A DNA stretch of 64,000 nucleotides from Acidimicrobiia bacterium. Lineage in GTDB: Bacteria; Actinomycetota; Acidimicrobiia; Acidimicrobiales; Aldehydirespiratoraceae. The notes under the pieces are model-generated. The model was not told the origin of the DNA. It saw only the letters and a program-made list of their open reading frames with translations, and ran no database searches. The stretch spans positions 1-64,000 of the forward strand of contig JAJEEV010000024.1 in the NCBI GenBank assembly GCA_022820805.1, given 5' to 3'. Below, piece after piece: positions 1-64,000 of the stretch (positions are counted from its first letter, which is position 1; each line of letters begins with the position of its first letter). A program made the translations under genes and the position numbers.

Positions 1-2
1 TC

Positions 3-92
3 CCCTACCTCACCGAGACCAAAGAATCCCTCCAAGCCGGCCTACAGACCACCACACCACACAAACCACCGCCATCCGAACACGTAGGCTGA
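3..92 (+). CDS. 3' tail of an unidentified gene (partial)
   Basis: An open frame enters from the left edge and stops at TGA 90-92. The visible tail is about 29 residues, rich in Thr, Pro and Lys, and ends ...PPSEHVG. The family cannot be told from so little. Its position next to an insertion sequence would suit a transposase tail, but that is a guess. From its stop to the left IS end at 201 I see no gene. Confidence 0.25.
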   Translation, partial: PYLTETKESLQAGLQTTTPHKPPPSEHVG

Positions 93-200
93 CCAAGCCC
101 ACAGGCCGTCACCGCCAATCCCACAAACCCATACGTGCCAGAATTGGGGCCAGCAGTATTGGGGGACCCGTTCGTGAGTCTAGGATTAGGGGTCAACCAC

Positions 201-225
201 TGTCCTGAGTCAAGATTACTGCTCA
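201..225 (+). repeat. left terminal inverted repeat of the IS3-family element
   Basis: The 25-base end pairs with the reverse complement of 1494-1519. Shared blocks are TGTCC, GTCAAGA and CTGCTCA, with a few mismatches and one single-base gap. It overlaps the last codons of orfB. Confidence 0.75.
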
Positions 226-1193
226 TTTCTGGGCGGGTTCGGTTTGAGTGTTCGGTTATCTAGGTAGGCCGCCAGGGGCGGTGTCTGGTCGAGGTTCTGG
301 TGGGGGCGCACGGCGTTGTATTCGTCGATGAAGGCGGCCACATGGTCCGCGAGATCGGGGCCGCTGGCGATGTCGTGGCGGTAGAGGCGCTCGTATTTGA
401 GCGACTCGATCCAGCGTTCGACGACGCCGTTGGTGTGCGGGGCGCGGTGGCGGGTCCGGACGTGGGCCAGGTGACTGCGCGCCGCGAACCAGCGGGCCAC
501 AGCGACGGACTTCATGGCCGGGCCGTTGTCGGTGACCACCACGAGGGGGACGATCTCGCCGGTGGCGGGATCTGTGCAGTCCTCGATGAGGGTGCGGCCT
601 AGCAGCGCCTCGGCGGCGTCGACGGCGGACTGGAGCGCGGCGATGAGGTCTGTGGCGCCCTGGGTGGGTGTGATCGGGCATGCCAGGGCCACTTTGGTGG
701 CGTAGTCCACCACCGGGCACAGCCGCCAGGTGCCCTCGGCTTCGGTCTCGAACTGGGTGAAGTCCGCCTGCCAGACGCGGTTGCGGCGCACGGGCGTCTC
801 CACGAAGGCCTCCCGGCGTGCCTGGGCGAGCTGGCGGCGCTCGGCCTGATATCTGACCGGTTGCAGCAGACCCCGGCGTGCCATGGCCCGCTTGACGCTG
901 GAGGCAGAGCCCACGTCACAACCGTCCGCGGCGGTGATCGCCGCGATCTTGCGATATCCCCACGCCGGCCACGCCTCGGCGTGCTTGGCCACCTCAGGCT
1001 CGATGCGGTCCACCACCGGAGCCGGCCATGGCCCCTTGGGCGGATCACCGGCTCTCAGACGCGCCAGACGGGCATGGTAGGTGCGCCGGGGCACACCAAC
1101 CAGCTCCGCGAACCTCGAAACGCTGCAACCGGCGTCGGTGCGGATCATCTCGAGATCCTCGAAGGAGGGAGATACTCCGCGCCCTTCTTCCAC
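216..1193 (-). CDS. IS3-family transposase OrfB (DDE integrase core)
   Basis: The 325-residue frame has a helix-turn-helix-like N-terminus and an rve-type integrase core. The catalytic triad is visible as D144 (WQADFTQ), D222 (VVTDNGP) and E259 (NGVVER), followed by the Y..RPHQ-type C-terminus common in IS3. The GTG at 1193 lies inside orfA. OrfB is in the -1 frame relative to orfA with a 49-base overlap, the layout for making an OrfAB fusion by programmed -1 frameshifting. I see no textbook A6G-type slippery heptamer, so the exact slip site is open. It looks intact. Confidence 0.9.
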   Translation of the reverse strand: MEEGRGVSPSFEDLEMIRTDAGCSVSRFAELVGVPRRTYHARLARLRAGDPPKGPWPAPVVDRIEPEVAKHAEAWPAWGYRKIAAITAADGCDVGSASSVKRAMARRGLLQPVRYQAERRQLAQARREAFVETPVRRNRVWQADFTQFETEAEGTWRLCPVVDYATKVALACPITPTQGATDLIAALQSAVDAAEALLGRTLIEDCTDPATGEIVPLVVVTDNGPAMKSVAVARWFAARSHLAHVRTRHRAPHTNGVVERWIESLKYERLYRHDIASGPDLADHVAAFIDEYNAVRPHQNLDQTPPLAAYLDNRTLKPNPPRNEQ

Positions 1194-1465
1194 ACCCGCA
1201 GCTGCACGTGCGCCTCGCCCAGCGCCGCTTTGAGCTCCTCGTTCTCGGCCTCGAGCTCCAACTCACGCGACGAACGCCGCCTGTGGCCCCGCTCCAGGCC
1301 CTCTCGACCCGCTTCCAAGAACGCCCTCTTCCAGTTGTGCACAGTCTGCTCAGCCACCCCGGCACGCCGCGCGGCCTCTGTCGCGGACAACTCCCCGCGC
1401 AGCACAGACAACACCACCTGCAGCTTGCGCTCAGGACTCCGATCCGACGGCTTGGCCATCATCAT
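1145..1465 (-). CDS. IS3-family OrfA, helix-turn-helix DNA-binding protein
   Basis: The 106-residue protein opens with an HTH_28/transposase_8-type domain (residues about 10-55: ELSATEAARRAGV, then TVHNWKRAF). A leucine-zipper-like helix follows (ELELEAENEELKAALGEAH), as is usual for IS3 OrfA, which recognises the IS ends and multimerises. It overlaps orfB and ends at the TGA downstream of the orfB GTG. The ATG cluster MMMAKPS offers three start choices within 9 bases; the first is given. Confidence 0.9.
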   Translation of the reverse strand: MMMAKPSDRSPERKLQVVLSVLRGELSATEAARRAGVAEQTVHNWKRAFLEAGREGLERGHRRRSSRELELEAENEELKAALGEAHVQLRVWKKGAEYLPPSRISR

Positions 1466-1493
1466 CTCCTTGCATCAGACCCAAACCTAGACC

Positions 1494-1519
1494 TGAGCAG
1501 GATTTCTTGACCCGGGACA
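1494..1519 (-). repeat. right terminal inverted repeat of the IS3-family element
   Basis: Read on the minus strand it begins TGTCCCGGGTCAAGA and ends CTGCTCA, matching the left end at 201-225. It lies upstream of orfA, where an IS3 element would have its promoter, and it supplies the last codons and stop of the interrupted restriction gene frame. Confidence 0.75.
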
Positions 1520-2206
1520 AGGCATCACCACCAGATCACCCACACGTACATCCGTTCGCATCCTCCAGAGCTGGCCCGCATGGTTGGAAATGGTCCTGTT
1601 GCCAGCCTCCCGGGCTTGTGACCGCAGGGCGTCCTTCAACTCATCGCGGCTTAAGACAGTGCGCAGATCCAGAAAGAAGCCGAAACTGACACCGGCTAGT
1701 CCGTGCTCAAGGTTGTGGTCGTACCGCTCACCCTGGCGGCCAGCCCTGATGCCCCACACCGTCGGTGCGTCAGTCAAGTCCCAGCCTTGTTGCTCCTCCA
1801 CACCAGACGATGTGGTGTTTGCCTCGAACGCGGCTCGGAGTGTCTTGATCTGTCCCTCATCGACCTCATAGCCGAGAGGGGTCAGCGCTCTGTAGCCGCG
1901 CTCTGGATGGTGGACTGCATCGATCTCCTTGAGTTCATGAACAGCCCAGCCAACACGAGTCCGCAGCTTGGTCCGTTGCCCTGAGGGGGTCATCTCTACC
2001 CGCTGCTGTTGGCTCAAACTCATCGAGTCGGCGATGTGCTCTGTGATCTCGTCGTCGGTCGCTGCCCGCCCGATATCACGCAGGGCTCGCAGCGCCGGCC
2101 ACCAAAGAAGCGAGCGGTTCGGGATCCAGAGCGGATCATTCTCCGCCGCCACTCGATCAGCACCCTCGGCGGAAGAAACTGTCGTGTCGTGCGGGTGTGT
2201 CCTCAT
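1520..2206 (-). pseudogene. Mrr_N-type restriction endonuclease gene, 3' end lost to IS insertion
   Basis: From ATG 2206 the product starts MRTHPHD. It has a winged-helix Mrr_N domain at residues about 27-112 (WIPNRSLLWWPALRALRDIG ... GYRALTPLG) and then the first half of a PUA-like domain (TVWGIRAGRQGE ... DVRVGDLVVMPC). The frame then enters the IS right end and stops at 1487. Related proteins continue through the PUA-like module into a nuclease domain cutting modified or foreign DNA, which is missing here. No partner methylase is nearby. The winged helix and half PUA could still be expressed but should not cleave DNA. Confidence 0.75.
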
Positions 2207-2387
2207 GATTACTCGCTTTCGGGACGGACGCGGCGCAGTTGTGTGCTGTGCGACACAGCGTAGGTGCTTGAGATTCTCAGAGCTGCTGGCCCGGTGGATC
2301 ACGAACTCGTGAGCGATGTCGCCGTAAGGTGCTGGCGTTGTGGGGAGGAGTGTAGGCTGAGCCCCGGGGCTCAGCCCGACGATGGCC

Positions 2388-2633
2388 TCAGGGGTGAGCC
2401 TCAATGCGCCGTGGGGTTACGGCGGTTGTGGCCGCGGGCGTGTCCCAGTCGATGAAGTGGTCGCTGTGGTCGTGCCAATCACGCACGAACGTGTAGCCAA
2501 CCACATCGAAGTCTCGGTGTGTCTTGGCTGGCCAGCGTTTGCGGAGAGTGCCGAACTTGTAGGGGCCTGTTGCTCCTTTGGGGGCGGCGCTGGTGAGAAT
2601 GTCGGCGGCGTCGGTGCATCGTATTCGCAGGCT
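2388..2633 (-). pseudogene. possible remnant of an unidentified gene
   Basis: Upstream of the broken restriction gene, a minus-strand frame ends at 2388 with a stretch of protein-like composition (TGPYKFGTLRKRW, FDVVGYTFVRDW, HSDHFIDWDTP). The opposite strand looks non-coding here and only becomes convincing after about 2630, where the NTase-HEPN fragment starts. I do not recognise the family. It may be the tail of a gene cut off by the same rearrangement that removed the NTase N-terminus. Confidence 0.25.
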
Positions 2634-3383
2634 TTGTGTGCCGCGGTTGAGGGTGTGGTGGCGAGTCCGGTGGCGAGTCCGGTGGAGGTGTTTGTGACTG
2701 ACCGGGCCGAGTGGCGGCGCCGTACCGAGGAGGTTTCGGCGTCGTTTGAGGCCTCGATCGCATCGTCGGTGGTGGTGTTGGTGGACCGCCCCGTTGGGGC
2801 CGTGCGATGGGATAAGGAGATCGGTTTGGCTGACAACAACACCGACGAGGCGTTGAGCCGTCTCGATGAGGCCACCAAGGCCCTCACGACCATCATGCGC
2901 TCGATGCGCCCCGATGATTGGGAGTTCGGGGAGTCCGAGCACGACTATGGGACCCGTTGGCGGCTGGTTGATGTCTACTCGGCCGGTGCGATGGCTACCG
3001 AGACCGCGCTGAAGGCCCTCGCGGCCGCACGCGGCACCCCAGCGCCGCACAAGCATCGCATCGACTTGCTGGTGCCGCTCGCGGGTCGCCGCACAGACGA
3101 CGCGCGCGCGGCGCTGGCCGACCTGGAGGACAACACCGTCGCCCGCGGTGACGCCCCCTATGGAGATCTGAGCATCTGGCGTGCGGCCGGCACCTACATC
3201 GCAGACCGTCCCGACATCGACGTGGACGCGGTCGCGGCGATGGCGCCTTCGATCGCGCGGGCCGCGATCTCAGTGACGGCCATCGCTGCTGACGAACTCG
3301 ACTCCTTGGCACCAGCAGCCGCAGAAGTCACACGAGCCCGGCGCATCGTGGAACTGGCCGACGGCACTCTGGCTACCTCAGGG
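2601..3383 (+). pseudogene. 5'-truncated nucleotidyltransferase-HEPN protein
   Basis: The readable part starts within the C-terminal half of a minimal nucleotidyltransferase domain (SPVEVFVTDRAEW, VSASFEASI, then VVLVDRPVGAVRWDKEIGL). It continues into a HEPN domain (ETALKALAAARGTPAPHKHRIDLL) with an R-x5-H arrangement near the HEPN RNase motif. The GS-x10-DxD nucleotide-binding motif expected upstream is absent, so the NTase part is truncated. The last residues run straight into IS21 istA sequence near 3366-3383, so the 3' end is probably also damaged. MNT and HEPN modules usually form antitoxin-toxin or defence pairs; here they are fused. Confidence 0.6.
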
Positions 3384-3760
3384 CCGAGCTGGTTGAGTCC
3401 TGTGACATGTGGGTGGCCGAGATCAACGGCTGCCAGCGTCGGGTGACCCGGCGGGCACCAGTCGAGATGCACACCGAGGAACGGCATTGGCTGCACGCGT
3501 TTCCTGCGGTCCCTTATACGGCGGTGTTCGGCTGAGACCCGGGAGATCACTTGGAGCACCACGGTCAGCTTCGGCGAGGTGACCTACTCGGTCCTGCACA
3601 CCTCGCCGATGAGACGGTACGGGTGCGCATCGACGGTGACCACATCGTCGTGGTGCACTGCGCACCGTCGGCACCCGTCGAGGTTGCCCGCCACCAGCGT
3701 TCGACGTCAGGGCATCTGATGGTCGACGACGCCCACTACCCGGCGGGCTTCGCGTCGGGC
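3366..3760 (+). pseudogene. IS21-family IstA transposase remnant, frameshifted
   Basis: Only the C-terminal part of IstA remains, in three frames. The first piece reads LRAELVESCDMWVAEINGC, then VTRRAPVEM ... VPYTAVFG and meets TGA at 3535-3537. The next resumes TREITWSTTVSFGEVTYSV. The third resumes after a shift near 3600 as LADETVRVRIDGD ... PVEVARHQRSTSGH ... DDAHYP. The order is that of the IstA C-terminal domain, so at least two indels have hit it. No istB or IS ends are visible. It abuts the NTase-HEPN fragment and probably replaced its last codons. Confidence 0.7.
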
Positions 3761-3815
3761 CTTGCCTTCGGTGGCTTTGCGGCCGAGGTAGGCGACCGCT
3801 TCGAACTGGCTGCAG

Positions 3816-4445
3816 TCAGTAGAGATGGTTGCGGTTGGCCTCGTCCTCGTCGGCGTCGATCGCGGTGGCGTTGGCACCCTCGATCTGATCGGCCAGCACC
3901 TGCCCGTAGGTGGGATAGCTGGAGCGGTCGATCCGGGCCTCGGGATCCCACAGCCGCGACCGGATCAGAGCCCGGCCACAGTGCAGGAAAGCGTCCTTGA
4001 CCGTGACCCTCAGACCTGACAGCGGAGCCCGGCCACCCACCGACAGCGGCGACAGCGCCTCCTGGTCCGTGACGATCTCGGCGGAGCCGCACACTCGCAG
4101 CGTCTCGTTCATGCCCGGCACGAAGAACAGCAGCCCGACCACCGGGTGGTGGATGATGTTCTGGAGCGAGTCGACCTGGTTGTTGCCGGGACGGTCCGGG
4201 ATCAGCAGCGTGCGGTCGTCGAGGATCTTGACGAACCCGGGAGGATCGCCCCGCGGCGAAGCGTCGGCCCGCCCGTTAGTGCCGGTCGTGCTGAGCACAC
4301 ACAACGGTGACATCTCGATGAACCGGCGGCAGTGCGCGTCCAGGTGGTCGAGCACCTTCTGAGAGGCCCGCGGCATCGGCTCGCGGTAGATCTTGCGGAG
4401 CCCCGACTGGTCGGTGACGACTACGTCGGCTGCTGTGATGGACAT
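3816..4445 (-). CDS. PPOX-family FMN-dependent flavoprotein
   Basis: The 209-residue product belongs to the pyridoxamine-5'-phosphate-oxidase-like split-barrel superfamily and resembles the MSMEG_1061-type branch. Landmarks are RFIEMSPLCVLSTTGTNG, DASPRGDPPGFVKILDD, LLIPDRPGNNQVDSLQNI and GLLFFVPGMNETLRVCG. Such proteins bind FMN or F420 and reduce small organics or peroxides; the substrate cannot be read from sequence. ATG 4445 is chosen because GGGAGG lies about 8 bases upstream and the family starts near there; a longer frame upstream has no homology-like content. It is an intact gene in an otherwise decayed island, facing away from the HepT gene. Confidence 0.85.
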   Translation of the reverse strand: MSITAADVVVTDQSGLRKIYREPMPRASQKVLDHLDAHCRRFIEMSPLCVLSTTGTNGRADASPRGDPPGFVKILDDRTLLIPDRPGNNQVDSLQNIIHHPVVGLLFFVPGMNETLRVCGSAEIVTDQEALSPLSVGGRAPLSGLRVTVKDAFLHCGRALIRSRLWDPEARIDRSSYPTYGQVLADQIEGANATAIDADEDEANRNHLY

Positions 4446-4916
4446 CCCGATCCTCCCCTCGGCTGTAGCGGCGGGTGCCTGCGGCGGCTGGCGGGACACA
4501 CAGTACAGCCTCGTAACCCCTTCAACCGGGCTCCGACAGGGTCGTTCCGGCACGGCACCGACCGGGTGGCGACTGCGGGATCGCTGGCCGGGTGGACGCG
4601 CCCACCCGGAGCCATTGGACCTGTTGCCGCTCAAATGCAAGCACAAACACGCCGCAGCTGGCGTGATCCTGTTGGGCATCACCCTGAGGCTGTCCTGATT
4701 CGGTCGCGCCCCTGATACTGGGATCCTCACAGAGCCCAGGGGACAAGCCAGCCATGAAAACGACGTACCCGACTGCCGCCTCCTGGTCCCGGGCAGGGCC
4801 ACCGCGCTCTCGACGATCATCTCTGTGACGAGACAGTTCGGTGCGATGTGTCACACACGGTCAGCAGAAGCCTGCGCAATACCCGGGGAGGTTCACTTCG
4901 ATGACGTCATCGAGTT

Positions 4917-5327
4917 GTGAGCCGAAGAGACGAGCAGCGAGTCACGGACCTACTTCTGAGCTGCCGCAGGCTCAGCGACATTGCGTCTCGGGGCCGCGAC
5001 GAGTTCTTTGCCGGCGATGTCCTGCAAGACGCGGCCTGCTATCGGTTGACTGTCATCGGCGAGGCCCTCAACAACTTGTCACCAGACTTCGCGGCCGAGC
5101 ACCCCGGGTTGCAGATACCCCAAGCAAGGGGTACGCGCAACCGGTTGACCCACGAGTACTACGACATCGATGTCGAAGTCCTGTGGGACACCATTGCCGT
5201 CGACGTAGCCGAGTTGGAGCAGTCCCTCAGCGGTGTCGCTGAGGGACTGCAGATGTTCGGCGCGACCGAACCGCCCACCAAACAGCACAGCCGCCGCGTG
5301 GAGTCCGACACGCTCGATCTGTGGTGA
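4917..5327 (+). CDS. HepT-like HEPN ribonuclease toxin (DUF86)
   Basis: The 136-residue protein shows the DUF86 pattern: an N-terminal helix (SDIASRGRDEF), ACYRLTVIGEALNNLSPDF, and the catalytic motif R74-N-R-L-T-H79-E-Y81, that is RX4HXY. In HepT the Arg and His cut RNA and the Tyr is AMPylated by the MntA antitoxin. The GTG start overlaps the TGA (4918-4920) of an upstream frame whose last residues are GEVHFDDVIEL. That frame sits where a mntA partner should be, but no nucleotidyltransferase motif is seen in it. So this is either an orphan toxin or a toxin beside a ruined antitoxin. The C-terminus is longer than usual and contains a perfect 14-bp inverted repeat. Confidence 0.85.
   Translation: MSRRDEQRVTDLLLSCRRLSDIASRGRDEFFAGDVLQDAACYRLTVIGEALNNLSPDFAAEHPGLQIPQARGTRNRLTHEYYDIDVEVLWDTIAVDVAELEQSLSGVAEGLQMFGATEPPTKQHSRRVESDTLDLW
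5219..5250 (+). repeat. perfect 14-bp inverted repeat inside the HepT gene
   Basis: The left arm GCAGTCCCTCAGCG (5219-5232), a four-base loop GTGT and a perfectly complementary right arm (5237-5250) could form a very stable hairpin in the mRNA or a cruciform. It encodes part of the C-terminal helix (EQSLSGVAEGLQ). There is no following T tract, so it is not a standard terminator. Confidence 0.8.
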
Positions 5328-5510
5328 CCACAACATAAGCAACGACTCACGCCGCGTGCACCACTCTGGATGCTGAGAATGGCAGTCGTGGACGGCGGTC
5401 TTTGTCGCTCACGCGGGCAGCCGGGGCGGTCGGGTGGGTTCGCGGTGCCAGACGGCGTCTTGGCCGCCTAGCGCGGGGTGGGTCGCTCTCGTGTCGAGGG
5501 GCGCTTGGGG

Positions 5511-6656
5511 CTAGGTGATGTAGCGTCCCCAGGCGTCCATGACCTCGCGGCGCTGATCCAGCAGGTCAGAGCGCCGGTAGGCGGCTTCGACGGTGTTCTT
5601 GGTGACGTGTGCCAGACACGCTTCGGCCAGTTCGCGGGAGATGCCGGATTCTGCGGCCCAGTCCCGGAAGCTCGACCGCAGCCCGTGGGGGGTCATTCCC
5701 AGGTCGAGTTCGTGGCAGAGCTTGGAGAGGGCTTCAGCGGTTATGTGCTTGTCATGTGCTGACGGGAACACCAGCGAGTCGGGGCTGCTGTCGCTGTAGG
5801 GGCGTGCCTCGTCGAGCACCGCGAGCGCCTGGCGGCTCAGCGGCACCCGGAAGTCGCGGCCGACCTTGGTGCGCTCGGCTGGGATCGTCCAGATGTCCTC
5901 GTCGATCTCGTCCCAGCGCATTTCGCGGACCTCTCCGGAGCGGGTCGCGGTCAAAGCCAACATCCACATCGCGGCCTTGGTGGTCGGATACGCGGCCGAG
6001 TCGTCGATGGCCGCGAGCGCGGCGGGCACCTTGCGCGGCGGCAACGCCGCGATGTGGCGGCGGGCGCTGCTGTTGCGGGGCAGCGCAGCCAACAGCGCCT
6101 CCCCCGCGGGATCATCTGAGCGATGCCCGGCAGCGATCGCCCATCTGAACGCCAAAGAGAGCCGCTGGCGGACCTTCTTGGCGGTGTCATGGGCGGTGGA
6201 CCACAGCGGGGTGATGCAGCCCAGCACATCGCCGGTGGTGATCTTGTCCACCGGGCGCTGCAGCAGGCTTGCGGCGTGGTTGCGCACCGAGGCGCGCCAG
6301 ATCTCAGCGGAGCGGCCGCCGGCCTTCCACGAAGCCGAGCGCGACTCGATGACCGCCTCGACGGCATCGGCGAGGGTGGGCGTTACAGCGGCGCGCGGGT
6401 TGATGCCATGAGCGAGGGCGCGCCGGTTCTCAAAGGCGGCGTCTCGGGCTTCGCGCAGACTCACCAGCGGGTAGGCCCCGAGCCCGAGGTTGGTGGCGCG
6501 GCCGTCGATGCGCAGCCGCTGCACCCACACCTTCGCCAGCCCGCCGTTGGCTCTGTGGCGAACCCGCAGAGTCAACCCGTAGCCTCCGCGGCCGTCTCCG
6601 TAGGCTCCGGGCCGGCTAACGTTGCGTACGAAAGTGGCGGTCAAAGATCGGCTCAT
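5511..6656 (-). CDS. P4-type tyrosine recombinase/integrase
   Basis: The 381-residue protein has an N-terminal DUF4102-like arm-binding domain (residues about 1-90, GRGGYGLTLRVR ... LGLGAYPLVSLREARD), a core-binding SAM-like domain (about 100-200) and a catalytic domain. Catalytic residues are all visible: R239 (TATRSGE), K264 (RTKVGRD), H324 and R327 (TPHGLRSSF), H350 (CLAHV) and Y360 (AAYRRSD). It should integrate and excise a genomic island, most simply the 1-6.7 kb region. No tRNA or obvious att duplication adjoins it in the window. It is transcribed away from the sigma-factor operon. Confidence 0.93.
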   Translation of the reverse strand: MSRSLTATFVRNVSRPGAYGDGRGGYGLTLRVRHRANGGLAKVWVQRLRIDGRATNLGLGAYPLVSLREARDAAFENRRALAHGINPRAAVTPTLADAVEAVIESRSASWKAGGRSAEIWRASVRNHAASLLQRPVDKITTGDVLGCITPLWSTAHDTAKKVRQRLSLAFRWAIAAGHRSDDPAGEALLAALPRNSSARRHIAALPPRKVPAALAAIDDSAAYPTTKAAMWMLALTATRSGEVREMRWDEIDEDIWTIPAERTKVGRDFRVPLSRQALAVLDEARPYSDSSPDSLVFPSAHDKHITAEALSKLCHELDLGMTPHGLRSSFRDWAAESGISRELAEACLAHVTKNTVEAAYRRSDLLDQRREVMDAWGRYIT

Positions 6657-7068
6657 CGGGTCTGATTCCTTCGAGAGAATTGAACTGGTGTTGTCATATT
6701 TGTTGTCACTTTAGTGGCGCGATGGGATGATAGCCGGTGATCACGGATGAGACAACGATTCTGCCTCTGACCTGCTATAACAGTGCACCAGATGAGGAGG
6801 GCTGAGGACGCCTGATACACGAAAACAATTCCCCTTAGCTCCACGTATCAAGGTCAGAAGAGCCCAGTCAATAGCAATACATCAGCCTGAATCGGTTTAG
6901 CGTGTTGCTTCTGTACTGATGACGTAGGCGGCTGACATCACGGTTGGCTGGTCTTCTGTTTGAGTCTCTCAACAAGAACAGCCAACGCCACGAAGCACGA
7001 GGGCCTGGCCGACCCGTCGCTCCACCCACAGCCACCCGTGTTTGAAGCGCACCTTCAGAGTCGGCGTC
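6657..7068 (+). other. intergenic stretch upstream of the integrase, with a repeated octamer
   Basis: This 412-base gap holds no convincing gene. It is clearly less GC-rich than its surroundings. TGTTGTCA occurs twice, at 6689-6696 and 6701-6708, 12 bases apart, just upstream of the integrase start. Such spaced repeats could be integrase arm sites or a repressor operator, but this is inferred from position alone. Confidence 0.4.
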
Positions 7069-7797
7069 TCAGGTGTCTGATCGGAGCACCACCGCAGGGT
7101 CGTTGAGAAGATGGGTGTAGGTCAGGATCGTGACCTCGCCCCCGGTGAGGCTCTCCAAGGTGAGCGTGGCTGGTCTGAGCCTCACGATCTTCATCGGTTT
7201 GGCGTCGATGAGGAGGTGTTGCCCTTCGTTGAGTTCGCTCCGCAGTACCCGGCCGGCGGCGATGGAGGCGGCTATGTCACGGCCGCCGAGACCGGCGAGC
7301 AGGCCCGCTGTGAGCGCGACAGCGGCGACGGTTCCTGCGGTCAGCACGACGAGGATGGTGGTTTCCACTCCGAGCTGACCCAGCGCCAGGATTACCGCAC
7401 CGACCATGACCGCGGTTCGCAGGGTGCGCTCGGCCATCCGGCTTCGGCGTCCGGTTGCCTGGGTGAAGCCGCGTCCTAACGAGCCTGACACCACCACCGA
7501 CAGCGCGTAGCCCACAAGCAGGATGAGCCCGGCCGCCAACACGTTGGGCAGCCACCGGAGCATGTCGCTGGGGATGGGTTCGAGGGTCTCGGGGTTGGTG
7601 GTGGCCATCGCGGCGACGACGCCCGTTGAGGTGGCGAGCCAGAACACGAAGATGCTCGCTGGGGCTGCGACCTCGCGAACGGCCTCCCTTCGGGACTTGC
7701 GTGACAGCGACCGGCGCACGACGGCCCCGGCTATGGCGCCCACCAACAGCCCGGCGCCGATCGCCGCTAGTGCTATGACCCAATTCTCGTCGATCAT
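7069..7797 (-). CDS. mechanosensitive-channel-like membrane protein
   Basis: The 242-residue protein has about five hydrophobic segments. The first is residues about 8-28 (VIALAAIGAGLLVGAIAGAV), and the last pair forms a Gly/Ala-rich MscS-like helix (TAGTVAAVALTAGLLAGLGGRD) followed by a short beta-rich tail (LLIDAKPMKIVRLRPATLTLES). This resembles MscS or CmpX-type small-conductance channels that release solutes on osmotic downshift. It is the third gene of an operon with an ECF sigma factor and a small acidic protein, overlapping the latter by 4 bases. A second channel-like gene lies divergently at 8812-9513. Confidence 0.7.
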   Translation of the reverse strand: MIDENWVIALAAIGAGLLVGAIAGAVVRRSLSRKSRREAVREVAAPASIFVFWLATSTGVVAAMATTNPETLEPIPSDMLRWLPNVLAAGLILLVGYALSVVVSGSLGRGFTQATGRRSRMAERTLRTAVMVGAVILALGQLGVETTILVVLTAGTVAAVALTAGLLAGLGGRDIAASIAAGRVLRSELNEGQHLLIDAKPMKIVRLRPATLTLESLTGGEVTILTYTHLLNDPAVVLRSDT

Positions 7798-8108
7798 TGT
7801 TGTCCCTCCGTGGTGTCGTGTCTTTCACTTTCGGCAACTGCCTTGACTGTCGACCAGCCGAGGACGGCGAGGTCTGCGAGCATCCATGCCGTCTCCTGGT
7901 CTTGGAGCCTGCGGGCGACTCTGGCTTCGATGCGCTCTTCGAGGCCGGGTTCGGGCTCGAAGAGTCTCGTGAGCAGGCTCGTGCCGGCTGACTCGGCGAT
8001 GGCGAGTTCCCGGTCCAGGTCGGCGGCGCCCATCCCGAGCTCGCTCAAGGCGGCGTCGACGTCGAGAGCGTCGGGTACGGGGCTGTCGGGCCGGTGTGGC
8101 GTGTTCAT
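7794..8108 (-). CDS. small acidic protein between sigma factor and channel gene
   Basis: This 104-residue protein is not recognised. It is acidic and mostly helical (VDAALSELGMGAADLDRELAIAE, EERIEARVARRLQDQETAWML) and has no clear membrane segment, only a mildly hydrophobic stretch (LADLAVLGWSTVKAV). It overlaps the sigma-factor gene and the channel gene by 4 bases each, so translation is coupled on both sides. Its place immediately after an ECF sigma factor is where an anti-sigma factor is often found, but no zinc anti-sigma HxxxCxxC motif is present. Confidence 0.75.
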   Translation of the reverse strand: MNTPHRPDSPVPDALDVDAALSELGMGAADLDRELAIAESAGTSLLTRLFEPEPGLEERIEARVARRLQDQETAWMLADLAVLGWSTVKAVAESERHDTTEGQQ

Positions 8109-8659
8109 GGCTTACCTCGGCCTGTCACGGCTGCGATGGTGCGGCGGGCTCGCAGCAGCCGGATCTTTACCTGGCCCACGGTTACCCCGAGGGTCCGTGC
8201 GATCTGTTCATAGGACATGTCCTCGCTGACCCGCAGCACCAGGATGCTGCGCGACAGCTCGTCGAGGTCGCCGACCGCGGCGCGGACCTCCTGTAGTTCG
8301 CTTGCCCATACCACCCTGTAGTCGGGGCCGTCGACCGGGCGGGGCGGCAGCTTCTGGGGGTCCCACGGTTCCTCGCGGCGGGTGCGCAGCACCGACACGG
8401 CTGTGTTGTGGGTGATTCGCAGCAGCCAGCCCCGCATCGAACCCTCCCCCCGGAACGTCGACAGGTTGCGCCAGGCCCGTAGCACCGCCTCCTGCACGAC
8501 GTCTTCGGCCAGCGCAGGATCCTGCACGATCGCGAGCGCAACCCGGTACATGGCGGCCGCATGCTCGCGGACCAGCGGCTCGAATCCGGCTGCGGCGTCG
8601 ACCTGGTCGGCGCCCGCCGACTCTGTCAAGGACGCGAGCGGCTGCAAGGTCACACCCAT
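8105..8659 (-). CDS. ECF-type sigma-70 factor
   Basis: The product (184 residues from ATG 8659) has sigma region 2 (FEPLVREHAAAMYRVALAI, LAEDVVQEAVLRAWRNL, STFRGEGSMRGWLLRITHN) and region 4 (DLDELSRSILVLRVSEDMSYEQIARTLGV, then VKIRLLRARRTI). It should direct RNA polymerase to stress promoters. Start 8659 is preferred because residues further upstream have no sigma-like content. A GAAAC-16-CGTC motif on this strand at 8662-8686 matches ECF promoter style but sits almost on the start codon. It leads an overlapping operon with the small protein and the channel gene, suggesting membrane or osmotic stress control. Confidence 0.88.
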   Translation of the reverse strand: MGVTLQPLASLTESAGADQVDAAAGFEPLVREHAAAMYRVALAIVQDPALAEDVVQEAVLRAWRNLSTFRGEGSMRGWLLRITHNTAVSVLRTRREEPWDPQKLPPRPVDGPDYRVVWASELQEVRAAVGDLDELSRSILVLRVSEDMSYEQIARTLGVTVGQVKIRLLRARRTIAAVTGRGKP

Positions 8660-8661
8660 AG

Positions 8662-8686
8662 GACGCACACGGCGCCAAGAAGTTTC
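8662..8686 (-). promoter_or_regulatory. candidate ECF-type promoter of the sigma operon
   Basis: On the minus strand GAAAC (8686-8682) is followed after exactly 16 bases by CGTC (8665-8662), close to the GGAAC-N16-CGTC consensus of many ECF factors. The ATG at 8659 is only two bases further, so transcription would begin at or inside the annotated start, giving a leaderless mRNA or a downstream start. Autoregulation is inferred. Confidence 0.3.
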
Positions 8687-8811
8687 ACAAGAACTCCAGC
8701 CAGCAGTCACCAGAACCTGCGATGCCGAAGATGTTCGTAACTTTCGGCCCGTTCGTGCGTCCTTTAGCTGAAGCGCCCGAGCGGAGGGCCGGAACCAACA
8801 GGAGGATCCGA

Positions 8812-9513
8812 ATGACCGCAATGATTGCCCAAATCAACTACCGGGAAGGCATCGAGGAGGCCTGGGACGATCTCGTCGGCTTCGCGCCCCGACTTCTCGC
8901 CGCGCTCGCAGTGCTGCTGGTGGGATGGATTGTCGCCAATCTCATCCGGCGCGGGCTGACCAAGGGCCTCACGCGGGTTCGATTCGAACAGCTCATCGAG
9001 CGCTCCGGGCTGCAAGCCCCGCTGTCGCGGGTGGGCGTGAGAGACTCGTCGCGGCTACTGGCCACGCTCATCTACTGGGCCGCCATGCTGCTGGTGCTGC
9101 AACTCGCCATCGACACTTTCGGCGACTCAGCCATCCAGGAGGCTCTCGACGACCTGGTCGGCTTCCTGCCCGACTTGTTCATCTCCGTCGTGATCATCGT
9201 CGTGGTCGGGGCGATCGCGTCGCGGGTCTCAAGCATGTTGAACGAACTGCTCGAGGACCAGAATTACGGCACAACGCTCGCACGCATCGCCGGCGTCTCG
9301 ATATGGGTGGTCGGACTGTTTGCAGCCCTGGACCAGATCAGGATCGCCGACGACATCCTCAACGTGCTGTTCATCGCGCTGGTCTCCACGGTCGGACTCA
9401 CCATCGCCGTCATGTTCGGAATCAGCGGCATCCAGGCCGCACGCGACCGGTTCTGGCCCGCAGTGTTCGACCGCTTCGGATCAGCTGACGCCGTACAGTC
9501 CGACTCCGACTGA
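8812..9513 (+). CDS. mechanosensitive-channel-like transmembrane-helix protein
   Basis: The 233-residue protein starts at ATG 8812 behind AGGAGG (8800-8805). It has four or five membrane segments (LLAALAVLLVGWIVANLI, LLATLIYWAAMLLVLQLAI, LFISVVIIVVVGAIAS, ISIWVVGLFAALDQI-like, VLFIALVSTVGLTIAVMFGI) arranged as the CmpX/MscS-type 'conserved TM helix' repeat, but it lacks the long MscS cytoplasmic domain. It is divergent from the sigma operon with 152 bases between starts, so both could respond to the same factor. A strong terminator hairpin follows the stop. Confidence 0.8.
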   Translation: MTAMIAQINYREGIEEAWDDLVGFAPRLLAALAVLLVGWIVANLIRRGLTKGLTRVRFEQLIERSGLQAPLSRVGVRDSSRLLATLIYWAAMLLVLQLAIDTFGDSAIQEALDDLVGFLPDLFISVVIIVVVGAIASRVSSMLNELLEDQNYGTTLARIAGVSIWVVGLFAALDQIRIADDILNVLFIALVSTVGLTIAVMFGISGIQAARDRFWPAVFDRFGSADAVQSDSD

Positions 9514-9536
9514 CCCCTCCGCACCCTTCCCTCCAA

Positions 9537-9585
9537 CGGCTCCCCTCCCCGCCCGACCGGATTCCACACGCGGGGAGGGGAGCCG
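9537..9585 (+). terminator. strong hairpin terminator after the channel gene
   Basis: A perfect 16-bp stem is formed by CGGCTCCCCTCCCCGC (9537-9552) and its exact complement at 9570-9585, with a 17-base loop. No T run follows, as is common in GC-rich actinobacteria. It separates the channel gene from the ATP-grasp operon. Confidence 0.7.
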
Positions 9586-9623
9586 CGCCCCCCGTCAAAC
9601 AACCGCCCAGCAAAGGAGACGCC

Positions 9624-9659
9624 ATGACCGTTCGACCTAGAGAGCGTCTCGAGCCGTGA
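9624..9659 (+). CDS. 11-residue leader mini-ORF coupled to the ligase gene
   Basis: An ATG at 9624 lies 7 bases after AAAGGAG, the best ribosome-binding site of the locus, and encodes the basic peptide MTVRPRERLEP. Its TGA (9657-9659) overlaps the GTG (9656) of the ATP-grasp gene as GTGA, so ribosomes ending here could re-initiate on the ligase, which has no good site of its own. It could be a translational coupler or attenuator-type leader. Alternatively the ligase start was misplaced by a small indel. Confidence 0.5.
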   Translation: MTVRPRERLEP

Positions 9660-10339
9660 GGGTCGCGGTCGTCTATAACCGGGACAGCCGCAACGTCATC
9701 AATCTGTTCGGCATGCCGAACCAGGAGATGATCGGCCTCAGGACCATCAAGCGGCTCACCGACGCTCTCCGCGCCGGCGGCCACCGGGTCACCGCGTTCG
9801 AGGCTGACAAGGAGCTGATCTCCAATCTGGAGTCGTTCATGCCCCGCGTCGTGGCCGGAGAGCGGCCGGGCATGGTGTTCAACGTCTCCTACGGCCTCCA
9901 GGGCCAAGCCCGCTACACTCACGTGCCAAGCATCCTGGAGATGGTCGGCATCCCTTACGTGGCGTCGGGGCCCCTGGGGCATTCGCTGGCACTGGACAAG
10001 GTCGTCACCAAGATGATCCTGCGCCAGAACGACATCCCGACGCCGGAGTTCGCGGTGCTCGAGACCCCCGATGTTCCCGTACCGAGTGACCTGCCCTACC
10101 CGATGGTGGTAAAACCCAAGAACGAGGCGGTGTCATTCGGCCTGGCCGTCGTGCATGACGAGGACGAACTGCGCGCGTCGGCCAAGGTGATCTTCGACCG
10201 GTTCTCCCAGCCGGTGCTGGCCGAGCAGTACATCGAGGGTCGCGAGATCAACGTGGGCCTGCTCGGCAACGCTCCGCCCGAAGCCTTCCCGCCGGTGATG
10301 CTGAGCTTCGGTGACGGTCCCCAGATCTACACCTACTAG
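9656..10339 (+). CDS. ATP-grasp (D-Ala-D-Ala-ligase-like) enzyme, N-terminal part before an in-frame TAG
   Basis: The 227-residue frame has the preATP-grasp and central ATP-binding parts of a D-Ala-D-Ala-ligase-like enzyme: MRVAVVYNRDSRNVIN, PSILEMVGIPYVASGPLGHSLALDK, NDIPTPEFAVLE, YPMVVKPKNEAVSFGLAV and VLAEQYIEGREINVGLLGN. It ends at TAG 10337-10339 in a segment reading ...QIYTY-stop-DKTGRSG, where this superfamily usually has YTYEDK. The same frame continues without any other stop to 11803, so this and the next entry are one gene split by a single GAG-to-TAG change. As it stands this half lacks the magnesium-binding loop and cannot be an active ligase. Confidence 0.8.
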   Translation: MRVAVVYNRDSRNVINLFGMPNQEMIGLRTIKRLTDALRAGGHRVTAFEADKELISNLESFMPRVVAGERPGMVFNVSYGLQGQARYTHVPSILEMVGIPYVASGPLGHSLALDKVVTKMILRQNDIPTPEFAVLETPDVPVPSDLPYPMVVKPKNEAVSFGLAVVHDEDELRASAKVIFDRFSQPVLAEQYIEGREINVGLLGNAPPEAFPPVMLSFGDGPQIYTY

Positions 10340-10375
10340 GACAAGACCGGACGCAGCGGACGCCAGATCCAGCCG

Positions 10376-11803
10376 GTGTGCCCCGCCCCCATCTCCGACG
10401 AGCTCACCGCGGAAGCCAAACAGATCGCCATCCGCACGTTCTCGGCGCTGGGGCTGTATGACTGCGCCCGCGTCGACATGCGCATGGACGCCGACAACAA
10501 TCTCTATGTGCTGGAGGCCAACAGCCTGCCCAGCCTGGGAGAGCACGGTTCCTACCTGGTGGGAGCGGCTCACGTGGGCATGGACTTCGCCGCGTTCGTG
10601 AACCGGCTGGTCGAGGTGGCCAGCGCCCGCTACTTCGGGACCCCGCAGCCGCCGATGGTCGATGCTCGCACCGTCGACCCCTCCGAACGAGCCTTCCAGT
10701 ACATAACCCAGCGCCGCGACCAGATGGAGCGATCCCTGCAACGGTGGGTAGAACTCTCCAGCCGCACCGACGAACCGGTAGGGCTGTCACGGGCCGTCGA
10801 ACGAGCCGGGCGCATCCTCACCGAGATAGGCATGCGCCCGGTGCCGGAACTCACTCACGATCCCGAGACCCACATGTGGGAGACGACGAGGGGCATCGCG
10901 GGAGGAGTGCTGCTAGTGGCCCACCTCGATGTGCCGGTCATGCCCGGTTCGGTGCAGCAGAGGTTCCGCCGCGACCCGGAATGGCTCTACGGCGAGGGCA
11001 TCGGTCGATCCCGGGCCGCCCTGGTGATGTTGGAGTACGCCCTGCGAGCCCTCAGAAGCACCAGGAGCCTGCGCCGAATCCCCTTGGGCGTGATGCTCTA
11101 CTGCGACGAGGGTCACGATGCGGCACGCAGCCGGAGACTGATCGAGCAGGCCGCGAGCCGAGTCGACCATGTTCTGGTGTGCCGGCCCGGAACGGTGGCC
11201 CACAGCGTCGTCACCCAGCGGCGCGGCAGCCGGCGCTACGACCTCACCATCGAGGGCGAGCGGCTTAGCCCCGGCCAGGTCGGTCGCCGCAGGCCCGTCG
11301 TGCGCTGGGCCTGCGAGAAGTTGGAGGACATCGGCCAACTGAGCTCGCCACGGCGGCGTCTGTCCATCGGCGTTGTCGACATGCGCACCGAACGGCACGC
11401 CCTGTTCATGCCCCACCGGGTTGAGGTGTCGCTGATGATGTCATACCTCAAACGGGCTCACGCCGACGACGCCGAGGCATCGATGCGCAACGCCCTCGGC
11501 CGCGGACCAAAGTGGACCCTCAACCGGCTCACCGACCGGCCGCCGATGCACGACCTGCCCGGCAACCAGACCCTGGCAGCTGCCCTTGAGGCCGCCGCCG
11601 CCAAATGGGACATCACCCTGGAGAGGGAGTCGTCAGCCTGGCCGTCGGTGGCCGGCCTGGTCCCCGAAGGCACTGCCGTCGTCTGCGGGGTCGGTCCCGC
11701 CATGAGAGACGGCGGAACGCCCGACGAAGCCGTACAACGGATCAGCCTGGTGGAGCGGACACTGCTACTGACCGAATACCTCATCGGCCGGATCGAACGG
11801 TGA
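10376..11803 (+). CDS. C-terminal part of the ATP-grasp gene fused to a degenerate M20 peptidase-like domain
   Basis: In the same frame as the previous entry, GTG 10376 could re-initiate. Residues about 1-75 complete the ATP-grasp fold with the metal-binding segment (ARVDMRMDADNNLYVLEANS, E47 and N49, then GEHGSY). Residues about 140-470 resemble an M20 dipeptidase/deacylase: H183-L-D185 (VAHLDVP), GEGIGRSRAALVMLE and CDEGHD (E245). The Asp expected after the glycine-rich turn is Arg, and the usual EE pair is E-G, so the metal site looks incomplete. The ORF is followed 4 bases later by the gamma-glutamyltransferase gene. I infer a ligase with a binding or proof-reading domain. Confidence 0.75.
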   Translation: MCPAPISDELTAEAKQIAIRTFSALGLYDCARVDMRMDADNNLYVLEANSLPSLGEHGSYLVGAAHVGMDFAAFVNRLVEVASARYFGTPQPPMVDARTVDPSERAFQYITQRRDQMERSLQRWVELSSRTDEPVGLSRAVERAGRILTEIGMRPVPELTHDPETHMWETTRGIAGGVLLVAHLDVPVMPGSVQQRFRRDPEWLYGEGIGRSRAALVMLEYALRALRSTRSLRRIPLGVMLYCDEGHDAARSRRLIEQAASRVDHVLVCRPGTVAHSVVTQRRGSRRYDLTIEGERLSPGQVGRRRPVVRWACEKLEDIGQLSSPRRRLSIGVVDMRTERHALFMPHRVEVSLMMSYLKRAHADDAEASMRNALGRGPKWTLNRLTDRPPMHDLPGNQTLAAALEAAAAKWDITLERESSAWPSVAGLVPEGTAVVCGVGPAMRDGGTPDEAVQRISLVERTLLLTEYLIGRIER

Positions 11804-11807
11804 CCGC

Positions 11808-13502
11808 ATGACCGAAGTCGGCGCAACGCGCCGGTCCTCCGAGCAGGCCCCACACGACCCGCCCCGGCCGCGCCCGCGGCGCCTGCGGGAGGTGGACACC
11901 GACCTGTTGGAGTTGACCGACGCCCGCATCCACGAGCCCCAGCGTGTCGCCGCATCCGCGCACGGCATGGTGAGCACAGCCCACTACTCGGCCACCGCCG
12001 CGGGCGTCAAGATGCTCGAGCAGGGCGGCAACGCCATCGACGCCGCGGTCGCCGCTGCGCTGGCTCTCGGTGTGTGCGAGCCGGCCGCGTCCGGTCTGGG
12101 CGGCCAGACCATGATGCTCGTGCATCACCACGCCTCCGGCACTACCGTCGCCGTCGACGGCTCGTCGCGAGCCCCGAACCGGGCCGTCATCGAGAACTTC
12201 GTCAACCTGCGGGCCGACCGCCGGCGCGGGCATCTTGCCACCACCGTCCCCAGTTCGCCGGCCACCTACGCCCACGTGCTTGAGCGCTACGGCCGTCTGA
12301 GCTGGAGGACCGTGATCGAGCCGGCCATCGTGCTCGCCACCGACGGCTACGAGATCAGCCTGCTGCAGCAGCGACTTACCCGGCGGGAGCGCAAACACCT
12401 GCACTCCCGCCCGGCAGGACCCCTGTTCTTGCAGGACGGACGGCGGGTGCGGCGAGCCGGAACCAGGTTCGTCCAGCCCGTGCTGGCCGCGACTCTGCGC
12501 CGGCTCGCCGATCGCGGCTACGAGGACTTCTACCTGGGCGAGACCGCCAGGTTGATCCATGAGGACATGGAGGCCAACGGCGGCATCCTCCGAGGCGACG
12601 ACCTCGCCCAGATCCCCCACCCGATCGAGCGCGAGCCCCTGGTGGGCCGGTACGGCAGGAACCGGCTGCTCACCATGCCGCTGCCCGGCGCGGGCCGCAC
12701 CCTCGTGGAGATGTTGAACATCCACCGGAGCCTGCCCCGCGAACTCCAAGACATCGACACCCCCGAGGGCGCCGTGTGCCTGGCCCAGACCATCCACCGG
12801 GCACTCATCGACCGCCGGGACCGGCCCTTCGATCCCAACCTGTACTCCCAGGTGTCCGACAAGCAGATGCTGAACCGCCGCTACGCCCACCAGGTGGCCC
12901 GCCAGATCGCCGAGATCCACAGTCCCGGCGAGACCACGCACCTGTCGGTGATGGACTCCGACGGCAACGCGGTGGCGCTCACCCAATCCATCGAGAACGT
13001 CTACGGCTCGTGCGCAGCATCGCCGCAACTCGGCTTCCTCTACAACAACTATATGAGCGCGTTCGACTACCAGGACCCCGCACACCCCTACTACCTGCGG
13101 CCCAACGCCGTTCCCTGGGCCAGCGTGGCCCCCACGATCGTCTTCCGGGACGACACGCCGTGGCTGGCGATCGGCTCGCCCGGCAGCGAGCGGATCCCTC
13201 CCACCGTCCTCCAGGTGCTGCACCGGCTCCAGAAGGACCGTCCCCTGGCTGCGGTCGACGCCCCCCGGATCCACTGCTCGCTCCAGGGCGTAGTCTCCGT
13301 AGAGGCGTCGCGCATCGCCACCGACGTGCTTGCCGCTCTAGAGGGCGCCGGGTTCGAGTTGAACCGCCGCGAGCCCTACTCGTTCTACATGGGATGCGTC
13401 CAGATGGTCATGAGGGAGGGCGGCCGCATGATCGGTGTAGCCGACCCGAGGCGCGACGGCGCGGCCGCCGGCCCGGAGGCGGTGAACACGGAGCCCGTGT
13501 GA
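11808..13502 (+). CDS. ggt: gamma-glutamyltransferase family protein
   Basis: The 564-residue Ntn-hydrolase shows the family order: GMVSTAHYSATAAGVKMLEQ, GGNAIDAAVAAALALGV, EPAASGLGG, then the processing site GE-T376-T-H-LSVMDSDGNAVALTQSIE, where T376 is the expected nucleophile, and SPQLGFLYNN. The family transfers or hydrolyses gamma-glutamyl groups. No signal peptide is visible (the N-terminus is Arg/Pro-rich), so it may act in the cytoplasm, unlike classical periplasmic Ggt. It lies in a tight operon between the ATP-grasp gene and an N-formylglutamate-amidohydrolase-like gene, with a TGATG overlap to the latter. Confidence 0.9.
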   Translation: MTEVGATRRSSEQAPHDPPRPRPRRLREVDTDLLELTDARIHEPQRVAASAHGMVSTAHYSATAAGVKMLEQGGNAIDAAVAAALALGVCEPAASGLGGQTMMLVHHHASGTTVAVDGSSRAPNRAVIENFVNLRADRRRGHLATTVPSSPATYAHVLERYGRLSWRTVIEPAIVLATDGYEISLLQQRLTRRERKHLHSRPAGPLFLQDGRRVRRAGTRFVQPVLAATLRRLADRGYEDFYLGETARLIHEDMEANGGILRGDDLAQIPHPIEREPLVGRYGRNRLLTMPLPGAGRTLVEMLNIHRSLPRELQDIDTPEGAVCLAQTIHRALIDRRDRPFDPNLYSQVSDKQMLNRRYAHQVARQIAEIHSPGETTHLSVMDSDGNAVALTQSIENVYGSCAASPQLGFLYNNYMSAFDYQDPAHPYYLRPNAVPWASVAPTIVFRDDTPWLAIGSPGSERIPPTVLQVLHRLQKDRPLAAVDAPRIHCSLQGVVSVEASRIATDVLAALEGAGFELNRREPYSFYMGCVQMVMREGGRMIGVADPRRDGAAAGPEAVNTEPV

Positions 13503-14212
13503 TGCTGCCACTGCTGGTCTCGGTCCCCCACGCAGGGCTGCGTGTGCCGGCCGAGCTGAAGTCGCGCTGCGCGCTCACGCCCGCCGAGATCGCCGACGAC
13601 GGCGACGGCGGAGCCCGTGAGATCTACGACATCGAAACGGAGGTGGGTGCCTTCGTCACCACCGATGTGGCCCGAGCCATCGTCGACATGAACCGACCCC
13701 GCAGCGACCGCCGACCCGACGGCGCCGTGAAGACCCACACCTGCTGGAATGTGCCGGTCTGGCACCACCCGCTGGCCGTCGAGCAGGCCGACGCCCTCCT
13801 CGACGCCTACCACGCCCCCTACCACCAGCGGCTCACCGAGTCGGGACTCAGCGGAGAGTGGATCCTCGGCGTCGACTGCCACACCATGGCGGCCACGGGC
13901 CCTCCGGTGGGACCGGATCCGGGAACCGAGAGACCCTGGGTGTGCCTGAGCAACGGCGACGGCACCTGCCCCCAGGACTGGATCGAATCGCTAGCAGACT
14001 GCTTCCGGGAACAACTCGAAGGGCCAGTCACCATCAACGACCCCTTCCGCGGCGGCTACATCACCCGCGCCCACTCAGCTGAGATGCCCTGGATCCAGAT
14101 CGAGCTCTCCCGCGCCCCGTTCATGATCAACCAGGACAAACGCCAGGTGGTGCTGGCCGCGCTGCGCCGTTGGGCAAGGACGCATGGGCCACCCAGGACC
14201 ACCCGGTCCTAG
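13502..14212 (+). CDS. N-formylglutamate amidohydrolase family protein
   Basis: The 236-residue protein starts LLVSVPHAGLRVPAEL and shows family landmarks: DGGAREIYDIETEVGAFVTT, IVDMNRPRSDRRPDGAVKT, LGVDCHTMAATGP, FRGGYITRAH and MPWIQIELSRAPFM. The HA, DCHTM and RGG(Y)I segments hold the metal and substrate ligands of the HutG-like family. The start ATG shares its A with the TGA of the upstream gene. No other histidine-degradation gene is nearby, so a role in hydrolysing an N-acyl glutamate or related amide within this cluster is more likely than histidine use. Confidence 0.88.
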   Translation: MLPLLVSVPHAGLRVPAELKSRCALTPAEIADDGDGGAREIYDIETEVGAFVTTDVARAIVDMNRPRSDRRPDGAVKTHTCWNVPVWHHPLAVEQADALLDAYHAPYHQRLTESGLSGEWILGVDCHTMAATGPPVGPDPGTERPWVCLSNGDGTCPQDWIESLADCFREQLEGPVTINDPFRGGYITRAHSAEMPWIQIELSRAPFMINQDKRQVVLAALRRWARTHGPPRTTRS

Positions 14213-14325
14213 GCCGCATTCCGTCCGCGGTCATGCCTACATCGGCGTGCCGGGCTGCCAGGGCCTGCCTCCGGCAGCGGTTGACCCGCGGGGCTACGCA
14301 CCGGAAGTCGCCTAGCCTTCGCGAC

Positions 14326-15549
14326 GTGGGCCAGGCGCTCGTCTACAACCCGTACGCCTTCTCGGTGCACGACAGCCCCTACGAGACATACCGGCGTCTG
14401 CGCGACGAGGCGCCCGCCTACTGGAACGATGATCTGAGGTTCTGGGCACTGAGCCGCTTCGATGACGTGCTCGAGGCGTTCCGGGACTTCGATACCTACT
14501 CCTCGGCCGGGGGCGTGGCCCTGGAGGCCAGGCGACCCATCGACCGCGCCAACCCGGTGTTCCAGCAGATGATCGACATGGACCCGCCCGCGCACACTGC
14601 TTTGCGCGCCCTGGTGTCGCGGGTGTTCACGCCTCGGCGGGTGGCCGGGATGGAGGACGAGGTCCGCAGGATCGTCAACCACTACATCGACACGGTCATC
14701 GAGTCGGGCCACTGTGACCTGATGACCGATGTGGCCGGCTGCTTCCCGATGGATGTGATCTCGGCCGTGCTGGGCATCCCCGAGGCCGACCGGGACATGC
14801 TGCGGGACCGCGCCGACCGGGGCCTCGTCCGCGAGGACGGGTCCATGGAGATCCCCCAGGAGGCGGTCGAGGCGATCTTCGAGGTGATCGCCTACTTCAG
14901 CGAGAACCTGGACCGGAGGGGCACGGGCAGGCTGCGCGACGGGCTGCTCGCAGACCTGCTCGACGTGGAGGTGGACGGCCGCAAGCTGACCGGGGCCGAG
15001 CTTCTCGGGTTCTGCACCCTGCTGGTGTTCGCCGGGTTCGAGACGACCGCCAAGCTGGTGGCCAACGCGGTGGAGCTGCTGTCGCGCCACCCCGACCAGC
15101 GGGCCGGACTGATCGCAGACCCGGCGCTCATCCCCGATGCCGTGGAGGAGGTCGTGCGCTTCCACAGCTCCACCCAGTACATGCACCGCACCCTCACCCG
15201 CGACGTCGAGATGCACGGACAGCCGATGCGGGAGGGCGACTCGGTTCTGCTGCTCATCGGCGCGGCCAACCAGGACGAGCGCGAGTTCGGACCCACCGCC
15301 GGAGAGTTCGACATCCTTCGCCGCCCCGAGCGTCACCTCGGGTTCGGGTACGGCATCCACTTCTGTCTGGGCGCGGCGCTGGCCCGCCTCGAGGGCCGGG
15401 TCGCGCTGGAGGAGATCCACCGGCGCATGGGCGACTACGCCGTGGACCACGACAACAAGGTCCGCTTCCACAGCGGCAACGTCAGCGGCTGGAAGAGCCT
15501 GCCCATCAGCTTCACCCCCGGACGTCGGCTCGAGAGCGTCAAGGCATGA
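14326..15549 (+). CDS. bacterial cytochrome P450
   Basis: From GTG 14326 the product has 407 residues, the usual class I bacterial length. Motifs are the I-helix AGFETT (236-241), the K-helix E275-x-x-R278 (EVVR) and the heme loop FGYGIHFCLG with thiolate C347. N-terminal landmarks are YNPYAFSVHDSPYETYRRLRDEAP and DPPAHTALRALVSRVFTPRR. It should hydroxylate an organic substrate with electrons from a ferredoxin/reductase pair, neither of which is next to it. It is 113 bases downstream of the amidohydrolase gene and 7 bases upstream of a membrane-protein gene. An upstream extension of 52 residues has no P450 content. Confidence 0.92.
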   Translation: MGQALVYNPYAFSVHDSPYETYRRLRDEAPAYWNDDLRFWALSRFDDVLEAFRDFDTYSSAGGVALEARRPIDRANPVFQQMIDMDPPAHTALRALVSRVFTPRRVAGMEDEVRRIVNHYIDTVIESGHCDLMTDVAGCFPMDVISAVLGIPEADRDMLRDRADRGLVREDGSMEIPQEAVEAIFEVIAYFSENLDRRGTGRLRDGLLADLLDVEVDGRKLTGAELLGFCTLLVFAGFETTAKLVANAVELLSRHPDQRAGLIADPALIPDAVEEVVRFHSSTQYMHRTLTRDVEMHGQPMREGDSVLLLIGAANQDEREFGPTAGEFDILRRPERHLGFGYGIHFCLGAALARLEGRVALEEIHRRMGDYAVDHDNKVRFHSGNVSGWKSLPISFTPGRRLESVKA

Positions 15550-15556
15550 CTGCCCG

Positions 15557-16771
15557 GTGCCTCCTCTGAGGACGAGTCATCGCGGCCATGCGATCCGTCT
15601 CGTGCTCACTGCCACGCTGTTGTACGCGTCGGCGCCTCCCCTGCTTCATGTAACCGCCTCGGACGCCAACCCGTTCTACTTCAACTTCCTGATCACGATG
15701 ATGCAGGTGGCGATACCGGGCATGTTCCTCGTGTATTCGAAGAACACCTACGTCGACGCGCGCCTGGATGAGGATCAGCGCCGGCGCCTGCTGAAGCCGG
15801 GCTCACACTGCGTCTACTTTCGGCGTGTTCGAGCCGGCGCCGGCGGCAGCGAGGCCGTGGTCGTTCGAGAACTGCGCAGGAACGGTGCCCTGGACGTGCT
15901 CAAGCTGCCCATCGTCTGGGCCCTCGTCTCCAGCCTCCACTACGGCTTCCTGACGTGGGCGACCACGATCCTCGAGACTGCCGTCGCAACCACGATCTTC
16001 GAGTTGTGGCCCGTGTTTCTCGTGTACACGCTGGCCCGTCACAACGACAGTGACCGGCGGTTCCGCGGCGCCCCGTCCCCGTCCGGTCATGGACGCCGAG
16101 CCATGTCGAAGGAACGGATGGCCCTCATCGCGCTGGCCGGCATCGGCCTGGCGGGGATGCTGGGGAGCCAGGCCGGGGGGCAGATCCGGTCGGCTGCGGA
16201 CCTGGTGTCGCTCGAGGCGGTGGCCGGGATGGTCGTCGCACTGGTGGCCTCACTGCTGGCGGCGCTGAGCGTGCTGAGCACCCTGGCATACGGGAAGACG
16301 CTCTACTACGCCCTGGTCGACGTGCCCGCCGGCGGGGCGTCCGACCGGCGCAGCCCCCGGAACGCAGCGCCGATCGAGCTTCGCGGAGACCCGGATCGCC
16401 GCTTGCTGGTGTGGCTGACGATGTTGGGGTACGTGATGGCTCGAATCGTCGCCCTCCCTGTGAACCTCCTGATCGGGACGATCACACCGAGTGTGGGCGG
16501 ATCGCTGACACCGACGGCCGTGCTCGGCGCCCTCCTGATCGGGACGGCGGCATCCGTGGCCGGGATGATGCTCAGAATCGGGAACATCAGGACTGAGGAC
16601 GCCGCGGTCAACTCCCTGCTGTGCTTCGGCCCGGCGGTGTCGCTGATGGCGCTGATGGCGCTCGGAATCACGCTGCCCCGATTCGACCTGTTCGTCGTCG
16701 GCGCGATCCTGATCCTGGCCGTCAACGTGCGCATACAACTCAGACCCGACCCGGCCGTCGGGGCGAGATAG
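15557..16771 (+). CDS. multipass membrane protein, possibly drug/metabolite-transporter-like
   Basis: About 404 residues from GTG 15557, 7 bases after the P450 stop, with GTG 15602 as an alternative. About nine hydrophobic stretches are seen (for example LVLTATLLYASAPPLLHV, FNFLITMMQVAIPGMFLV, TIFELWPVFLVYTLA, MALIALAGIGLAGMLGSQ, VAGMVVALVASLLAALSVLSTLAY, and a C-terminal FVVGAILILAVNV). The ATTIFELWPVFLVY segment is reminiscent of EamA/DMT permeases, but the repeat structure is not clear. Coupling to the P450 suggests export of its product or an accessory role. Confidence 0.6.
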   Translation: MPPLRTSHRGHAIRLVLTATLLYASAPPLLHVTASDANPFYFNFLITMMQVAIPGMFLVYSKNTYVDARLDEDQRRRLLKPGSHCVYFRRVRAGAGGSEAVVVRELRRNGALDVLKLPIVWALVSSLHYGFLTWATTILETAVATTIFELWPVFLVYTLARHNDSDRRFRGAPSPSGHGRRAMSKERMALIALAGIGLAGMLGSQAGGQIRSAADLVSLEAVAGMVVALVASLLAALSVLSTLAYGKTLYYALVDVPAGGASDRRSPRNAAPIELRGDPDRRLLVWLTMLGYVMARIVALPVNLLIGTITPSVGGSLTPTAVLGALLIGTAASVAGMMLRIGNIRTEDAAVNSLLCFGPAVSLMALMALGITLPRFDLFVVGAILILAVNVRIQLRPDPAVGAR

Positions 16772-16780
16772 CGCAGTCAG

Positions 16781-17551
16781 CTACGGTGCTCGCCGGCAAG
16801 TGAACAGCCGGCCCAACCCGTCGATTCCGTCGGCGATGCCGGCCAGGCGCAGGAGGTGCCAGAACAGGGCCATGTTGCTGGACACGACCGGCATACCGAC
16901 CTCCGACTCGAGCTCCATGACGGATGCCAGGAGCCGGAGGCTGGTGCATGACACGAACACCGCGTCGCAGTCCGCGCCGCGAACCACGGTCCGCACGCCG
17001 CCGGCGATCGACCTCGGGGAGATGCGGGCCACGGTGAAGTCGTTCGACTCGAGGAAGGACCCCACGGCGGTGACGCAGAGGCCCTCGTCAGCGAACCTGC
17101 GAGCGACCGGTGCGGTGACCTCAGCGGTGTAGGGCGTGACCACGGCGACCCGCCGCGCGTCGAGCGCACGCAGCGCCGCGACGGCGGCCGTGATCGGGTT
17201 GGTGCACGGCACACCGGGATGCTCGCCCTGGATGGCGGCGGTCACGCGGTCGGCACCGATCAGCGTCGCGGCCGACGTACAGCCGTAGCCGATCACGTCG
17301 AAGTCGAACTCGCGGGGCAGCAGAGCGGCCGCGGCCGGAAGCCGCTGCTCCATGTCGGTCAGGGTCTCTGACGTGACCTCCAGCGAGTTGGGGATGCGCG
17401 AGTGGTAGAAGTCCACACCGGGGAGGTCCAGCATGCGGGCCTCGGCTTCGATCGTCTGGTCGCTCTCGAGCACGATCAGGCCGATGCGGGCCCGGGAGCC
17501 GAAGCCGTCGTCGGTGTCGAACGGCAGCTGCACCAGGTCGGGAACGGTCAT
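16781..17551 (-). CDS. maleate isomerase / arylmalonate decarboxylase family enzyme
   Basis: The 256-residue Asp/Glu-racemase-superfamily protein carries the two catalytic cysteines of this branch, C91 (IGYGCTSAATLIG) and C202 (VFVSCTSLRLL). RIGLIVLESDQTIEAEARML and GVPCTNPITAAVAALRAL are also typical. Enzymes here isomerise or decarboxylate small dicarboxylates through enediolate chemistry; EutA of ectoine breakdown is a relative. It shares one base with the M24 gene upstream and follows a PhyH gene, so the three form an operon. The real substrate is unknown. Confidence 0.85.
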   Translation of the reverse strand: MTVPDLVQLPFDTDDGFGSRARIGLIVLESDQTIEAEARMLDLPGVDFYHSRIPNSLEVTSETLTDMEQRLPAAAALLPREFDFDVIGYGCTSAATLIGADRVTAAIQGEHPGVPCTNPITAAVAALRALDARRVAVVTPYTAEVTAPVARRFADEGLCVTAVGSFLESNDFTVARISPRSIAGGVRTVVRGADCDAVFVSCTSLRLLASVMELESEVGMPVVSSNMALFWHLLRLAGIADGIDGLGRLFTCRRAP

Positions 17552-18714
17552 CAGATCACGGGAAGGTCAGGAGCGGCCCGCCGGCTGAGCAACTCGGCGC
17601 CACCGGGCCGCACGACGATGTTCTCTTCATGGACCATCGCCTTGCCGGGCGCCCACAGCAGGCCCGGCTCGACCGTGAGCACCATCCGCTCCGCTATCGG
17701 AGTCTCGTCGGACGCAGTGTTCGAGGGCCACTCGGTGATCTGCATTCCCAGGCCATGGCCCAGGCGTCCGACATCGTTGCCCAAGGACCCGGCCCGCTTC
17801 AGCACCTCGTTCATGGCGGTGAACACGTCGGTTGTGGTCGCATCGGGCCGGGCCGCGGCGATGCCGGCCTCGGTCGCCTCCCACACCGCACGGTACGCGT
17901 CCTTGGCACCCCGGGTTGCGCTGGTGAAGGCGAAGTTGCGGTCGAAGTCGCTGAAGTACCCGTCATAGGTGGAGCCGGTGTCGAAGATCAGCATGTCGCC
18001 GTCGACGATCTCGCGATCGGTCGGCTGCCGGATGATGTCGTCGATCCCGTCCGGGCCGGTCGCCCCCACCAGATAGGGGACGTCGTCGGCGCCCTGCCGG
18101 ACGATCTCGGCGCGGAACGCCGCGAACGCCTGCCGTTCGGTCATGCCGGTGGACAACAGGTTCGGGAGTTCGTCGAAGGCATCGGACACCACGCCGCAGA
18201 TGAAGCGATGCTTGTCGATCTCAAGGTCGCTCTTGACCATCCGCAGCCCGCTCACGATGTCGGTGACATCGGTGAGACCACCGACCTCGGTCCGTACCCG
18301 GTCGAGGTCGCGGAGCGGCATCCGCACGTGCGTCTCGGGACCCATCGGCGTTCCGATCCTGCCGCCGGCGGAGAGCTCCCGCAGGCACTCGACCAGCAGT
18401 GTCACGCCGTCGTCGTCGGGCCGGGGCGAGGACCAGGTCCGGATGTCGTCGATCCAGGTCCCGGCCATCGATGCCCGGCCGATGCTCGGGATGACGGCCA
18501 CCGGCTTGCCGGCGGCCGGGATCACGGTGAACCACGGACGGGTCGGGCTCTGCCAGAACGGGGTGTGGAATCCGGTGAAGTACCGGACCTCGGGCTCGGT
18601 GGTGACGAGGATGGCTGCGATGTCGTGCTCGTCCATCCGGGCCTGGCACCGTCGAGTGCGCTCAGCGAACTCCTCGACGGGGAATCCTCGTTCGGGAGCA
18701 GTGCCCGAGGTCAC
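17551..18714 (-). CDS. M24-family metallohydrolase (Xaa-Pro peptidase/creatinase fold)
   Basis: The 387-residue protein has a creatinase-like N-domain (residues about 15-160, YFTGFHTPFW) and a pita-bread C-domain. Metal ligands are D245 (IFDTGST), D256 (YFSDFDRN), H320 (RLGHGLGM), E349 (LTVEPGL) and E363 (VHEENIV). Relatives include prolidases, creatinase, ectoine hydrolase and the DMSP lyase DddP; the segment around D256 does not match the ectoine-hydrolase or DddP signatures I know. It overlaps the isomerase gene by one base. Together they look like a route for a small amide or amino-acid derivative. Confidence 0.88.
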   Translation of the reverse strand: MTSGTAPERGFPVEEFAERTRRCQARMDEHDIAAILVTTEPEVRYFTGFHTPFWQSPTRPWFTVIPAAGKPVAVIPSIGRASMAGTWIDDIRTWSSPRPDDDGVTLLVECLRELSAGGRIGTPMGPETHVRMPLRDLDRVRTEVGGLTDVTDIVSGLRMVKSDLEIDKHRFICGVVSDAFDELPNLLSTGMTERQAFAAFRAEIVRQGADDVPYLVGATGPDGIDDIIRQPTDREIVDGDMLIFDTGSTYDGYFSDFDRNFAFTSATRGAKDAYRAVWEATEAGIAAARPDATTTDVFTAMNEVLKRAGSLGNDVGRLGHGLGMQITEWPSNTASDETPIAERMVLTVEPGLLWAPGKAMVHEENIVVRPGGAELLSRRAAPDLPVI

Positions 18715-18850
18715 GTCGCCTCGCCGGCCTTGGAACGGGCGCGGGTAGGGGCAAGCCCCTCGCGTTTCAGCGGGCTCTCCCGCTCATGTTCGCTGCGCTC
18801 ACGGGCCGCTCGGGCCACGGCCTCGCGCCGTATGAGCCACATCGCGCCGC

Positions 18851-19768
18851 CTACTCGCTCGGCCTCTTGGCCTGCTGTGAGAAGAAGGAGGCACCTGTCG
18901 GCACCTCGGGGTACTCCATCTCGTAGGTCGAGCACCGCACCCGGTTGGTTCGCTCGCCCCGCACCACCTCGCCCTCGTGGATGCTCGGGAGATGGTTGAC
19001 CTGCAGCGGCTTGGAGTCCTCGGCCCGGTACTCGCTGATGAACAGGGTCCGCGGACGGTCCGAGGTGTTCGGCGCAGACCCGTGCAACAGCCGGGTGTGC
19101 ATCAAGCAGGCCGAGCCGGCCGGGCCGTGGATCGGCACCACGCCGGCGACGTGGTCGGCCTCGACCTGCGGGCTGACCGCCCCGGTGAACACCCCGTCGT
19201 GCCAATGATCGAACAGCTCGCCGCGATGGGTGCCCGGAACCACGTTCAGCGGGCCGTTCTCGAGGGTCACGTCGTCGAGGAAGAACAGGACGGCGATGAG
19301 GTCCTCGTTGCTGTGAGGCTGGAACAGGAAGTCCTGGTGATACTTGACCTCCGTGGACGCTCCGGGCTGCTTGGCGTTGATCTTCGAGTTGTTGAACTCG
19401 ACGTTCGGTCCGATCAGCTGGGCGGCGGCATCCAGGGCCCGACTGTCCCGCATGACCGCCAGATAGCGGTCCGAGACCTCCACCGGCGAGGCGACCCGAC
19501 GGAGCCGCGGCGCCTCGGCGGTGTGCTCGGGCGCCAGGTCGAATCGCGGACGACCGGCGAGCGTGTCGCCGTAGGGCTCGTCGTGGCCGCGGCTCTCGTC
19601 GACCCAGGCATCGAAGTCGGCGACGAGGCCGTCGAGCTGTCCGGGGGTGATGGCGTGCTCGACGAACAGGTACCCGTCCGCCCAGTAGGAGTCGATCTCC
19701 TCCGCCGACAAGGGACCGGCCGCTCGGGCCCCCGGCACCGGCCGGTCTGAACGCTGCTCAACGGTCAC
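18851..19768 (-). CDS. phytanoyl-CoA dioxygenase (PhyH) family protein
   Basis: The 305-residue Fe(II)/2-oxoglutarate dioxygenase has the facial triad H144-x-D146 (KYHQDFLF) and H229 (LLHGSAPN), with an Arg soon after (DRPR) for 2-oxoglutarate. LENGPLNVVPGTHRGELFDHWHDG is typical. It hydroxylates an aliphatic substrate. It does not show the long ectoine-hydroxylase motif, so I do not call it EctD. GTG 19768 is chosen because the upstream frame is unlike the family. It is first of the minus-strand group with the M24 and isomerase genes, 136 bases upstream of the former. Divergent to it is the membrane-protein gene at 19853. Confidence 0.87.
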   Translation of the reverse strand: MTVEQRSDRPVPGARAAGPLSAEEIDSYWADGYLFVEHAITPGQLDGLVADFDAWVDESRGHDEPYGDTLAGRPRFDLAPEHTAEAPRLRRVASPVEVSDRYLAVMRDSRALDAAAQLIGPNVEFNNSKINAKQPGASTEVKYHQDFLFQPHSNEDLIAVLFFLDDVTLENGPLNVVPGTHRGELFDHWHDGVFTGAVSPQVEADHVAGVVPIHGPAGSACLMHTRLLHGSAPNTSDRPRTLFISEYRAEDSKPLQVNHLPSIHEGEVVRGERTNRVRCSTYEMEYPEVPTGASFFSQQAKRPSE

Positions 19769-19852
19769 TGCCGGAACAGTACAAGGCCAGGCTGCAGGCG
19801 AGGTGCGGCTCAACTCCGGCCCGACCAGGGCCGACAGTAGGATCCCGGACCC

Positions 19853-20371
19853 ATGGGAGGGACGGGTTCGTCGAGGCGCCGCAGGCGGCTTGTCAGGCTG
19901 CTCGCTCCGGCCGTCGTCGTCCTGTACGTCATCATGATTCCCCTGAATTCCGTCGTTGAGACGGACCACGTCGAGATCTTTCCGTTCTTCAAATGGAGAC
20001 TCTTCGCCTACGTTCCCGACTGGCAGACCCACGAATACGCACTGATCGTCGAGGCCATAGACGGCCAGGCCGTGGACGGAACCTACTACCTGATACCGAA
20101 CGACTCTGTCCGGGACTGGAAGGCCCTGCGGGTCGCGGCGGCAGCCTGCAACACAGGGGTCGACTGCGACGACACCGTCGCCGAGGTGATACATCCCTTA
20201 ATCCGCCGCGACCTGGGCGACTCCAGCGTGGACTTCAGAATTGTGCGGGCCCGGATCGACCTCCGCGACGTGCAAGACCATGTCAACGAATTGAACGAGG
20301 GCGAGATTGCCGCCACGGATCTGTTCCGACCGATCGAGGAACTGGGGCGATGGAACACATCCGGTTCCTGA
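19853..20371 (+). CDS. single-pass membrane protein of unknown function
   Basis: The 172-residue protein has an Arg-rich start (SSRRRRRLVRLL) and one membrane anchor (residues about 16-34, LLAPAVVVLYVIMIPLNSVV), leaving the rest outside. I do not recognise the soluble part, which contains a potential disulfide pair (ACNTGVDC). Its last 22 bases overlap the HTTM-like/DUF393 gene, so the two are coupled. Proteins like this are often found beside HTTM-type vitamin-K-dependent carboxylase homologues, perhaps as partner or substrate; that is inference from context. Confidence 0.75.
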   Translation: MGGTGSSRRRRRLVRLLAPAVVVLYVIMIPLNSVVETDHVEIFPFFKWRLFAYVPDWQTHEYALIVEAIDGQAVDGTYYLIPNDSVRDWKALRVAAAACNTGVDCDDTVAEVIHPLIRRDLGDSSVDFRIVRARIDLRDVQDHVNELNEGEIAATDLFRPIEELGRWNTSGS

Positions 20372-21711
20372 GGAAGTCCGTGCTGGGAGTCCGCGTCGGC
20401 GAGCCCAGGTCTCAGGCCGATCTGGCCCGGGCAGCACCCCGGATCGTGTTGCTCAGCAGGTTCTTCTACGTCTTCGTCGCATACATGATCGCCAGTTCGT
20501 CGCTGCGATTCAGCCTCGCCGACGGCGACCAGTACCCCACTGCTCCCTTATGGCCGGTCAGGCTGGTGCAGAACACGGTGGGAACGGGCTGGTTCGTCCA
20601 CGGATTCACGGTGACGGCCATCGGAGCGCTCCTCGCCCTGTCGGCCGCGATCGCGCCCAGGGCTCTCGTATGGCGACTGGGCACCTTCCTGTACCTGCTG
20701 CTCCAGGTGGCGCTGCGCAACTCCTACGGCTCGATCAACCATGGCGCGCACGTGCTCCTGTACATCAGCTTCGCCCTGATGTTCCTGCCCCGCGGGCGGG
20801 GAGACGGAAGGTCGCGGGAGGACCTGGTGCGCTGCCTCGGCGCGTTCTGGCTGGCGCAGACCCTGGTGCTGTTGCCCTACACCCTGTCGGGGTTCTGGAA
20901 GATCCGGCACAGCGGCCTGGAGATCTTCTCGCCCGACGCGCTCACCCGGATCCTCCTGGACCGCCTGATTGCCGAGTTGGACGACGTGCCGCCGCTGCTG
21001 CCGCAGGTGGTGCAGCACACCACGTTGACACAAGTGATGTGGATCCTGACTCTCTATGTCGAGGTCGTCGCGCTCCTGGTGGTGTTCCGCCCGCACCTGC
21101 ACAGACCCTTCGGCATCGTTCTCATGCTGTTCCACATGCTGAGCGACTGGACGATGAACATCGCCTTCTCGAACAACATTCTCGTCCTGGCTCTGTTCCT
21201 GGTGTTGTCTCCCCTGGCGCCTTCTCGTTCATCTCTCTCCCACATCGTCCAGTCGCTGCCGGTCTTGGGAATCCCGTTCCGGGCACTGAGCCGCCGACGA
21301 TCATCACGTCCGCAGCAGACGATCGACAAGGTCTGGCTCGTCTACGACGGAGAGTGTCCTCTCTGCAGCAACTACGCCCAGTTCCTGGAGCTGAGACAGT
21401 CCGTCGGGGAACTCATCCTCGTCGACGCGCGCCAGGGCGGCCCGATCGTGGAGGACATCCGCAGGCTGCCGCATGATCTGAACGACGGCATGGTGGTGAA
21501 GATCGGTGAGCGCTTCTACATCGGCCACGAGGCGCTCAACGTGCTCGCACGCCTGTCCGAGAGCCGGGGCGCGTTCAACGGGATCAACCGGTGGATGTTC
21601 GGCTCGGCCGCCGCGGCCCGTCTCGGCTACCCGTGGCTCAAGCTCGGACGGCGGATCGTGTTGAGGCTGAAGGGCGTGTCGCCCATAGGCGAGAGCGCCC
21701 GCCAGACCTGA
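20350..21711 (+). CDS. HTTM-like membrane protein fused to a DCC1 (DUF393) thiol-redox domain
   Basis: The 453-residue protein has about six to eight membrane helices in residues 30-300 (LLSRFFYVFVAYMI, FTVTAIGALLALSAAI, GAHVLLYISFALMFL, GIVLMLFHMLSDWTMNIAF, NNILVLALFLVLSPL), resembling the HTTM/gamma-carboxylase-like superfamily. The C-terminus (326-453) is a DUF393 domain with VYDGE-C336-PLC339-S, the DxxCPxC redox motif. Such fusions are predicted to couple quinone or thiol redox to modification at the membrane. ATG 20350 overlaps the upstream gene by 22 bases. Confidence 0.8.
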   Translation: MEHIRFLRKSVLGVRVGEPRSQADLARAAPRIVLLSRFFYVFVAYMIASSSLRFSLADGDQYPTAPLWPVRLVQNTVGTGWFVHGFTVTAIGALLALSAAIAPRALVWRLGTFLYLLLQVALRNSYGSINHGAHVLLYISFALMFLPRGRGDGRSREDLVRCLGAFWLAQTLVLLPYTLSGFWKIRHSGLEIFSPDALTRILLDRLIAELDDVPPLLPQVVQHTTLTQVMWILTLYVEVVALLVVFRPHLHRPFGIVLMLFHMLSDWTMNIAFSNNILVLALFLVLSPLAPSRSSLSHIVQSLPVLGIPFRALSRRRSSRPQQTIDKVWLVYDGECPLCSNYAQFLELRQSVGELILVDARQGGPIVEDIRRLPHDLNDGMVVKIGERFYIGHEALNVLARLSESRGAFNGINRWMFGSAAAARLGYPWLKLGRRIVLRLKGVSPIGESARQT

Positions 21712-21723
21712 GGAGGAGGGCCG

Positions 21724-23325
21724 TTGGCTGATCGCAAGTCTTTCTGGGCGTGGTGCCTGGAGTCGGAGGAGCCCACCGACGCCGACCGGGCCACGCTGGC
21801 GGCCAGGCTCTCGAAGCGCTACGGCGTCGAGATCACCGCCAAGCCGGTGCCCTCGCTGGGCGACGCCGACCTGCGGGCCCCCCGCATCTCTGCGCCCGAC
21901 CCGGTGGCCGCGTGGTGCTCGACCACGGTCTATGACCGGGCCCGCTACGCCTACGGCGCCCACTTCACCGAGCGGGTGAGGGCCTTCAACCTCGACTTTC
22001 CCAATCCGCCCGACGTGGTGGCCCATCCCCGAGACGAGACCGAGGTGGAGGCCACCCTCGACTGGTGCGACTCCAACGGCTACGTGACCGTCCCCTACGG
22101 CGGCGGCTCTTCGGTGGTGTGGGGCGTGACTCCGCACGACGATCTGGGCCCGACGGTGGTGGTCTCGCTGGACCGGCTCGACCGTGTGCTGGAGATCGAC
22201 GACGTGTCGCGGGCGGCCCGCATCCAGGCCGGCGTGTTCGGACCGCACCTCGAGGACCAGCTCCGACCCAGCGGCCACACGCTGCGGCACTTCCCGCAGT
22301 CGTTCCGGTTCTCCACCCTCGGCGGCTGGATCGCCACCCGCTCCGGCGGCCATTACGCCACCAACCACACCCACATCGACGACTTCGTGGAGTCGGTGCG
22401 GATGATCACGCCGGCCGGCTGGTGGGAGTCCCGGCGGCTGCCCGGCTCGGGCGCCGGGCCCAGCCCGGACCGCATGGTGATCGGCTCCGAAGGCGTCTAC
22501 GGGATCATCACCGAGGCCTGGATGCGGATCCAGCGCCGGCCGGTGTTCCGGGCCACCGCGGGTGTGACGTTCGGGTCGTGGCCGGCCGGCTGCGAGGCCG
22601 TCCGCCGGATCGTGCAGGCCAAGCTGTGGCCGGCCAACCTGCGGATCCTCGACCCGGCCGAGGCCCGCCGGGCGGCCGGACTCGACGGCGAGCAGGCACT
22701 GGTGATCGTGTCGTTCGAGTCGGCCGAACTCACCCAGCGCCACAACATCGCAGCCGCGGTCGAGATCGCCCGCGACAGCGGAGGGCACGTCGGCGACGAC
22801 GACATCCGCGTCGACGACGGCACCGGCGAGCCGACCGGGCGCGGCGGCGCGGTCGGCGCCTGGCGCAACGCCTTCATCGGCGTGGGCAACGGCGTGGAGA
22901 CCTCGCTGGGCCTGGTCAACGACACCTTCGAGACGGCCATCACCTGGGACCGCTGGCCCGAATTCGACGCCGAGGTCCGCAGCCGGGTGGGTGCTGCTCT
23001 CGCCGACACGTTCGGGCCGCACCACTCGCTGTCGTGCCGCTTCACCCACGTCTACACCGACGGCCCGGCGCCCTACTACACGTGGTCGGGCATGGGCGCG
23101 CCGGGCAGCGAGATCGCCCAGTGGCAGACCATCAAGGACGAGGCCAACCGGGCGGTGGTGGACGCGGGCGGGACCGTCACCCACCATCACGCGGTGGGCC
23201 GCATGCACCGGCCCGACGGCTACGACCGCCAGCGCCCCGAGCTGTTCGCCGAGTCGATGCGAGCCGTCAAGAAGCGCCTCGACCCCAACGGGATCCTCAA
23301 CCCCGGCGTGCTCATCGACCCCTGA
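21724..23325 (+). CDS. FAD-linked oxidase, alkyl-DHAP synthase (AGPS)-like
   Basis: The 533-residue protein of the VAO/PCMH flavoenzyme family carries the FAD-binding PYGGGSSVVWGV (residues 124-135) and STLGGWIATRSGGHYATNHTHIDD, then GSEGVYGIITEAWMRI and the C-terminal HHHAVGRMHRP typical of the AGPS branch. Eukaryotic AGPS swaps an acyl for an alkyl chain on DHAP; actinobacterial homologues are mostly annotated as FAD-binding oxidases with unknown 2-hydroxyacid or ether-lipid substrates. The TTG start at 21724 sits just after GGAGGAGGGCC, a strong ribosome-binding site. Confidence 0.88.
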   Translation: MADRKSFWAWCLESEEPTDADRATLAARLSKRYGVEITAKPVPSLGDADLRAPRISAPDPVAAWCSTTVYDRARYAYGAHFTERVRAFNLDFPNPPDVVAHPRDETEVEATLDWCDSNGYVTVPYGGGSSVVWGVTPHDDLGPTVVVSLDRLDRVLEIDDVSRAARIQAGVFGPHLEDQLRPSGHTLRHFPQSFRFSTLGGWIATRSGGHYATNHTHIDDFVESVRMITPAGWWESRRLPGSGAGPSPDRMVIGSEGVYGIITEAWMRIQRRPVFRATAGVTFGSWPAGCEAVRRIVQAKLWPANLRILDPAEARRAAGLDGEQALVIVSFESAELTQRHNIAAAVEIARDSGGHVGDDDIRVDDGTGEPTGRGGAVGAWRNAFIGVGNGVETSLGLVNDTFETAITWDRWPEFDAEVRSRVGAALADTFGPHHSLSCRFTHVYTDGPAPYYTWSGMGAPGSEIAQWQTIKDEANRAVVDAGGTVTHHHAVGRMHRPDGYDRQRPELFAESMRAVKKRLDPNGILNPGVLIDP

Positions 23326-23388
23326 GCCCTCACCGGCGCCCGGCGCCGGCAACCGATCGAGCGGGCAGGCGTCCGTACACTGGCGGCC

Positions 23389-24648
23389 GTGACCGGCGAC
23401 CATGCTGCAAGTTCTGCCAGCGCCCCGGGGCTGCTGGGCGGGGTGAGGGTGATCGAGTCGAGCCTGCTGGGGCCGGGCCACGCCGGGACGTTCCTGGCCG
23501 ACCTGGGCGCGGACGTGATCAAGGTCGAGTCACCCGCCGGCGACTACATCCGCCAGATGACCTGGCCCATCGTCGAGGGCGTGTCGCTGCTGCACCTGCA
23601 CACCCACCGGGGCAAGCGCAGCGTCACCCTCGACCTCAAGAACCCCTCGGGCCGCCGGCTGTACATCGACCTGGCCGCCACCGCCGACGTGGTGATCGAG
23701 GCCATGCGCCCCGGCACCCTGGCCCGCCTCGGCCTGGGCTACGACGTACTGGCCGCGGCCAACCCCAAGCTGGTGTTCGCCACCCTGTCGGGCTACGGCG
23801 CCACCGGCCCATACAAGGACATGCCCAGCCACGGGATCGCCTACGACACCTGGTCGGGGATCGTGCAGCCCGTCGTCGACGACGACGGCTTCACCCGCAT
23901 CCCCCCGGACATGCCCAACGTGGGCATCAACGTCGGGCCGATGCTGGCCGCGATGGCGGTGCTGGCCGCAGTGGTCAAGGCCCGAGACACTGGCGAGGGA
24001 TGCCAGATCGAGGTGGCCCAGTCCGACGCGTCGGCGTACATGGACTGGTACCGGATCGAGACCGAGCGGGCCTACCTGCGGCCGGAGGACGAGGTGACCG
24101 GCAACCCGTCCGACGGCTACGAGCGCCGGCCCGCCGGGCTGGCCGGAATGTGGGAGGGCGTGCGCTACCAGGCCTACGCCGCGTCCGACGGCCATGTGCT
24201 GTTCATGGCGTCGGAGCAGGCCTTCTGGCGCAACTTCTGCGAGGGCGTGGGCCGCATGGACCTGTTCGAGCGATGGCCGGGATCCACCTACGCCGACCAC
24301 GCCCGGGGCAACACAGAGCTGCAGCGCGAGCTCACCGCCATCTTCGCCACCAAGACCTGCGAGGAGTGGCTCGACTTCAGCAACGAGGCCAACACGCCCA
24401 TCGCCCCGTTCAACACGCCGGCCAACATCGGCGACGACCCCCAGTTCCAGGCCCGCATCGGCTTCCTGCCCGCCGGCGACCTCGGCTGCGAGCAACTCCC
24501 CCTCCCCGTCTTCGTGGACGGAGACAAACCCCCCACGCCAACAAAGGCCCCCACCGTAGGCCAGCACACCAACGAAGTAATGGCCCAAGTCCTAGGCCTA
24601 GGCACCGACGAGATCACCGACCTCCGCACCGACGGCGCCTTCGGCTAG
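23389..24648 (+). CDS. class III CoA-transferase (CaiB/BaiF family)
   Basis: The 419-residue protein shows the family start (GGVRVIESSLLGPGHAGTFLADLGADVIKVESPAG), KRSVTLDLKNPSG, EAMRPGTLARLGLGYDVL and SGYGATGPYKD. The expected catalytic Asp is present in HGIAYDTWSG. It should move CoA between an acyl-CoA and a carboxylate. It follows the AGPS-like gene by 63 bases and is the first of three CoA-transferases in the catabolic block. The last 100 bases have a codon style poorer in G+C than the rest but encode a normal C-terminus. A long hairpin lies downstream. Confidence 0.9.
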   Translation: MTGDHAASSASAPGLLGGVRVIESSLLGPGHAGTFLADLGADVIKVESPAGDYIRQMTWPIVEGVSLLHLHTHRGKRSVTLDLKNPSGRRLYIDLAATADVVIEAMRPGTLARLGLGYDVLAAANPKLVFATLSGYGATGPYKDMPSHGIAYDTWSGIVQPVVDDDGFTRIPPDMPNVGINVGPMLAAMAVLAAVVKARDTGEGCQIEVAQSDASAYMDWYRIETERAYLRPEDEVTGNPSDGYERRPAGLAGMWEGVRYQAYAASDGHVLFMASEQAFWRNFCEGVGRMDLFERWPGSTYADHARGNTELQRELTAIFATKTCEEWLDFSNEANTPIAPFNTPANIGDDPQFQARIGFLPAGDLGCEQLPLPVFVDGDKPPTPTKAPTVGQHTNEVMAQVLGLGTDEITDLRTDGAFG

Positions 24649-24775
24649 CCAACGTGAAATCTCGTAGAGACCTACCCGGCTAGACGACACCCCACACACC
24701 CGAGATTTCTCCATTGGGGGGACCCGCTGCACAGGCGCCGGTCCGGCGAGGCCGGCGGGTGGCGGCGAGGAACGG

Positions 24776-24809
24776 CCGACCGACAATGGGGCGAAGCCCC
24801 GTCGGTCGG
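24776..24809 (+). terminator. long hairpin between convergent genes
   Basis: CCGACCGAC (24776-24784) pairs with GTCGGTCGG (24801-24809), and an inner GGGGC/GCCCC stem closes a GAA loop. Larger inverted repeats around it (GGCGAGGCC and GGCCTCGCC) could extend the structure. It sits between two convergent stops and could end transcription from both sides. Confidence 0.6.
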
Positions 24810-24849
24810 ACGGCCTCGCCGACAGGACCCGCCGGCCGGGACGAACCGC

Positions 24850-25830
24850 CTAGGCGCGGTCGACGATCACCTCGCGACCGGGAACCTCCGGCTCGTCGTC
24901 GACCATCTCCGCCGGAAACCCCGGAGCAAGCACCGACACGCCCGTCGCCTCCTCCAGCCGGCGCACCACGTTGGGCGACCACTCCCGCGGCCCGTAGCGG
25001 GCTGAGGCGTCCTCGAAGATGTCGATCAGCACCGGCGACAGCTCCAGCGGCACGCCGGCCCGCTCGGCCACCGCCGCGAACAGCGACAGGTCCTTCTGAA
25101 CCAGGTCCATGGTGAAGTTGATGTCGCGGCTGCCGTTGAGGATCACCTGGCTCTCAGTCTCGTGCACGAACGAGTTGCCCGAAGAGATGCGGATGGCCTC
25201 GTAGGCGGTGTTGAGGTCGATGCCGGCCAGCTTGGAGGTGACCAGCGCCTCACACAGCGACACCAGGTTGGCGGTGGCCAGGTAGTTGGTGACCACCTTG
25301 AGGATCGAGGCCGAGCCCACGCCACCGGTGTGGAGGATGTTGCGGCCCATGGCGGTGAGCACCGGCAGGGCCCGCTCGAAGGTCGCCCGGTCACAACCCG
25401 CGAAGATCGAGATGTTGCCGGTGGCGGCCCGGTGGCAGCCGCCCGACACCGGGCAGTCCACCGCCGCCGCGCCCGCGGTCGACACGAGCCCGGCCAGGCG
25501 GCGCACCTCGGCCTCGTCGGTGGTGCTCATCTCGGCCCAGATGGGGGCCTCGGCGCCGCCGTTGCCGCCCCGGGAGCTGAAGCCGGCGAGAATGCCGTCG
25601 CCGGCCTCCATCACCGCCGCGCTTGCCGCGGGGCTGGGCAGGCAGGTGATCACCATCTCCGCGCTGGCCGCCATCTCCTCGGGGCTGTCGGCCCAGCCCG
25701 CTCCGCGTTCCTCCAGCTCGGCCGCCGCCGACCGGTCCAGGTCGCGCACCACCAGGTCGAAGCCGTTTCGCAGCAGGCTGCCGGCCAGCTTCGACCCCAC
25801 GTTGCCCAATCCGATGAAGCCCACCCTCAT
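24850..25830 (-). CDS. beta-hydroxyacid dehydrogenase (3-hydroxyisobutyrate dehydrogenase family)
   Basis: The 326-residue NAD(P)-dependent enzyme has the Rossmann signature VGFIGLGNVGSKLAGSLL (residues 2-19), the substrate loop DCPVSGGCHRAATGN and the catalytic Lys in GSASILKVVTNYLATAN. It should oxidise a 3-hydroxy acid or reduce a semialdehyde. ATG 25830 is preceded by GAGGAGG on its strand, which decides the start over an ATG 15 bases upstream. It is divergent from the APH-like kinase gene. A second family member lies at 51117-51986. Confidence 0.9.
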   Translation of the reverse strand: MRVGFIGLGNVGSKLAGSLLRNGFDLVVRDLDRSAAAELEERGAGWADSPEEMAASAEMVITCLPSPAASAAVMEAGDGILAGFSSRGGNGGAEAPIWAEMSTTDEAEVRRLAGLVSTAGAAAVDCPVSGGCHRAATGNISIFAGCDRATFERALPVLTAMGRNILHTGGVGSASILKVVTNYLATANLVSLCEALVTSKLAGIDLNTAYEAIRISSGNSFVHETESQVILNGSRDINFTMDLVQKDLSLFAAVAERAGVPLELSPVLIDIFEDASARYGPREWSPNVVRRLEEATGVSVLAPGFPAEMVDDEPEVPGREVIVDRA

Positions 25831-25932
25831 GGACGACCTCCTCACTCGAACCTCTCACCGGTGCCGCTCGATCCGCTGCCGCTCGATCCGCTGCCGTTTG
25901 CAATCGGGGAGCGGTCCGGCGACGCTAGCGCC

Positions 25933-26958
25933 GTGGCCCGAGCACCGAAGGGAATAGATCCGGAGCCGGTCTCGGCCTGGCTCGCGTCGGAGGTCGGGAC
26001 GGTCCCGCCGCTGGACTTCGACCCCATCGCGGGGGGAGCGTCCAACCTCACCTTCGTGGTGACCGACGCCGCCGGGCGCCGGGTGGTGCTGCGACGTCCC
26101 CCCACCGGCCATGTGCTGGCCAGCGCCCACGACATGGGCCGCGAGCACCGGGTGATCTCGGCGCTGGCTCCGACGCCGGTGCCGGTTCCGCCCGCGCTGG
26201 GACTGTGCACCGATCCGGAGGTCAACGGCGCCGACTTCTACGTCATGGACTATGTGGACGGCTCGGTGGTGTTCGACCGCGACGACGCGCTCACGGTGGA
26301 CGAGGCTGTGAGACCGGTGATGGCCCGCTCGATCGTCGACACCCTCGCCGACCTGCACTCGCTGGATCCCGATGACGTGGGGCTCGGCGACCTGGGCCGC
26401 CGCGAGGGCTACTGCGCCCGCCAGCTGCGGCGCTGGCAGCGCCAGGTGGACGAGGGTTCGGACCGCGACCTGCCGCTGGTGCGGGAACTGCACGACCGGC
26501 TGGTGGCAACGATCCCCAACCAGCAGGGCACCGGCATCGTGCACGGCGACTACCGCCTCGACAACTGCATCATGGCCGCCGACGGCTCGGTGGCGGCCGT
26601 GCTCGACTGGGAGCTGTGCACCCTCGGCGACGTGCTGGTGGACGTGGCCGGGCTGGTGACATGGTGGGGCGACGTGGAGGCGGCGGGCCGCCTCGCCGAG
26701 ATGCCCACCACCGTCGACGGGTTCGGCACGCCGGCCGACGTGCTGGAGCGCTACCGCCGGCGCTCCGAGCGTGACCTGTCGGCGCTCGACTGGTACGTCG
26801 CCCTGCAGTTCTGGCGGGTGGCCTGCATCATCGAGGGAGTGCGGGTGCGCCACACCGCCGGCGCGATGGGCGACAAGCAGCACTACGACGACACCGGGGC
26901 ACGCCAGTTCATCGACTACTCCCTGACCCGCTGCGCCGAAGCCCTCGACGGGTCCTGA
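25933..26958 (+). CDS. aminoglycoside-phosphotransferase-like kinase (ACAD10/ACAD11 type)
   Basis: The 341-residue protein has the APH fold: GGASNLTFVV loop, RRVVLRRPP Lys-type strand, the Brenner motif IVHGDYRLDN and VLDWELCTLGDVLVDVA. In ACAD10/11-like pathways this kinase phosphorylates 4-hydroxyacyl-CoAs to let them enter beta-oxidation; the surrounding acyl-CoA genes fit such a role. GTG 25933 is taken as start; GTG 25861 would add 24 residues that include a translated 15-base tandem repeat (25864-25893, PLDPLPLDPLP). It ends 5 bases before the dehydrogenase gene downstream. Confidence 0.85.
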   Translation: MARAPKGIDPEPVSAWLASEVGTVPPLDFDPIAGGASNLTFVVTDAAGRRVVLRRPPTGHVLASAHDMGREHRVISALAPTPVPVPPALGLCTDPEVNGADFYVMDYVDGSVVFDRDDALTVDEAVRPVMARSIVDTLADLHSLDPDDVGLGDLGRREGYCARQLRRWQRQVDEGSDRDLPLVRELHDRLVATIPNQQGTGIVHGDYRLDNCIMAADGSVAAVLDWELCTLGDVLVDVAGLVTWWGDVEAAGRLAEMPTTVDGFGTPADVLERYRRRSERDLSALDWYVALQFWRVACIIEGVRVRHTAGAMGDKQHYDDTGARQFIDYSLTRCAEALDGS

Positions 26959-26963
26959 CTCCG

Positions 26964-29039
26964 GTGCGCGACCCCGCCTACGACGTACTGTTCGAGCCGG
27001 TGCCGATCGGCCCGGTGGTGGCCAAGAACCGGTTCTTCCAGGTGCCGCACTGCAACGGCATGGGCTACCGCGACCCGAGAGCCTGCGCCGAGATGCGGGC
27101 CGTCAAGGCCCAGGGAGGCTGGGCGGTGGTGTGCACTGAGGAGGCCGAGATCCACTACACCTCCGAGGTCACCCCCTACATCGAGGCCCGCATCTGGGAC
27201 GACGCCGACATCCCGGCACTGGCGCTGATGGCCGACCGGGTCCACCAATGCGGCTCGCTGGCCGGCATCGAACTCGCCTACAACGGCCTGGACGGCTCCA
27301 ACCTCCACTCGCGGGTGGCACCTCAGGCGCCATCCGCGCTGCCGGTCATCTCGGGCTCGTCGCATCCGGTGCAGGCCAGGGCCATGACGAGGCGAGACAT
27401 CGCAAACCTGCGCCGCTGGCACCGCCAGGCGGTGGACCGTTCGCTGCGGGCCGGGTTCGACCTCGTCTACGTGTACTCGGGCCATTCCCTCGGCGCGGCC
27501 CACCATTTCCTGTCACGCCGCTACAACCATCGCAGCGACGAGTACGGCGGCAGCCTGCACAATCGGATGCGGCTGCTGCGCGAGCTGCTGGAGGACACCG
27601 TCGAGGAGGCCGCCGGGCGGGCCGCGGTGGCCTGCCGGGTGACGGTCGACGAGACGATGTGCCGCGACGGCATCGACCGCGCCGAGATCGAGGAGGTGAT
27701 CGGCGAACTGGGCGAGATCCCGGACCTGTGGGACTTCGTGCCCGGCACGTGGGAGGACGACAGCGTCACGTCGCGCTTCAGCGCCGAGGCCCACGAGGAG
27801 CAGTGGGTGCGCGGCCTCAAGGCCCTCACCTCCAAGCCGGTGGTCGGGGTCGGCCGGTTCACCTCGCCCGACACCATGGTCCGCATGATCCGCCAGGGCA
27901 TCCTCGACTTCATCGGCGCGGCCCGGCCCTCCATCGCGGACCCGTACCTGCCCGCCAAGATCGAGCAGGGCCGCCCCGAGGACATCCGGGAGTGCATCGG
28001 CTGCAACATCTGCGTGACCGGCGACTACACCATGTCGCCGATCCGGTGCACGCAGAACCCGTCGATGGGCGAGGAGTGGCGCCGCGGATGGCACCCCGAG
28101 CGGTACCGACCCCGCCATGCTGACGAGCGGGTGCTGGTGGTGGGCGCCGGACCGGCCGGCCTCGAGGCGGCCATGTCACTGGGCAAGCGGGGATACCAGG
28201 TGACCCTCGCCGAGAGGTCTCGCACCCTCGGCGGGCGGGTGGCCTCCGAGTCGCGCCTGCCGGGACTGGCCGAATGGATCAGGGTTGTCGACTACCGGCT
28301 GGGGCAGATTTCACAACTCGACAACGTCGAGCACTACCTCGAGAGCGACATGACCGCTGACGATGCCCTCGACCACGGCTTCGCCCACATCGCGGTGGCG
28401 ACCGGCTCGGCGTGGCGGCGAGACGGGGTGGCCCGCTGGCACACCCGGGCCGGTGCCATGCCCACCGGCACCCTGGAGCTGCTCACACCCGACGACATCA
28501 TGTCCGGGACCCGCCCGCAAGGTGGGCGGATCGCGATATTCGACGACGACCGCTACTACATGGGCGGCGTGCTGGCCGAACTTCTTCGGTCCGAGGGCTA
28601 CGACGTGGCGCTGGTGACGCCGGAGCCGTTGGTGTCGGCCTGGACGGTCAACACGATGGAACAGCACCGGATCCAGGCCCGCCTGATGGAGGCCGGAGTC
28701 GAACTGCACACGTCGACCGCCGTGTCGGCCGTGCTTGACGACGGGCTGCGCACCGAGTGCGTGTTCACCGGCCGCGAGAGCCGGATCGACGCCGCCGCGG
28801 CGGTGCTGGTCACTGCCCGTCTGCCCGTTGACGGGCTGCTCCAGGAGCTATCGGCCCGGCGAGACGAGTGGACCGGCCGGGGCCTGACGAGCGTGCGGGC
28901 CGTCGGCGACGCACTGACCCCCGGCACCATCGCGGCCGCGGTGTGGGACGGCCGCCGCTACGCCGAGGAACTCGAGGCGCCCACCGACGACGCCGACAGC
29001 ACCCCTTATCTCCGTGAGTTGACCGCTCTGGACCGGTGA
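26964..29039 (+). CDS. trimethylamine/dimethylamine dehydrogenase-family iron-sulfur flavoprotein
   Basis: The 691-residue enzyme follows TMADH end to end: an FMN TIM barrel, 4Fe-4S loop and ADP-binding Rossmann domain (LVVGAGPAGL, 391-400). C30 (VPHCNGMG) matches the Cys that binds FMN covalently. C344, C347, C350 and C362 match the cluster ligands. Y171 and H174 (YVYSGH) match the TMADH Tyr169/His172 pair. The substrate-bowl Tyr60 of TMADH is E60 here (VVCTEEAEI), so plain trimethylamine is unlikely. The electron acceptor would be an ETF, not encoded nearby. GTG 26964 starts 5 bases after the kinase stop, so both are one operon. Confidence 0.9.
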   Translation: MRDPAYDVLFEPVPIGPVVAKNRFFQVPHCNGMGYRDPRACAEMRAVKAQGGWAVVCTEEAEIHYTSEVTPYIEARIWDDADIPALALMADRVHQCGSLAGIELAYNGLDGSNLHSRVAPQAPSALPVISGSSHPVQARAMTRRDIANLRRWHRQAVDRSLRAGFDLVYVYSGHSLGAAHHFLSRRYNHRSDEYGGSLHNRMRLLRELLEDTVEEAAGRAAVACRVTVDETMCRDGIDRAEIEEVIGELGEIPDLWDFVPGTWEDDSVTSRFSAEAHEEQWVRGLKALTSKPVVGVGRFTSPDTMVRMIRQGILDFIGAARPSIADPYLPAKIEQGRPEDIRECIGCNICVTGDYTMSPIRCTQNPSMGEEWRRGWHPERYRPRHADERVLVVGAGPAGLEAAMSLGKRGYQVTLAERSRTLGGRVASESRLPGLAEWIRVVDYRLGQISQLDNVEHYLESDMTADDALDHGFAHIAVATGSAWRRDGVARWHTRAGAMPTGTLELLTPDDIMSGTRPQGGRIAIFDDDRYYMGGVLAELLRSEGYDVALVTPEPLVSAWTVNTMEQHRIQARLMEAGVELHTSTAVSAVLDDGLRTECVFTGRESRIDAAAAVLVTARLPVDGLLQELSARRDEWTGRGLTSVRAVGDALTPGTIAAAVWDGRRYAEELEAPTDDADSTPYLRELTALDR

Positions 29040-29063
29040 CGCGCCGGCGCGGCCGGCCCGCCG

Positions 29064-29564
29064 TCAGCCCAGCGAGGCGATGGCGGCGTCGTAGTCGGGC
29101 TCCTCGGTTATCTCGGCGACGAGCTGGGAGTGCAGCACGGTGCCGTCCGCGCCGACAACCACCACCGCCCGGGCGCTCAACCCGGCCAGGGGTCCGCCGG
29201 TGATGCCGACCCCGTAGTCGTCGAGGAACTCCGGGTTGCGGAACGTGGAGCCGGTCGTGACGTTCTCAATGCCCTCGGCGCTGCAGAAGCGACCCGCCGC
29301 GAAAGGCAGGTCGGCCGACACGCACACCACCGTGGTGTTGTCGAGGCTCGCGGCCCGCTCGTTGAAGACCCTCACGCTGGCCGCGCACACAGGAGTATCG
29401 ATCGACGGGAAGATGTTCAGCACCACACGCCCGCCGGCCAGGCCCTCCGACGAGACCGCTCCGAGGTCGCCGCCGGTGAGGGTGAAGGCGGGAGCGCTGT
29501 CGCCCGCGGCCGGCAGATCGCCGCTCGTGTGGACGGGACTGCCCTTGAATGCTGTTTCGGCCAT
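29064..29564 (-). CDS. tpx: thiol peroxidase (Tpx, peroxiredoxin)
   Basis: The 166-residue peroxiredoxin has the peroxidatic C60 in FPSIDTPVCAASVRVFN and the resolving C94 in SADLPFAAGRFCSAEGIENV, the spacing of the atypical 2-Cys Tpx family. It reduces alkyl and hydrogen peroxides with thioredoxin. ATG 29564 is preceded by GAGGAGCAG on its strand; the longer frame upstream is non-homologous. It converges on the dehydrogenase gene and, with the Fe-SOD at 50499, is one of two oxidant defences among the flavoenzyme genes. Confidence 0.95.
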   Translation of the reverse strand: MAETAFKGSPVHTSGDLPAAGDSAPAFTLTGGDLGAVSSEGLAGGRVVLNIFPSIDTPVCAASVRVFNERAASLDNTTVVCVSADLPFAAGRFCSAEGIENVTTGSTFRNPEFLDDYGVGITGGPLAGLSARAVVVVGADGTVLHSQLVAEITEEPDYDAAIASLG

Positions 29565-29649
29565 GGTCTGCTCCTCGCAAGTCTGGTGGGTGGCGCGATC
29601 ACGCTGCGCCGAGCCGCCGGGGTCCGTCTCGGCGTCTGGGCAGTGGAGG

Positions 29650-30414
29650 CTAGCGGCCCCGCGACTCGAGATAGCGCCGGGCGGCCTCGCGCGACTCCGG
29701 GTCCCGCCGGGCCGTGGCCAGCGAGTCGGCGTCGTTCCAGGCACCGCCGGTTGGCACCAGCGCCTCGGCGGCAGCGTCTACCGCCTGAAGCGTGGACCGC
29801 AAGGTGTACGCCGACTTGGCGGCCAAGTCACGGGCCAGCCCCTCGACCGTGTCGTCGAGTTCGGCCGCGGGCACGACCCGGTTGACGAAGCCCAGCGCCT
29901 GCGCCTCGGCCGCGCCGAACGGGCGGCATGTCATCACCAGGTCGCGGGTGGCGGCCGGGCCGATCTCCCGCACCAGCCTGGGTATGCCGCCCCACGCCAA
30001 CGGGATGCCCAGGTCGACCTCGGGGATCACGAAACGCACATCGTCGGCGGCCACCCGCAGGTCGCAGGCTGCGGCCAGCACCACGCCGCCGCCCACGCAG
30101 TGGCCGTGGATGGCCGCCACCGTCACTGCCTTCATGGCGGTGAGCGCCTCGGCCATCACCCTCCCGGCGTCGGTGCCGGCCCTGTCGAATCCTCCCCCGT
30201 CACTGAACGCGGCCAGGTCGGCACCCGCGGTGAATGCCCGGCCGTTGCCCCGCACGATCACCGCCTTGACTTCGTCGTGATCGTCGAACCAGCCGGCCGC
30301 GTCGATCAGCTCGCGCACGCACGCCACCGACAGCGGGTTCAGCTTGGCCGGGTTGTCGAGCGCCAGGGTGCCCACCGGCCCGTCGATGCCGACTGCAATC
30401 GTCTCGTAGTCCAT
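29650..30414 (-). CDS. enoyl-CoA hydratase/isomerase family protein
   Basis: The 254-residue crotonase-fold protein has both oxyanion-hole segments (NGRAFTAGADLAAF and IHGHCVGGGVVLAAACDL) and a Glu in FVIPEVDLGIPLAWGGIPRL at the site of the first catalytic acid. It probably hydrates an enoyl-CoA or acts as an isomerase. ATG 30414 is used as the frame upstream adds only 12 atypical residues. The gene is upstream of tpx on the minus strand with 85 bases between, and divergent from the HpcH aldolase gene. Confidence 0.88.
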   Translation of the reverse strand: MDYETIAVGIDGPVGTLALDNPAKLNPLSVACVRELIDAAGWFDDHDEVKAVIVRGNGRAFTAGADLAAFSDGGGFDRAGTDAGRVMAEALTAMKAVTVAAIHGHCVGGGVVLAAACDLRVAADDVRFVIPEVDLGIPLAWGGIPRLVREIGPAATRDLVMTCRPFGAAEAQALGFVNRVVPAAELDDTVEGLARDLAAKSAYTLRSTLQAVDAAAEALVPTGGAWNDADSLATARRDPESREAARRYLESRGR

Positions 30415-30500
30415 CGGTTCTTCCCGTCCCGTCCTGTTTGCGGACATCAAGGATGCAGCCGTGCCCGCGGCGCGGCAAACACCTGATAGAAGTCTCCGGC

Positions 30501-31289
30501 ATGAGAAGCAATCCGATGCGAGAGCGCTGGGCGGCAGGCGAGGCCGCGGTCGGGGCCTGGCTGACCATCCCGAACGCGTTCTCGGCCGAGATCGTCGCCC
30601 GCTGCGACTTCGACTACGTCTGCGTCGACACCCAGCACGGCTTCAACGACCACGACGAGACCTGGAAGATGCTCCAGGCCATCAACCTGGGCTCGGTCAC
30701 TCCGCTGGTGCGGGTGCTGTCGAACGACTCCGGACTGATCGGCAAGAGCCTCGACGCCGGCGCCCGGGGGATCGTCGTTCCCATGGTGAACACCCGGGCC
30801 GAGGCCGAGGCGGTCGTGCAGGCCTGCCGGTACGCGCCCGAGGGTTCCCGCAGCTACGGCCCGGCCCGGGTGCTGCGCCAAGAGGGACCCGACTACTACG
30901 CCCACGCCAACGCCGATGTGGCCGCGATCCCGATGATCGAGACCGCTGAGGCCATCGAGAACATCGACGACATCCTGTCGGTGCCCGGAATCGACGCCAT
31001 CTACGTGGGGCCCTCGGACCTGTCGCTCACCCTGGGACTGCCGCCGGGCAACAACGACGGCAACCAGGTCTTCGACGACGCGCTGGCCACCATCGCGGCC
31101 GCCTGCGCCCGCCACGGCGTGGTAGCAGGGTGCCACACCTCGGCCGAGCTGTGCCCGCGACGCATCCAGCAGGGATTCAGGATGGTCACGGCCACATCCG
31201 ACCTGGTGTCTCTCACCCGGGCCCTCGACGACGAGCTGCGCCGGGCCAGGGGCGAGGACCCGGTGGTGCGCTCCGGCTCCCTCTACTAG
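30501..31289 (+). CDS. HpcH/HpaI-type aldolase
   Basis: The 262-residue class II aldolase shows GAWLTIPNAFSAEIVARCDFDYVCVDTQHG, RVLSNDSGLIGKSLDAGARGIVVPMVNTRAEAE, and metal ligands in PMIETAEAIENIDDIL and YVGPSDLSLTLG. The family cleaves 4-hydroxy-2-oxo acids to pyruvate or glyoxylate plus an aldehyde. It is followed after 28 bases by a CoA-transferase gene, so the aldolase may feed or drain a CoA-bound intermediate. The product lacks a CitE-type CoA-binding signature. Confidence 0.9.
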   Translation: MRSNPMRERWAAGEAAVGAWLTIPNAFSAEIVARCDFDYVCVDTQHGFNDHDETWKMLQAINLGSVTPLVRVLSNDSGLIGKSLDAGARGIVVPMVNTRAEAEAVVQACRYAPEGSRSYGPARVLRQEGPDYYAHANADVAAIPMIETAEAIENIDDILSVPGIDAIYVGPSDLSLTLGLPPGNNDGNQVFDDALATIAAACARHGVVAGCHTSAELCPRRIQQGFRMVTATSDLVSLTRALDDELRRARGEDPVVRSGSLY

Positions 31290-31317
31290 AGGGGCCGCAC
31301 GGGCCAGGCCTGACGAC

Positions 31318-32571
31318 GTGAAGCTCGGCGACATCGCCAACGAGGCCTACGCCGGCGGGCCTCGCCCGCTGGAGGGGATCCGGGTGCTGGCGGCCGAGCA
31401 GATGGCCGCCCTGCCGTTCGCCACGCAACTCATGGCCCGGCTCGGCGCCGAGGTTGTGAAAGTGGAGCGGCCCGGCGCGGGCGAGACGGGCCGCCAGTCC
31501 CAGCCGGCCATCTCCGATCCCGAGGGCCGGGCAGTGGGGGCCACTTTCCTGCGCAACAACCTCAACAAGCGCAGCGTCACGCTGAACCTGAAGGACCCGC
31601 GGGGGGTGGAGATCTTCCTCCAGCTCGCTCCCCTCTTCGACGTGGTGTGCGAGAACTTCAAGGCCGGCGGGGCCGACGCCCTCGGCATCGGCTATGAGGC
31701 GGTCAGGGCCGTGCATCCGGGAGCGGTGTACCTGTCGGTGTCGGGATTCGGCAGCGGGCCCGAGTCGCCCTACCGCGACCGGGCCGCCTACGCGTCGATC
31801 GTGGAGGCAATGTCGGGGATCTACGAGTACAAGCGGAAGCCGGACCATCCCCCCGCGGCCAACCCGGTGGGCGCCCTCGGGGACATCTCCGCGGCACTGT
31901 TCGGAGTGGTCGGCGTGCTGGCCGCTCTGCGCCAGCGGGATCAGCCGGGGTCCGGCTTCGGGCTGGGCCAGCACGTCGATGTGGCCATGTTCGACGCCAC
32001 CATCGCCATGACCGACATCGTCACCAACTTCTACTCGATGGGCATCGCCGACGAAGCCGCCGCCGACGTGGGCATCGTCGAGACGTTCGCAGCCGGGCGG
32101 GGCCACTTCGTGATGCAGGTGGTGCGCCGGCACCACTTCGAGCGCCTGGCCGAGGTCACCGGCAACCCCCAGTGGCTCCACGACAGCCGTCTCGCCTCCC
32201 ATGCCGGCTGGGTGGCGCACCTCGAGGACGTGCTGCGTCCCGGCATCGAGGGCTGGGCCGCCAGCAGGACCAGCACCGAAGCGGCCGCCGACCTGACCGC
32301 AGCGGGCCTCGCGGCGGGCCCGTCGATGACCAGCGCAGAGGTATGCGCCGACCCCCACGTGGCCGCCCGCAACATGATCGTGGAAATGCCCCGGCCCGAC
32401 GGCGGCGACCCGGTGTTCATACCGGGCAACCCCATCAAGATGAGCCGGGCCGCCGAGGGTCCCGAGACCAGGGTCCCGTGGCTGGGAGAGCACACCGACA
32501 CCGTGCTGGCCGCCGAGCTGGGACTGGGCCCCGACGAGCTGGAGGGACTCCGGGCCACCGGCGTGATCTGA
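31318..32571 (+). CDS. CaiB/BaiF CoA-transferase-family protein lacking the catalytic Asp
   Basis: The 417-residue protein has clear family segments: LEGIRVLAAEQMAALPFATQLMARLGAEVVKVERPG, NKRSVTLNLKDPRG and GFGSGPESPYRDRAAYASIVEAMSG. In the last one the family normally reads PGFDxxxQAMSG with Asp as nucleophile; here the aligned pair is Tyr-Ala. The enzyme therefore either uses another residue, works as a non-covalent CoA-transferase or racemase-like enzyme, or is a subunit. GTG 31318 starts it. Next downstream is an acyl-CoA dehydrogenase gene. Confidence 0.88.
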   Translation: MKLGDIANEAYAGGPRPLEGIRVLAAEQMAALPFATQLMARLGAEVVKVERPGAGETGRQSQPAISDPEGRAVGATFLRNNLNKRSVTLNLKDPRGVEIFLQLAPLFDVVCENFKAGGADALGIGYEAVRAVHPGAVYLSVSGFGSGPESPYRDRAAYASIVEAMSGIYEYKRKPDHPPAANPVGALGDISAALFGVVGVLAALRQRDQPGSGFGLGQHVDVAMFDATIAMTDIVTNFYSMGIADEAAADVGIVETFAAGRGHFVMQVVRRHHFERLAEVTGNPQWLHDSRLASHAGWVAHLEDVLRPGIEGWAASRTSTEAAADLTAAGLAAGPSMTSAEVCADPHVAARNMIVEMPRPDGGDPVFIPGNPIKMSRAAEGPETRVPWLGEHTDTVLAAELGLGPDELEGLRATGVI

Positions 32572-32636
32572 TCCCGGCGCCGGCAGGTCCGCCGGTACGC
32601 TGCTGTCAGCCGCAGCCAGCTCAAAGGGGGGCGCCG

Positions 32637-33860
32637 ATGGACTTCGAGTTCTCCGACACCCAGAAGGCGTTCGCGGCCGAGGTCGAGGCCTTCCTCGACG
32701 CCCACGACGACCCCGACGTGTTCGACCTGACCCGCGAGAACATGGCCCAGCTCGTAGACACCCCCGAGCGGCGGGCCTTCATGAAGGAGATGGGCCGCAA
32801 GGGATGGCTGGGCATCACCTGGCCGGCCGAGTACGGCGGCAGCGAGGGCGAGGGCGTCTACGAGTACCTGCTCAACGAGGCGCTGGCGGCCCGGGGCGGG
32901 CCCCAGATCGGCAAGGGCGTCGGCATCGTCGGCAAGACCATCATCGCTCACGGCTCCGAGCGCCTGAAGGCCGAGTTCCTGCCCATGATCCTGGAGAACG
33001 ACGTCGAGTTCGCGGTGGGCTACTCCGAGCCCGACGCCGGCTCCGACGCGGCCTCTATGCGCCTGAGGGCCGAGCGCCACACCGCCTCCGACGGCACGGA
33101 GGGCTGGCTCCTCAACGGCCAGAAGATCTGGACCACGTCGGCCCACTTCGCGGAGTGGTACTGGCTGGGCACCCGCACCAACCCCGACAACAAGCACATG
33201 GGCATCACGTTGATGCTCGTGCCCCTCGACCAGCCCGGTATCACCATCGACGGCATCTGGACCATGGGCGACGAGCGCACCAACTCGGTGTTCCTCGACG
33301 ACGTGTTCGTGCCCGACGACTACGTTGTGGGAGAGGTCGACCACGGGTTCCGCTACATCAGCCAGGCCCTCGACCTCGAGCGCTTCACGATGTTCACGTT
33401 CTCGCCCATCAAGCAGCGCCTCGACCTGCTCACCGAATGGGTCCTCGAGGCCGAGCGGGACGGCGAACCGGTGCGGGAGGACCCGCGGGTGCGGGCCCGG
33501 CTGGCCAACCTCCACACCGAGGCAGAGGTCGCCCGCGTCCTCGGGCTCAAGTTCGTGGCCGAGGCGGTGAAGGTCGAGCAGGCGGTGCGCGAGGGCCGGG
33601 AGGGCTTCCAGCCGCCGACGGTGGCCGCGTCGGAGTACAAGCTCTACGCCACCGAGCTGTCCAAGCGCCTCGCCGACGCGTCCATGGACATCGCGGGGCC
33701 GGGATCGCAGCTGCGGGTGCACACCGAGGACGCCCCGATGAAGGGCCGGGCCGACTCGACCTACCGCTTCACGGTGATCGACACCATCGGCGGGGGCGCC
33801 TCGGAGATCCAGAAGAACATCATTGCCCGCCGGGGCCTCGGACTCCCCAAGAACTTCTGA
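32637..33860 (+). CDS. acyl-CoA dehydrogenase
   Basis: The 407-residue flavoprotein has MDFEFSDTQKAF at the N-terminus, the FAD/substrate segment GYSEPDAGSDAASMRLRAE, INGQKIWTTS-like LLNGQKIWTTSAHFAEW, and the C-terminal GGGASEIQKNIIARRGLGLP. It removes two hydrogens from an acyl-CoA and passes electrons to ETF. The size and sequence style match the larger subunit of actinobacterial alpha2beta2 FadE enzymes; the 379-residue ACAD at 36213 could be its partner. ATG 32637 follows AAAGGGGGG. Confidence 0.92.
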   Translation: MDFEFSDTQKAFAAEVEAFLDAHDDPDVFDLTRENMAQLVDTPERRAFMKEMGRKGWLGITWPAEYGGSEGEGVYEYLLNEALAARGGPQIGKGVGIVGKTIIAHGSERLKAEFLPMILENDVEFAVGYSEPDAGSDAASMRLRAERHTASDGTEGWLLNGQKIWTTSAHFAEWYWLGTRTNPDNKHMGITLMLVPLDQPGITIDGIWTMGDERTNSVFLDDVFVPDDYVVGEVDHGFRYISQALDLERFTMFTFSPIKQRLDLLTEWVLEAERDGEPVREDPRVRARLANLHTEAEVARVLGLKFVAEAVKVEQAVREGREGFQPPTVAASEYKLYATELSKRLADASMDIAGPGSQLRVHTEDAPMKGRADSTYRFTVIDTIGGGASEIQKNIIARRGLGLPKNF

Positions 33861-33932
33861 TGGCGCGCCCATGCCTGCGAACCCCACGCCCTCCGGTGAA
33901 CCACCCCGCACGAGCCCAGGACGGATGAGTCG

Positions 33933-35108
33933 ATGACCGCCGCCGGCCCGGGAGCACTCGACGGTGTCAGGGTGCTGGACCTCTCCTCGGTGGGGCCCGC
34001 GGCCCGGGCCACCCGTTTGCTTGCCGACTACGGCGCCGACGTCGTGAAGTTGGGGCCGGTGCCACGGCAGGCCGGGGTGGCCACCGTGCCCCCCGCGTAC
34101 GCCTACAGCGGCCACCGGGGAATGAGGCGGGCCCTGTTCGATCTCAAGAGCGACGGGGGACGGGATGCGTTCCTGGACCTGGCCCGCAGCACCGACGTGG
34201 TGGTCGAGAGCTTCCGTCCCGGGGTGGTCGAGCGCCTCGGCATCGGCTACGAGGCCGTCCGGGCCGTCAACCAGTCCCTCATCTACTGCTCCACCAGCGG
34301 CTTCGGCCAGACCGGTCCCCGCAGCCGGTGGGCCGGCCACGATCTGAACTATCTGGCCACCTCCGGCTATCTGCACTGCAGCGGGCGCGACGCCGACGGC
34401 GTCCCCGCCCTGCCCGGCGCCACGGTGGCCGACATCGCGGCCGGCGGGATGCAGGCCGCCATGGCGATCATGGCCGCCCTGCTGCGCCGGGAACGCACGG
34501 GCCGCGGCGAGTACCTCGACGTGTCGGTGGCCGACGGGGCGCTGGGGATGATGGCGCTCTACGCCGACGAGCACCTGGCGACCGGGATCGAACCGGGGCC
34601 GGGGCATTACATCCTGACCGGCCGGTACGCCTGCTACGGCGTTTACGCCTGCGCCGACGGAGAGCACCTGTCGGTGGCTGCCATCGAGCCCGCCTTCTGG
34701 GCCAACCTGTGCCGCGCTCTGGGCCTGGAGGCCTACATCGACGCCCAGACCGACGACGAGCGCCAGGACGAGATCCGCTCGGCGCTGGCTGCTCGCTTCG
34801 CGACGGCGGGCCGCGACGAGTGGGTGCGCCGGCTCGGTCCCGCCGACTGCTGCGTGGCCCCGGTCAACACTGTCGCCGAGGCCGTCCACGACGAGCAGTA
34901 CCGGTTCCGGGGCGCGATCGTGAAGGCGGACCATCCGACCGACGGCACTATGGAGCAGGTCGGCCCGGTGTGGGCCGGGACCGTCCCGCCCGACGGCTCG
35001 TACCCGCTGCCCGACCTGACCTCCACCGACACCGCCGTGCTGCTCGCCGAGGCCGGCTACGACCAGGCCCGAGTCGATGCCCTGGCATCCGCGGGTGTGA
35101 TCGCATGA
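33933..35108 (+). CDS. CaiB/BaiF CoA-transferase or alpha-methylacyl-CoA racemase-like enzyme
   Basis: The 391-residue protein reads LDGVRVLDLSSVGPAARATRLLADYGADVVKLG, RALFDLKSDGGRDAFLDLARSTDVVVESFRPGVVERLGIGYEAV and TSGFGQTGPRSRWAGHDLNYLATSGYL. The GHDLNYLA segment matches alpha-methylacyl-CoA racemase, where its Asp is catalytic. So it may epimerise a 2-methylacyl-CoA, as needed in branched-chain or sterol side-chain breakdown, or transfer CoA. Its stop overlaps the ATG of the double hot-dog hydratase gene (ATGA). Confidence 0.88.
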   Translation: MTAAGPGALDGVRVLDLSSVGPAARATRLLADYGADVVKLGPVPRQAGVATVPPAYAYSGHRGMRRALFDLKSDGGRDAFLDLARSTDVVVESFRPGVVERLGIGYEAVRAVNQSLIYCSTSGFGQTGPRSRWAGHDLNYLATSGYLHCSGRDADGVPALPGATVADIAAGGMQAAMAIMAALLRRERTGRGEYLDVSVADGALGMMALYADEHLATGIEPGPGHYILTGRYACYGVYACADGEHLSVAAIEPAFWANLCRALGLEAYIDAQTDDERQDEIRSALAARFATAGRDEWVRRLGPADCCVAPVNTVAEAVHDEQYRFRGAIVKADHPTDGTMEQVGPVWAGTVPPDGSYPLPDLTSTDTAVLLAEAGYDQARVDALASAGVIA

Positions 35109-36169
35109 CCGTTGCGCTGCCGGACGGCATCGCCGAGCTGATCGGCCGGCCCATGTACTTGGAGACGGCGGACTTCCCCGTCGAGATGGCCTACGGCTGG
35201 AACACCCTGGCCGCCACCGAGAACGGCAATCCCCTGTACTGGGAGCCGGCGGTGGCCGAAATGCTGGCCGGGGGCCGGATCCTGCCGCTCAGCACGCTCT
35301 CGCTGTGGATGCGCCCCCATCGCTGGTCTCCGGGCGCTACGACCGAGCAAGTGGCGCTTCAGGTCCACTTCGACCTCAAGGAACGGCTGGACCTGCCCGA
35401 GGCCATCATGAGCGACAACACGATCGCGTTCCACGAGCCGGTGCGCCCCGGCGACGTGATCAGCCACCACCAGGTCCTGCGGTCCGTGAGCGATCCCAAG
35501 ACGACCCGGCTCGGCTCCGGCCGCTTCTGGGTGATCGACGTCGAGTACCACAACCAGCGCGGCGACCTCGTCGGCGTGGAGTCCTACACCGGGTTCGGCT
35601 ACCGCCGGAGCGACGCCGACCCGGCCGGGGAGCCCCAGAAGTCGAGCCGGGCGGGGTCCCCGCCGCCGACGGCGCAGGACGGCGGCCCGCGGGCGAAGCC
35701 GGACCCCGCCCACGACCAGGTGCGAGTCGGCGACGTCCTGCCCGAGCTCACCCACGACGTGACCGCAACCACCGTCGTGCTGGGGGCGCTGGCCAGCCGT
35801 GACTGGCGGCCCATGCACCACGACTATCGCTTCGCCACCGAGCGCAACGGCACCCGCGACATCTTCCTGAACACGCCCAACCAGCTGGCCTGGATGGAGC
35901 GGGCCATCACCGACTGGACCGGCCCGAAGGGCCGCCCGGGCCGGATCTCGTTCCGCATGCACGATCCGGTCTTCCCCGGCGACACGATGACGATCGCGAG
36001 CCGGGTGAGCGCGACCCCCGTCGACAGCGCCGGATGCGGCTGGGTCGAACTCGAGCTAGTGCTGCGGGGCGACGACCGCACGTGCACGACCGGAAGGGCA
36101 CGGGTGGCTCTGCCCATGTCGTCGTCGGACAACCCGTGGCTGCGCCGCGGCGACGACTGGCGGCCGTGA
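35105..36169 (+). CDS. double hot-dog protein: FAS1-type dehydratase region plus MaoC-like hydratase
   Basis: The 354-residue protein has an N-terminal hot-dog (residues about 10-165, with SDNTIAFHEPVRPGDVISHHQVL and RFWVIDVEYHNQRGDLVGVES) and a C-terminal MaoC-like hot-dog (about 200-345). The hydratase-2 D-x4-H motif is SRDWRPMHHDY. A flexible linker rich in Pro, Ser and Ala joins them. It should hydrate an enoyl-CoA after the dehydrogenase step. The overlap with the racemase-like gene upstream and the ACAD gene 43 bases downstream places it in one oxidation operon. Confidence 0.87.
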   Translation: MTVALPDGIAELIGRPMYLETADFPVEMAYGWNTLAATENGNPLYWEPAVAEMLAGGRILPLSTLSLWMRPHRWSPGATTEQVALQVHFDLKERLDLPEAIMSDNTIAFHEPVRPGDVISHHQVLRSVSDPKTTRLGSGRFWVIDVEYHNQRGDLVGVESYTGFGYRRSDADPAGEPQKSSRAGSPPPTAQDGGPRAKPDPAHDQVRVGDVLPELTHDVTATTVVLGALASRDWRPMHHDYRFATERNGTRDIFLNTPNQLAWMERAITDWTGPKGRPGRISFRMHDPVFPGDTMTIASRVSATPVDSAGCGWVELELVLRGDDRTCTTGRARVALPMSSSDNPWLRRGDDWRP

Positions 36170-36212
36170 TGCGCAGCAACCCGATGAACCCCGCCGGCTC
36201 CGGGAGAGGCTG

Positions 36213-37352
36213 ATGCTGGACCTCGACTTCACCCAGGAACAGGACATGCTGCGCGACATGGTGCGGGGCCTGTGCGGCGAGTTCTCGCCTCTGGAGCGGG
36301 TGCGGGAGCTCGAGGACGACCCCGACGGGATCGCCCGCGACCTGTGGGAACGCTTCGGAGAACTGGGCCTGTGCGGTCTGATGGTCCCCGAGGGCGACGG
36401 CGGGTCGGGCATGAACCTGATCGACGGGGTGGTGCTCTACGAGGAGTTGGGCCGCTCGCTGGCGCCGCTCCCCCACTTCGTGAGCTGCGTTCTGGCCGCG
36501 GGCGCGATCATGCAGGCCGGGTCGCCTCAACAGCGGGCCGAACTGCTCGGTCCGATCGCGTCGGGCGAGACCGTCGCCACCGTGGGATGGCTGGAGCCGG
36601 GCGGCGGCTTCAGTCCCCGGGGGGTGCAGTTGGCGGCCCGGGCCGGCGGCGACGGGTTCGTGCTCGACGGAGCCAAGGTCCACGTGCCGTTCGCCTCGGC
36701 GGCCGACCTGCTGGTGGTCCTGGCCCGCACCGGCGACGGCGAGCGCGACATCGACCTGTTCGCGGTGCCCGCCAGCGCCGCGGGGCTGCACCTGGAGCAG
36801 CGCATGTCGATCGCGTCGGACACGCAGTACCTGGTCACCTTCGACGGTGTGACCGTCGGCACCGACGCCCGGCTGAGCGCACCCGGCGGGGCGCAGGGTA
36901 TGGGCTGGGAGGCATGGGACCGGACCATGCACGCCGGCGCGATCCTGGCCGCGGCCCAGGCGGTGGGCGGCGCGTCCTACGCGCTGGAGATCACCGTCGA
37001 GTACGCCAAGAACAGGCACCAGTTCGGCAAGGCCCTGGCCGAGTTCCAGGCCATCTCCCACTACCTGGCCGACGCCCGCACCACCCTCGACGGCGCCCGC
37101 CTGCTGGTGTGCGAGGCGGCCTGGGCCCACAGCACCGGCCGACCGGTGGACCGTCTGGCCCCCATGGCCAAGCTGTTCGCCTGCCGCACCTACCGTGACA
37201 TCACCGCCATGTGCCAGCAGGTGTTCGGCGGCATCGGCTTCACCCTGGAGTACGACATCCAGCTCTACTTCCGGCGGGCCAAGCAGCTCCAGCTGTCATG
37301 GTGGGACACAGCCGCCTGCGAGGACCGGATCGCCGACGCCGTCCTGGCATGA
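36213..37352 (+). CDS. acyl-CoA dehydrogenase (small FadE-type subunit)
   Basis: The 379-residue flavoprotein shows LDLDFTQEQDMLRDMVRGL, GLCGLMVPEGDGGSGM, FVLDGAKVHVPFASAADLLVV, and the C-terminal RHQFGKALAEFQAISHYLAD ... CQQVFGGIGFTLEYDIQLYFRRAKQLQ. Its N-terminal and FAD segments are looser than in the 407-residue ACAD at 32637, as in the beta chains of heterotetrameric FadE pairs. The stop overlaps the ATG of the molybdopterin membrane protein gene (ATGA). Confidence 0.9.
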   Translation: MLDLDFTQEQDMLRDMVRGLCGEFSPLERVRELEDDPDGIARDLWERFGELGLCGLMVPEGDGGSGMNLIDGVVLYEELGRSLAPLPHFVSCVLAAGAIMQAGSPQQRAELLGPIASGETVATVGWLEPGGGFSPRGVQLAARAGGDGFVLDGAKVHVPFASAADLLVVLARTGDGERDIDLFAVPASAAGLHLEQRMSIASDTQYLVTFDGVTVGTDARLSAPGGAQGMGWEAWDRTMHAGAILAAAQAVGGASYALEITVEYAKNRHQFGKALAEFQAISHYLADARTTLDGARLLVCEAAWAHSTGRPVDRLAPMAKLFACRTYRDITAMCQQVFGGIGFTLEYDIQLYFRRAKQLQLSWWDTAACEDRIADAVLA

Positions 37353-38344
37353 CGACTACCAGATGGCTCACTCCCCGGCGGGTGGACCTGCTGCTGGCCA
37401 TATCGGTGACGGTGGCCGCGGTGACCGGGTTGGTGTCCTGGGGCGTCGGCAGCGGCTGGGCCCGCTGGGTGACGATCATCCATGCGCTGGCCGGGCTGAG
37501 CCTGCTGGCCCTGGCCCCGGCCAAGCTCAGGGGCTCGGTGCGCACCGGGCTGAAGCGCCGCCGGGCCACCCGGTGGCTGTCGATGCTGCTGGGCGTGCTG
37601 GTGACGGCAACCGTCACCCTCGGCATCCTGCACGCCACCGGGCTGTGGCACGGGGTGGGCTACTGGTCGGCGCTGTGGACCCATGTGCTGCTGGCTGCGC
37701 TGCTGGCGCCGCTGGTGGTGTGGCATATCGCGAGCCGGCCGGGTCGCCCCCGGGTGACCGACCTCGACCGCAGGGCCCTAGCCGGCGGCGGCCTTGCGCT
37801 GGCCGCGGCCGGCGCCGCCTACGGCGTCCAGCAGCTGGCGGTGGGAGACAACCGGCGCTTCACCGGCTCCCACGAGATCGCCTCGTTCAACCCGTCGGAG
37901 ATGCCGACCACGATGTGGCTCAACGACCGCTCGCCGCGGGTGTCAGCATCGGACTGGGAACTGACGATCGCGGGCCGGCCGGTGGAACTGGCGACCCTGC
38001 GAGAGACGGCCCGGCCGCTGGAGGCTGATCTCGACTGCACCGGCGGTTGGTGGAGCCGCCAGTCGTGGGACGCGGTGCCGCTCGCCGAGCTGATGCCCGA
38101 AGTGGACCGACCGACCCTTGAGGTCACGTCGCTGACCGGTTACAGCCGCCTGTTCCCGGCCCGCGACGCCCCCAACCTCTATCTGGCCGTCGGCTACAGC
38201 GGCGAGCCGCTGCGGCGGGGCCACGGCGCACCGGTGCGGCTGGTGGCCCCGGGACGGCGGGGCTTCTGGTGGGTGAAGTGGGTCAGCCGGATCGAGCCGG
38301 TCGACCGCCCCTGGTGGCTCCAGCTCCCGTTCCCCCTCGAGTAG
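37349..38344 (+). CDS. membrane-anchored molybdopterin-dependent oxidoreductase (sulfite-oxidase fold)
   Basis: The 331-residue protein has four membrane helices in residues 12-130 (VDLLLAISVTVAAVTGLVSWG, VTIIHALAGLSLLALA, LSMLLGVLVTATVTLGILHATG, WTHVLLAALLAPLVVWHIA) carrying several His (45, 95, 112, 126) that could bind heme b. A hydrophobic hairpin follows (RRALAGGGLALAAAGAAYGV), then a SUOX-type domain with the cofactor Cys C230 (ADLDCTGGWW) and GVPLAEL-like DAVPLAELM. It is coupled by ATGA to the ACAD gene. It likely catalyses an oxidation outside the membrane with electrons entering the quinone pool; the substrate is unknown. Confidence 0.82.
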   Translation: MTTTRWLTPRRVDLLLAISVTVAAVTGLVSWGVGSGWARWVTIIHALAGLSLLALAPAKLRGSVRTGLKRRRATRWLSMLLGVLVTATVTLGILHATGLWHGVGYWSALWTHVLLAALLAPLVVWHIASRPGRPRVTDLDRRALAGGGLALAAAGAAYGVQQLAVGDNRRFTGSHEIASFNPSEMPTTMWLNDRSPRVSASDWELTIAGRPVELATLRETARPLEADLDCTGGWWSRQSWDAVPLAELMPEVDRPTLEVTSLTGYSRLFPARDAPNLYLAVGYSGEPLRRGHGAPVRLVAPGRRGFWWVKWVSRIEPVDRPWWLQLPFPLE

Positions 38345-38403
38345 ATCCCACCTACCCGGCCCCGGCGCGATACTAAGCATGGCCCCGGAGGCAACCGGAG
38401 GGG

Positions 38404-40083
38404 ATGCCTGTGAGGCGGTCAGCTGTTTGGTTCGTGGCGATGGCGCTGGTGGCGACCGGCTGCTCGAACGGTGCGTCGCCGGATCCGGCCGGCTCCCAGT
38501 TGGGCGAACCTGCAGGCTCGGCCGCCGCCATCGAGGCACTGAGCACGACCGGGCCTCCGCCCGCGGAGCCCGCGCCGGCCGAGGGGAGATTCACGGCGGT
38601 CGCGGCCGGGTACTGGCACGCTTGCGCCATCCGCGCCGACGGAACCGTCGTGTGCTGGGGGCCCAACCAGGAGGGTGTGTTGGACGCTCCCTCGGGACAG
38701 TTCTCGACGATCGCGTCCGGCTATGAGCACAATTGCGCCATCACCGTCGGCGGCACCATCGAATGCTGGGGCCGGGACAGCCTGGGCACAACCGACCCGC
38801 CCGACGGGAGTTTCACCGACATCTCGGCTGGTCGCTACCACACGTGCGCCCGCCGCGTCGACGGCGACATCGAATGCTGGGGCGGTGACTACGCGGAGGC
38901 TCTCACTCCTCCCGGCGGACACTTCGCAGCGGTGGACACGGCCGGCAGTCACGCCTGCGTGCTGCGCGACGGCGGAACGGTTCAATGTTGGGGACTGGAC
39001 GACAACGGTTCCACCCGGGCACCCGGCGGAGTCTTCACAGCCGTCTCGGCTGGACTCTCGCACGTTTGCGGCATCCGGACCGGTGGCGTCATCGAATGCT
39101 GGGGCAACCCCTTCGGAGATGTCCTGGTCGCCCCCGACGGGCAGTTCCGCGGTGTCTCAGCCAGCATCGAGCACTCATGCGCGGTAGGCATCGATGGATC
39201 CGTCGAATGCTGGGGTTCCAACGCCTTCGGCAAGGCCGCTGCGCCCAGCGGCCGGTTCCGTTCGGTGTCGGCCGGCGGGGAGCACACATGCGGATTGCGC
39301 ACCGACGGGGACATCCAATGCTGGGGCCGGCGCTTCGGTGCCGGCGCTGACGCGCCGGGCGGAGCCTTCACGTCGCTCGCAGCCAGCGGCAACCACACCT
39401 GCGGGCTGCGCACCGGCGGCACCGTCGAGTGCTGGGGCACCGACCTGGTGGGCCAGATGGAGCCGCCCGGTGATCGCTTCCGAGCCATCGACACCGGGAA
39501 CTACTTCGCCTGCGGCCTGCGCACCGACGACGGGACCATCGAGTGCTGGGGCTACGACCGCTTCGGCGTGCTCGACGTGCCCGACGGGCAGTTCGTCGCA
39601 GTCACCGCCAGTGTCGGGCACGCCTGCGGCCTCCGTGCCCGCGGCACCGTCGAGTGCTGGGGCTCCAACTCCCATGGCCAGGCCGACGCCCCCGAGGGCG
39701 TCTTCTCAGCCATCACCGCGGGAGGCACTCACACCTGCGGGATTCGCGACACCGGCGCAGCCAGATGCTGGGGCAACCCCCACGCGGGGAGGCTGGACCG
39801 CCCACCGGGAGCATTCAGCGCGCTGGCAGCCGGAGACAGCCATACCTGCGGACTGCGCTTCGGCGGCACCGCCGACTGCTGGGGCTCCAACTCGCACGGA
39901 CAGACCGACGCCTCCGAGGGCGTCTTCACGGCCGTCTCGACCGGGGTGCACTCGTGCGGCCTGCTCCCCCGCGGCGACGTCGCGTGCTGGGGAACAGACG
40001 AGGCGCCCGCCGCCGGGGAGTTCGCCGCGATCGAGGTCGGGCAGGGCTACACCTGCGGGCTGCGGCGTGACGGCACCGTCTAG
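38404..40083 (+). CDS. RCC1-like beta-propeller lipoprotein, last repeat cut by TAG
   Basis: The 559-residue protein has a lipoprotein signal (VWFVAMALVATGC, C20) and a low-complexity linker. Fourteen repeats of about 38 residues follow with the core H-xCGLRxDGTVECWGxNxxGQ, making an RCC1/BLIP-II-style propeller at the cell surface. Repeat 14 reads CGLRRDGTV, then TAG (40081-40083), then in the same frame CWGTLRAPPEGVTYTG and TGA at 40134. In other repeats the position is usually Glu (GAG or GAA), so one base change removes the last strand. The two conserved Cys of each repeat may form disulfides. Confidence 0.88.
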   Translation: MPVRRSAVWFVAMALVATGCSNGASPDPAGSQLGEPAGSAAAIEALSTTGPPPAEPAPAEGRFTAVAAGYWHACAIRADGTVVCWGPNQEGVLDAPSGQFSTIASGYEHNCAITVGGTIECWGRDSLGTTDPPDGSFTDISAGRYHTCARRVDGDIECWGGDYAEALTPPGGHFAAVDTAGSHACVLRDGGTVQCWGLDDNGSTRAPGGVFTAVSAGLSHVCGIRTGGVIECWGNPFGDVLVAPDGQFRGVSASIEHSCAVGIDGSVECWGSNAFGKAAAPSGRFRSVSAGGEHTCGLRTDGDIQCWGRRFGAGADAPGGAFTSLAASGNHTCGLRTGGTVECWGTDLVGQMEPPGDRFRAIDTGNYFACGLRTDDGTIECWGYDRFGVLDVPDGQFVAVTASVGHACGLRARGTVECWGSNSHGQADAPEGVFSAITAGGTHTCGIRDTGAARCWGNPHAGRLDRPPGAFSALAAGDSHTCGLRFGGTADCWGSNSHGQTDASEGVFTAVSTGVHSCGLLPRGDVACWGTDEAPAAGEFAAIEVGQGYTCGLRRDGTV

Positions 40084-40173
40084 TGCTGGGGCACACTGCG
40101 GGCCCCGCCCGAGGGTGTGACCTACACCGGCTGACCTACCTCCGGGCAAACCCGAGGCCGGGCATACTGAGAC

Positions 40174-42480
40174 GTGCCCTGGTGGCGGAGGCTCGACGCG
40201 GGCCGTGTCGCGATTCTGGCTGTGCTCGTCATCGGCACGGTCGCGCTCCTCACCCGCAGCCAGTGGTCCGGCACGGTCGAGACAGCCGTCGATGTGGCCG
40301 TGGACGCGGTGGATATCGCCGTCGACGCGGTTGACGTCGCCGTCGACAGCGCGGTCGACGGGAACGAGGCCGGCGAGATCGACCGCTCCGAGCTGGTGAC
40401 CGGGGGCGAGGTGGTCGCTCCCCCGGTGGTGGACGTCGACGACCCCGAGGACTTCGACGTCGAGACCGAGCGCCTGTACCGGATCGTGCCCGAGAGCGGC
40501 TCCCGGGCCAGCTACCACATCCAGGAGCGACTCGGCGGGCTGTCGCGCACCACCGTGGGCACCACCGGGGTGATGGCCGGGGAGATCGCAGTCAACCTCA
40601 CCGACCTGGCCGCCAGCCGGGTCGGCGAGATCGTGGTGAACGTCGAGATGTTCCGGTCCGACTCGGCGCTGCGGGACAAGCGCATCCGTCACGACTACCT
40701 CCAGTCGAGCCACTGGCCCTTCGTGAGGTTCAGGCCCACGTCGATCGAGGGCCTCGACGCCGAGTTCGCCGACGGCACCAGCTACGACATCGCCATCACC
40801 GGCGAGCTGACCGTCAAGGAGACCACCCGCACCGAGACCTTCACCGGCACCGTCTCCGTCACGCCCGACGCGCTCACCGCAGTCGTGTCCGCCACCGTGC
40901 TGACCAGCGACTACGACGTCGGACCCATCAACATCGCCCGGCTGGTCCACACTTCCGACGAGGTGATCCTCACCTTCGAGATGGTCGCCGACCGAGTCGA
41001 CCTGGGCTCGGAGCCGGCCGGCGACCTGCGCCGCGAGATCGACCCGACCGGCGACATCGCGAAGGGTCGGTTCGCGGCCACCGTGCAGCCGATCCTGGAG
41101 ACGCGCTGCGTGAGCTGCCACACCACCGGTGGCCCGGCCTGGAGCACCCTCGCGCTCGACACCGCCGGCGACGCGGCCGCCATCGCCGACGACATAGCGT
41201 TCGTCACCGGCATCGGCTTCATGCCGCCGTGGCTGCCGTCGGACCTGAGCCCGCAGTACGTGCACGACTGGTCGCTCAGCGACGACGAGAAGGCCGCCAT
41301 CAAGGCGTGGGCCGACGCCGGCGGCGGCCTCGACGTGCGGGCCAGCACGCCGCTGGTGGCCCGCGTCCAGGCGATCATCCCGGTCGAGGAGGACCAGAAG
41401 ATCGGACCACGCGACGGGCTGTACACCGGCTACGCCCGGCCCGACGGCTGGCCGGTCAAGAGCGACGACTACCGCTGCCAGGTGCATGAGGTGGCCGATC
41501 CCGAGGGCGACGGCAACTGGGTCAAGGGCTTCGAGTTCCGGCCCGACCAGGTGTCGGTCGTCCACCACTCCATCGTCTACCGGGTGCCGGCCGCCGCGGC
41601 CGCAGAGGTCGAGGCCAAGATCGCGGCCGAGGACCGCATCGAGGCGGCCGAGGGCCTCTCCGACGAGCCGGGCTGGACCTGCTTCGGGCTCTCGGGGCTC
41701 AACAGCGAGGGCGTGTACTCGATCCAGGGATGGGCGCCGGGCCAGTCGCCCACCATCTACCCCGACGGGTACGGCCTGTACCTGGCGCCCGGCGACATGA
41801 TCGTCAACCAGATCCACTACCACTACGACCACGACACCCCGCCCGACGGCTCCTGGATCATCCTCGACACCGCCACCGCCGACGAGGTCGCCGCCGGCAT
41901 GATCCACATCAGGGGCAACAGCTACCTGACGCCCGCCGAGGTTCCGTGCACGCCCGAGGAGGCCGCGGTGGCCGCCGAGCGGGCCGCCACCATCGACGGC
42001 TACGTCGACCTGTGCGTGCGCGACAACGTACTGGTCGAGATCGGCGAGAAGTACGACGCCTTCGCCCCGCTCATCCCCGACCTGCTGCTGGCGCAGTGCG
42101 GGGGAACGGTGGACGCCTACGACCACCTCGAAGGCAGCATCGGCTACAGCTCCTGTGACCTGCCCGCCCGCAGCACCGGCACCATCCACACCGTGCTCGG
42201 CCACATGCACGAGTTCGGCGCGGCCTACCGCATGACGCTCCATCCCGACACCGCCGAGGAGCGGGTCCTGCTCGACATCCCGGTGTGGGACTTCGAGTGG
42301 CAGCTCAACTACGAGCCGGTGGAGGACATCCGCATCAACCGGGGCGACATGGTGCGCTTCGAGTGCTGGTGGGACCGCACCCTGATCTACATGCCCGAGC
42401 CCCGCTACATCACCTGGAACGAGGGCACCGTCGACGAGATGTGCTTCTCGAGCATCGCGGTGCTGCCCGACCGGACCTGA
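40174..42480 (+). CDS. secreted fusion: YceI-like domain, cytochrome c and copper type II monooxygenase
   Basis: The 768-residue protein begins with a membrane anchor (residues 11-27) and an acidic linker of repeated (A)VDxAVD units (38-63). Residues about 103-276 look like a YceI lipocalin-type domain (SRASYHIQERL, RDKRIRHDYLQSSHWPFVRF). A c-type cytochrome follows with C312-VSC315-H316 and a likely axial Met in GFM350PPW. From about 430 the chain matches Cu(II)-dependent monooxygenases of the PHM/DBH type: H464-H465, H548-x-H550, H677-x-H679. Fusing the heme donor to the copper enzyme suggests self-supplied electrons. GTG 40174 is the start. Confidence 0.85.
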   Translation: MPWWRRLDAGRVAILAVLVIGTVALLTRSQWSGTVETAVDVAVDAVDIAVDAVDVAVDSAVDGNEAGEIDRSELVTGGEVVAPPVVDVDDPEDFDVETERLYRIVPESGSRASYHIQERLGGLSRTTVGTTGVMAGEIAVNLTDLAASRVGEIVVNVEMFRSDSALRDKRIRHDYLQSSHWPFVRFRPTSIEGLDAEFADGTSYDIAITGELTVKETTRTETFTGTVSVTPDALTAVVSATVLTSDYDVGPINIARLVHTSDEVILTFEMVADRVDLGSEPAGDLRREIDPTGDIAKGRFAATVQPILETRCVSCHTTGGPAWSTLALDTAGDAAAIADDIAFVTGIGFMPPWLPSDLSPQYVHDWSLSDDEKAAIKAWADAGGGLDVRASTPLVARVQAIIPVEEDQKIGPRDGLYTGYARPDGWPVKSDDYRCQVHEVADPEGDGNWVKGFEFRPDQVSVVHHSIVYRVPAAAAAEVEAKIAAEDRIEAAEGLSDEPGWTCFGLSGLNSEGVYSIQGWAPGQSPTIYPDGYGLYLAPGDMIVNQIHYHYDHDTPPDGSWIILDTATADEVAAGMIHIRGNSYLTPAEVPCTPEEAAVAAERAATIDGYVDLCVRDNVLVEIGEKYDAFAPLIPDLLLAQCGGTVDAYDHLEGSIGYSSCDLPARSTGTIHTVLGHMHEFGAAYRMTLHPDTAEERVLLDIPVWDFEWQLNYEPVEDIRINRGDMVRFECWWDRTLIYMPEPRYITWNEGTVDEMCFSSIAVLPDRT
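40284..40362 (+). repeat. short tandem repeat encoding the AVDVAVD linker
   Basis: GTCGATGTGGCCGTGGACGC-like units repeat about four times with base changes, encoding alternating (A)VD(V/I)AVD. The peptide forms a regular acidic spacer between the membrane anchor and the YceI domain. Third-base variation shows the repeat is kept at protein rather than DNA level. Confidence 0.6.
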
Positions 42481-42506
42481 ATCCGGACCTGGATGAGGAC
42501 ACTCGC

Positions 42507-43385
42507 GTGACGGCACCGCTGCTGGGAGCGGTAGAGGCGGGCGGGACGAAGTTCCGGGCCGCGGTGGTGTCCGCGGACATGGCCGTCGTCGAGACGGTCC
42601 GGGTGCCGACGACCGACCCCGACACAACCTTGGGAGCCGTCGCCGCCTTCTTCGAGCAGGCACAGCCGGTGGCCGCGCTGGGGATCGCCTCGTTCGGCCC
42701 CGTCGACCTGGATCCCGGCTCGCCCGGCTACGGGGCCCTGGTGGGCACGCCCAAGCCGGGATGGCCGGACGCCCCGATCCTGGGGCGGCTGGCGGCGGCT
42801 CTCGGGGTGCCCGCCGCGGTCCAGACCGACGTGGAGGCGGCTGCGGTGGCCGAGCAGACCCTGGGACCGCAGCCCCGGCCGGGACGGCTCGCCTATGTGA
42901 CCGTCGGCACCGGCATCGGCGCGGCCGTGGCGGTGGACGGCGCACCCTGGCGGGGCCGCTACCACAGCGAGCTGGGCCACATCCCCGTGCGCCGCGTCAC
43001 CGGGGACGACTATCCGGGCCGCTGCCCCTTCCACCGTGACTGCCTGGAGGGGATGGCCTGCGGGCCGGCCATGGCCGAGCGCTGGGGAATCGATCCGTCC
43101 GAAGCCGGCGGACGCGACGACGTCTGGCGGATGGAGTCCGCCTACCTGGCCCAGTTGGTGCGGGTGCTCACCTACTCGTTCGCCCCCGACCGGATCGTGT
43201 TCGGTGGCGGGGTGGGCGGCCGTCCCGGCCTCGCGGCGATGATCCAGGCCGAGAGCCGCATCGACCTGGGCGGCTATGCCGACTACTGCCTCGACGATGA
43301 CCGGTTCGTGACCGCTCCCGCTCTGGGCGACGACTCGGGGCTGCTGGGAGCGGCCCTCGTCGCCCGCTCGCTGCTGGACGGGTGA
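42507..43385 (+). CDS. ROK-family sugar kinase (fructokinase-like)
   Basis: The 292-residue kinase has the phosphate loop GAVEAGGTKFRAAVV, SFGPVDLDPGS, the base region QTDVEAAAVAE and the second phosphate motif VTVGTGIGAAV. A zinc-type site HIPVRRVTGDDYPGRCPFHRDCLEG is followed by RIVFGGGVGGRPGL. This pattern is that of the ROK fructokinases/mannokinases that phosphorylate free hexoses at C6 or C4-OH side. It starts at GTG 42507, 26 bases after the copper-enzyme stop, and converges on an ACAD gene 4 bases later. Its link to either neighbour is not clear. Confidence 0.87.
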   Translation: MTAPLLGAVEAGGTKFRAAVVSADMAVVETVRVPTTDPDTTLGAVAAFFEQAQPVAALGIASFGPVDLDPGSPGYGALVGTPKPGWPDAPILGRLAAALGVPAAVQTDVEAAAVAEQTLGPQPRPGRLAYVTVGTGIGAAVAVDGAPWRGRYHSELGHIPVRRVTGDDYPGRCPFHRDCLEGMACGPAMAERWGIDPSEAGGRDDVWRMESAYLAQLVRVLTYSFAPDRIVFGGGVGGRPGLAAMIQAESRIDLGGYADYCLDDDRFVTAPALGDDSGLLGAALVARSLLDG

Positions 43386-43389
43386 GGCT

Positions 43390-44508
43390 CTAGACGGCGG
43401 CGATCTGGCGGCCCAGGTCGGCCAGCTGCTCCTCGGCGTGGCCCAGGGTGAGCTCGATCGAGCGGGCGGCCAGGAAGTGGCGGTGCAGGGGATAGTCGCG
43501 GTCGACGCCCACGCCGCCGTGGACGTGCACCGCGGCGTGCACCACCCGGTAACCGCCCTCACAGGCCCAGTACTTGGCTATAGCGGTCTCGCGCTCGGCG
43601 GGCAGTCCCGCCGACAGGCGCCAGGCGGCCTGGTAGGCGGTGAGCCAGATGGCCTCGGCGTCGATGTAGGAGTCGCCGGCCCGCTGGCTGACGGCCTGGA
43701 AGGTGGCGATGGGCCGGTCGAACTGCTGGCGCTGCTTGGTGTAGTCGGCGGCCATCTCGATGGCGGCCCGGGCCGCGCCCGACATCATCATGCACAGCCC
43801 GACGTTGGCGTGCCGCTCGATGAACGCCACGACCTCGGCGCCGTCAGCTGCGGTGCCGCCGAGCAGGGCGTCGGCTCCGACCCGCACGCCCGACAGCTCG
43901 AAGCGGGCCTCCGGGCGGCCGGTCGTCACCTCGACCGCCAGACGCTCGAGGCCTGCGGCGCCGGCGGGAACCAGGAACACCGCGACCCCGCCATCGTCGA
44001 GACGGGCCGGGACGAGGGCGATGTCGGCGTCGAGTCCGCCGGCGACCAGCACCTTGGTGCCGTCGAGTACGAAGCCGCCGCTGTCGGCGCGCGCCGACGT
44101 GGTCGGCTCGGCCGGGGCGGTGCCGTCCTCGGCCAGGGCGGCGCAGGCCAGCACCGAGCCGTCGGCCATGCCGGGCAGCCACGCCGCCCGCTGGGCCTCG
44201 GTGCCGAAGGCGGCGATCGGCATCGCGCCCATCACGGCGGTCGTCAGCAGCGGCACCGGCGAGGCATGACGGCCCACCTCCTCCAGCGCCACTGCGGTGG
44301 CCAGGAACCCCAGTCCGAGACCGCCGTGGGCCTCGGGCACCGTCGCCCCGGCCACGCCCGTGGACGCCAGCGCGGCCCAGGCCTTGCGGTCCACGTGGTC
44401 GCCGTCGGCGGCCAGCGCCTTCAGACGCCCGTGCGAGGACATGTCGGCGAGGACCTGCGCGGTCAGGTCCCGGATGGCCTGCTCCTCCTCGCCCAACTCG
44501 AAATCCAT
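43390..44508 (-). CDS. acyl-CoA dehydrogenase (small FadE-type subunit)
   Basis: The 372-residue flavoprotein reads MDFELGEEEQAIRDLTAQVL, VAGATVPEAHGGLGLGFLATAVALEEVG, FVLDGTKVLVAGGLDADIALV and RQQFDRPIATFQAVSQRAGDSYIDAEA, ending HGGVGVDRDYPLHRHFLAARSIELTLG. It has the shape of the beta chain in actinobacterial FadE heterotetramers. It is directly downstream (24 bases) of the 400-residue ACAD gene on the same strand, so an alpha2beta2 enzyme such as those of sterol side-chain oxidation is a reasonable inference. Confidence 0.9.
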   Translation of the reverse strand: MDFELGEEEQAIRDLTAQVLADMSSHGRLKALAADGDHVDRKAWAALASTGVAGATVPEAHGGLGLGFLATAVALEEVGRHASPVPLLTTAVMGAMPIAAFGTEAQRAAWLPGMADGSVLACAALAEDGTAPAEPTTSARADSGGFVLDGTKVLVAGGLDADIALVPARLDDGGVAVFLVPAGAAGLERLAVEVTTGRPEARFELSGVRVGADALLGGTAADGAEVVAFIERHANVGLCMMMSGAARAAIEMAADYTKQRQQFDRPIATFQAVSQRAGDSYIDAEAIWLTAYQAAWRLSAGLPAERETAIAKYWACEGGYRVVHAAVHVHGGVGVDRDYPLHRHFLAARSIELTLGHAEEQLADLGRQIAAV

Positions 44509-44531
44509 CGCGATCCTCGCCCCGGCCCCTG

Positions 44532-45734
44532 CTAGCGGGACGCTCGGGGATAGCCGAGGCCGAACTGGGAGATCAGGTCGCGCTGCATCTCGTTGGTGCC
44601 CCCGCCGAAGGTGAGGATGATCGTGGAGCGGTACATCATCTCCAGGCGGGTGAGGTAGCCGGGCGAGCCCTCCACCACGTAGGACCGCTGGCCGTACACC
44701 TGCATCAGCTTGCGGTAGGCGTCCACGAAGAACTCCGTGCCCGACACCTTCACCGCGGAGGAGTCGGCCACGAACCCGGCGATGGTGTCCATGTCGGGCT
44801 CGGCGCCGTCGATCTTGTTGGCCACCGTCCAGGCCACCTTCCAGTTGGCCAGCCGCAGGAACTCGAGCCGGGCGGCCACCTCGGCCAGGTTGCGCTGCAC
44901 CCACGGCTCGTCGATCACGTAGGACCCGTCGGCCCGCTTGGCCGACTTCGCCCACTCCACGCACTCCTCGAAGCGTTTGGTGACCATGCCCGAGGAGCAG
45001 ATCGTGACCCGCTCCCGGTTGAGCTGGCTGGTGATGAGGCCCCAGCCCCGGTTCTCCTCGCCGATGAGGGTCGACGCCGGCACCCGGCAGTCGTCGAAGA
45101 AGGTGTGGTTGATGTCGTGGGACGAAAGCAGGTCCAGGGGCTCGATGCTGATGCCGGGCGTGCCCATGGGGATGCAGAACAGCGAGATGCCCTTGTGCTT
45201 GGGGACCTCGGGGTCGGTGCGGGCCGCCAGCCACACGTAGTCGGCGTCGGCGGCCAGCGAAGTCCAGGTCTTCTGGCCGTTGATCACGTACGTGTCGCCG
45301 TCACGCACCGCCCGGGTGGCGAGCGAGGCCAGGTCGGTTCCGGCGTCGGGCTCGGAGTAGCCGATGCAGAAGGTGAGCTCGCCGCCGGCGATGCGGGGCA
45401 GGAAGAAGTCCTTCTGCTCGTCGGTGCCGAACTGCATGATCGTCGGGCCGACGGTGTTGATGGTGAGCATCGGGATGGGCGCGCCGAGCGCCACCGACTC
45501 GTCGAACACGATGAACTGCTCCACCGCGGACAGGCCCCGGCCGCCGTACTCGGTAGGCCAGCCCACTGCCAGCCAGCCGTCGGCGCCCATCCGGCGCACG
45601 ATCCGGCGATGGGCCGGGCCCACGCCGGGCTCAGCCTCCAGCTCGGCCCGAACCTCGTCGGTGAGCAGCTCGGCGTAGTAGGCCCGCAGCTCGTCCCGCA
45701 GCGCCTCCTGCTCAGCTGTGTACCCGATGTGCAT
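44532..45734 (-). CDS. acyl-CoA dehydrogenase (large FadE-type subunit)
   Basis: The 400-residue flavoprotein carries DGWLAVGWPTEYGGRGLSAVEQFIVFDE, FCIGYSEPDAGTDLASLATRAV, YVINGQKTWTSLAADADYVWLAART and FGGGTNEMQRDLISQFGLGYPR. Such proteins are alpha subunits of two-gene acyl-CoA dehydrogenases and bind FAD together with the small subunit, here the gene at 43390. Electrons go to ETF. It is downstream of the sulfatase/amidohydrolase genes but separated by only 24 bases from the sulfatase stop, so one transcript could cover all four. Confidence 0.92.
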   Translation of the reverse strand: MHIGYTAEQEALRDELRAYYAELLTDEVRAELEAEPGVGPAHRRIVRRMGADGWLAVGWPTEYGGRGLSAVEQFIVFDESVALGAPIPMLTINTVGPTIMQFGTDEQKDFFLPRIAGGELTFCIGYSEPDAGTDLASLATRAVRDGDTYVINGQKTWTSLAADADYVWLAARTDPEVPKHKGISLFCIPMGTPGISIEPLDLLSSHDINHTFFDDCRVPASTLIGEENRGWGLITSQLNRERVTICSSGMVTKRFEECVEWAKSAKRADGSYVIDEPWVQRNLAEVAARLEFLRLANWKVAWTVANKIDGAEPDMDTIAGFVADSSAVKVSGTEFFVDAYRKLMQVYGQRSYVVEGSPGYLTRLEMMYRSTIILTFGGGTNEMQRDLISQFGLGYPRASR

Positions 45735-45758
45735 GATGCCTCGCCCCTACGCCTGTCT

Positions 45759-48131
45759 CTATTCGTAGCGGGTTCCGTTGGCCTTGAGGTACTCGATCCA
45801 CAAGGATCCCGCGTCGGGGGCCAGCTCGCCGGGACGGTAGGTGACCGACCGCAGCTCTCCGGTGTACGGGAACGGGCCGTGGCGCTCGTAGACGTCCCAG
45901 CTGACCGGCGAGCGGCGGTCGACGCCGACGTCGATCCCCTCGAAGGGCGCCATGGCCATCAGCGACACCAGCCCGGGCGCCTCCGCGACCGCCTCGCCGT
46001 CGACGCTCACGGCCGCGTTCCATTTGAGGCTTCCGGGGTTCTCGACGGCCAGGCTCACTCTCGATGCCCCCTCGGCGAGGGGCCCGCAGTCGAGCACGGT
46101 CATGTCTCCGTAGGCGTTGTGGGTGAAGAACAGCCTGCCGTCCTCCACATGGAGCATGTAGCCGCCGCCCTGGTCGCCGTGGGCCACCAGCACACCGGAG
46201 TCGCCGGCCCGCCAGCGCAGAGCCACATCGATGTCGAAGCTCTTCTGGAAGATCAGCTGCTGGGACCGCCAGCGTTCCACCGTCGGCGTCCCGGGCCTCA
46301 GCGTCGTCTCGGCAGTCCAGTCGGCATGCCAGGGCGGGTGCTGGATCCTCATCAGCGAGTTTCCCTCGTCGAGGGGATACACCTGGTTGGCCCACGCGGC
46401 CCGGTCCCAGGCCTGCTTCATCTCCTCGAGCATCTCGGGGTGCTCGGCGGCGAGGTCGCGGGTCTCGGTGGGATCCTCGAGCAGGTTGTGCAGCTCCCAG
46501 CGGTCCTGGCTGAACGGCCGGCGGGGCCGGTGGCAGGTGACCACCGACCAGCCGTCGCGGTAGTAGCCGCGGTGCCCGAGCAGTTCGTAGTACTGCTCGG
46601 GATGGGTGGAGGGCGCCGACCCGTCCTCGAGCGTGGCCGCGAAGCTGGCCCCGACCATCTCAGGTGCCCGGACACCGTGGCGGCTGTCGGGCACGTTCAC
46701 CCCGCACAGCTCCGCCAGAGTGGGGAACACGTCGGTGACGTGCTGGTACTGGGTGCGGACGGACCCGGCCAGCCCGGCCGCCGGACCGCCCGCTTCGGAG
46801 AACCGGGCCGGCCAGTGGACGATGAACGGCACGCTGTGGCCGCCCCGGTGGGTGTTGAGCTTGTAGAGCCGGAAGGGGGTGCACGACACCATGGCCCAGC
46901 CCATCGGGTAGTGGGCCAGCGTCCGGGGCCCGCCGAGCAGGTCGATGCGCTCGTAGTCGACGTCGACCTGCTCCAGGTCGGTGTCGCGCACCTGGGTGAG
47001 CAGGGTTCGGAAGTAGGCCGACGTGCCGGTGTACTGGCCCTCGCGGGAGCCGCCGTTGTCGCTGGTGAACACCACGATGGTGTTGTCCCACTCGCCGATG
47101 GCCTCCAGGTGCCGGCGCAGGCGGCCGAAGTTGCTGTCCACGTTGTGGACCATGCCCGCGTACACCTCCATGTACCGGGCGAACAGCTCCTTGGAGCGGT
47201 CGTCGAGCTCGTCCCAGGGGCCGACCTCGTGGAGCTCCTCGGTGTTGCGGGGTGGCAGCACCGCGTCAGGCGGCACCACGCCGAGGGCGCGCTGGCGCTC
47301 GAAACGCTGGGCCCTCAGCGCATCCCAGCCCGCGTCGTAGCGGCCCCGGAAGCGCTCGATGTCGGCGGCGGGAGCCTGCAGCGGGGCGTGAACCGCGCCG
47401 TGGGAGAAGTACATCAGGAACGGGCGGGTGGGATGCGACGATCGCAGCTCGTCCACCATGCGCAGCGCCTGGTCGGTCAGGTCGTCGGTGAAGTAGTAGC
47501 CCTCCGGGTAGCCCTCGACATCGAGGTGGTGGTTGTCGGCGTAGAGACGGTGGGGATGGTGGAAGTTGGTGAACGCGTCGAGGATCCCGTAGTAGCGGTC
47601 GAAGCCCCGCTGCAGCGGCCAACTGGCCTTGGGCGCCCCGTCGCTGAGGTGGGCGTCCTTGGTGAGGTGCCACTTGCCCACCATGAGCGTGGCCCAGCCC
47701 GAGTCCCGGAACGCCTCGGCCATGGTCACCGCGTTGTCGCGCAGCTCGAAGGCGTAGCCGGGAAAGCCGGGATCGCCGTGGGGCACGGTAGCCATGCCGG
47801 CCATGTGATGGTTGAGCCCCGTGAGCAGCGAGGCACGCGTCGGCGAGCACATCGGGTTGACGTGGAAGTCGGTGTAGCGCAAGCCTGCGGCGGCCAGGCG
47901 GTCCAGCTCGGGGGTGTCGATCTCGGATCCGTAGCAGCCGAGATCGGAGTAGCCGAGATCGTCGGCCATCATCACGATCACGTTGGGCGCCCCGTCGGGG
48001 GCCGTCGGCGGCTTGGGCCAGTGGGGCTCCGAAGTGGAGAAGATCCTGCCGACGGTGCCCTCGAAGCCCGCGTACGGCGCGGTCGGGTCCACAGCAGCGG
48101 GGCTCTCGGCCCCACGGGAGGCTTCGGTCAC
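45759..48131 (-). CDS. sulfatase (type I, Cys-type)
   Basis: The 790-residue enzyme has the metal-binding NVIVMMADDLGYSDLGCYG (D57, D58) and the sulfatase signature C95-S-P-T-R99 (NPMCSPTRASLLTGLNHH), where Cys is converted to formylglycine. VGKWHLTKD, FTSDNGGSREGQYTGTSAYF and a long C-terminal beta domain follow. Arylsulfatases of this size hydrolyse aryl or alkyl sulfate esters. No signal peptide is seen, so action is probably intracellular, or export uses another route. GTG 48131 overlaps the amidohydrolase stop by 4 bases. No formylglycine-generating enzyme is encoded in the window. Confidence 0.9.
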   Translation of the reverse strand: MTEASRGAESPAAVDPTAPYAGFEGTVGRIFSTSEPHWPKPPTAPDGAPNVIVMMADDLGYSDLGCYGSEIDTPELDRLAAAGLRYTDFHVNPMCSPTRASLLTGLNHHMAGMATVPHGDPGFPGYAFELRDNAVTMAEAFRDSGWATLMVGKWHLTKDAHLSDGAPKASWPLQRGFDRYYGILDAFTNFHHPHRLYADNHHLDVEGYPEGYYFTDDLTDQALRMVDELRSSHPTRPFLMYFSHGAVHAPLQAPAADIERFRGRYDAGWDALRAQRFERQRALGVVPPDAVLPPRNTEELHEVGPWDELDDRSKELFARYMEVYAGMVHNVDSNFGRLRRHLEAIGEWDNTIVVFTSDNGGSREGQYTGTSAYFRTLLTQVRDTDLEQVDVDYERIDLLGGPRTLAHYPMGWAMVSCTPFRLYKLNTHRGGHSVPFIVHWPARFSEAGGPAAGLAGSVRTQYQHVTDVFPTLAELCGVNVPDSRHGVRAPEMVGASFAATLEDGSAPSTHPEQYYELLGHRGYYRDGWSVVTCHRPRRPFSQDRWELHNLLEDPTETRDLAAEHPEMLEEMKQAWDRAAWANQVYPLDEGNSLMRIQHPPWHADWTAETTLRPGTPTVERWRSQQLIFQKSFDIDVALRWRAGDSGVLVAHGDQGGGYMLHVEDGRLFFTHNAYGDMTVLDCGPLAEGASRVSLAVENPGSLKWNAAVSVDGEAVAEAPGLVSLMAMAPFEGIDVGVDRRSPVSWDVYERHGPFPYTGELRSVTYRPGELAPDAGSLWIEYLKANGTRYE

Positions 48132-49339
48132 GGCTTGAAGAAGGCGGGGCTGGTCGCCTTGGCCGGGATCTCCGCCAGCGGTGTGGCCACCTGCTCGAAC
48201 GTGGGACCGTGCGCGGCGGCCAGCGGGGCGAGCCGGTCGAGGTCGAAGCCGTACAGCTCGGCCGCGTTGGTGCCCAGCACGACCCGCATGTCGGCGGTGC
48301 TCCAGTCGCTGAACGCACGTTGCAGGCTCTCCAGCGAGTACGGGTAGGTGCCCTCGTGGTGGGGGTAGTCGCTGCCCCACATCACCTTGTGCACTCCCAC
48401 CTTGCGGATAGCGGCCGCCTCGCCCGGCGACGGGAAGCTGGCCCCGATCCACACGTTGCGGTCGAAGTACTCCGACGGCTTGTGCGGCAGCACGATATCG
48501 GCCGCGAAGCCGAGCTCGCCGACCCGGCCGGCGCGCATCTGGCGGTGGTACCCGTCCATGCGGCGCAGTTCCTCCACCAGCCAGGCCACGCCCTGCTCGG
48601 TCATCACGTAGCGCAGCTTCGGGAACCGCTCGAACACCCCCGACATGATCAGGTGGGCGAGATTGCGGTGCGAGTAGAACGGCACCTCCATCAGGAAGAT
48701 CACCCCGGATGCGGGGGCGTCGCCGTAGTTGGGGCCGCCGTTGCCGCCGTGCTGGGTCATGATCAGGTCGAGGTCGGAGGCCGCGGCCCACAGGCGGTCC
48801 CAGCGGGGGTCCCAGTAGCCGGGCAGGTCGCTGTCGGGCGGGATATGCGGCAGCAGGAAGCTGCGGAACCCCTCAGCGGCGGCCCATTCGAGGGTGGCCA
48901 CCGCGTCGTCGAGGTCCTCGGCGAAGATCTGGGGCAGCCCGCGGCGCTGGTCGGGGTAGCGGGCGCACCAGTCGCGGAGCCAGCGGTTGTGGCACGAGAT
49001 GCCGGCGAAGCGGCGCTCGTAGTCGGCCCGGTCCGACGGCGGGCGGGCCACCAGTGCGCCCGTCGGGTAGAAGGGCGGCACGGTGTTGGGGAAGGTGATC
49101 TCGGCCACGATCCCGTCGGCGTACTGCTCCGAGAGCCGCCTGTCGTCGTCCCAGTTGCGGGACCGGCCATCGTCCTGGAGGTCCCGGTAGGGGTTGCGGT
49201 AGGCGCCCCGCCAAGCCTTGAACTCGTCGCGCCACACCGGGTCGAGGTATTCCTCGTAGGCGGCCATGTTGCCGCCCGCATGGCAGTCCGACGAGATGAT
49301 CGTGTAGCGCTGGTGTGCGCTGTCGGTGGGCTCGCTCAT
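48128..49339 (-). CDS. amidohydrolase-2 family metal-dependent hydrolase
   Basis: The 403-residue TIM-barrel protein begins YTIISSDCHAGG (metal-site DCH, a variant of DxH), then MTQHGGNGGPNYGD, MTEQGVAWLVEELRRM and the C-terminal metal Asp in MWGSDYPHHEGTYPYS with LGTNAAELYGFD. The family covers decarboxylases (ACMSD-like) and lactone or amide hydrolases. It is translated first in the group with the sulfatase, linked by a 4-base overlap, which suggests that sulfate removal and ring or amide cleavage act on one substrate. Confidence 0.88.
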   Translation of the reverse strand: MSEPTDSAHQRYTIISSDCHAGGNMAAYEEYLDPVWRDEFKAWRGAYRNPYRDLQDDGRSRNWDDDRRLSEQYADGIVAEITFPNTVPPFYPTGALVARPPSDRADYERRFAGISCHNRWLRDWCARYPDQRRGLPQIFAEDLDDAVATLEWAAAEGFRSFLLPHIPPDSDLPGYWDPRWDRLWAAASDLDLIMTQHGGNGGPNYGDAPASGVIFLMEVPFYSHRNLAHLIMSGVFERFPKLRYVMTEQGVAWLVEELRRMDGYHRQMRAGRVGELGFAADIVLPHKPSEYFDRNVWIGASFPSPGEAAAIRKVGVHKVMWGSDYPHHEGTYPYSLESLQRAFSDWSTADMRVVLGTNAAELYGFDLDRLAPLAAAHGPTFEQVATPLAEIPAKATSPAFFKP

Positions 49340-49556
49340 CGGTTGGTTCTCCTCGCCACGGCGCCCGGCGCCCCGGGGGCCGATTCGCTTGCTGCCCGGC
49401 CGCCTCGTCGGGTCACCTCACATCGGCTGGTGCGTCGAAGTGTACGCTGGCCAGGTCCCGGACGGATGGGAGCCGCCATGGTTTCGGTCGACACGCGCAC
49501 TCGCTTCGATGCCGATGCGATCGCTCGGCGTTCTCGCCTGAGATCAGGGAGCCGAG

Positions 49557-50435
49557 ATGATCAACGCTGAGGTTGTGCACGCCGCCGAGGCCGGTCTGGG
49601 CGAGGGGTGCGTCTGGTCGCCGATCGAGGACCTGCTCGTCTGGGTGGACATCAACGGCCAGGCCGTCCATCGCTTCGACCACGCCTCGGGCCAGCCAGTG
49701 TCGGTGTGGAGCTACACCGAGCCCGTGGGCAACGCCGCCCTCCGGGCCGGCGGCGGGCTCGCCCTGGGCCTGGGCAACACGGTGACGCTCACCGACAGGG
49801 TGGGAGCCATCGAGTCCGTCATCGAGCTGCCGGGCGAGCCCGAGTCGAACCGAGCCAACGACGGTGCGGTCGACCCGGCGGGACGGCTGTTCCAGGGAAC
49901 TATGAGCAACACCGAGCCCGGCTCCCCGGTCGCCGGGCTGCACCGGGTGGACGGCGACGGCACGGCCCGGCGAGTGCTGTCCGAGGTGATGATCTCCAAC
50001 GGCATCGGCTGGAGCCCGGACCAGTCCACGATGTACTACATCGACACGCTGACGTTCCGGGTGGACCAGTTCGACTACGACCCCGGCACCGGCGAGATCG
50101 AGGGGCGGCGGCCGTTCATCACCTTCGACGGCAGCACCGGAGCGCCCGACGGGATGACCGTCGACGCCGACGGGTGCCTGTGGGTGGCGATGTTCGGTGG
50201 ATTCGGTGTGCAGCGCTTCTCCCCTGCCGGCGAGAAGCTCGAGACGGTGGCCACGCCGGGCGCGCCCCAGAGCACCTGCTGCTGCTTCGGCGGCCCCGAC
50301 CTCGACACGCTCTACATCACCACCGCAGCCGACTCGCTCGCGGGCGTCGACACCGAGGGCGAGTCAAACTCGGGTGCGCTGTTCGCGGCCGACGTCGACG
50401 CGGTGGGCCAGCCCACCAACCTGTTCGCCGGTTGA
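49557..50435 (+). CDS. SMP-30/gluconolactonase/LRE family protein
   Basis: The 292-residue six-bladed propeller carries the metal ligands of regucalcin-type lactonases: Glu in LGEGCVWSPIED, Asn in SNRANDGAVDPAGRLFQGTM, Asn in SNGIGWSPDQSTMYYIDT and Asp in APDGMTVDADGCLWVAMFGG. It should open a sugar or aliphatic lactone. ATG 49557 has GGGAG upstream. It is divergent from the amidohydrolase gene with 217 bases between; that gap holds no convincing gene. A 6-base TATATT element follows its stop. Confidence 0.88.
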   Translation: MINAEVVHAAEAGLGEGCVWSPIEDLLVWVDINGQAVHRFDHASGQPVSVWSYTEPVGNAALRAGGGLALGLGNTVTLTDRVGAIESVIELPGEPESNRANDGAVDPAGRLFQGTMSNTEPGSPVAGLHRVDGDGTARRVLSEVMISNGIGWSPDQSTMYYIDTLTFRVDQFDYDPGTGEIEGRRPFITFDGSTGAPDGMTVDADGCLWVAMFGGFGVQRFSPAGEKLETVATPGAPQSTCCCFGGPDLDTLYITTAADSLAGVDTEGESNSGALFAADVDAVGQPTNLFAG

Positions 50436-50449
50436 TCGCCGGTCCGGCG

Positions 50450-50455
50450 TATATT
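50450..50455 (+). promoter_or_regulatory. possible -10 box of the superoxide dismutase gene
   Basis: TATATT stands out in GC-rich sequence 44 bases before the ATG. The nearest -35-like hexamer, TTGATC at 50432-50437, is only 12 bases away, so no full sigma-70 promoter can be claimed. Confidence 0.3.
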
Positions 50456-50498
50456 CGACACACCCCCCGGTCCCCACCTTCGAAAGGGCGCGCCTGCG

Positions 50499-51092
50499 AT
50501 GACGATCGAGCATGCCCCCCTCCCCTACCCGCTCGACGGGCTGGCGCCCCACATCTCCGAGCGGACCATGAGCTTCCACTACGGCCGCCACCATGCCGGC
50601 TACGTGGCCAGCGTCAACCAGGCCATCGCCGGGACGCCTCTTGCCGACGCCGCGCTGGAGGAGATCGTGACGGCCGCCGACGTGCCGTCGGCGCTGTTCA
50701 ACTGTGCGGCCCAGGCCTGGAACCACGCCTTCTATTGGGACTCGATGAGCCCGGACCGGGTTGAGTCGCCCTCGGGCGAGCTGCTTGCCGCGCTGGAGCG
50801 CAGCTTCGGCTCGCTGGACGCCTTCAACGCCGAGTTCGCGGCGGCCGCGGTCGGGAACTTCGCATCGGGCTGGACGTGGCTGGTGTCGGGCGACGACGGC
50901 CTGCAGATCGTCAACACCGACGACGCCGACACCCCGCTGCGGCACGGCCGGCGGGCCCTGCTGACGATCGACGTGTGGGAGCACGCCTACTACCTCGACT
51001 ACCAGAACGCCCGCGCCGCCTACGTGGACGCTTTCGTAGAGCACCTCATCAACTGGGAGTTCGCCTCCACCAACTACGCCCAACCCGCCTAG
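50499..51092 (+). CDS. sodB: iron superoxide dismutase
   Basis: The 197-residue enzyme has all metal ligands: H27 (FHYGRHH), H76 (AQAWNHAFYW), D158 and H162 (IDVWEHAYYLDYQNAR). The Gln in NCAAQAWNH at position 72 is the outer-sphere Gln typical of Fe-type enzymes, while Mn-type enzymes have Gly here. It is cytoplasmic (no signal) and disproportionates superoxide made by the many flavoenzymes of the block. ATG 50499 follows GAAAGGG. Confidence 0.95.
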   Translation: MTIEHAPLPYPLDGLAPHISERTMSFHYGRHHAGYVASVNQAIAGTPLADAALEEIVTAADVPSALFNCAAQAWNHAFYWDSMSPDRVESPSGELLAALERSFGSLDAFNAEFAAAAVGNFASGWTWLVSGDDGLQIVNTDDADTPLRHGRRALLTIDVWEHAYYLDYQNARAAYVDAFVEHLINWEFASTNYAQPA

Positions 51093-51116
51093 CGGCACCG
51101 CCGGGCCGGGGGAGGT

Positions 51117-51986
51117 TCAATCGTCGACTAGGAGCTCGATGAGGGAGCTGGTGTCCCAGCGGCCGTGGCCCTGGCGCTGGAGACGGGCGTAGAACTGGTC
51201 GATAACCGCTGTTATGGGCAGCGTGGCGCCGACCCGCTCGGCCTCGGCGAAGCAGATCGCCAGGTCCTTGCGCATCCAGTCGAGGGCGAAGCCGAAGTCG
51301 AACTCGCGGCGGGCCATCGTCACCCCCCGGTTGGCCATCTGCCACGATCCTGCCGCGCCCTGCGAGATTGTGTCGACCACCTGCTGGACGTCGAGCCCGG
51401 CCCGGCGGGCGAAGTCGATCCCCTCGGCCAGGCCCTGGACCAGCCCGGCGATGCAGATCTGGTTGACCATCTTGGTGCGCTGGCCGCTGCCGGGACCGCC
51501 CAGCAGCGTGACCGCCTTGGCGTAGGCGTCGATCACCGGCTCGGCCCGGTCGAAGTCAGCCTGGTCGCCACCGCACATTACGGTGAGCACGCCGTTCTCG
51601 GCCCCGGCCTGGCCCCCGGAGATGGGCGCGTCCACGAACCCGACCCCCCGCTCGGCCGAGGCTGCGTGAAGCTCCTGGGCCAGGTCGGCCGACGCGGTGG
51701 TGTGGTCCACCAGGACCGACCCGGACGCCATCGCCTCCAGCACGCCCCCGTCGCCGGTCGTCACCGAGCGCACGTCGTCGTCGTTGCCGACGCAGACGAA
51801 CACGAACTCGGCCCCGGCAGCCGCGCCGGCCGGGGTGGGGGCGGCCGTCCCACCGTGCTCGCCCACCCAGGCCTCCGCCTTCGACGCGGTGCGGTTATAG
51901 ACGGTCACCTCATGGCCGGCCGCGACCAGATGCCCGGCCATCGGGTAGCCCATCACTCCCAGACCAACGAACGCGCAATCGGCCAT
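51117..51986 (-). CDS. NAD(P)-dependent beta-hydroxyacid dehydrogenase (3-hydroxyisobutyrate dehydrogenase family)
   Basis: The 289-residue enzyme reads CAFVGLGVMGYPMAGHLVAAGHEVTVYNRT (Rossmann), VDAPISGGQAGAENGVLTVMCGG (substrate loop) and GSGQRTKMVNQICIAG with the catalytic Lys. The NRT after the second strand suggests NADPH preference. It oxidises 3-hydroxyisobutyrate-like or tartronate-semialdehyde-like substrates. ATG 51986 is preceded by AAGGAGGG on its strand, which decides it over a longer frame. It converges on sodB with 24 bases between. Confidence 0.92.
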   Translation of the reverse strand: MADCAFVGLGVMGYPMAGHLVAAGHEVTVYNRTASKAEAWVGEHGGTAAPTPAGAAAGAEFVFVCVGNDDDVRSVTTGDGGVLEAMASGSVLVDHTTASADLAQELHAASAERGVGFVDAPISGGQAGAENGVLTVMCGGDQADFDRAEPVIDAYAKAVTLLGGPGSGQRTKMVNQICIAGLVQGLAEGIDFARRAGLDVQQVVDTISQGAAGSWQMANRGVTMARREFDFGFALDWMRKDLAICFAEAERVGATLPITAVIDQFYARLQRQGHGRWDTSSLIELLVDD

Positions 51987-52195
51987 CAGGCCCTCCTTCA
52001 ACAACGACGACGATGTGTGCCGTGCCCGAGCGACGACCGTAGTCGCATTCATGCCTGCCGATGCATCGAGAGCAGCCCGTCGAGGGCGGGTCATCCTCGC
52101 GGCAGCGTTGGGTGGGTCAGGGTCCGAGTGCGGTGACGCCCCTGCGAATCGGAGACCTCGCTCGCATCGCTACGGAGGCGTGATGCGTAGATAGT

Positions 52196-52213
52196 GTTGC
52201 GCATGTTGCGCAT
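52196..52213 (+). promoter_or_regulatory. tandem 9-base repeat upstream of vapB, candidate operator
   Basis: GTTGCGCAT occurs twice in direct tandem (52196-52204, 52205-52213), 18 bases before the antitoxin GTG. TGCGCA is palindromic within each unit. Antitoxins of this class repress their own operon, and a repeated site just upstream of the start fits that; binding is inferred. Confidence 0.5.
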
Positions 52214-52231
52214 ATTGGCTAGCGTGGCCCG

Positions 52232-52501
52232 GTGGCCAAGCCGACCAACGTGCTGCTGGATCCCGCCCTGCGAGCCGCGGCCAAGCGCCGGGCCAGCGAG
52301 CGCGGCCTCAGCGTCTCCGCCTACATCCGCGAGCTGATCCGCGCCGACGACGCGGCGGCCCGCGCCACCGGAAACGACATCACGCCCCTGATCGGCCTGC
52401 TCGACACCGGCAGCGAACCCACCGACATCGCACGCCACAAACACGAGATGGTCCAGCAGGCCTTCAGCGAGAACCTCCGCGCCCGAACCGGTACCGAGTG
52501 A
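52232..52501 (+). CDS. vapB: VapB-like ribbon-helix-helix antitoxin
   Basis: The 89-residue protein starts with a short beta strand and two helices (TNVLLDPALRAAAKRRASERGLSVSAYIRELI), the ribbon-helix-helix fold that binds DNA, followed by a flexible C-terminus that would clamp the toxin. It neutralises the PIN-domain RNase encoded next and should autorepress through the upstream repeat. GTG 52232 is the first start; the stop overlaps the vapC GTG by 4 bases (GTGA). Confidence 0.8.
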   Translation: MAKPTNVLLDPALRAAAKRRASERGLSVSAYIRELIRADDAAARATGNDITPLIGLLDTGSEPTDIARHKHEMVQQAFSENLRARTGTE

Positions 52502-52920
52502 GCCGCGTCTTCGTCGATACCAGCGCCTGGTACGCGCTGGCTGCACCCGACGACATCTCTCATCGTCTCGCCGTGCGCCTGCTCGGTGAGCACCAACGAC
52601 GACTGGCCACCACCGACCATGTGCTCGTGGAGACCTGGGCGGTCGCCCGCAGCCGGCGACACCGAGCCGCCGCTGACGAACTCGTGGCCACCATCCTCGA
52701 CCGCGACATCGCCGAAGTCCTCACCGCCACCCCCCAGGACATCGCGACCGCTCTGCGCATCGGCGAGACCTTCGCCGACCAGGACTTCTCGATGGTCGAC
52801 AGGACCAGCTGGGCCGTCATGGAGCGCTGCGGCATCACCGAGGCGGTGGCCTTCGACATTGACTTCTCCGTGTACCGCTACGGCCCCGGCCTGCACCAAG
52901 CCTTCACGATCCACCGCTGA
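52498..52920 (+). CDS. vapC: VapC-type PIN-domain ribonuclease toxin
   Basis: The 140-residue PIN protein has the acidic site residues D7 (VFVDTSAWYAL), E45 (HVLVETWAV), D101 (MVDRTSWAVM) and D120 (AVAFDIDF). VapC toxins cut tRNA or rRNA when the labile VapB is lost. The pair overlaps by 4 bases and appears intact. It lies between housekeeping genes, separate from the decayed island at the left end. Confidence 0.9.
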   Translation: MSRVFVDTSAWYALAAPDDISHRLAVRLLGEHQRRLATTDHVLVETWAVARSRRHRAAADELVATILDRDIAEVLTATPQDIATALRIGETFADQDFSMVDRTSWAVMERCGITEAVAFDIDFSVYRYGPGLHQAFTIHR

Positions 52921-52991
52921 GACACAGCCACACGCGGCCCCGAGGGCACCCCCAGAAACGTCAGAGTTCCGGCCGACACGCCGGTGTGGTG

Positions 52992-53016
52992 ATTTTTTAT
53001 TTAATTTCATTGAAAT
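52992..53016 (+). promoter_or_regulatory. AT-rich patch with a 13-base palindrome
   Basis: In GC-rich surroundings this patch is almost all A and T and contains ATTTCA-T-TGAAAT (53004-53016), a perfect palindrome, 39 bases before a small ORF. It could be a promoter/operator. The 298 bases between vapC and the membrane-protein gene hold nothing else except the small ORF. Confidence 0.4.
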
Positions 53017-53055
53017 AGCCTGATATTTGTCATACCTCTGCAGGATGCTGTCGGC

Positions 53056-53163
53056 ATGCTGATTGAAGCCGCCCGACGGGCTGAGGCCGCCGCCAAGGAG
53101 AGCCCACGCGCCCGACCACCCACCTACATTGTGCGAGTCGGAGGTCCGGGGGCAGGAATCTGA
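53056..53163 (+). CDS. possible 35-residue peptide
   Basis: An ATG at 53056 opens a short frame to TGA 53161-53163. The peptide has a helical Ala/Arg/Glu-rich start (LIEAARRAEAAAKE) and a beta-like end (TYIVRVGG). No family is recognised and no strong ribosome-binding site precedes it. Reasons to keep it are the AT-rich palindrome upstream and a coding-like third-base G/C bias. It could equally be a gene remnant. Confidence 0.25.
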   Translation: MLIEAARRAEAAAKESPRARPPTYIVRVGGPGAGI

Positions 53164-53218
53164 GTTGCGGTTCCAAGGCCCTGGGCGGCGGCTCGGCTCT
53201 ATCTGCGTCGGCGGAGGA

Positions 53219-53617
53219 CTACACCGGCGCGCGGCGGGCTAGCCGGATGCGAACGCGAAAGACCACGCCGGCGCCCATGTAGGCCGCGACGACGGCCCAG
53301 CCCCAGGTGGCGAAGGCTCGCACGATCAAGTCCCCGATCGCCCACGGCGAGCTGCGTGCCAACTCGAACTCGACCGGGTAGGCGGAATACCAGCTGCCAG
53401 CAAACCCGGAGAAGCCGACGAAGGCCAGCAACACCGCACACGGCAGCAATCCCAGAACCGTCACCATGGTCGCCGCCGCCACCGGCCGTTCAGGGAACAG
53501 GCAGCCGGCCACGAACAACGACGCCAGCAGCACCAGCAACGCGAACAGTCCCGGCGCGAGCGCGACACCGGCCACATAGACCACCGCGACCAACAGCAGC
53601 CGGGCGTCGCGCAACAT
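53219..53617 (-). CDS. small four-helix membrane protein of unknown function
   Basis: The 132-residue protein starts MLRDARLLLVAVVYVAGVAL and has about four membrane helices (also LFALLVLLASLFVAGCLF, MVTVLGLLPCAVLLAFVGF, AVVAAYMGAGVVFRV). No family is recognised. ATG 53617 is chosen because the open frame further upstream runs through the tRNA gene and must be spurious. It lies 43 bases downstream of the tRNA on the same strand, so they might share a transcript. Confidence 0.6.
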   Translation of the reverse strand: MLRDARLLLVAVVYVAGVALAPGLFALLVLLASLFVAGCLFPERPVAAATMVTVLGLLPCAVLLAFVGFSGFAGSWYSAYPVEFELARSSPWAIGDLIVRAFATWGWAVVAAYMGAGVVFRVRIRLARRAPV

Positions 53618-53660
53618 GGCCCTAGATCTCCCGCCGTCGAAGCTCTTCGTGGTTACAGGT

Positions 53661-53744
53661 GCCCGGGGTGGGGGTCGAACCCACATGCCCTTTCGGGCAG
53701 CCCGTTTTAAGCGGGCCGCGTCTGCCAGTTGCGCCACCCGGGCA
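53661..53744 (-). tRNA. tRNA-Leu (anticodon UAA)
   Basis: The 84-base gene folds as a class II tRNA: acceptor stem GCCCGGG/CCCGGGC with discriminator A, D-arm GGCGCAACTGGCAGACGC, anticodon stem GCCCG/CGGGC with loop CTTAAAA, a long variable arm (GCCCGAAAGGGC-like) and the T-arm GTGGGTTCGACCCCCAC. The anticodon UAA reads UUA, a rare codon in GC-rich genomes. The CCA end is not encoded. Tyrosine integrases often use such genes as att sites, but no integrase adjoins it. Confidence 0.95.
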
Positions 53745-53811
53745 ACGTCGTCAACCTAGCTTGTCGCTTCCCGCTCGCCTGTCGCAGACGGCTCCGCCGG
53801 GCGGGGTGGGG

Positions 53812-54183
53812 CTAGGCGGCTGCCGCCGTCTCCTGGGCTGGGGCGCTGGGGGCCGGTTGCGCCGGATCGTCGCCGGGGGGCGGTTGCGGGGCGGCGTCGC
53901 CGTCGACCGCCAGCCACAGGGCGGAGCGGGCCAGGTCGGCCCGGGCGCCCGTCAGGTAGTTGGCCACCACGATCCCCTCGATCATGTCGGCCAGCACCGC
54001 CCCCCGGGGCCGGCCCTTGAGGCGGACCGACACGATCGGCGATCCATTCCGGCGGCGGATGGAGCGGTCGAGGTCGCCCCGGGACGGAGGGCTGGCGAAC
54101 ACCGGCACGACCAGGCCCCGCAGGCGGGCGGCCCGGCCCAGCGAGCGAGCCGCCGAGCCGAAGTCGAGCGATGTGATTCCCAT
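53812..54183 (-). CDS. conserved actinobacterial protein of unknown function
   Basis: The 123-residue protein reads MGITSLDFGSAARSLGRAARLRGLVVPVFASPP, VSVRLKGRPRGAVLADMIEGIVVANYLTGARA and ends in a Pro/Ala-rich tail. The same order of motifs is known to me from uncharacterised proteins in many Actinobacteria, but no function is established. It is divergent from the PD-(D/E)XK nuclease gene with 66 bases between starts. An alternative ATG at 54213 adds ten residues. Confidence 0.7.
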   Translation of the reverse strand: MGITSLDFGSAARSLGRAARLRGLVVPVFASPPSRGDLDRSIRRRNGSPIVSVRLKGRPRGAVLADMIEGIVVANYLTGARADLARSALWLAVDGDAAPQPPPGDDPAQPAPSAPAQETAAAA

Positions 54184-54249
54184 GACCGCTATGGTCGCGC
54201 CGGGGTGTGACATGGCCCCTCCCCACCCCCAGGAGCCGCTCCGAGCCCC

Positions 54250-55209
54250 ATGCACGCCGACCAGTACAACCCGGCCCAGCAGGAAGTCGTGACCCTGCTT
54301 GGGGCACCGCCAGAGGCCCGGCCCGAGTTCGATCCGAGCCTGCGCGACGAGCTTCGCAGCCACCTCGAGGACCGTCTGGAGCCACTGGCCCAGCACATCC
54401 GCGCCGACTCGTTCGACGACGACAACCTCTTCCTGAGCAAGTACACCCTCACCCAGGTCCTCGGCTGCGAACAGAAGTTCCTGGCCGACCGGTCCGAGCC
54501 GTTCGCGTGGTCGTCGCCCACCGCCCGGGGCACGGTCATGCACAAGGCGATCGAGCTGTCGGTGCACTGGCGGGGCGAGAGCTCGCCGCTGGTGCTGGTG
54601 GACGAGGCCATGGCCAGCCTCGCCAACGCAGAAAAGAGCATCGGCGACTACCTGACCACCTGCGGAGAGTCCGAGCGGGCCGAGCTGCGGGCCGGCACCG
54701 GCGCGGCCATGACCCAGTTCCTGGAGTGCTTCCCGCCGCTCAAGGCAGCCTGGCGGCCGGCGACCGAGAGCCCGATACGGGCCTCGCTGCACGACGGGCT
54801 GATCGTGCTGTCGGGCAAGCCGGACCTGACGCTGGGCCAGCCCGACGGCACCGTGGCCGGCAAGGTGATCATCGACTTCAAGACGGGCGGGTTCTCCCCC
54901 ACCCACCGCGAGGACCTCCGCTTCTACGCCCTGCTGGAAGCCCTGCGGGTCCTGCCGCCCCGCCTGCTGGCCACCTACTACCTCGACCAGGGCCGCATCC
55001 ACTCCGAGGAGGTGACCCACGACCTGCTGCTCGCAGCCTGCGAGCGGGTCGTCGACGGAGCCCACCGGTACGTGGAACTGGTCGGCGGAGCCCGCCAGCC
55101 GGGCGTCGCCCCCGGCCCGAGCTGCCGGTGGTGCCCGGTCCAGCTCGACTGCGACGAGGGAACCGAGTACCTCGAAGGCGCCTACGACGCCGGCCCCGGG
55201 GGCTGGTGA
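54250..55209 (+). CDS. PD-(D/E)XK nuclease with an iron-sulfur cluster (RecB/Cas4-like)
   Basis: The 319-residue protein has the RecB-type nuclease core: H98 in TARGTVMHKAIE, D192 (SGKPDLTLG), D209-F-K211 (VIIDFKTG) and a helix with a Tyr (LRFYALLEAL). Four Cys frame it as in AddB and Cas4: C73 (VLGCEQKF) and C292-x2-C295-x5-C301 (SCRWCPVQLDC), so a 4Fe-4S cluster is likely. It probably trims or repairs DNA ends. No cas1, helicase or CRISPR repeats are nearby, so a stand-alone repair role is likelier than adaptive immunity. Confidence 0.87.
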   Translation: MHADQYNPAQQEVVTLLGAPPEARPEFDPSLRDELRSHLEDRLEPLAQHIRADSFDDDNLFLSKYTLTQVLGCEQKFLADRSEPFAWSSPTARGTVMHKAIELSVHWRGESSPLVLVDEAMASLANAEKSIGDYLTTCGESERAELRAGTGAAMTQFLECFPPLKAAWRPATESPIRASLHDGLIVLSGKPDLTLGQPDGTVAGKVIIDFKTGGFSPTHREDLRFYALLEALRVLPPRLLATYYLDQGRIHSEEVTHDLLLAACERVVDGAHRYVELVGGARQPGVAPGPSCRWCPVQLDCDEGTEYLEGAYDAGPGGW

Positions 55210-55221
55210 TCGACCGAGGGT

Positions 55222-56550
55222 CTACGGCTGGCCGTCGCGGCGGGGAGGCGAGGGCGTCGTCGGATGGACTTCGGGCACCACCTCGGGGGCGTACTCCCCG
55301 CCCTCCAGGTCCAGATGTCGCAGCCAGCCCAAGCTGTGGAGAACCGCGGTGCCCGCCAGCAGCAACGCCCCGAAGGCGCCGAAGGCGGGCCGGGGGCCGA
55401 CCAGCTCGATCAACTGGCCGAGACCAAGCTGACCGAGCGGGTTGGACGACATCAGCACCATCACGTAGAGCGACATCACCTGCGTCCTGCGGTCCTCGTC
55501 CACCTGTAGCTGGACCGCGGTGTTGAGCGAGCTCGCAGCGCCGAGATGGGCTGCCCCGATCAGCACCAACGGCACCAGATACGACACGAACGTGGGTGCG
55601 ACCGCGAGCGCCAGCACGGCAGTGCCGTACACGAGGAGCGCGACCCGCTGGATCGTGGACCGCGACACCCGTCCACCCAGCGACGCCACCACGGGCGCAG
55701 CCACCAGCGCGCCACCGCCGAGCATCGTGAGCATGAGACCGAATCCGCCCGGTCCCCGGTGGAACACGTCCTCGGCGAAGACGACGCAGAGGATCTGGAT
55801 CGGCAACCCCAGCGCGCCGATCAACGCAACCGAGACGAAGGCGACCACCAGACCGCGGCGGGCCCGCACATACCGGGCCACAGCCAACGTGTTGCGAATC
55901 AGCCTCATGCTCGGGATACCCGACGACGACACAGTCCTTCGGGACTCGACCTGCAGGAGCGCGAACAGAATCACCGAGACTCCAGCCGCGCTGACCCAGA
56001 ACGCGGCCGCCGGGCCGGCGGTAGCCACCGTGATTCCCCCCAGCATCGGTCCGAGCAGCCTCGAGCTGTTGAACTGGGCCGAGTTCAGCGTCACCGCGTT
56101 CAAGAGGAGTTCCCGGGGCACCAGCTCGCTCACGAAGGCCTGCCACACCGGCAGGTTCAATCCGCCGCCCACCCCTGAGGCGGCGGCCAACGCCACGTAG
56201 GCGACCGGCGAGCGCACACCCTGCATCCAGGCCAAGGCCATGACCAGCGCAACCAGACCCATGAGCGACTGCGAGGCCATCAGGATCCGGCGTCTCGAAT
56301 AGTGGTCGGCCAGCACGCCGGCCGCCGGGGCGACCGCCGCCATCGCCGCGAACTGGGCGAAGCCCGCGAAGCCGACCCAGCCAGGGCTCCTGGTGAGGTC
56401 CCACACCACAGCGGGCACGGCCACGTACTGGAACCACCGCGCCGAGTTGGTAATGAAGCCGCCGAACCAGAAGTAGCGGTAGCTGCGATGACTGAAGGAG
56501 GCGAAGGCCGCCAATGGCACCGGAGCACCGTACCGCCGGTGCCGCGCCAT
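55222..56550 (-). CDS. MFS exporter (DHA3-type)
   Basis: The 442-residue protein has about twelve membrane helices and the MFS loop-2 signature LADHYSRRRILMASQ (relative of GxLaDrxGRrkvl). The opening FRYFWFGGFIT-like SYRYFWFGGFITNSARWFQYVAVPAVVWDLT is typical of the enterobactin/macrolide exporter branch. It should expel a small lipophilic compound in exchange for protons. ATG 56550 is only 10 bases from the divergent crotonase ATG, so a start further in, such as GTG 56520, would leave more room for promoters. Confidence 0.88.
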   Translation of the reverse strand: MARHRRYGAPVPLAAFASFSHRSYRYFWFGGFITNSARWFQYVAVPAVVWDLTRSPGWVGFAGFAQFAAMAAVAPAAGVLADHYSRRRILMASQSLMGLVALVMALAWMQGVRSPVAYVALAAASGVGGGLNLPVWQAFVSELVPRELLLNAVTLNSAQFNSSRLLGPMLGGITVATAGPAAAFWVSAAGVSVILFALLQVESRRTVSSSGIPSMRLIRNTLAVARYVRARRGLVVAFVSVALIGALGLPIQILCVVFAEDVFHRGPGGFGLMLTMLGGGALVAAPVVASLGGRVSRSTIQRVALLVYGTAVLALAVAPTFVSYLVPLVLIGAAHLGAASSLNTAVQLQVDEDRRTQVMSLYVMVLMSSNPLGQLGLGQLIELVGPRPAFGAFGALLLAGTAVLHSLGWLRHLDLEGGEYAPEVVPEVHPTTPSPPRRDGQP

Positions 56551-56560
56551 ACTGCGAACC

Positions 56561-57319
56561 ATGCCCTTCGTGAACATCGACATCTCCGACGGCGTCGCCC
56601 GGCTCACCCTCAACGATCCGGACAAGCGCAACGCCGTCAATCAGGCCATGAACGACGAGATCTGCGCAGCCCTCGACGACCTCGAGCCCGACCCCGCGAT
56701 CGGGGCTCTGGTGGTGACCGGCGCGGGCAAGGGATTCTGCGCCGGCGCCGACCTCGACGACCTGCTCGCCGCGGAGTCCACCGGCATCACCCGCATCTAC
56801 GAGGGCTTCCTGCGGGTGGCCCACTCACCGCTGGCGACCATCGCCGCCGTCAACGGCGCCGCGGTGGGAGCCGGGATGAACATGGTCCTGGCCTGCGACA
56901 TCGTGCTCGCGGGGCGCCGCTGGGCCCGCTTCGACTCCCGCTTCCTCCAGATCGGGCTGCATCCAGGCGGGGGCCACACGTGGCGGCTCAAGCATGCGAC
57001 CGACCGCACCACGGCCATGGCAATGGTGATCTTCGGCGAGGTGCTGTCGGCCGACGACGCCCACCGCACGGGACTCGCCTGGGAGGTCGTCGACGACGAC
57101 GCCCTGCTCGACCGGGCCCATGAGCTGGCCGCCAGGGCCGCGGCCCAGCCCAAGGAGTTGGTGGCCCGGACCAAGGCGACGATCCTGTCCCTCGACGAGG
57201 TCACGGGCTCCGAAGCGGCCGTCGACCGGGAGCTGCACCCCCAGCTGTGGTCCATGGGACAGCCCCCCTTCAAGGACCTGGTCCGCAGGCTCCAGTCGCA
57301 GATCGCGTCCAAGCCCTGA
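56561..57319 (+). CDS. crotonase-family protein (enoyl-CoA hydratase/isomerase-like)
   Basis: The 252-residue protein has the family segments VARLTLNDPDKRNAVNQAM, TGAGKGFCAGADLDDL and VNGAAVGAGMNMVLACDIV for the oxyanion hole. In the acid region it reads ARFDSRFLQIGLHPGGGHTWRL; where hydratases have P-E-x-x-L-G there is S-R-F-L-Q-I-G, so the first catalytic Glu is absent. It may therefore be an isomerase, thioesterase or hydrolase. It is the first gene before pyruvate carboxylase (108-base gap). Confidence 0.85.
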   Translation: MPFVNIDISDGVARLTLNDPDKRNAVNQAMNDEICAALDDLEPDPAIGALVVTGAGKGFCAGADLDDLLAAESTGITRIYEGFLRVAHSPLATIAAVNGAAVGAGMNMVLACDIVLAGRRWARFDSRFLQIGLHPGGGHTWRLKHATDRTTAMAMVIFGEVLSADDAHRTGLAWEVVDDDALLDRAHELAARAAAQPKELVARTKATILSLDEVTGSEAAVDRELHPQLWSMGQPPFKDLVRRLQSQIASKP

Positions 57320-57427
57320 GCGCAAGCCCTGGTAGCAAGCAGCCGCGCGCGGCAGCCATGTAGTGTCGGTGGCCGCGCGGGCCCGTCCTGCGCCTGCTGC
57401 GGAGCCAGAGCCTGTCGAGGGGAGGTC

Positions 57428-60400
57428 ATGGAGAAGCTCTTGGTGGCCAACCGGGGCGAGATCGCGATCCGAGCGTTCCGGGCGGCCACACAGCTGGGAA
57501 TCCGCACCGTCGCCATCCTCCCCGCAGAAGAGGAGCGCAGCGGCGCCCTGCACCGGATCAAGGCCGACGAGGCCTACGTGATCGGCGAGGCGGGCCGGCC
57601 GGTGCGGGCCTACCTCGACCATGACGCCATTGTGGCCAAGGCCGTCGAGGTGGGGGCTGACGCCGTCTACCCGGGCTACGGGTTCCTGTCCGAGAGTCCC
57701 GACCTGGCCGAGGCCTGCCACTCCGCGGGCATCACCTTCGTGGGGCCCAGCGCGGCTGTCCTGCGCCTCACCGGCAACAAGATGCGGGCCCGGCACGCCG
57801 CCGAGGAGGCCGGCCTGCCGGTGCTGCGCCAGTCGCCGCCCGTCGACGACCCTGCCGGAGCCGCAGCCCTTGCGGAGCAGATCGGGTTCCCGCTGTTCGT
57901 GAAGGCCTCCTCCGGCGGCGGCGGGCGCGGCATGCGCAGGGTCGAGCGGGCCGCGGACCTGGCCGAGGCCGTCGAGGCGGCCCAGCGCGAGGCCGGGAGC
58001 GCCTTCGGCGACTCGACCGTCTTTCTCGAGGAGGCCATGACCGGCGTGCGCCACATCGAGGCTCAGGTCCTGGCCGACGGCGCCGGAAACGTGGTCCACC
58101 TCTCCGAGCGGGACTGCTCGGTGCAGCGCCGCTTCCAGAAGGTGGTCGAGATGGCGCCGGCGCGCGACCTCGACACGGCAGTGCGCGACAGCCTGCTCCA
58201 CGACGCGGTCCGCTTCGCCTCCTCCATCGGCTACTGCAACGCCGGCACCGTCGAGTTCCTCGTGGACGGCGCCGGCCGCTACGTCTTCATCGAGATGAAC
58301 CCCAGGATCCAGGTCGAGCACACCGTCACCGAGGAGGTCACCGACGTCGATCTGGTCGAGTCGCAGCTGCTGGTCGCCTCGGGGGCCACGCTGGGTGACT
58401 TGGGGCTGACGCAGGACGCCATCAGCCTGAGGGGCTTCGCCCTCCAATGCCGGGTCACCGCCGAGGACCCGTCCAACGACTTCCGCCCCGACACCGGAAG
58501 GATCGTGGCCTACCGCCCGGCCAGCGGCGCCGGCGTGCGGCTCGACGGCTGCGTCTACCAGGGGGTGGAGATCACCCCCCACTTCGACTCGATGATCGAG
58601 AAGATCACGTGCCGGGGCAAGGACTTCTCCACGGTGGTGCGCCGCATGCAGCGCACCCTTGCCGAGTACCGGGTCCGCGGCGTGTCGACCAACCAGCCCT
58701 ACCTGCAAGCCATCCTGGCCGACGAGCAGTTCCGGGCCGGGCCGGTCACCACCAGCTTCATCGACGACCGACCCGAGCTGACCGCCGCGTCGGTCGGGGC
58801 CAACCGGGCCACCCGGCTGCTGCGCTACCTGGCCGATGTGACCGTCCACCTCCCCCACGGCCCCGCCCCCACCAGGGTCAGTCCGGCCGACAAGCTGCCC
58901 CCGGCCCGCAGCGGCCGGCCGCCGCCCGGGTCGCGCCAGCGCCTGCGGGAGCTCGGCGCCGCCGGGTTCGCGGCCGAGCTGCGGGCCGCGGACGTGGTGC
59001 AGGTGACCGACACCACCCTGCGCGACGCCCACCAGTCGATCCTCGCCACCCGCCTGCGCACCATCGACCTCGCGGCCGGCGCCCGCGAGATGTCCCACAC
59101 CATGCCGCAGCTGCTGAGCATGGAGTGCTGGGGCGGTGCCACCTTCGACGTGGCCCTGCGGTTCCTGCACGAGGACCCCTGGGAGCGACTGGCCCAGATC
59201 CGGGAGGCCGCGCCGAACATCTGCACCCAGATGCTGCTGAGGGGCCGCAACACCGTCGGCTACTCCCCGTACCCGGACTCGGTGGCCGGGCACTTCGTGG
59301 CCGAGGCCGCGGCCACGGGCATGGACATCTTCCGGGTCTTCGACGCCTTCAACTCCATCGACCAGATGGCCCCCGCCATCAGCGCCGTGATCGAGGCGGG
59401 GGCGGTGGCCGAGGGCACCATCTGCTACTCGGGCAACCTGTCGAGCCCCGCCGAGGACCTGTACACCCTCGACTACTACTTGAGGGTCGCCGAGCAGTTG
59501 GTGGAGGCTGGGGTTCACATCCTCTGCATCAAGGACATGGCCGGCCTGCTGAGAGCCGGCTCGGCCACCACGCTGGTCACCGCCCTGCGGGAGCGCTTCG
59601 ACCAGCCGGTTCACCTGCACACCCACGACACCGGCGGAGGCCAGCTGGCCACCTACATGGCCGCCATCTCCGCCGGCGTGGACGCCATCGACGCGGCCGC
59701 GCCGCCCCTGTCCGGCATGACCTCGCAGCCGTCGATCGCCTCGGTGGTGGCCATGACCGACGACACCGCCCACCAGACCGGCCTCAGCCTCGACGCCATC
59801 GGCGACATGGAGCCCTACTGGGAGGCGGTGCGGAGGGTGTACGCACCCTTCGAGGCCGGCCTGCAGTCGCCCACCGGCACCGTCTACCGCCACGAGATCC
59901 CCGGGGGGCAGCTGTCCAACCTGCGGGCCCAGGCCCGGGCGCTGGGCCTGGGGCACCGCTTCGAGGAGGTGGAGCGGCTCTACGCCTCCTGCAACGAGCT
60001 GCTCGGGCGGCCCATCAAGGTAACGCCGTCGTCGAAGGTGGTCGGCGACCTGGCCCTGCACCTGGTGGCCTCGGGCGTCACCCCCGAGCAGCTGCTGGAG
60101 GACCCGGGGGGCGTCGACCTCCCCGACAGCGTCATCGGATTCCTGCACGGGCAGCTGGGCACGCCGCCGGGAGGCTTCCCAGAGCCGTTCCGCACCCGGG
60201 CCACCGAGGGCCGGTCATGGTCGCCGACCCGCAAGGACCTCACCGAGGCCGACCAGACCGGCCTAGCCACCGACCGCCGGGCCACCCTCAACCGGCTGCT
60301 GTTCCCGACCCCGTCGGCGGAGCAGGCCGACAGGACGGACCGCTACGGCGACCTGTCGGTGCTGCCGTCGCTGCTGTTCTGGTACGGCCTCGACCCCCAC

Positions 60401-60838
60401 ACCGAGGACACGGCGGTGGTGCTGGGCCGGGGCGTACGGCTCCTGCTGGGACTCCGGTCGATCAGCGAGCCCAACGACGAGGGCATACGCATCGTCGGCT
60501 TCAGGGTCAACGGCCAGCCCCGCGACATCGACACCCTGGACCGCACGGTGGCATCGGACCGGCCCGAGCACGCCCGGGCGGACCCCACCGAGCCCGGCCA
60601 TGTGGCTGCCCCGTTCAGGGGTGCGGTCAACGTGTCGGTAGCCGTCGGCGACCGGGTCGAGGCCGGCGACACCGTGGCGGTGATCGAGGCCATGAAGATG
60701 GAGTCGTCCATCTCGGCGCCGGTCGCGGGAACGGTCGAGTCGGTCGCGGCCGCGCCCGGCGGGCTGCTCGAGCCCGGCGACCTGATCCTCGAGATCCGCC
60801 CCGCAGGCCGCTCAGCCAGCCCCGAGACCGAGCGCTAG
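57428..60838 (+). CDS. pyc: pyruvate carboxylase
   Basis: The 1136-residue single-chain enzyme has biotin carboxylase (residues about 1-450: [47 protein letters not shown]), a carboxyltransferase barrel (about 530-800: [56 protein letters not shown]), an allosteric/PYC-OADA region, and the biotinyl domain with K1090 in EAMKMES. It makes oxaloacetate from pyruvate and bicarbonate and refills the TCA cycle. It is a little short of the roughly 1150 usual but shows no missing motif. ATG 57428 follows GGGGAGG. Confidence 0.96.
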   Translation: [1136 protein letters not shown]

Positions 60839-60853
60839 AACCGCTCGGCCGGC

Positions 60854-61513
60854 TCAGCCGGGCTCGTCGCCGCGCCCCGGCACGAGTTCCGAGACCGGGC
60901 GCTCGGCCCGGTCGTCGGGCAGGGGCGCGATCCACTGGGCGATCAGGTCCGGAGCGCGGACCCTCCACTCCTCCTCGGTCATCGCGAAGCGGTGGTGGTC
61001 CTCCCACACCCCGTTGATCTCGACGTAGCGCTCGGCCAGGCCCTCGTAGCGGAGGTCGAGCTTCTCCACCACCCTCAGGCTGGCCGAGTTGCGGGGCACG
61101 ATGGCCACCTGCATCCGGTGCAGCCTCAGCTCCTCGAACGCGAAGCGGGCCGCCACGACGAGCGCCTCGGGGGTGTAGCCGTTGCCGGCCACCGCCTCGT
61201 CGATCCAGTAGCCCACATAGCACGACTGGAAGGGACCGCGCTGGATCGAGGACAGGTTCATCTCACCCCGGAAACAGCCGTTGACGAACACGCCGAAGCC
61301 GTAGCCGGTGCCGTGCTGGCGCTCGCGCCTGCGGGCCGAGCAGCGGTCGGCGAAGGCCCGAGGATCCTCGGCGGAGTCGGGTCGCCCCGCCACGGCCTGG
61401 GGCTCCCAGGCCTTGAGCCGGGCGCGGTTGCGCCGGCGGACCTCACGCCACTCACCGAAGTCGTTGCGCATCAGGGGCCGCAGCAGCACTCGCCGCCCGA
61501 GCAAGGTGCTCAC
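60854..61513 (-). CDS. GNAT N-acetyltransferase (RimJ/RimL type)
   Basis: The 219-residue protein has RRVLLRPLMRNDFGEWREVRRRN at the start, CYVGYWIDEAVAGNGYTPEALVVAARFAFEELRLHRMQVAIVPRNSASLRVVEKLDLRYEGLAERYVEINGVWEDHHRFAMT, the acetyl-CoA-binding and C-terminal segments of the RimJ branch (Q/R-x-x-G-x-G/A loop as AVAGNGY). It probably acetylates a ribosomal or other N-terminus. GTG 61513 starts it. It converges on pyruvate carboxylase with 15 bases between. Confidence 0.9.
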   Translation of the reverse strand: MSTLLGRRVLLRPLMRNDFGEWREVRRRNRARLKAWEPQAVAGRPDSAEDPRAFADRCSARRRERQHGTGYGFGVFVNGCFRGEMNLSSIQRGPFQSCYVGYWIDEAVAGNGYTPEALVVAARFAFEELRLHRMQVAIVPRNSASLRVVEKLDLRYEGLAERYVEINGVWEDHHRFAMTEEEWRVRAPDLIAQWIAPLPDDRAERPVSELVPGRGDEPG

Positions 61514-61591
61514 GGCCGCGCACTCTAGTCCCCGAGGCCGAGCGGGTCGGCACCGGCTAGCACCGGTACCCGCCCAGCGCGCCGCCGGTGG

Positions 61592-62509
61592 TCAGGTTTG
61601 GAGCAACGACAGGGCCAGGCCGTCGAGGAGGTCTGACTCCGACACCAGGCACTCGTCGAAGTCGAAGTACCGCATGATCCTCACCAGGATGCACACCCCG
61701 GCCACGATCACGTCGGCCCGCCCGGGATGCAGCCCGGGATTGTGGACCCGGTCGGCCAGTGCCTCGGTGGCCAGGGTGCGGAACACGTCCTCGGCCGCCT
61801 CCTTCGACAGCCTGAAGTGGTGGATGCGGTCTCGGTCATAGGCGGCCAGGCCCAGCTCCACCGCGGCCACCGTGGTGATCGTCCCGGCCACCCCAACCAG
61901 CCGGCAGTCCCCGCTGAGGGCACCGATGGCGCGCACCGCGTCGTCGAGGTGCAACTCGGTGACCGAGAGGCACGCGGCCAGCTCCTCGGGCTGCGGGGGG
62001 TCGTGATGGACGTACTTCTCGGTGAGGCGCACGCTGCCGATGTCGAGGGACAGCGCGTCGGTGCAGTGCGCCGTCCCCAACGACAGCTCGGTGGACCCGC
62101 CGCCGATGTCGACCACCAGGAACGGCCCGTCAGCCGTGTCCAGCTCGCTGACCGCGCCCCGGAAGGAGAGATCGGCCTCCTCGCGTCCCGACAGGACCTC
62201 GGGCGCGGCTCCGAGGATCGCCTCGGCCGGCTCGAGGAAGTCGGCCCGGTTGGCGGCGTCGCGCACCGCGGAGGTGGCGATGACCCTCACCGCGGCCGGA
62301 GCGTGGCGGTCGATGGCCTCGCGGTAGTCCCGCAGGCAGCCCAGGGTGCGCTCCACCGCGGCCGGGTCGAGCCGGCCGCTGGCGTCGACGCCCCGGCCCA
62401 GGCGGGTTATCTCCGAGCGTCTCTCGACCGCGGGGCCGCGGCCGTCGGTGACGAGGAGCCGGGTGGTGTTGGTGCCGCAGTCCACCACCGCAACCGGGGC
62501 ATCGACCAT
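61592..62509 (-). CDS. ppx: Ppx/GppA-family phosphatase (exopolyphosphatase-like)
   Basis: The 305-residue ASKHA-fold enzyme has VAVVDCGTNTTRLLV (phosphate-1), VIATSAVRDAANRADFL, LSGREEADLSFRG, DIGGGSTELSLG (phosphate-2) and VGVAGTITTVAAVELGL. It is the short actinobacterial Ppx type that hydrolyses polyphosphate or pppGpp. It follows the DUF501 gene with one base between, an order conserved in Actinobacteria as far as I know. Upstream on the same strand the toxin-antitoxin pair is coupled to both. Confidence 0.92.
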   Translation of the reverse strand: MVDAPVAVVDCGTNTTRLLVTDGRGPAVERRSEITRLGRGVDASGRLDPAAVERTLGCLRDYREAIDRHAPAAVRVIATSAVRDAANRADFLEPAEAILGAAPEVLSGREEADLSFRGAVSELDTADGPFLVVDIGGGSTELSLGTAHCTDALSLDIGSVRLTEKYVHHDPPQPEELAACLSVTELHLDDAVRAIGALSGDCRLVGVAGTITTVAAVELGLAAYDRDRIHHFRLSKEAAEDVFRTLATEALADRVHNPGLHPGRADVIVAGVCILVRIMRYFDFDECLVSESDLLDGLALSLLQT

Positions 62510-62510
62510 C

Positions 62511-63053
62511 TCACTCGCTCCGACCGTGCCCGGTCGCGATCTCGGGCCGCGCCGGTTCGAAAGCGCCGTTCGGATCGCTCACCCGCAGTGACGCATCGGC
62601 GTCCGGGCCGAGGCGCTCGGCCACCCAGCGTCCCACCGGGTCGTCGCCACCGGCCAAGTGCCAGGCATAGTGGGCGTGGAGGCACTTCACACCCCGGCGG
62701 GTGCCGCCCACGCCGGCCGAGGGCCTCGGTCCCCGATAGCCGTCCTCGATGGCGGCATCCCGCTCGACGGCGTACCGGGCGTGGGCCTCCGCCAGCTCCG
62801 CGGCCTCCACTGCCGCCTCCGCAGCCCGCACCCCGCCCTCGGACTCGAGCCGGCCGACCAGTCGCCGCAGCCGGTCGTCGACCAGCCAGTAGCGCGTCGG
62901 CATCGGGCGGCCATCATGGAGGATCGGGGCGTTGCGGATGACTACCGGGCTGCCCGATCGGTTGCGCACCACGACATCGAAGTCGCCGCTCGGCTCGCGG
63001 CCCAGAAGCTGTGCCACCTCCTCATAGTCCCCGCCCGAGGCGGCGCGACTCAT
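62511..63053 (-). CDS. DUF501 family protein
   Basis: The 180-residue protein shows DUF501 landmarks: EEVAQLLGREPSGDFDVVVRNRSGSPVVIRNAPILHDGRPMPTRYWLV, the C-terminal GVGGTRRGVKCLHAHYAWHLAGGDDPVGRWV. The conserved KCLHAHYA with Cys and His suggests a metal site, but the function is unknown; the family is nearly always next to ppx. ATG 63053 overlaps the MazF stop (TGATG); a TTG three bases earlier is the only alternative. Confidence 0.9.
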   Translation of the reverse strand: MSRAASGGDYEEVAQLLGREPSGDFDVVVRNRSGSPVVIRNAPILHDGRPMPTRYWLVDDRLRRLVGRLESEGGVRAAEAAVEAAELAEAHARYAVERDAAIEDGYRGPRPSAGVGGTRRGVKCLHAHYAWHLAGGDDPVGRWVAERLGPDADASLRVSDPNGAFEPARPEIATGHGRSE

Positions 63054-63361
63054 CAACAGCCCAGCGCGTAAGACACTGCTCGGCAGACACGCCCCATGAC
63101 ACCATCGTCGAGCTGTCCGGCGCGTTGGCGCAGCGTCGACTGCCGCACGGTGTAGAGGCCGTCGCAGTTGACTACCGACTCCCTGGCGAGGCCCGTGATC
63201 TCGGAATCGAGCGGCACCTCGACAGCGAGTCCCCGGCTGCGGGTGGTGATCTCGGCAACAGTCACCAACTCGCGAATGGCGATCACCTCCGTACGGGTGA
63301 GCACCAACACCGGGCGCCGCTTCGAAGCGACCTCAGTCCACCAGATCTCACCGCGGTTCAC
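63053..63361 (-). CDS. MazF/PemK-type endoribonuclease toxin
   Basis: The 102-residue protein starts MNRGEIWWTEV and contains KRRPVLVLTRTE, a pattern of MazF (GDIxWxxxxP...G-x-RPVLVL), with DSEITGLARESVVNCDGLYTV and the helix end. MazF cuts mRNA at short sequence sites. The classic acidic/Gly-rich loop after the first strand is shorter here. Its ATG overlaps the antitoxin stop by 4 bases and its stop overlaps the DUF501 ATG, so the toxin is translated between an antitoxin and housekeeping genes. Confidence 0.88.
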   Translation of the reverse strand: MNRGEIWWTEVASKRRPVLVLTRTEVIAIRELVTVAEITTRSRGLAVEVPLDSEITGLARESVVNCDGLYTVRQSTLRQRAGQLDDGVMGRVCRAVSYALGC

Positions 63362-63567
63362 ATACCGCTCCAGGCTTGGGCCTGCTCCCAGAAGTCGTCG
63401 GGCTGCTCGGGACAGCGCAGGTAGGCCTGCCTGTCGGATTCTTCCAGAGCCCGCCGAACCGAGGCGGCGACACCCTCTCGGGCCGCGGCGGAGATGTTCA
63501 CTTTGAGCCGTCGGGCCTGCTCGGCCAGTTCGCTGTCCAACGTGAAGGTGGTGCGTATTGTCTCCAT
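63358..63567 (-). CDS. MazE/CcdA-like antitoxin
   Basis: The 69-residue protein has a ribbon-helix-helix N-terminus (TIRTTFTLDSELAEQARRLKVNISAAAREGVAASVRRAL) and a short C-terminal tail with WEQAQAW, which in such antitoxins binds the toxin. It is nearer to the CcdA type than to MazE proper but is paired with a MazF-fold toxin. Two copies of TAATGCTAGC precede the start. It overlaps the toxin ATG by 4 bases. Confidence 0.8.
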   Translation of the reverse strand: METIRTTFTLDSELAEQARRLKVNISAAAREGVAASVRRALEESDRQAYLRCPEQPDDFWEQAQAWSGM

Positions 63568-63571
63568 GAGC

Positions 63572-63594
63572 TAATGCTAGCAGATAATGCTAGC
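63572..63594 (-). promoter_or_regulatory. direct repeats upstream of the MazEF-like operon, probable operator
   Basis: TAATGCTAGC occurs at 63572-63581 and 63585-63594, a 13-base period, with the palindrome GCTAGC in each. It lies 5 to 27 bases upstream of the antitoxin ATG, where a ribbon-helix-helix dimer pair could block transcription. Confidence 0.55.
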
Positions 63595-63617
63595 TGCAAC
63601 CGATGTGGGCAACGGGT

Positions 63618-64000
63618 CTAGGCGACCACGGCAACGATGATCACGATGACGATCAGAACGACCGCGAGCACCACCGGCACGAGGCGCTTCAGCACCGGAG
63701 ACCCGGCCACGCTCAGCAGGTCCACGGCCTCGACCTCGGCGGGGGGCTCAGGGGCCGCGGCCCCGGTCGGACCGCCGTTGCCGGACCCGCCGGACTCCTC
63801 GGAGTCGTCGGAGTCCTCCGCGCCGTCGGCCGCCTCGGCGGACTCTCCGGAGGTGACGTCGGCGGCGACCAGCGCAGCCAAGTTGTCGGCGAACTGGCCC
63901 ATCAGCTTGCGGCTGACATCGGCCAGCACGCCCCGACCGAACTGCGCGACCTTGCCGGTGATGGTGAGATCGGTGTGGACGCTCACCTGGGTGGACGACT
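63618..64000 (-). CDS. CoxG-like SRPBCC protein, C-terminal part (gene runs off the right edge)
   Basis: The visible part reads VHTDLTITGKVAQFGRGVLADVSRKLMGQFADNLAAL, the end of the SRPBCC domain in carbon-monoxide-dehydrogenase subunit G-like proteins. A Ser/Glu/Gly/Pro-rich linker and a C-terminal membrane anchor (LLSVAGSPVLKRLVPVVLAVVLIVIVIIVAVVA) follow. In CoxG homologues this tail-anchor recruits CO-dehydrogenase-family enzymes to the membrane. The start lies beyond 64000. The ATG at 63986 is internal and not the real start. Confidence 0.85.
   Translation of the reverse strand, partial: SSTQVSVHTDLTITGKVAQFGRGVLADVSRKLMGQFADNLAALVAADVTSGESAEAADGAEDSDDSEESGGSGNGGPTGAAAPEPPAEVEAVDLLSVAGSPVLKRLVPVVLAVVLIVIVIIVAVVA

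Follow-up and report, generated by a model that had tools for sequence, protein, structure and literature searches.

A private in-frame TAG at an invariant glutamate codon of a D-Ala-D-Ala-ligase-like/M20-like fusion gene in an Acidimicrobiia-type genome

The interrupted gene and its homologues

The window is the whole stretch of DNA analysed, 64,000 nucleotides of a metagenome-assembled genome (G000; 3.40 Mb in 53 contigs, 94.8% complete) from an uncultured Acidimicrobiia-type bacterium. On its plus strand, the frame from 9656 to 11803 begins with a GTG that aligns with Met1 of homologues, closes with its own TGA terminator at 11801–11803, and contains a single internal TAG at 10337–10339, codon 228 of 715 in the translation of 9656–11806. 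The peptide across the stop reads GPQIYTY-stop-DKTGRSGRQIQP. Two intact genes follow the interrupted one, and the features of the locus are:

9656–10336, plus strand: upstream piece (residues 1–227), the N-terminal and nucleotide-binding part of a D-Ala-D-Ala-ligase-like ATP-grasp domain
10337–10339, plus strand: in-frame TAG at codon 228, Glu in 43/43 homologues
10340–11803, plus strand: downstream piece, the remaining ATP-grasp domain with metal-binding residues (equivalents of D274, E287 and N289), followed by an M20-like domain
11808–13502, plus strand: intact gamma-glutamyltransferase-like (GGT-like) gene, second in the cassette
13499–14212, plus strand: intact N-formylglutamate-amidohydrolase-like (FGase-like) gene, third in the cassette; the coding part of an open reading frame at 12776–14212

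Translation bears out the original prediction of a frame open save for one TAG. Pfam PF07478 is matched at model positions 2–103 before the stop and at 120–204 after it; because these cover different parts of the model, the two halves complement each other within a single domain. The downstream half also matches PF01546 (M20), with a score just under the cut-off. With PF07478 on both sides and the M20-like domain downstream, the locus is, as proposed, an ATP-grasp/M20-like fusion split by the TAG. The proposal that the stop parts the nucleotide-binding from the magnesium-binding half also agrees with Pfam and with the alignment to solved Ddl structures: D274, E287 and N289, the metal-binding residues of Ddl, all lie after the stop. 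The interruption is more than chance, as the sequence on either flank of the TAG at 10337 has a strong coding signal. The ligase gene is single copy in G000 apart from a distant housekeeping Ddl on contig C52 (29% identity); a second intact copy was considered, and none was found in this genome.

Homologues of the ligase come from Acidimicrobiia and Acidimicrobiaceae metagenome-assembled genomes (MAGs; those of the genus are 81–93% identical), Alphaproteobacteria, Phycisphaerae, Eisenbacteria, Planctomycetota and Firmicutes. When the 715-residue frame is aligned to them, codon 228 is Glu in every one of the 43, among them all other genus copies that reach this codon, confirming Glu as the usual residue at this site. 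At the DNA level, the codon is GAG or GAA in every alignable copy, even in genus copies cut short by a contig break. Genus relatives have GAG, none of their copies of the gene has an internal stop, and a search of related genomes for the same base found no relative with TAG at codon 228; the TAG is private to G000. Residues Y225, T226, Y227, E228, D229 and K230 are invariant in an alignment of 31 sequences, in which the window protein leaves family-invariant columns at two places only, the stop and a conservative D373E change. The motif at the stop aligns with the YEHK-type sequences of solved Ddl structures. A split gene as the natural state of the family was rejected, as no homologue is split at codon 228.

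The ligase/M20-like family and its cassette

The family has an ATP-grasp domain with conserved metal-binding residues, which the stop splits in the G000 copy. It resembles Ddl (PF07478, TIGR01205) in its ATP-grasp fold (Foldseek TM-score by target up to 0.81), and it can be aligned with Ddl at the Y-x-Y-E-x-K motif and at the metal-binding D/E/N residues. It differs from Ddl in being only ~25% identical, in its C-terminal M20-like domain, and in coexisting with a separate housekeeping Ddl in G000. Scored separately, the two halves reach 109 and 52 bits in the NCBIfam Ddl model, against a cut-off of 243.

The M20-like domain (10646–11800) shares its fold and detectable sequence similarity with M20 metallopeptidases such as carboxypeptidase G2 (CPG2) and the poly(aspartic acid) hydrolase PahZ2; its structural model (pLDDT 86.8) matches 1cg2 in Foldseek with an E value of 2e-24. 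It departs from them at the metal site. The positions aligned with the CPG2 zinc ligands Asp141 and Glu176 are Arg/Ser and Gly across the ligase/M20-like family. The aligned His is kept in part of the family only and is lost in Firmicutes members, and the family does not carry the M20 zinc-binding His/Asp/Glu/Glu/His set. Judging from these residues, the domain may be a pseudo-enzyme or may work without a dinuclear zinc site.

The cassette of ligase, GGT-like and FGase-like genes is kept in Acidimicrobiia, Alphaproteobacteria, Phycisphaerae and others, as seen by comparing 9656–14212 of the window with loci from several phyla (L032–L078). In Firmicutes the order differs, with the GGT-like gene upstream. 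Our searches of the open literature found nothing on the three-gene cassette, some combined-term searches matching no paper, and found no function for the Ddl-like ligase/M20-like fusion family. The cassette possibly encodes a gamma-glutamyl or amino-acid conjugate pathway that is uncharacterised. Two homologous loci have features of their own. In a Syntrophomonadaceae MAG (L065, 1075–7115), two ligase/M20-like copies flank the GGT-like gene. The homologue of Bacillus sp. S6C1421 (L070, 1867–4012) matches in two frames, an apparent frameshift in a contig of coverage ~6 and another isolated disruption in the family.

Selection on the gene and in-frame stops elsewhere

Selection on the ligase gene was analysed using a two-omega codon model (our own script, F3x4, ten taxa). 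Omega is 0.030 on the window branch, with bounds of ~0.02 and ~0.045 at a drop of 3.84 in 2lnL, and 0.050 elsewhere. Upstream of the stop the values are 0.011 on the window branch versus 0.033 elsewhere; downstream, 0.039 versus 0.058. Thus, in these ten taxa, no relaxed selection is detected on the window branch on either side of the stop, and, the stop apart, purifying selection on the gene is normal along its own branch. Neutral evolution over even a few per cent of that branch would raise the estimate. The stop is therefore either extremely recent or absent from the organism. An old pseudogene is ruled out; a very young null allele would show no relaxation, making a young pseudogene compatible with the result.

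We scanned 1.40 Mb of G000, in stretches amounting to 41% of the genome, for stops flanked on either side by strong coding signal, and judged whether each lies within a gene by comparison with genus relatives. Seven genes have one in-frame stop each:

D-Ala-D-Ala-ligase-like ATP-grasp/M20-like gene, 10337–10339 of the window: Glu to TAG
TadA/CpaF-type ATPase, contig C14: Glu to TAG
MSMEG_0565-family glycosyltransferase, contig C23: mostly Glu in relatives, to TAG
ADP-ribosylglycohydrolase, contig C44: Ser to TAG
Aldehyde dehydrogenase, contig C46: TAG where relatives have Ala, a difference of more than one base
purA, contig C32, 52777–54060 (L220 12777–14060), minus strand: invariant Gly to TGA
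Cytochrome P450, contig C32: Trp to TGA

The implied specialness of the TAG site finds no support, given similar isolated stops in other genes of the same genome. The first 199 kb sampled contained no in-gene stop other than the ligase TAG. Most candidates from the scan, including three of the first four, were gene junctions and were discarded. Most matches of a two-way homology scan for in-gene stops looked, by eye, like antisense frames. The five other interrupted genes that were tested, all but the P450, gave no sign of relaxed selection. The purA gene is single copy in G000 and is uninterrupted in the 14 relatives, of 15, where it was found. Its interruption reflects either a true purine auxotroph or consensus errors. 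The G000 purA also has an R130L change near the in-frame TGA.

Counting purA as single-step on an assumed GGA precursor, six lesions need one step, and five of these are G:C>T:A. The excess is suggestive only, with P ~0.03 under a fitted transition bias and 0.14 without it. Seven stops in 1.40 Mb extrapolate to ~17 in the whole genome, in our judgement a modest pseudogene load. The same scan over 0.8 Mb of two sister MAGs gave one clear candidate by eye, an in-frame TAA in an ABC-permease-like gene on the minus strand of contig C8 of G009 at ~94876 (L270–L276). Isolated stop lesions are thus not peculiar to G000, as a sister genome seems to carry one. The lesion rate does not differ significantly between G000 and the sister MAGs (seven of eight lesions, P 0.15).

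Interpretation of the stop

The TAG falls at an invariant position and is one of several isolated nonsense lesions per Mb of the G000 sequence. We slightly favour a young null allele in an accessory gene over a consensus error, with a probability of about 0.5. One G-to-T change in the strain's ligase gene would have created the TAG. Translation would end at residue 227, so that neither the ligase's metal-binding half nor any of the M20-like domain is made; no ligase would be produced, and the downstream GGT-like and FGase-like genes would stay intact. That the cells truly carry this base and that the truncated protein is inactive are inferences. The stop is private, genus relatives have GAG, the gene shows no decay, and its cassette is accessory: the ligase is missing from 4 of 15 genus genomes and the same four have no orthologous GGT. 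Against a null allele stands the interruption of single-copy purA in the same genome; unless purines are scavenged, a true null in that gene is difficult to believe. The proportion of G:C>T:A changes would also fit a damage or error spectrum. The gene resembles nonsense-type bacterial pseudogenes in its one private premature stop, in the intact orthologues of relatives, and in that no read-through machinery was found in the genome. It differs from them in showing no other decay, and hence is not separable from a consensus error by the assembled sequence alone.

It is quite possible, at somewhat less than even odds, that the base is wrong, through a metagenome consensus error or a minority strain variant that entered the consensus, and that the population's gene is intact. 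The interrupted purA, the normal constraint on the five other genes tested and the G:C>T:A changes in five of six single-step lesions are all in keeping with this. So is the behaviour of the assemblies: contigs of other genus MAGs end inside the ligase gene, three of them at residues 220–240 (G006, G010 and G003; L074, L077, L130 and L131), and breaks at or near codon 228 indicate that mixed samples make this stretch difficult to assemble. Genus copies are identical over stretches of ~42–98 bases through codon 228, which could explain forks in the assembly graph; the contig ends at residues 220–240 are probably due to such long exact stretches common to co-occurring species. However, if all seven stops were errors, and with ~2.4% of random coding changes being nonsense, the error rate would be ~2e-4 per base, which is high for a consensus. 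Private variants at 10351 and 10360 also stand 14 and 23 bases downstream of the T, which was therefore not taken from the relatives examined; a consensus error or a strain variant stays compatible with this. Because of these variants, a cross-species assembly chimera, which the contig ends at or near codon 228 brought into consideration, is not favoured. Of the three explanations originally offered, the recent pseudogene and the wrong base survive, with no decay in the codon model; read-through is unsupported.

That the ligase is now two genes, with an internal GTG restart and polypeptides that cooperate or an M20-like domain acting alone, is highly improbable: a 475-codon open reading frame does start with GTG at 10376, but the break falls inside the ATP-grasp domain at an invariant residue, no homologue is divided there, and one base is the sole difference.

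We also consider it very unlikely that the TAG is read through or reassigned and the 715-residue protein made. Constraint on the frame past the stop is complete, and the same lack of relaxation is seen in several genes with in-frame stops, but a recent origin of the stop accounts for the constraint equally well. No CUA anticodon was found among 44 tRNA genes (Rfam RF00005 places, ARAGORN), a search for suppressor-type tRNA patterns was negative, and no gene for PylS, the pyrrolysyl-tRNA synthetase, was found in the genome sequence; at 94.8% completeness, the lack of both is strong but not absolute evidence. TAG terminates 292 of 978 coding open reading frames (~30%) in the 1.40 Mb scanned and is an ordinary terminator in G000. 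The in-gene stops comprise both TAG and TGA and take the place of Glu, Ser, Ala, Gly or Trp, and therefore no single decoding rule fits. The locus is like pyrrolysine and other TAG recoding in having an in-frame TAG inside a conserved gene; it is unlike them in the lack of PylS and a CUA tRNA, the common use of TAG as terminator, and its absence at this codon in relatives. Pyrrolysine, a suppressor tRNA and TAG reassignment were rejected on the first three of these grounds. No more credible is a lineage that tolerates in-frame stops (TAG, perhaps TGA) by general low-level read-through, with several conserved genes, including purA, expressed at full length.

A lone in-frame stop at a catalytic-looking residue in a MAG is thus no evidence of recoding, because at least seven such stops occur in 41% of the same sequence, one of them in single-copy purA. 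Such stops are ordinary background, either young nonsense alleles or consensus errors. Of more interest than the stop are the ligase family and its conserved three-gene cassette, which make the better subject.

Selenocysteine is irrelevant to TAG and was set aside on that ground, though TGA appears to be so used in G000. Signs of this lie at L152 ~16357 and 4765, L141 15487, and G000 contig C44 78189: UGSC-family and WAxxUGC ResA-like proteins with in-frame TGA and NCBIfam matches, a candidate AhpD-like CxxU protein, and an apparent beginning of selB.
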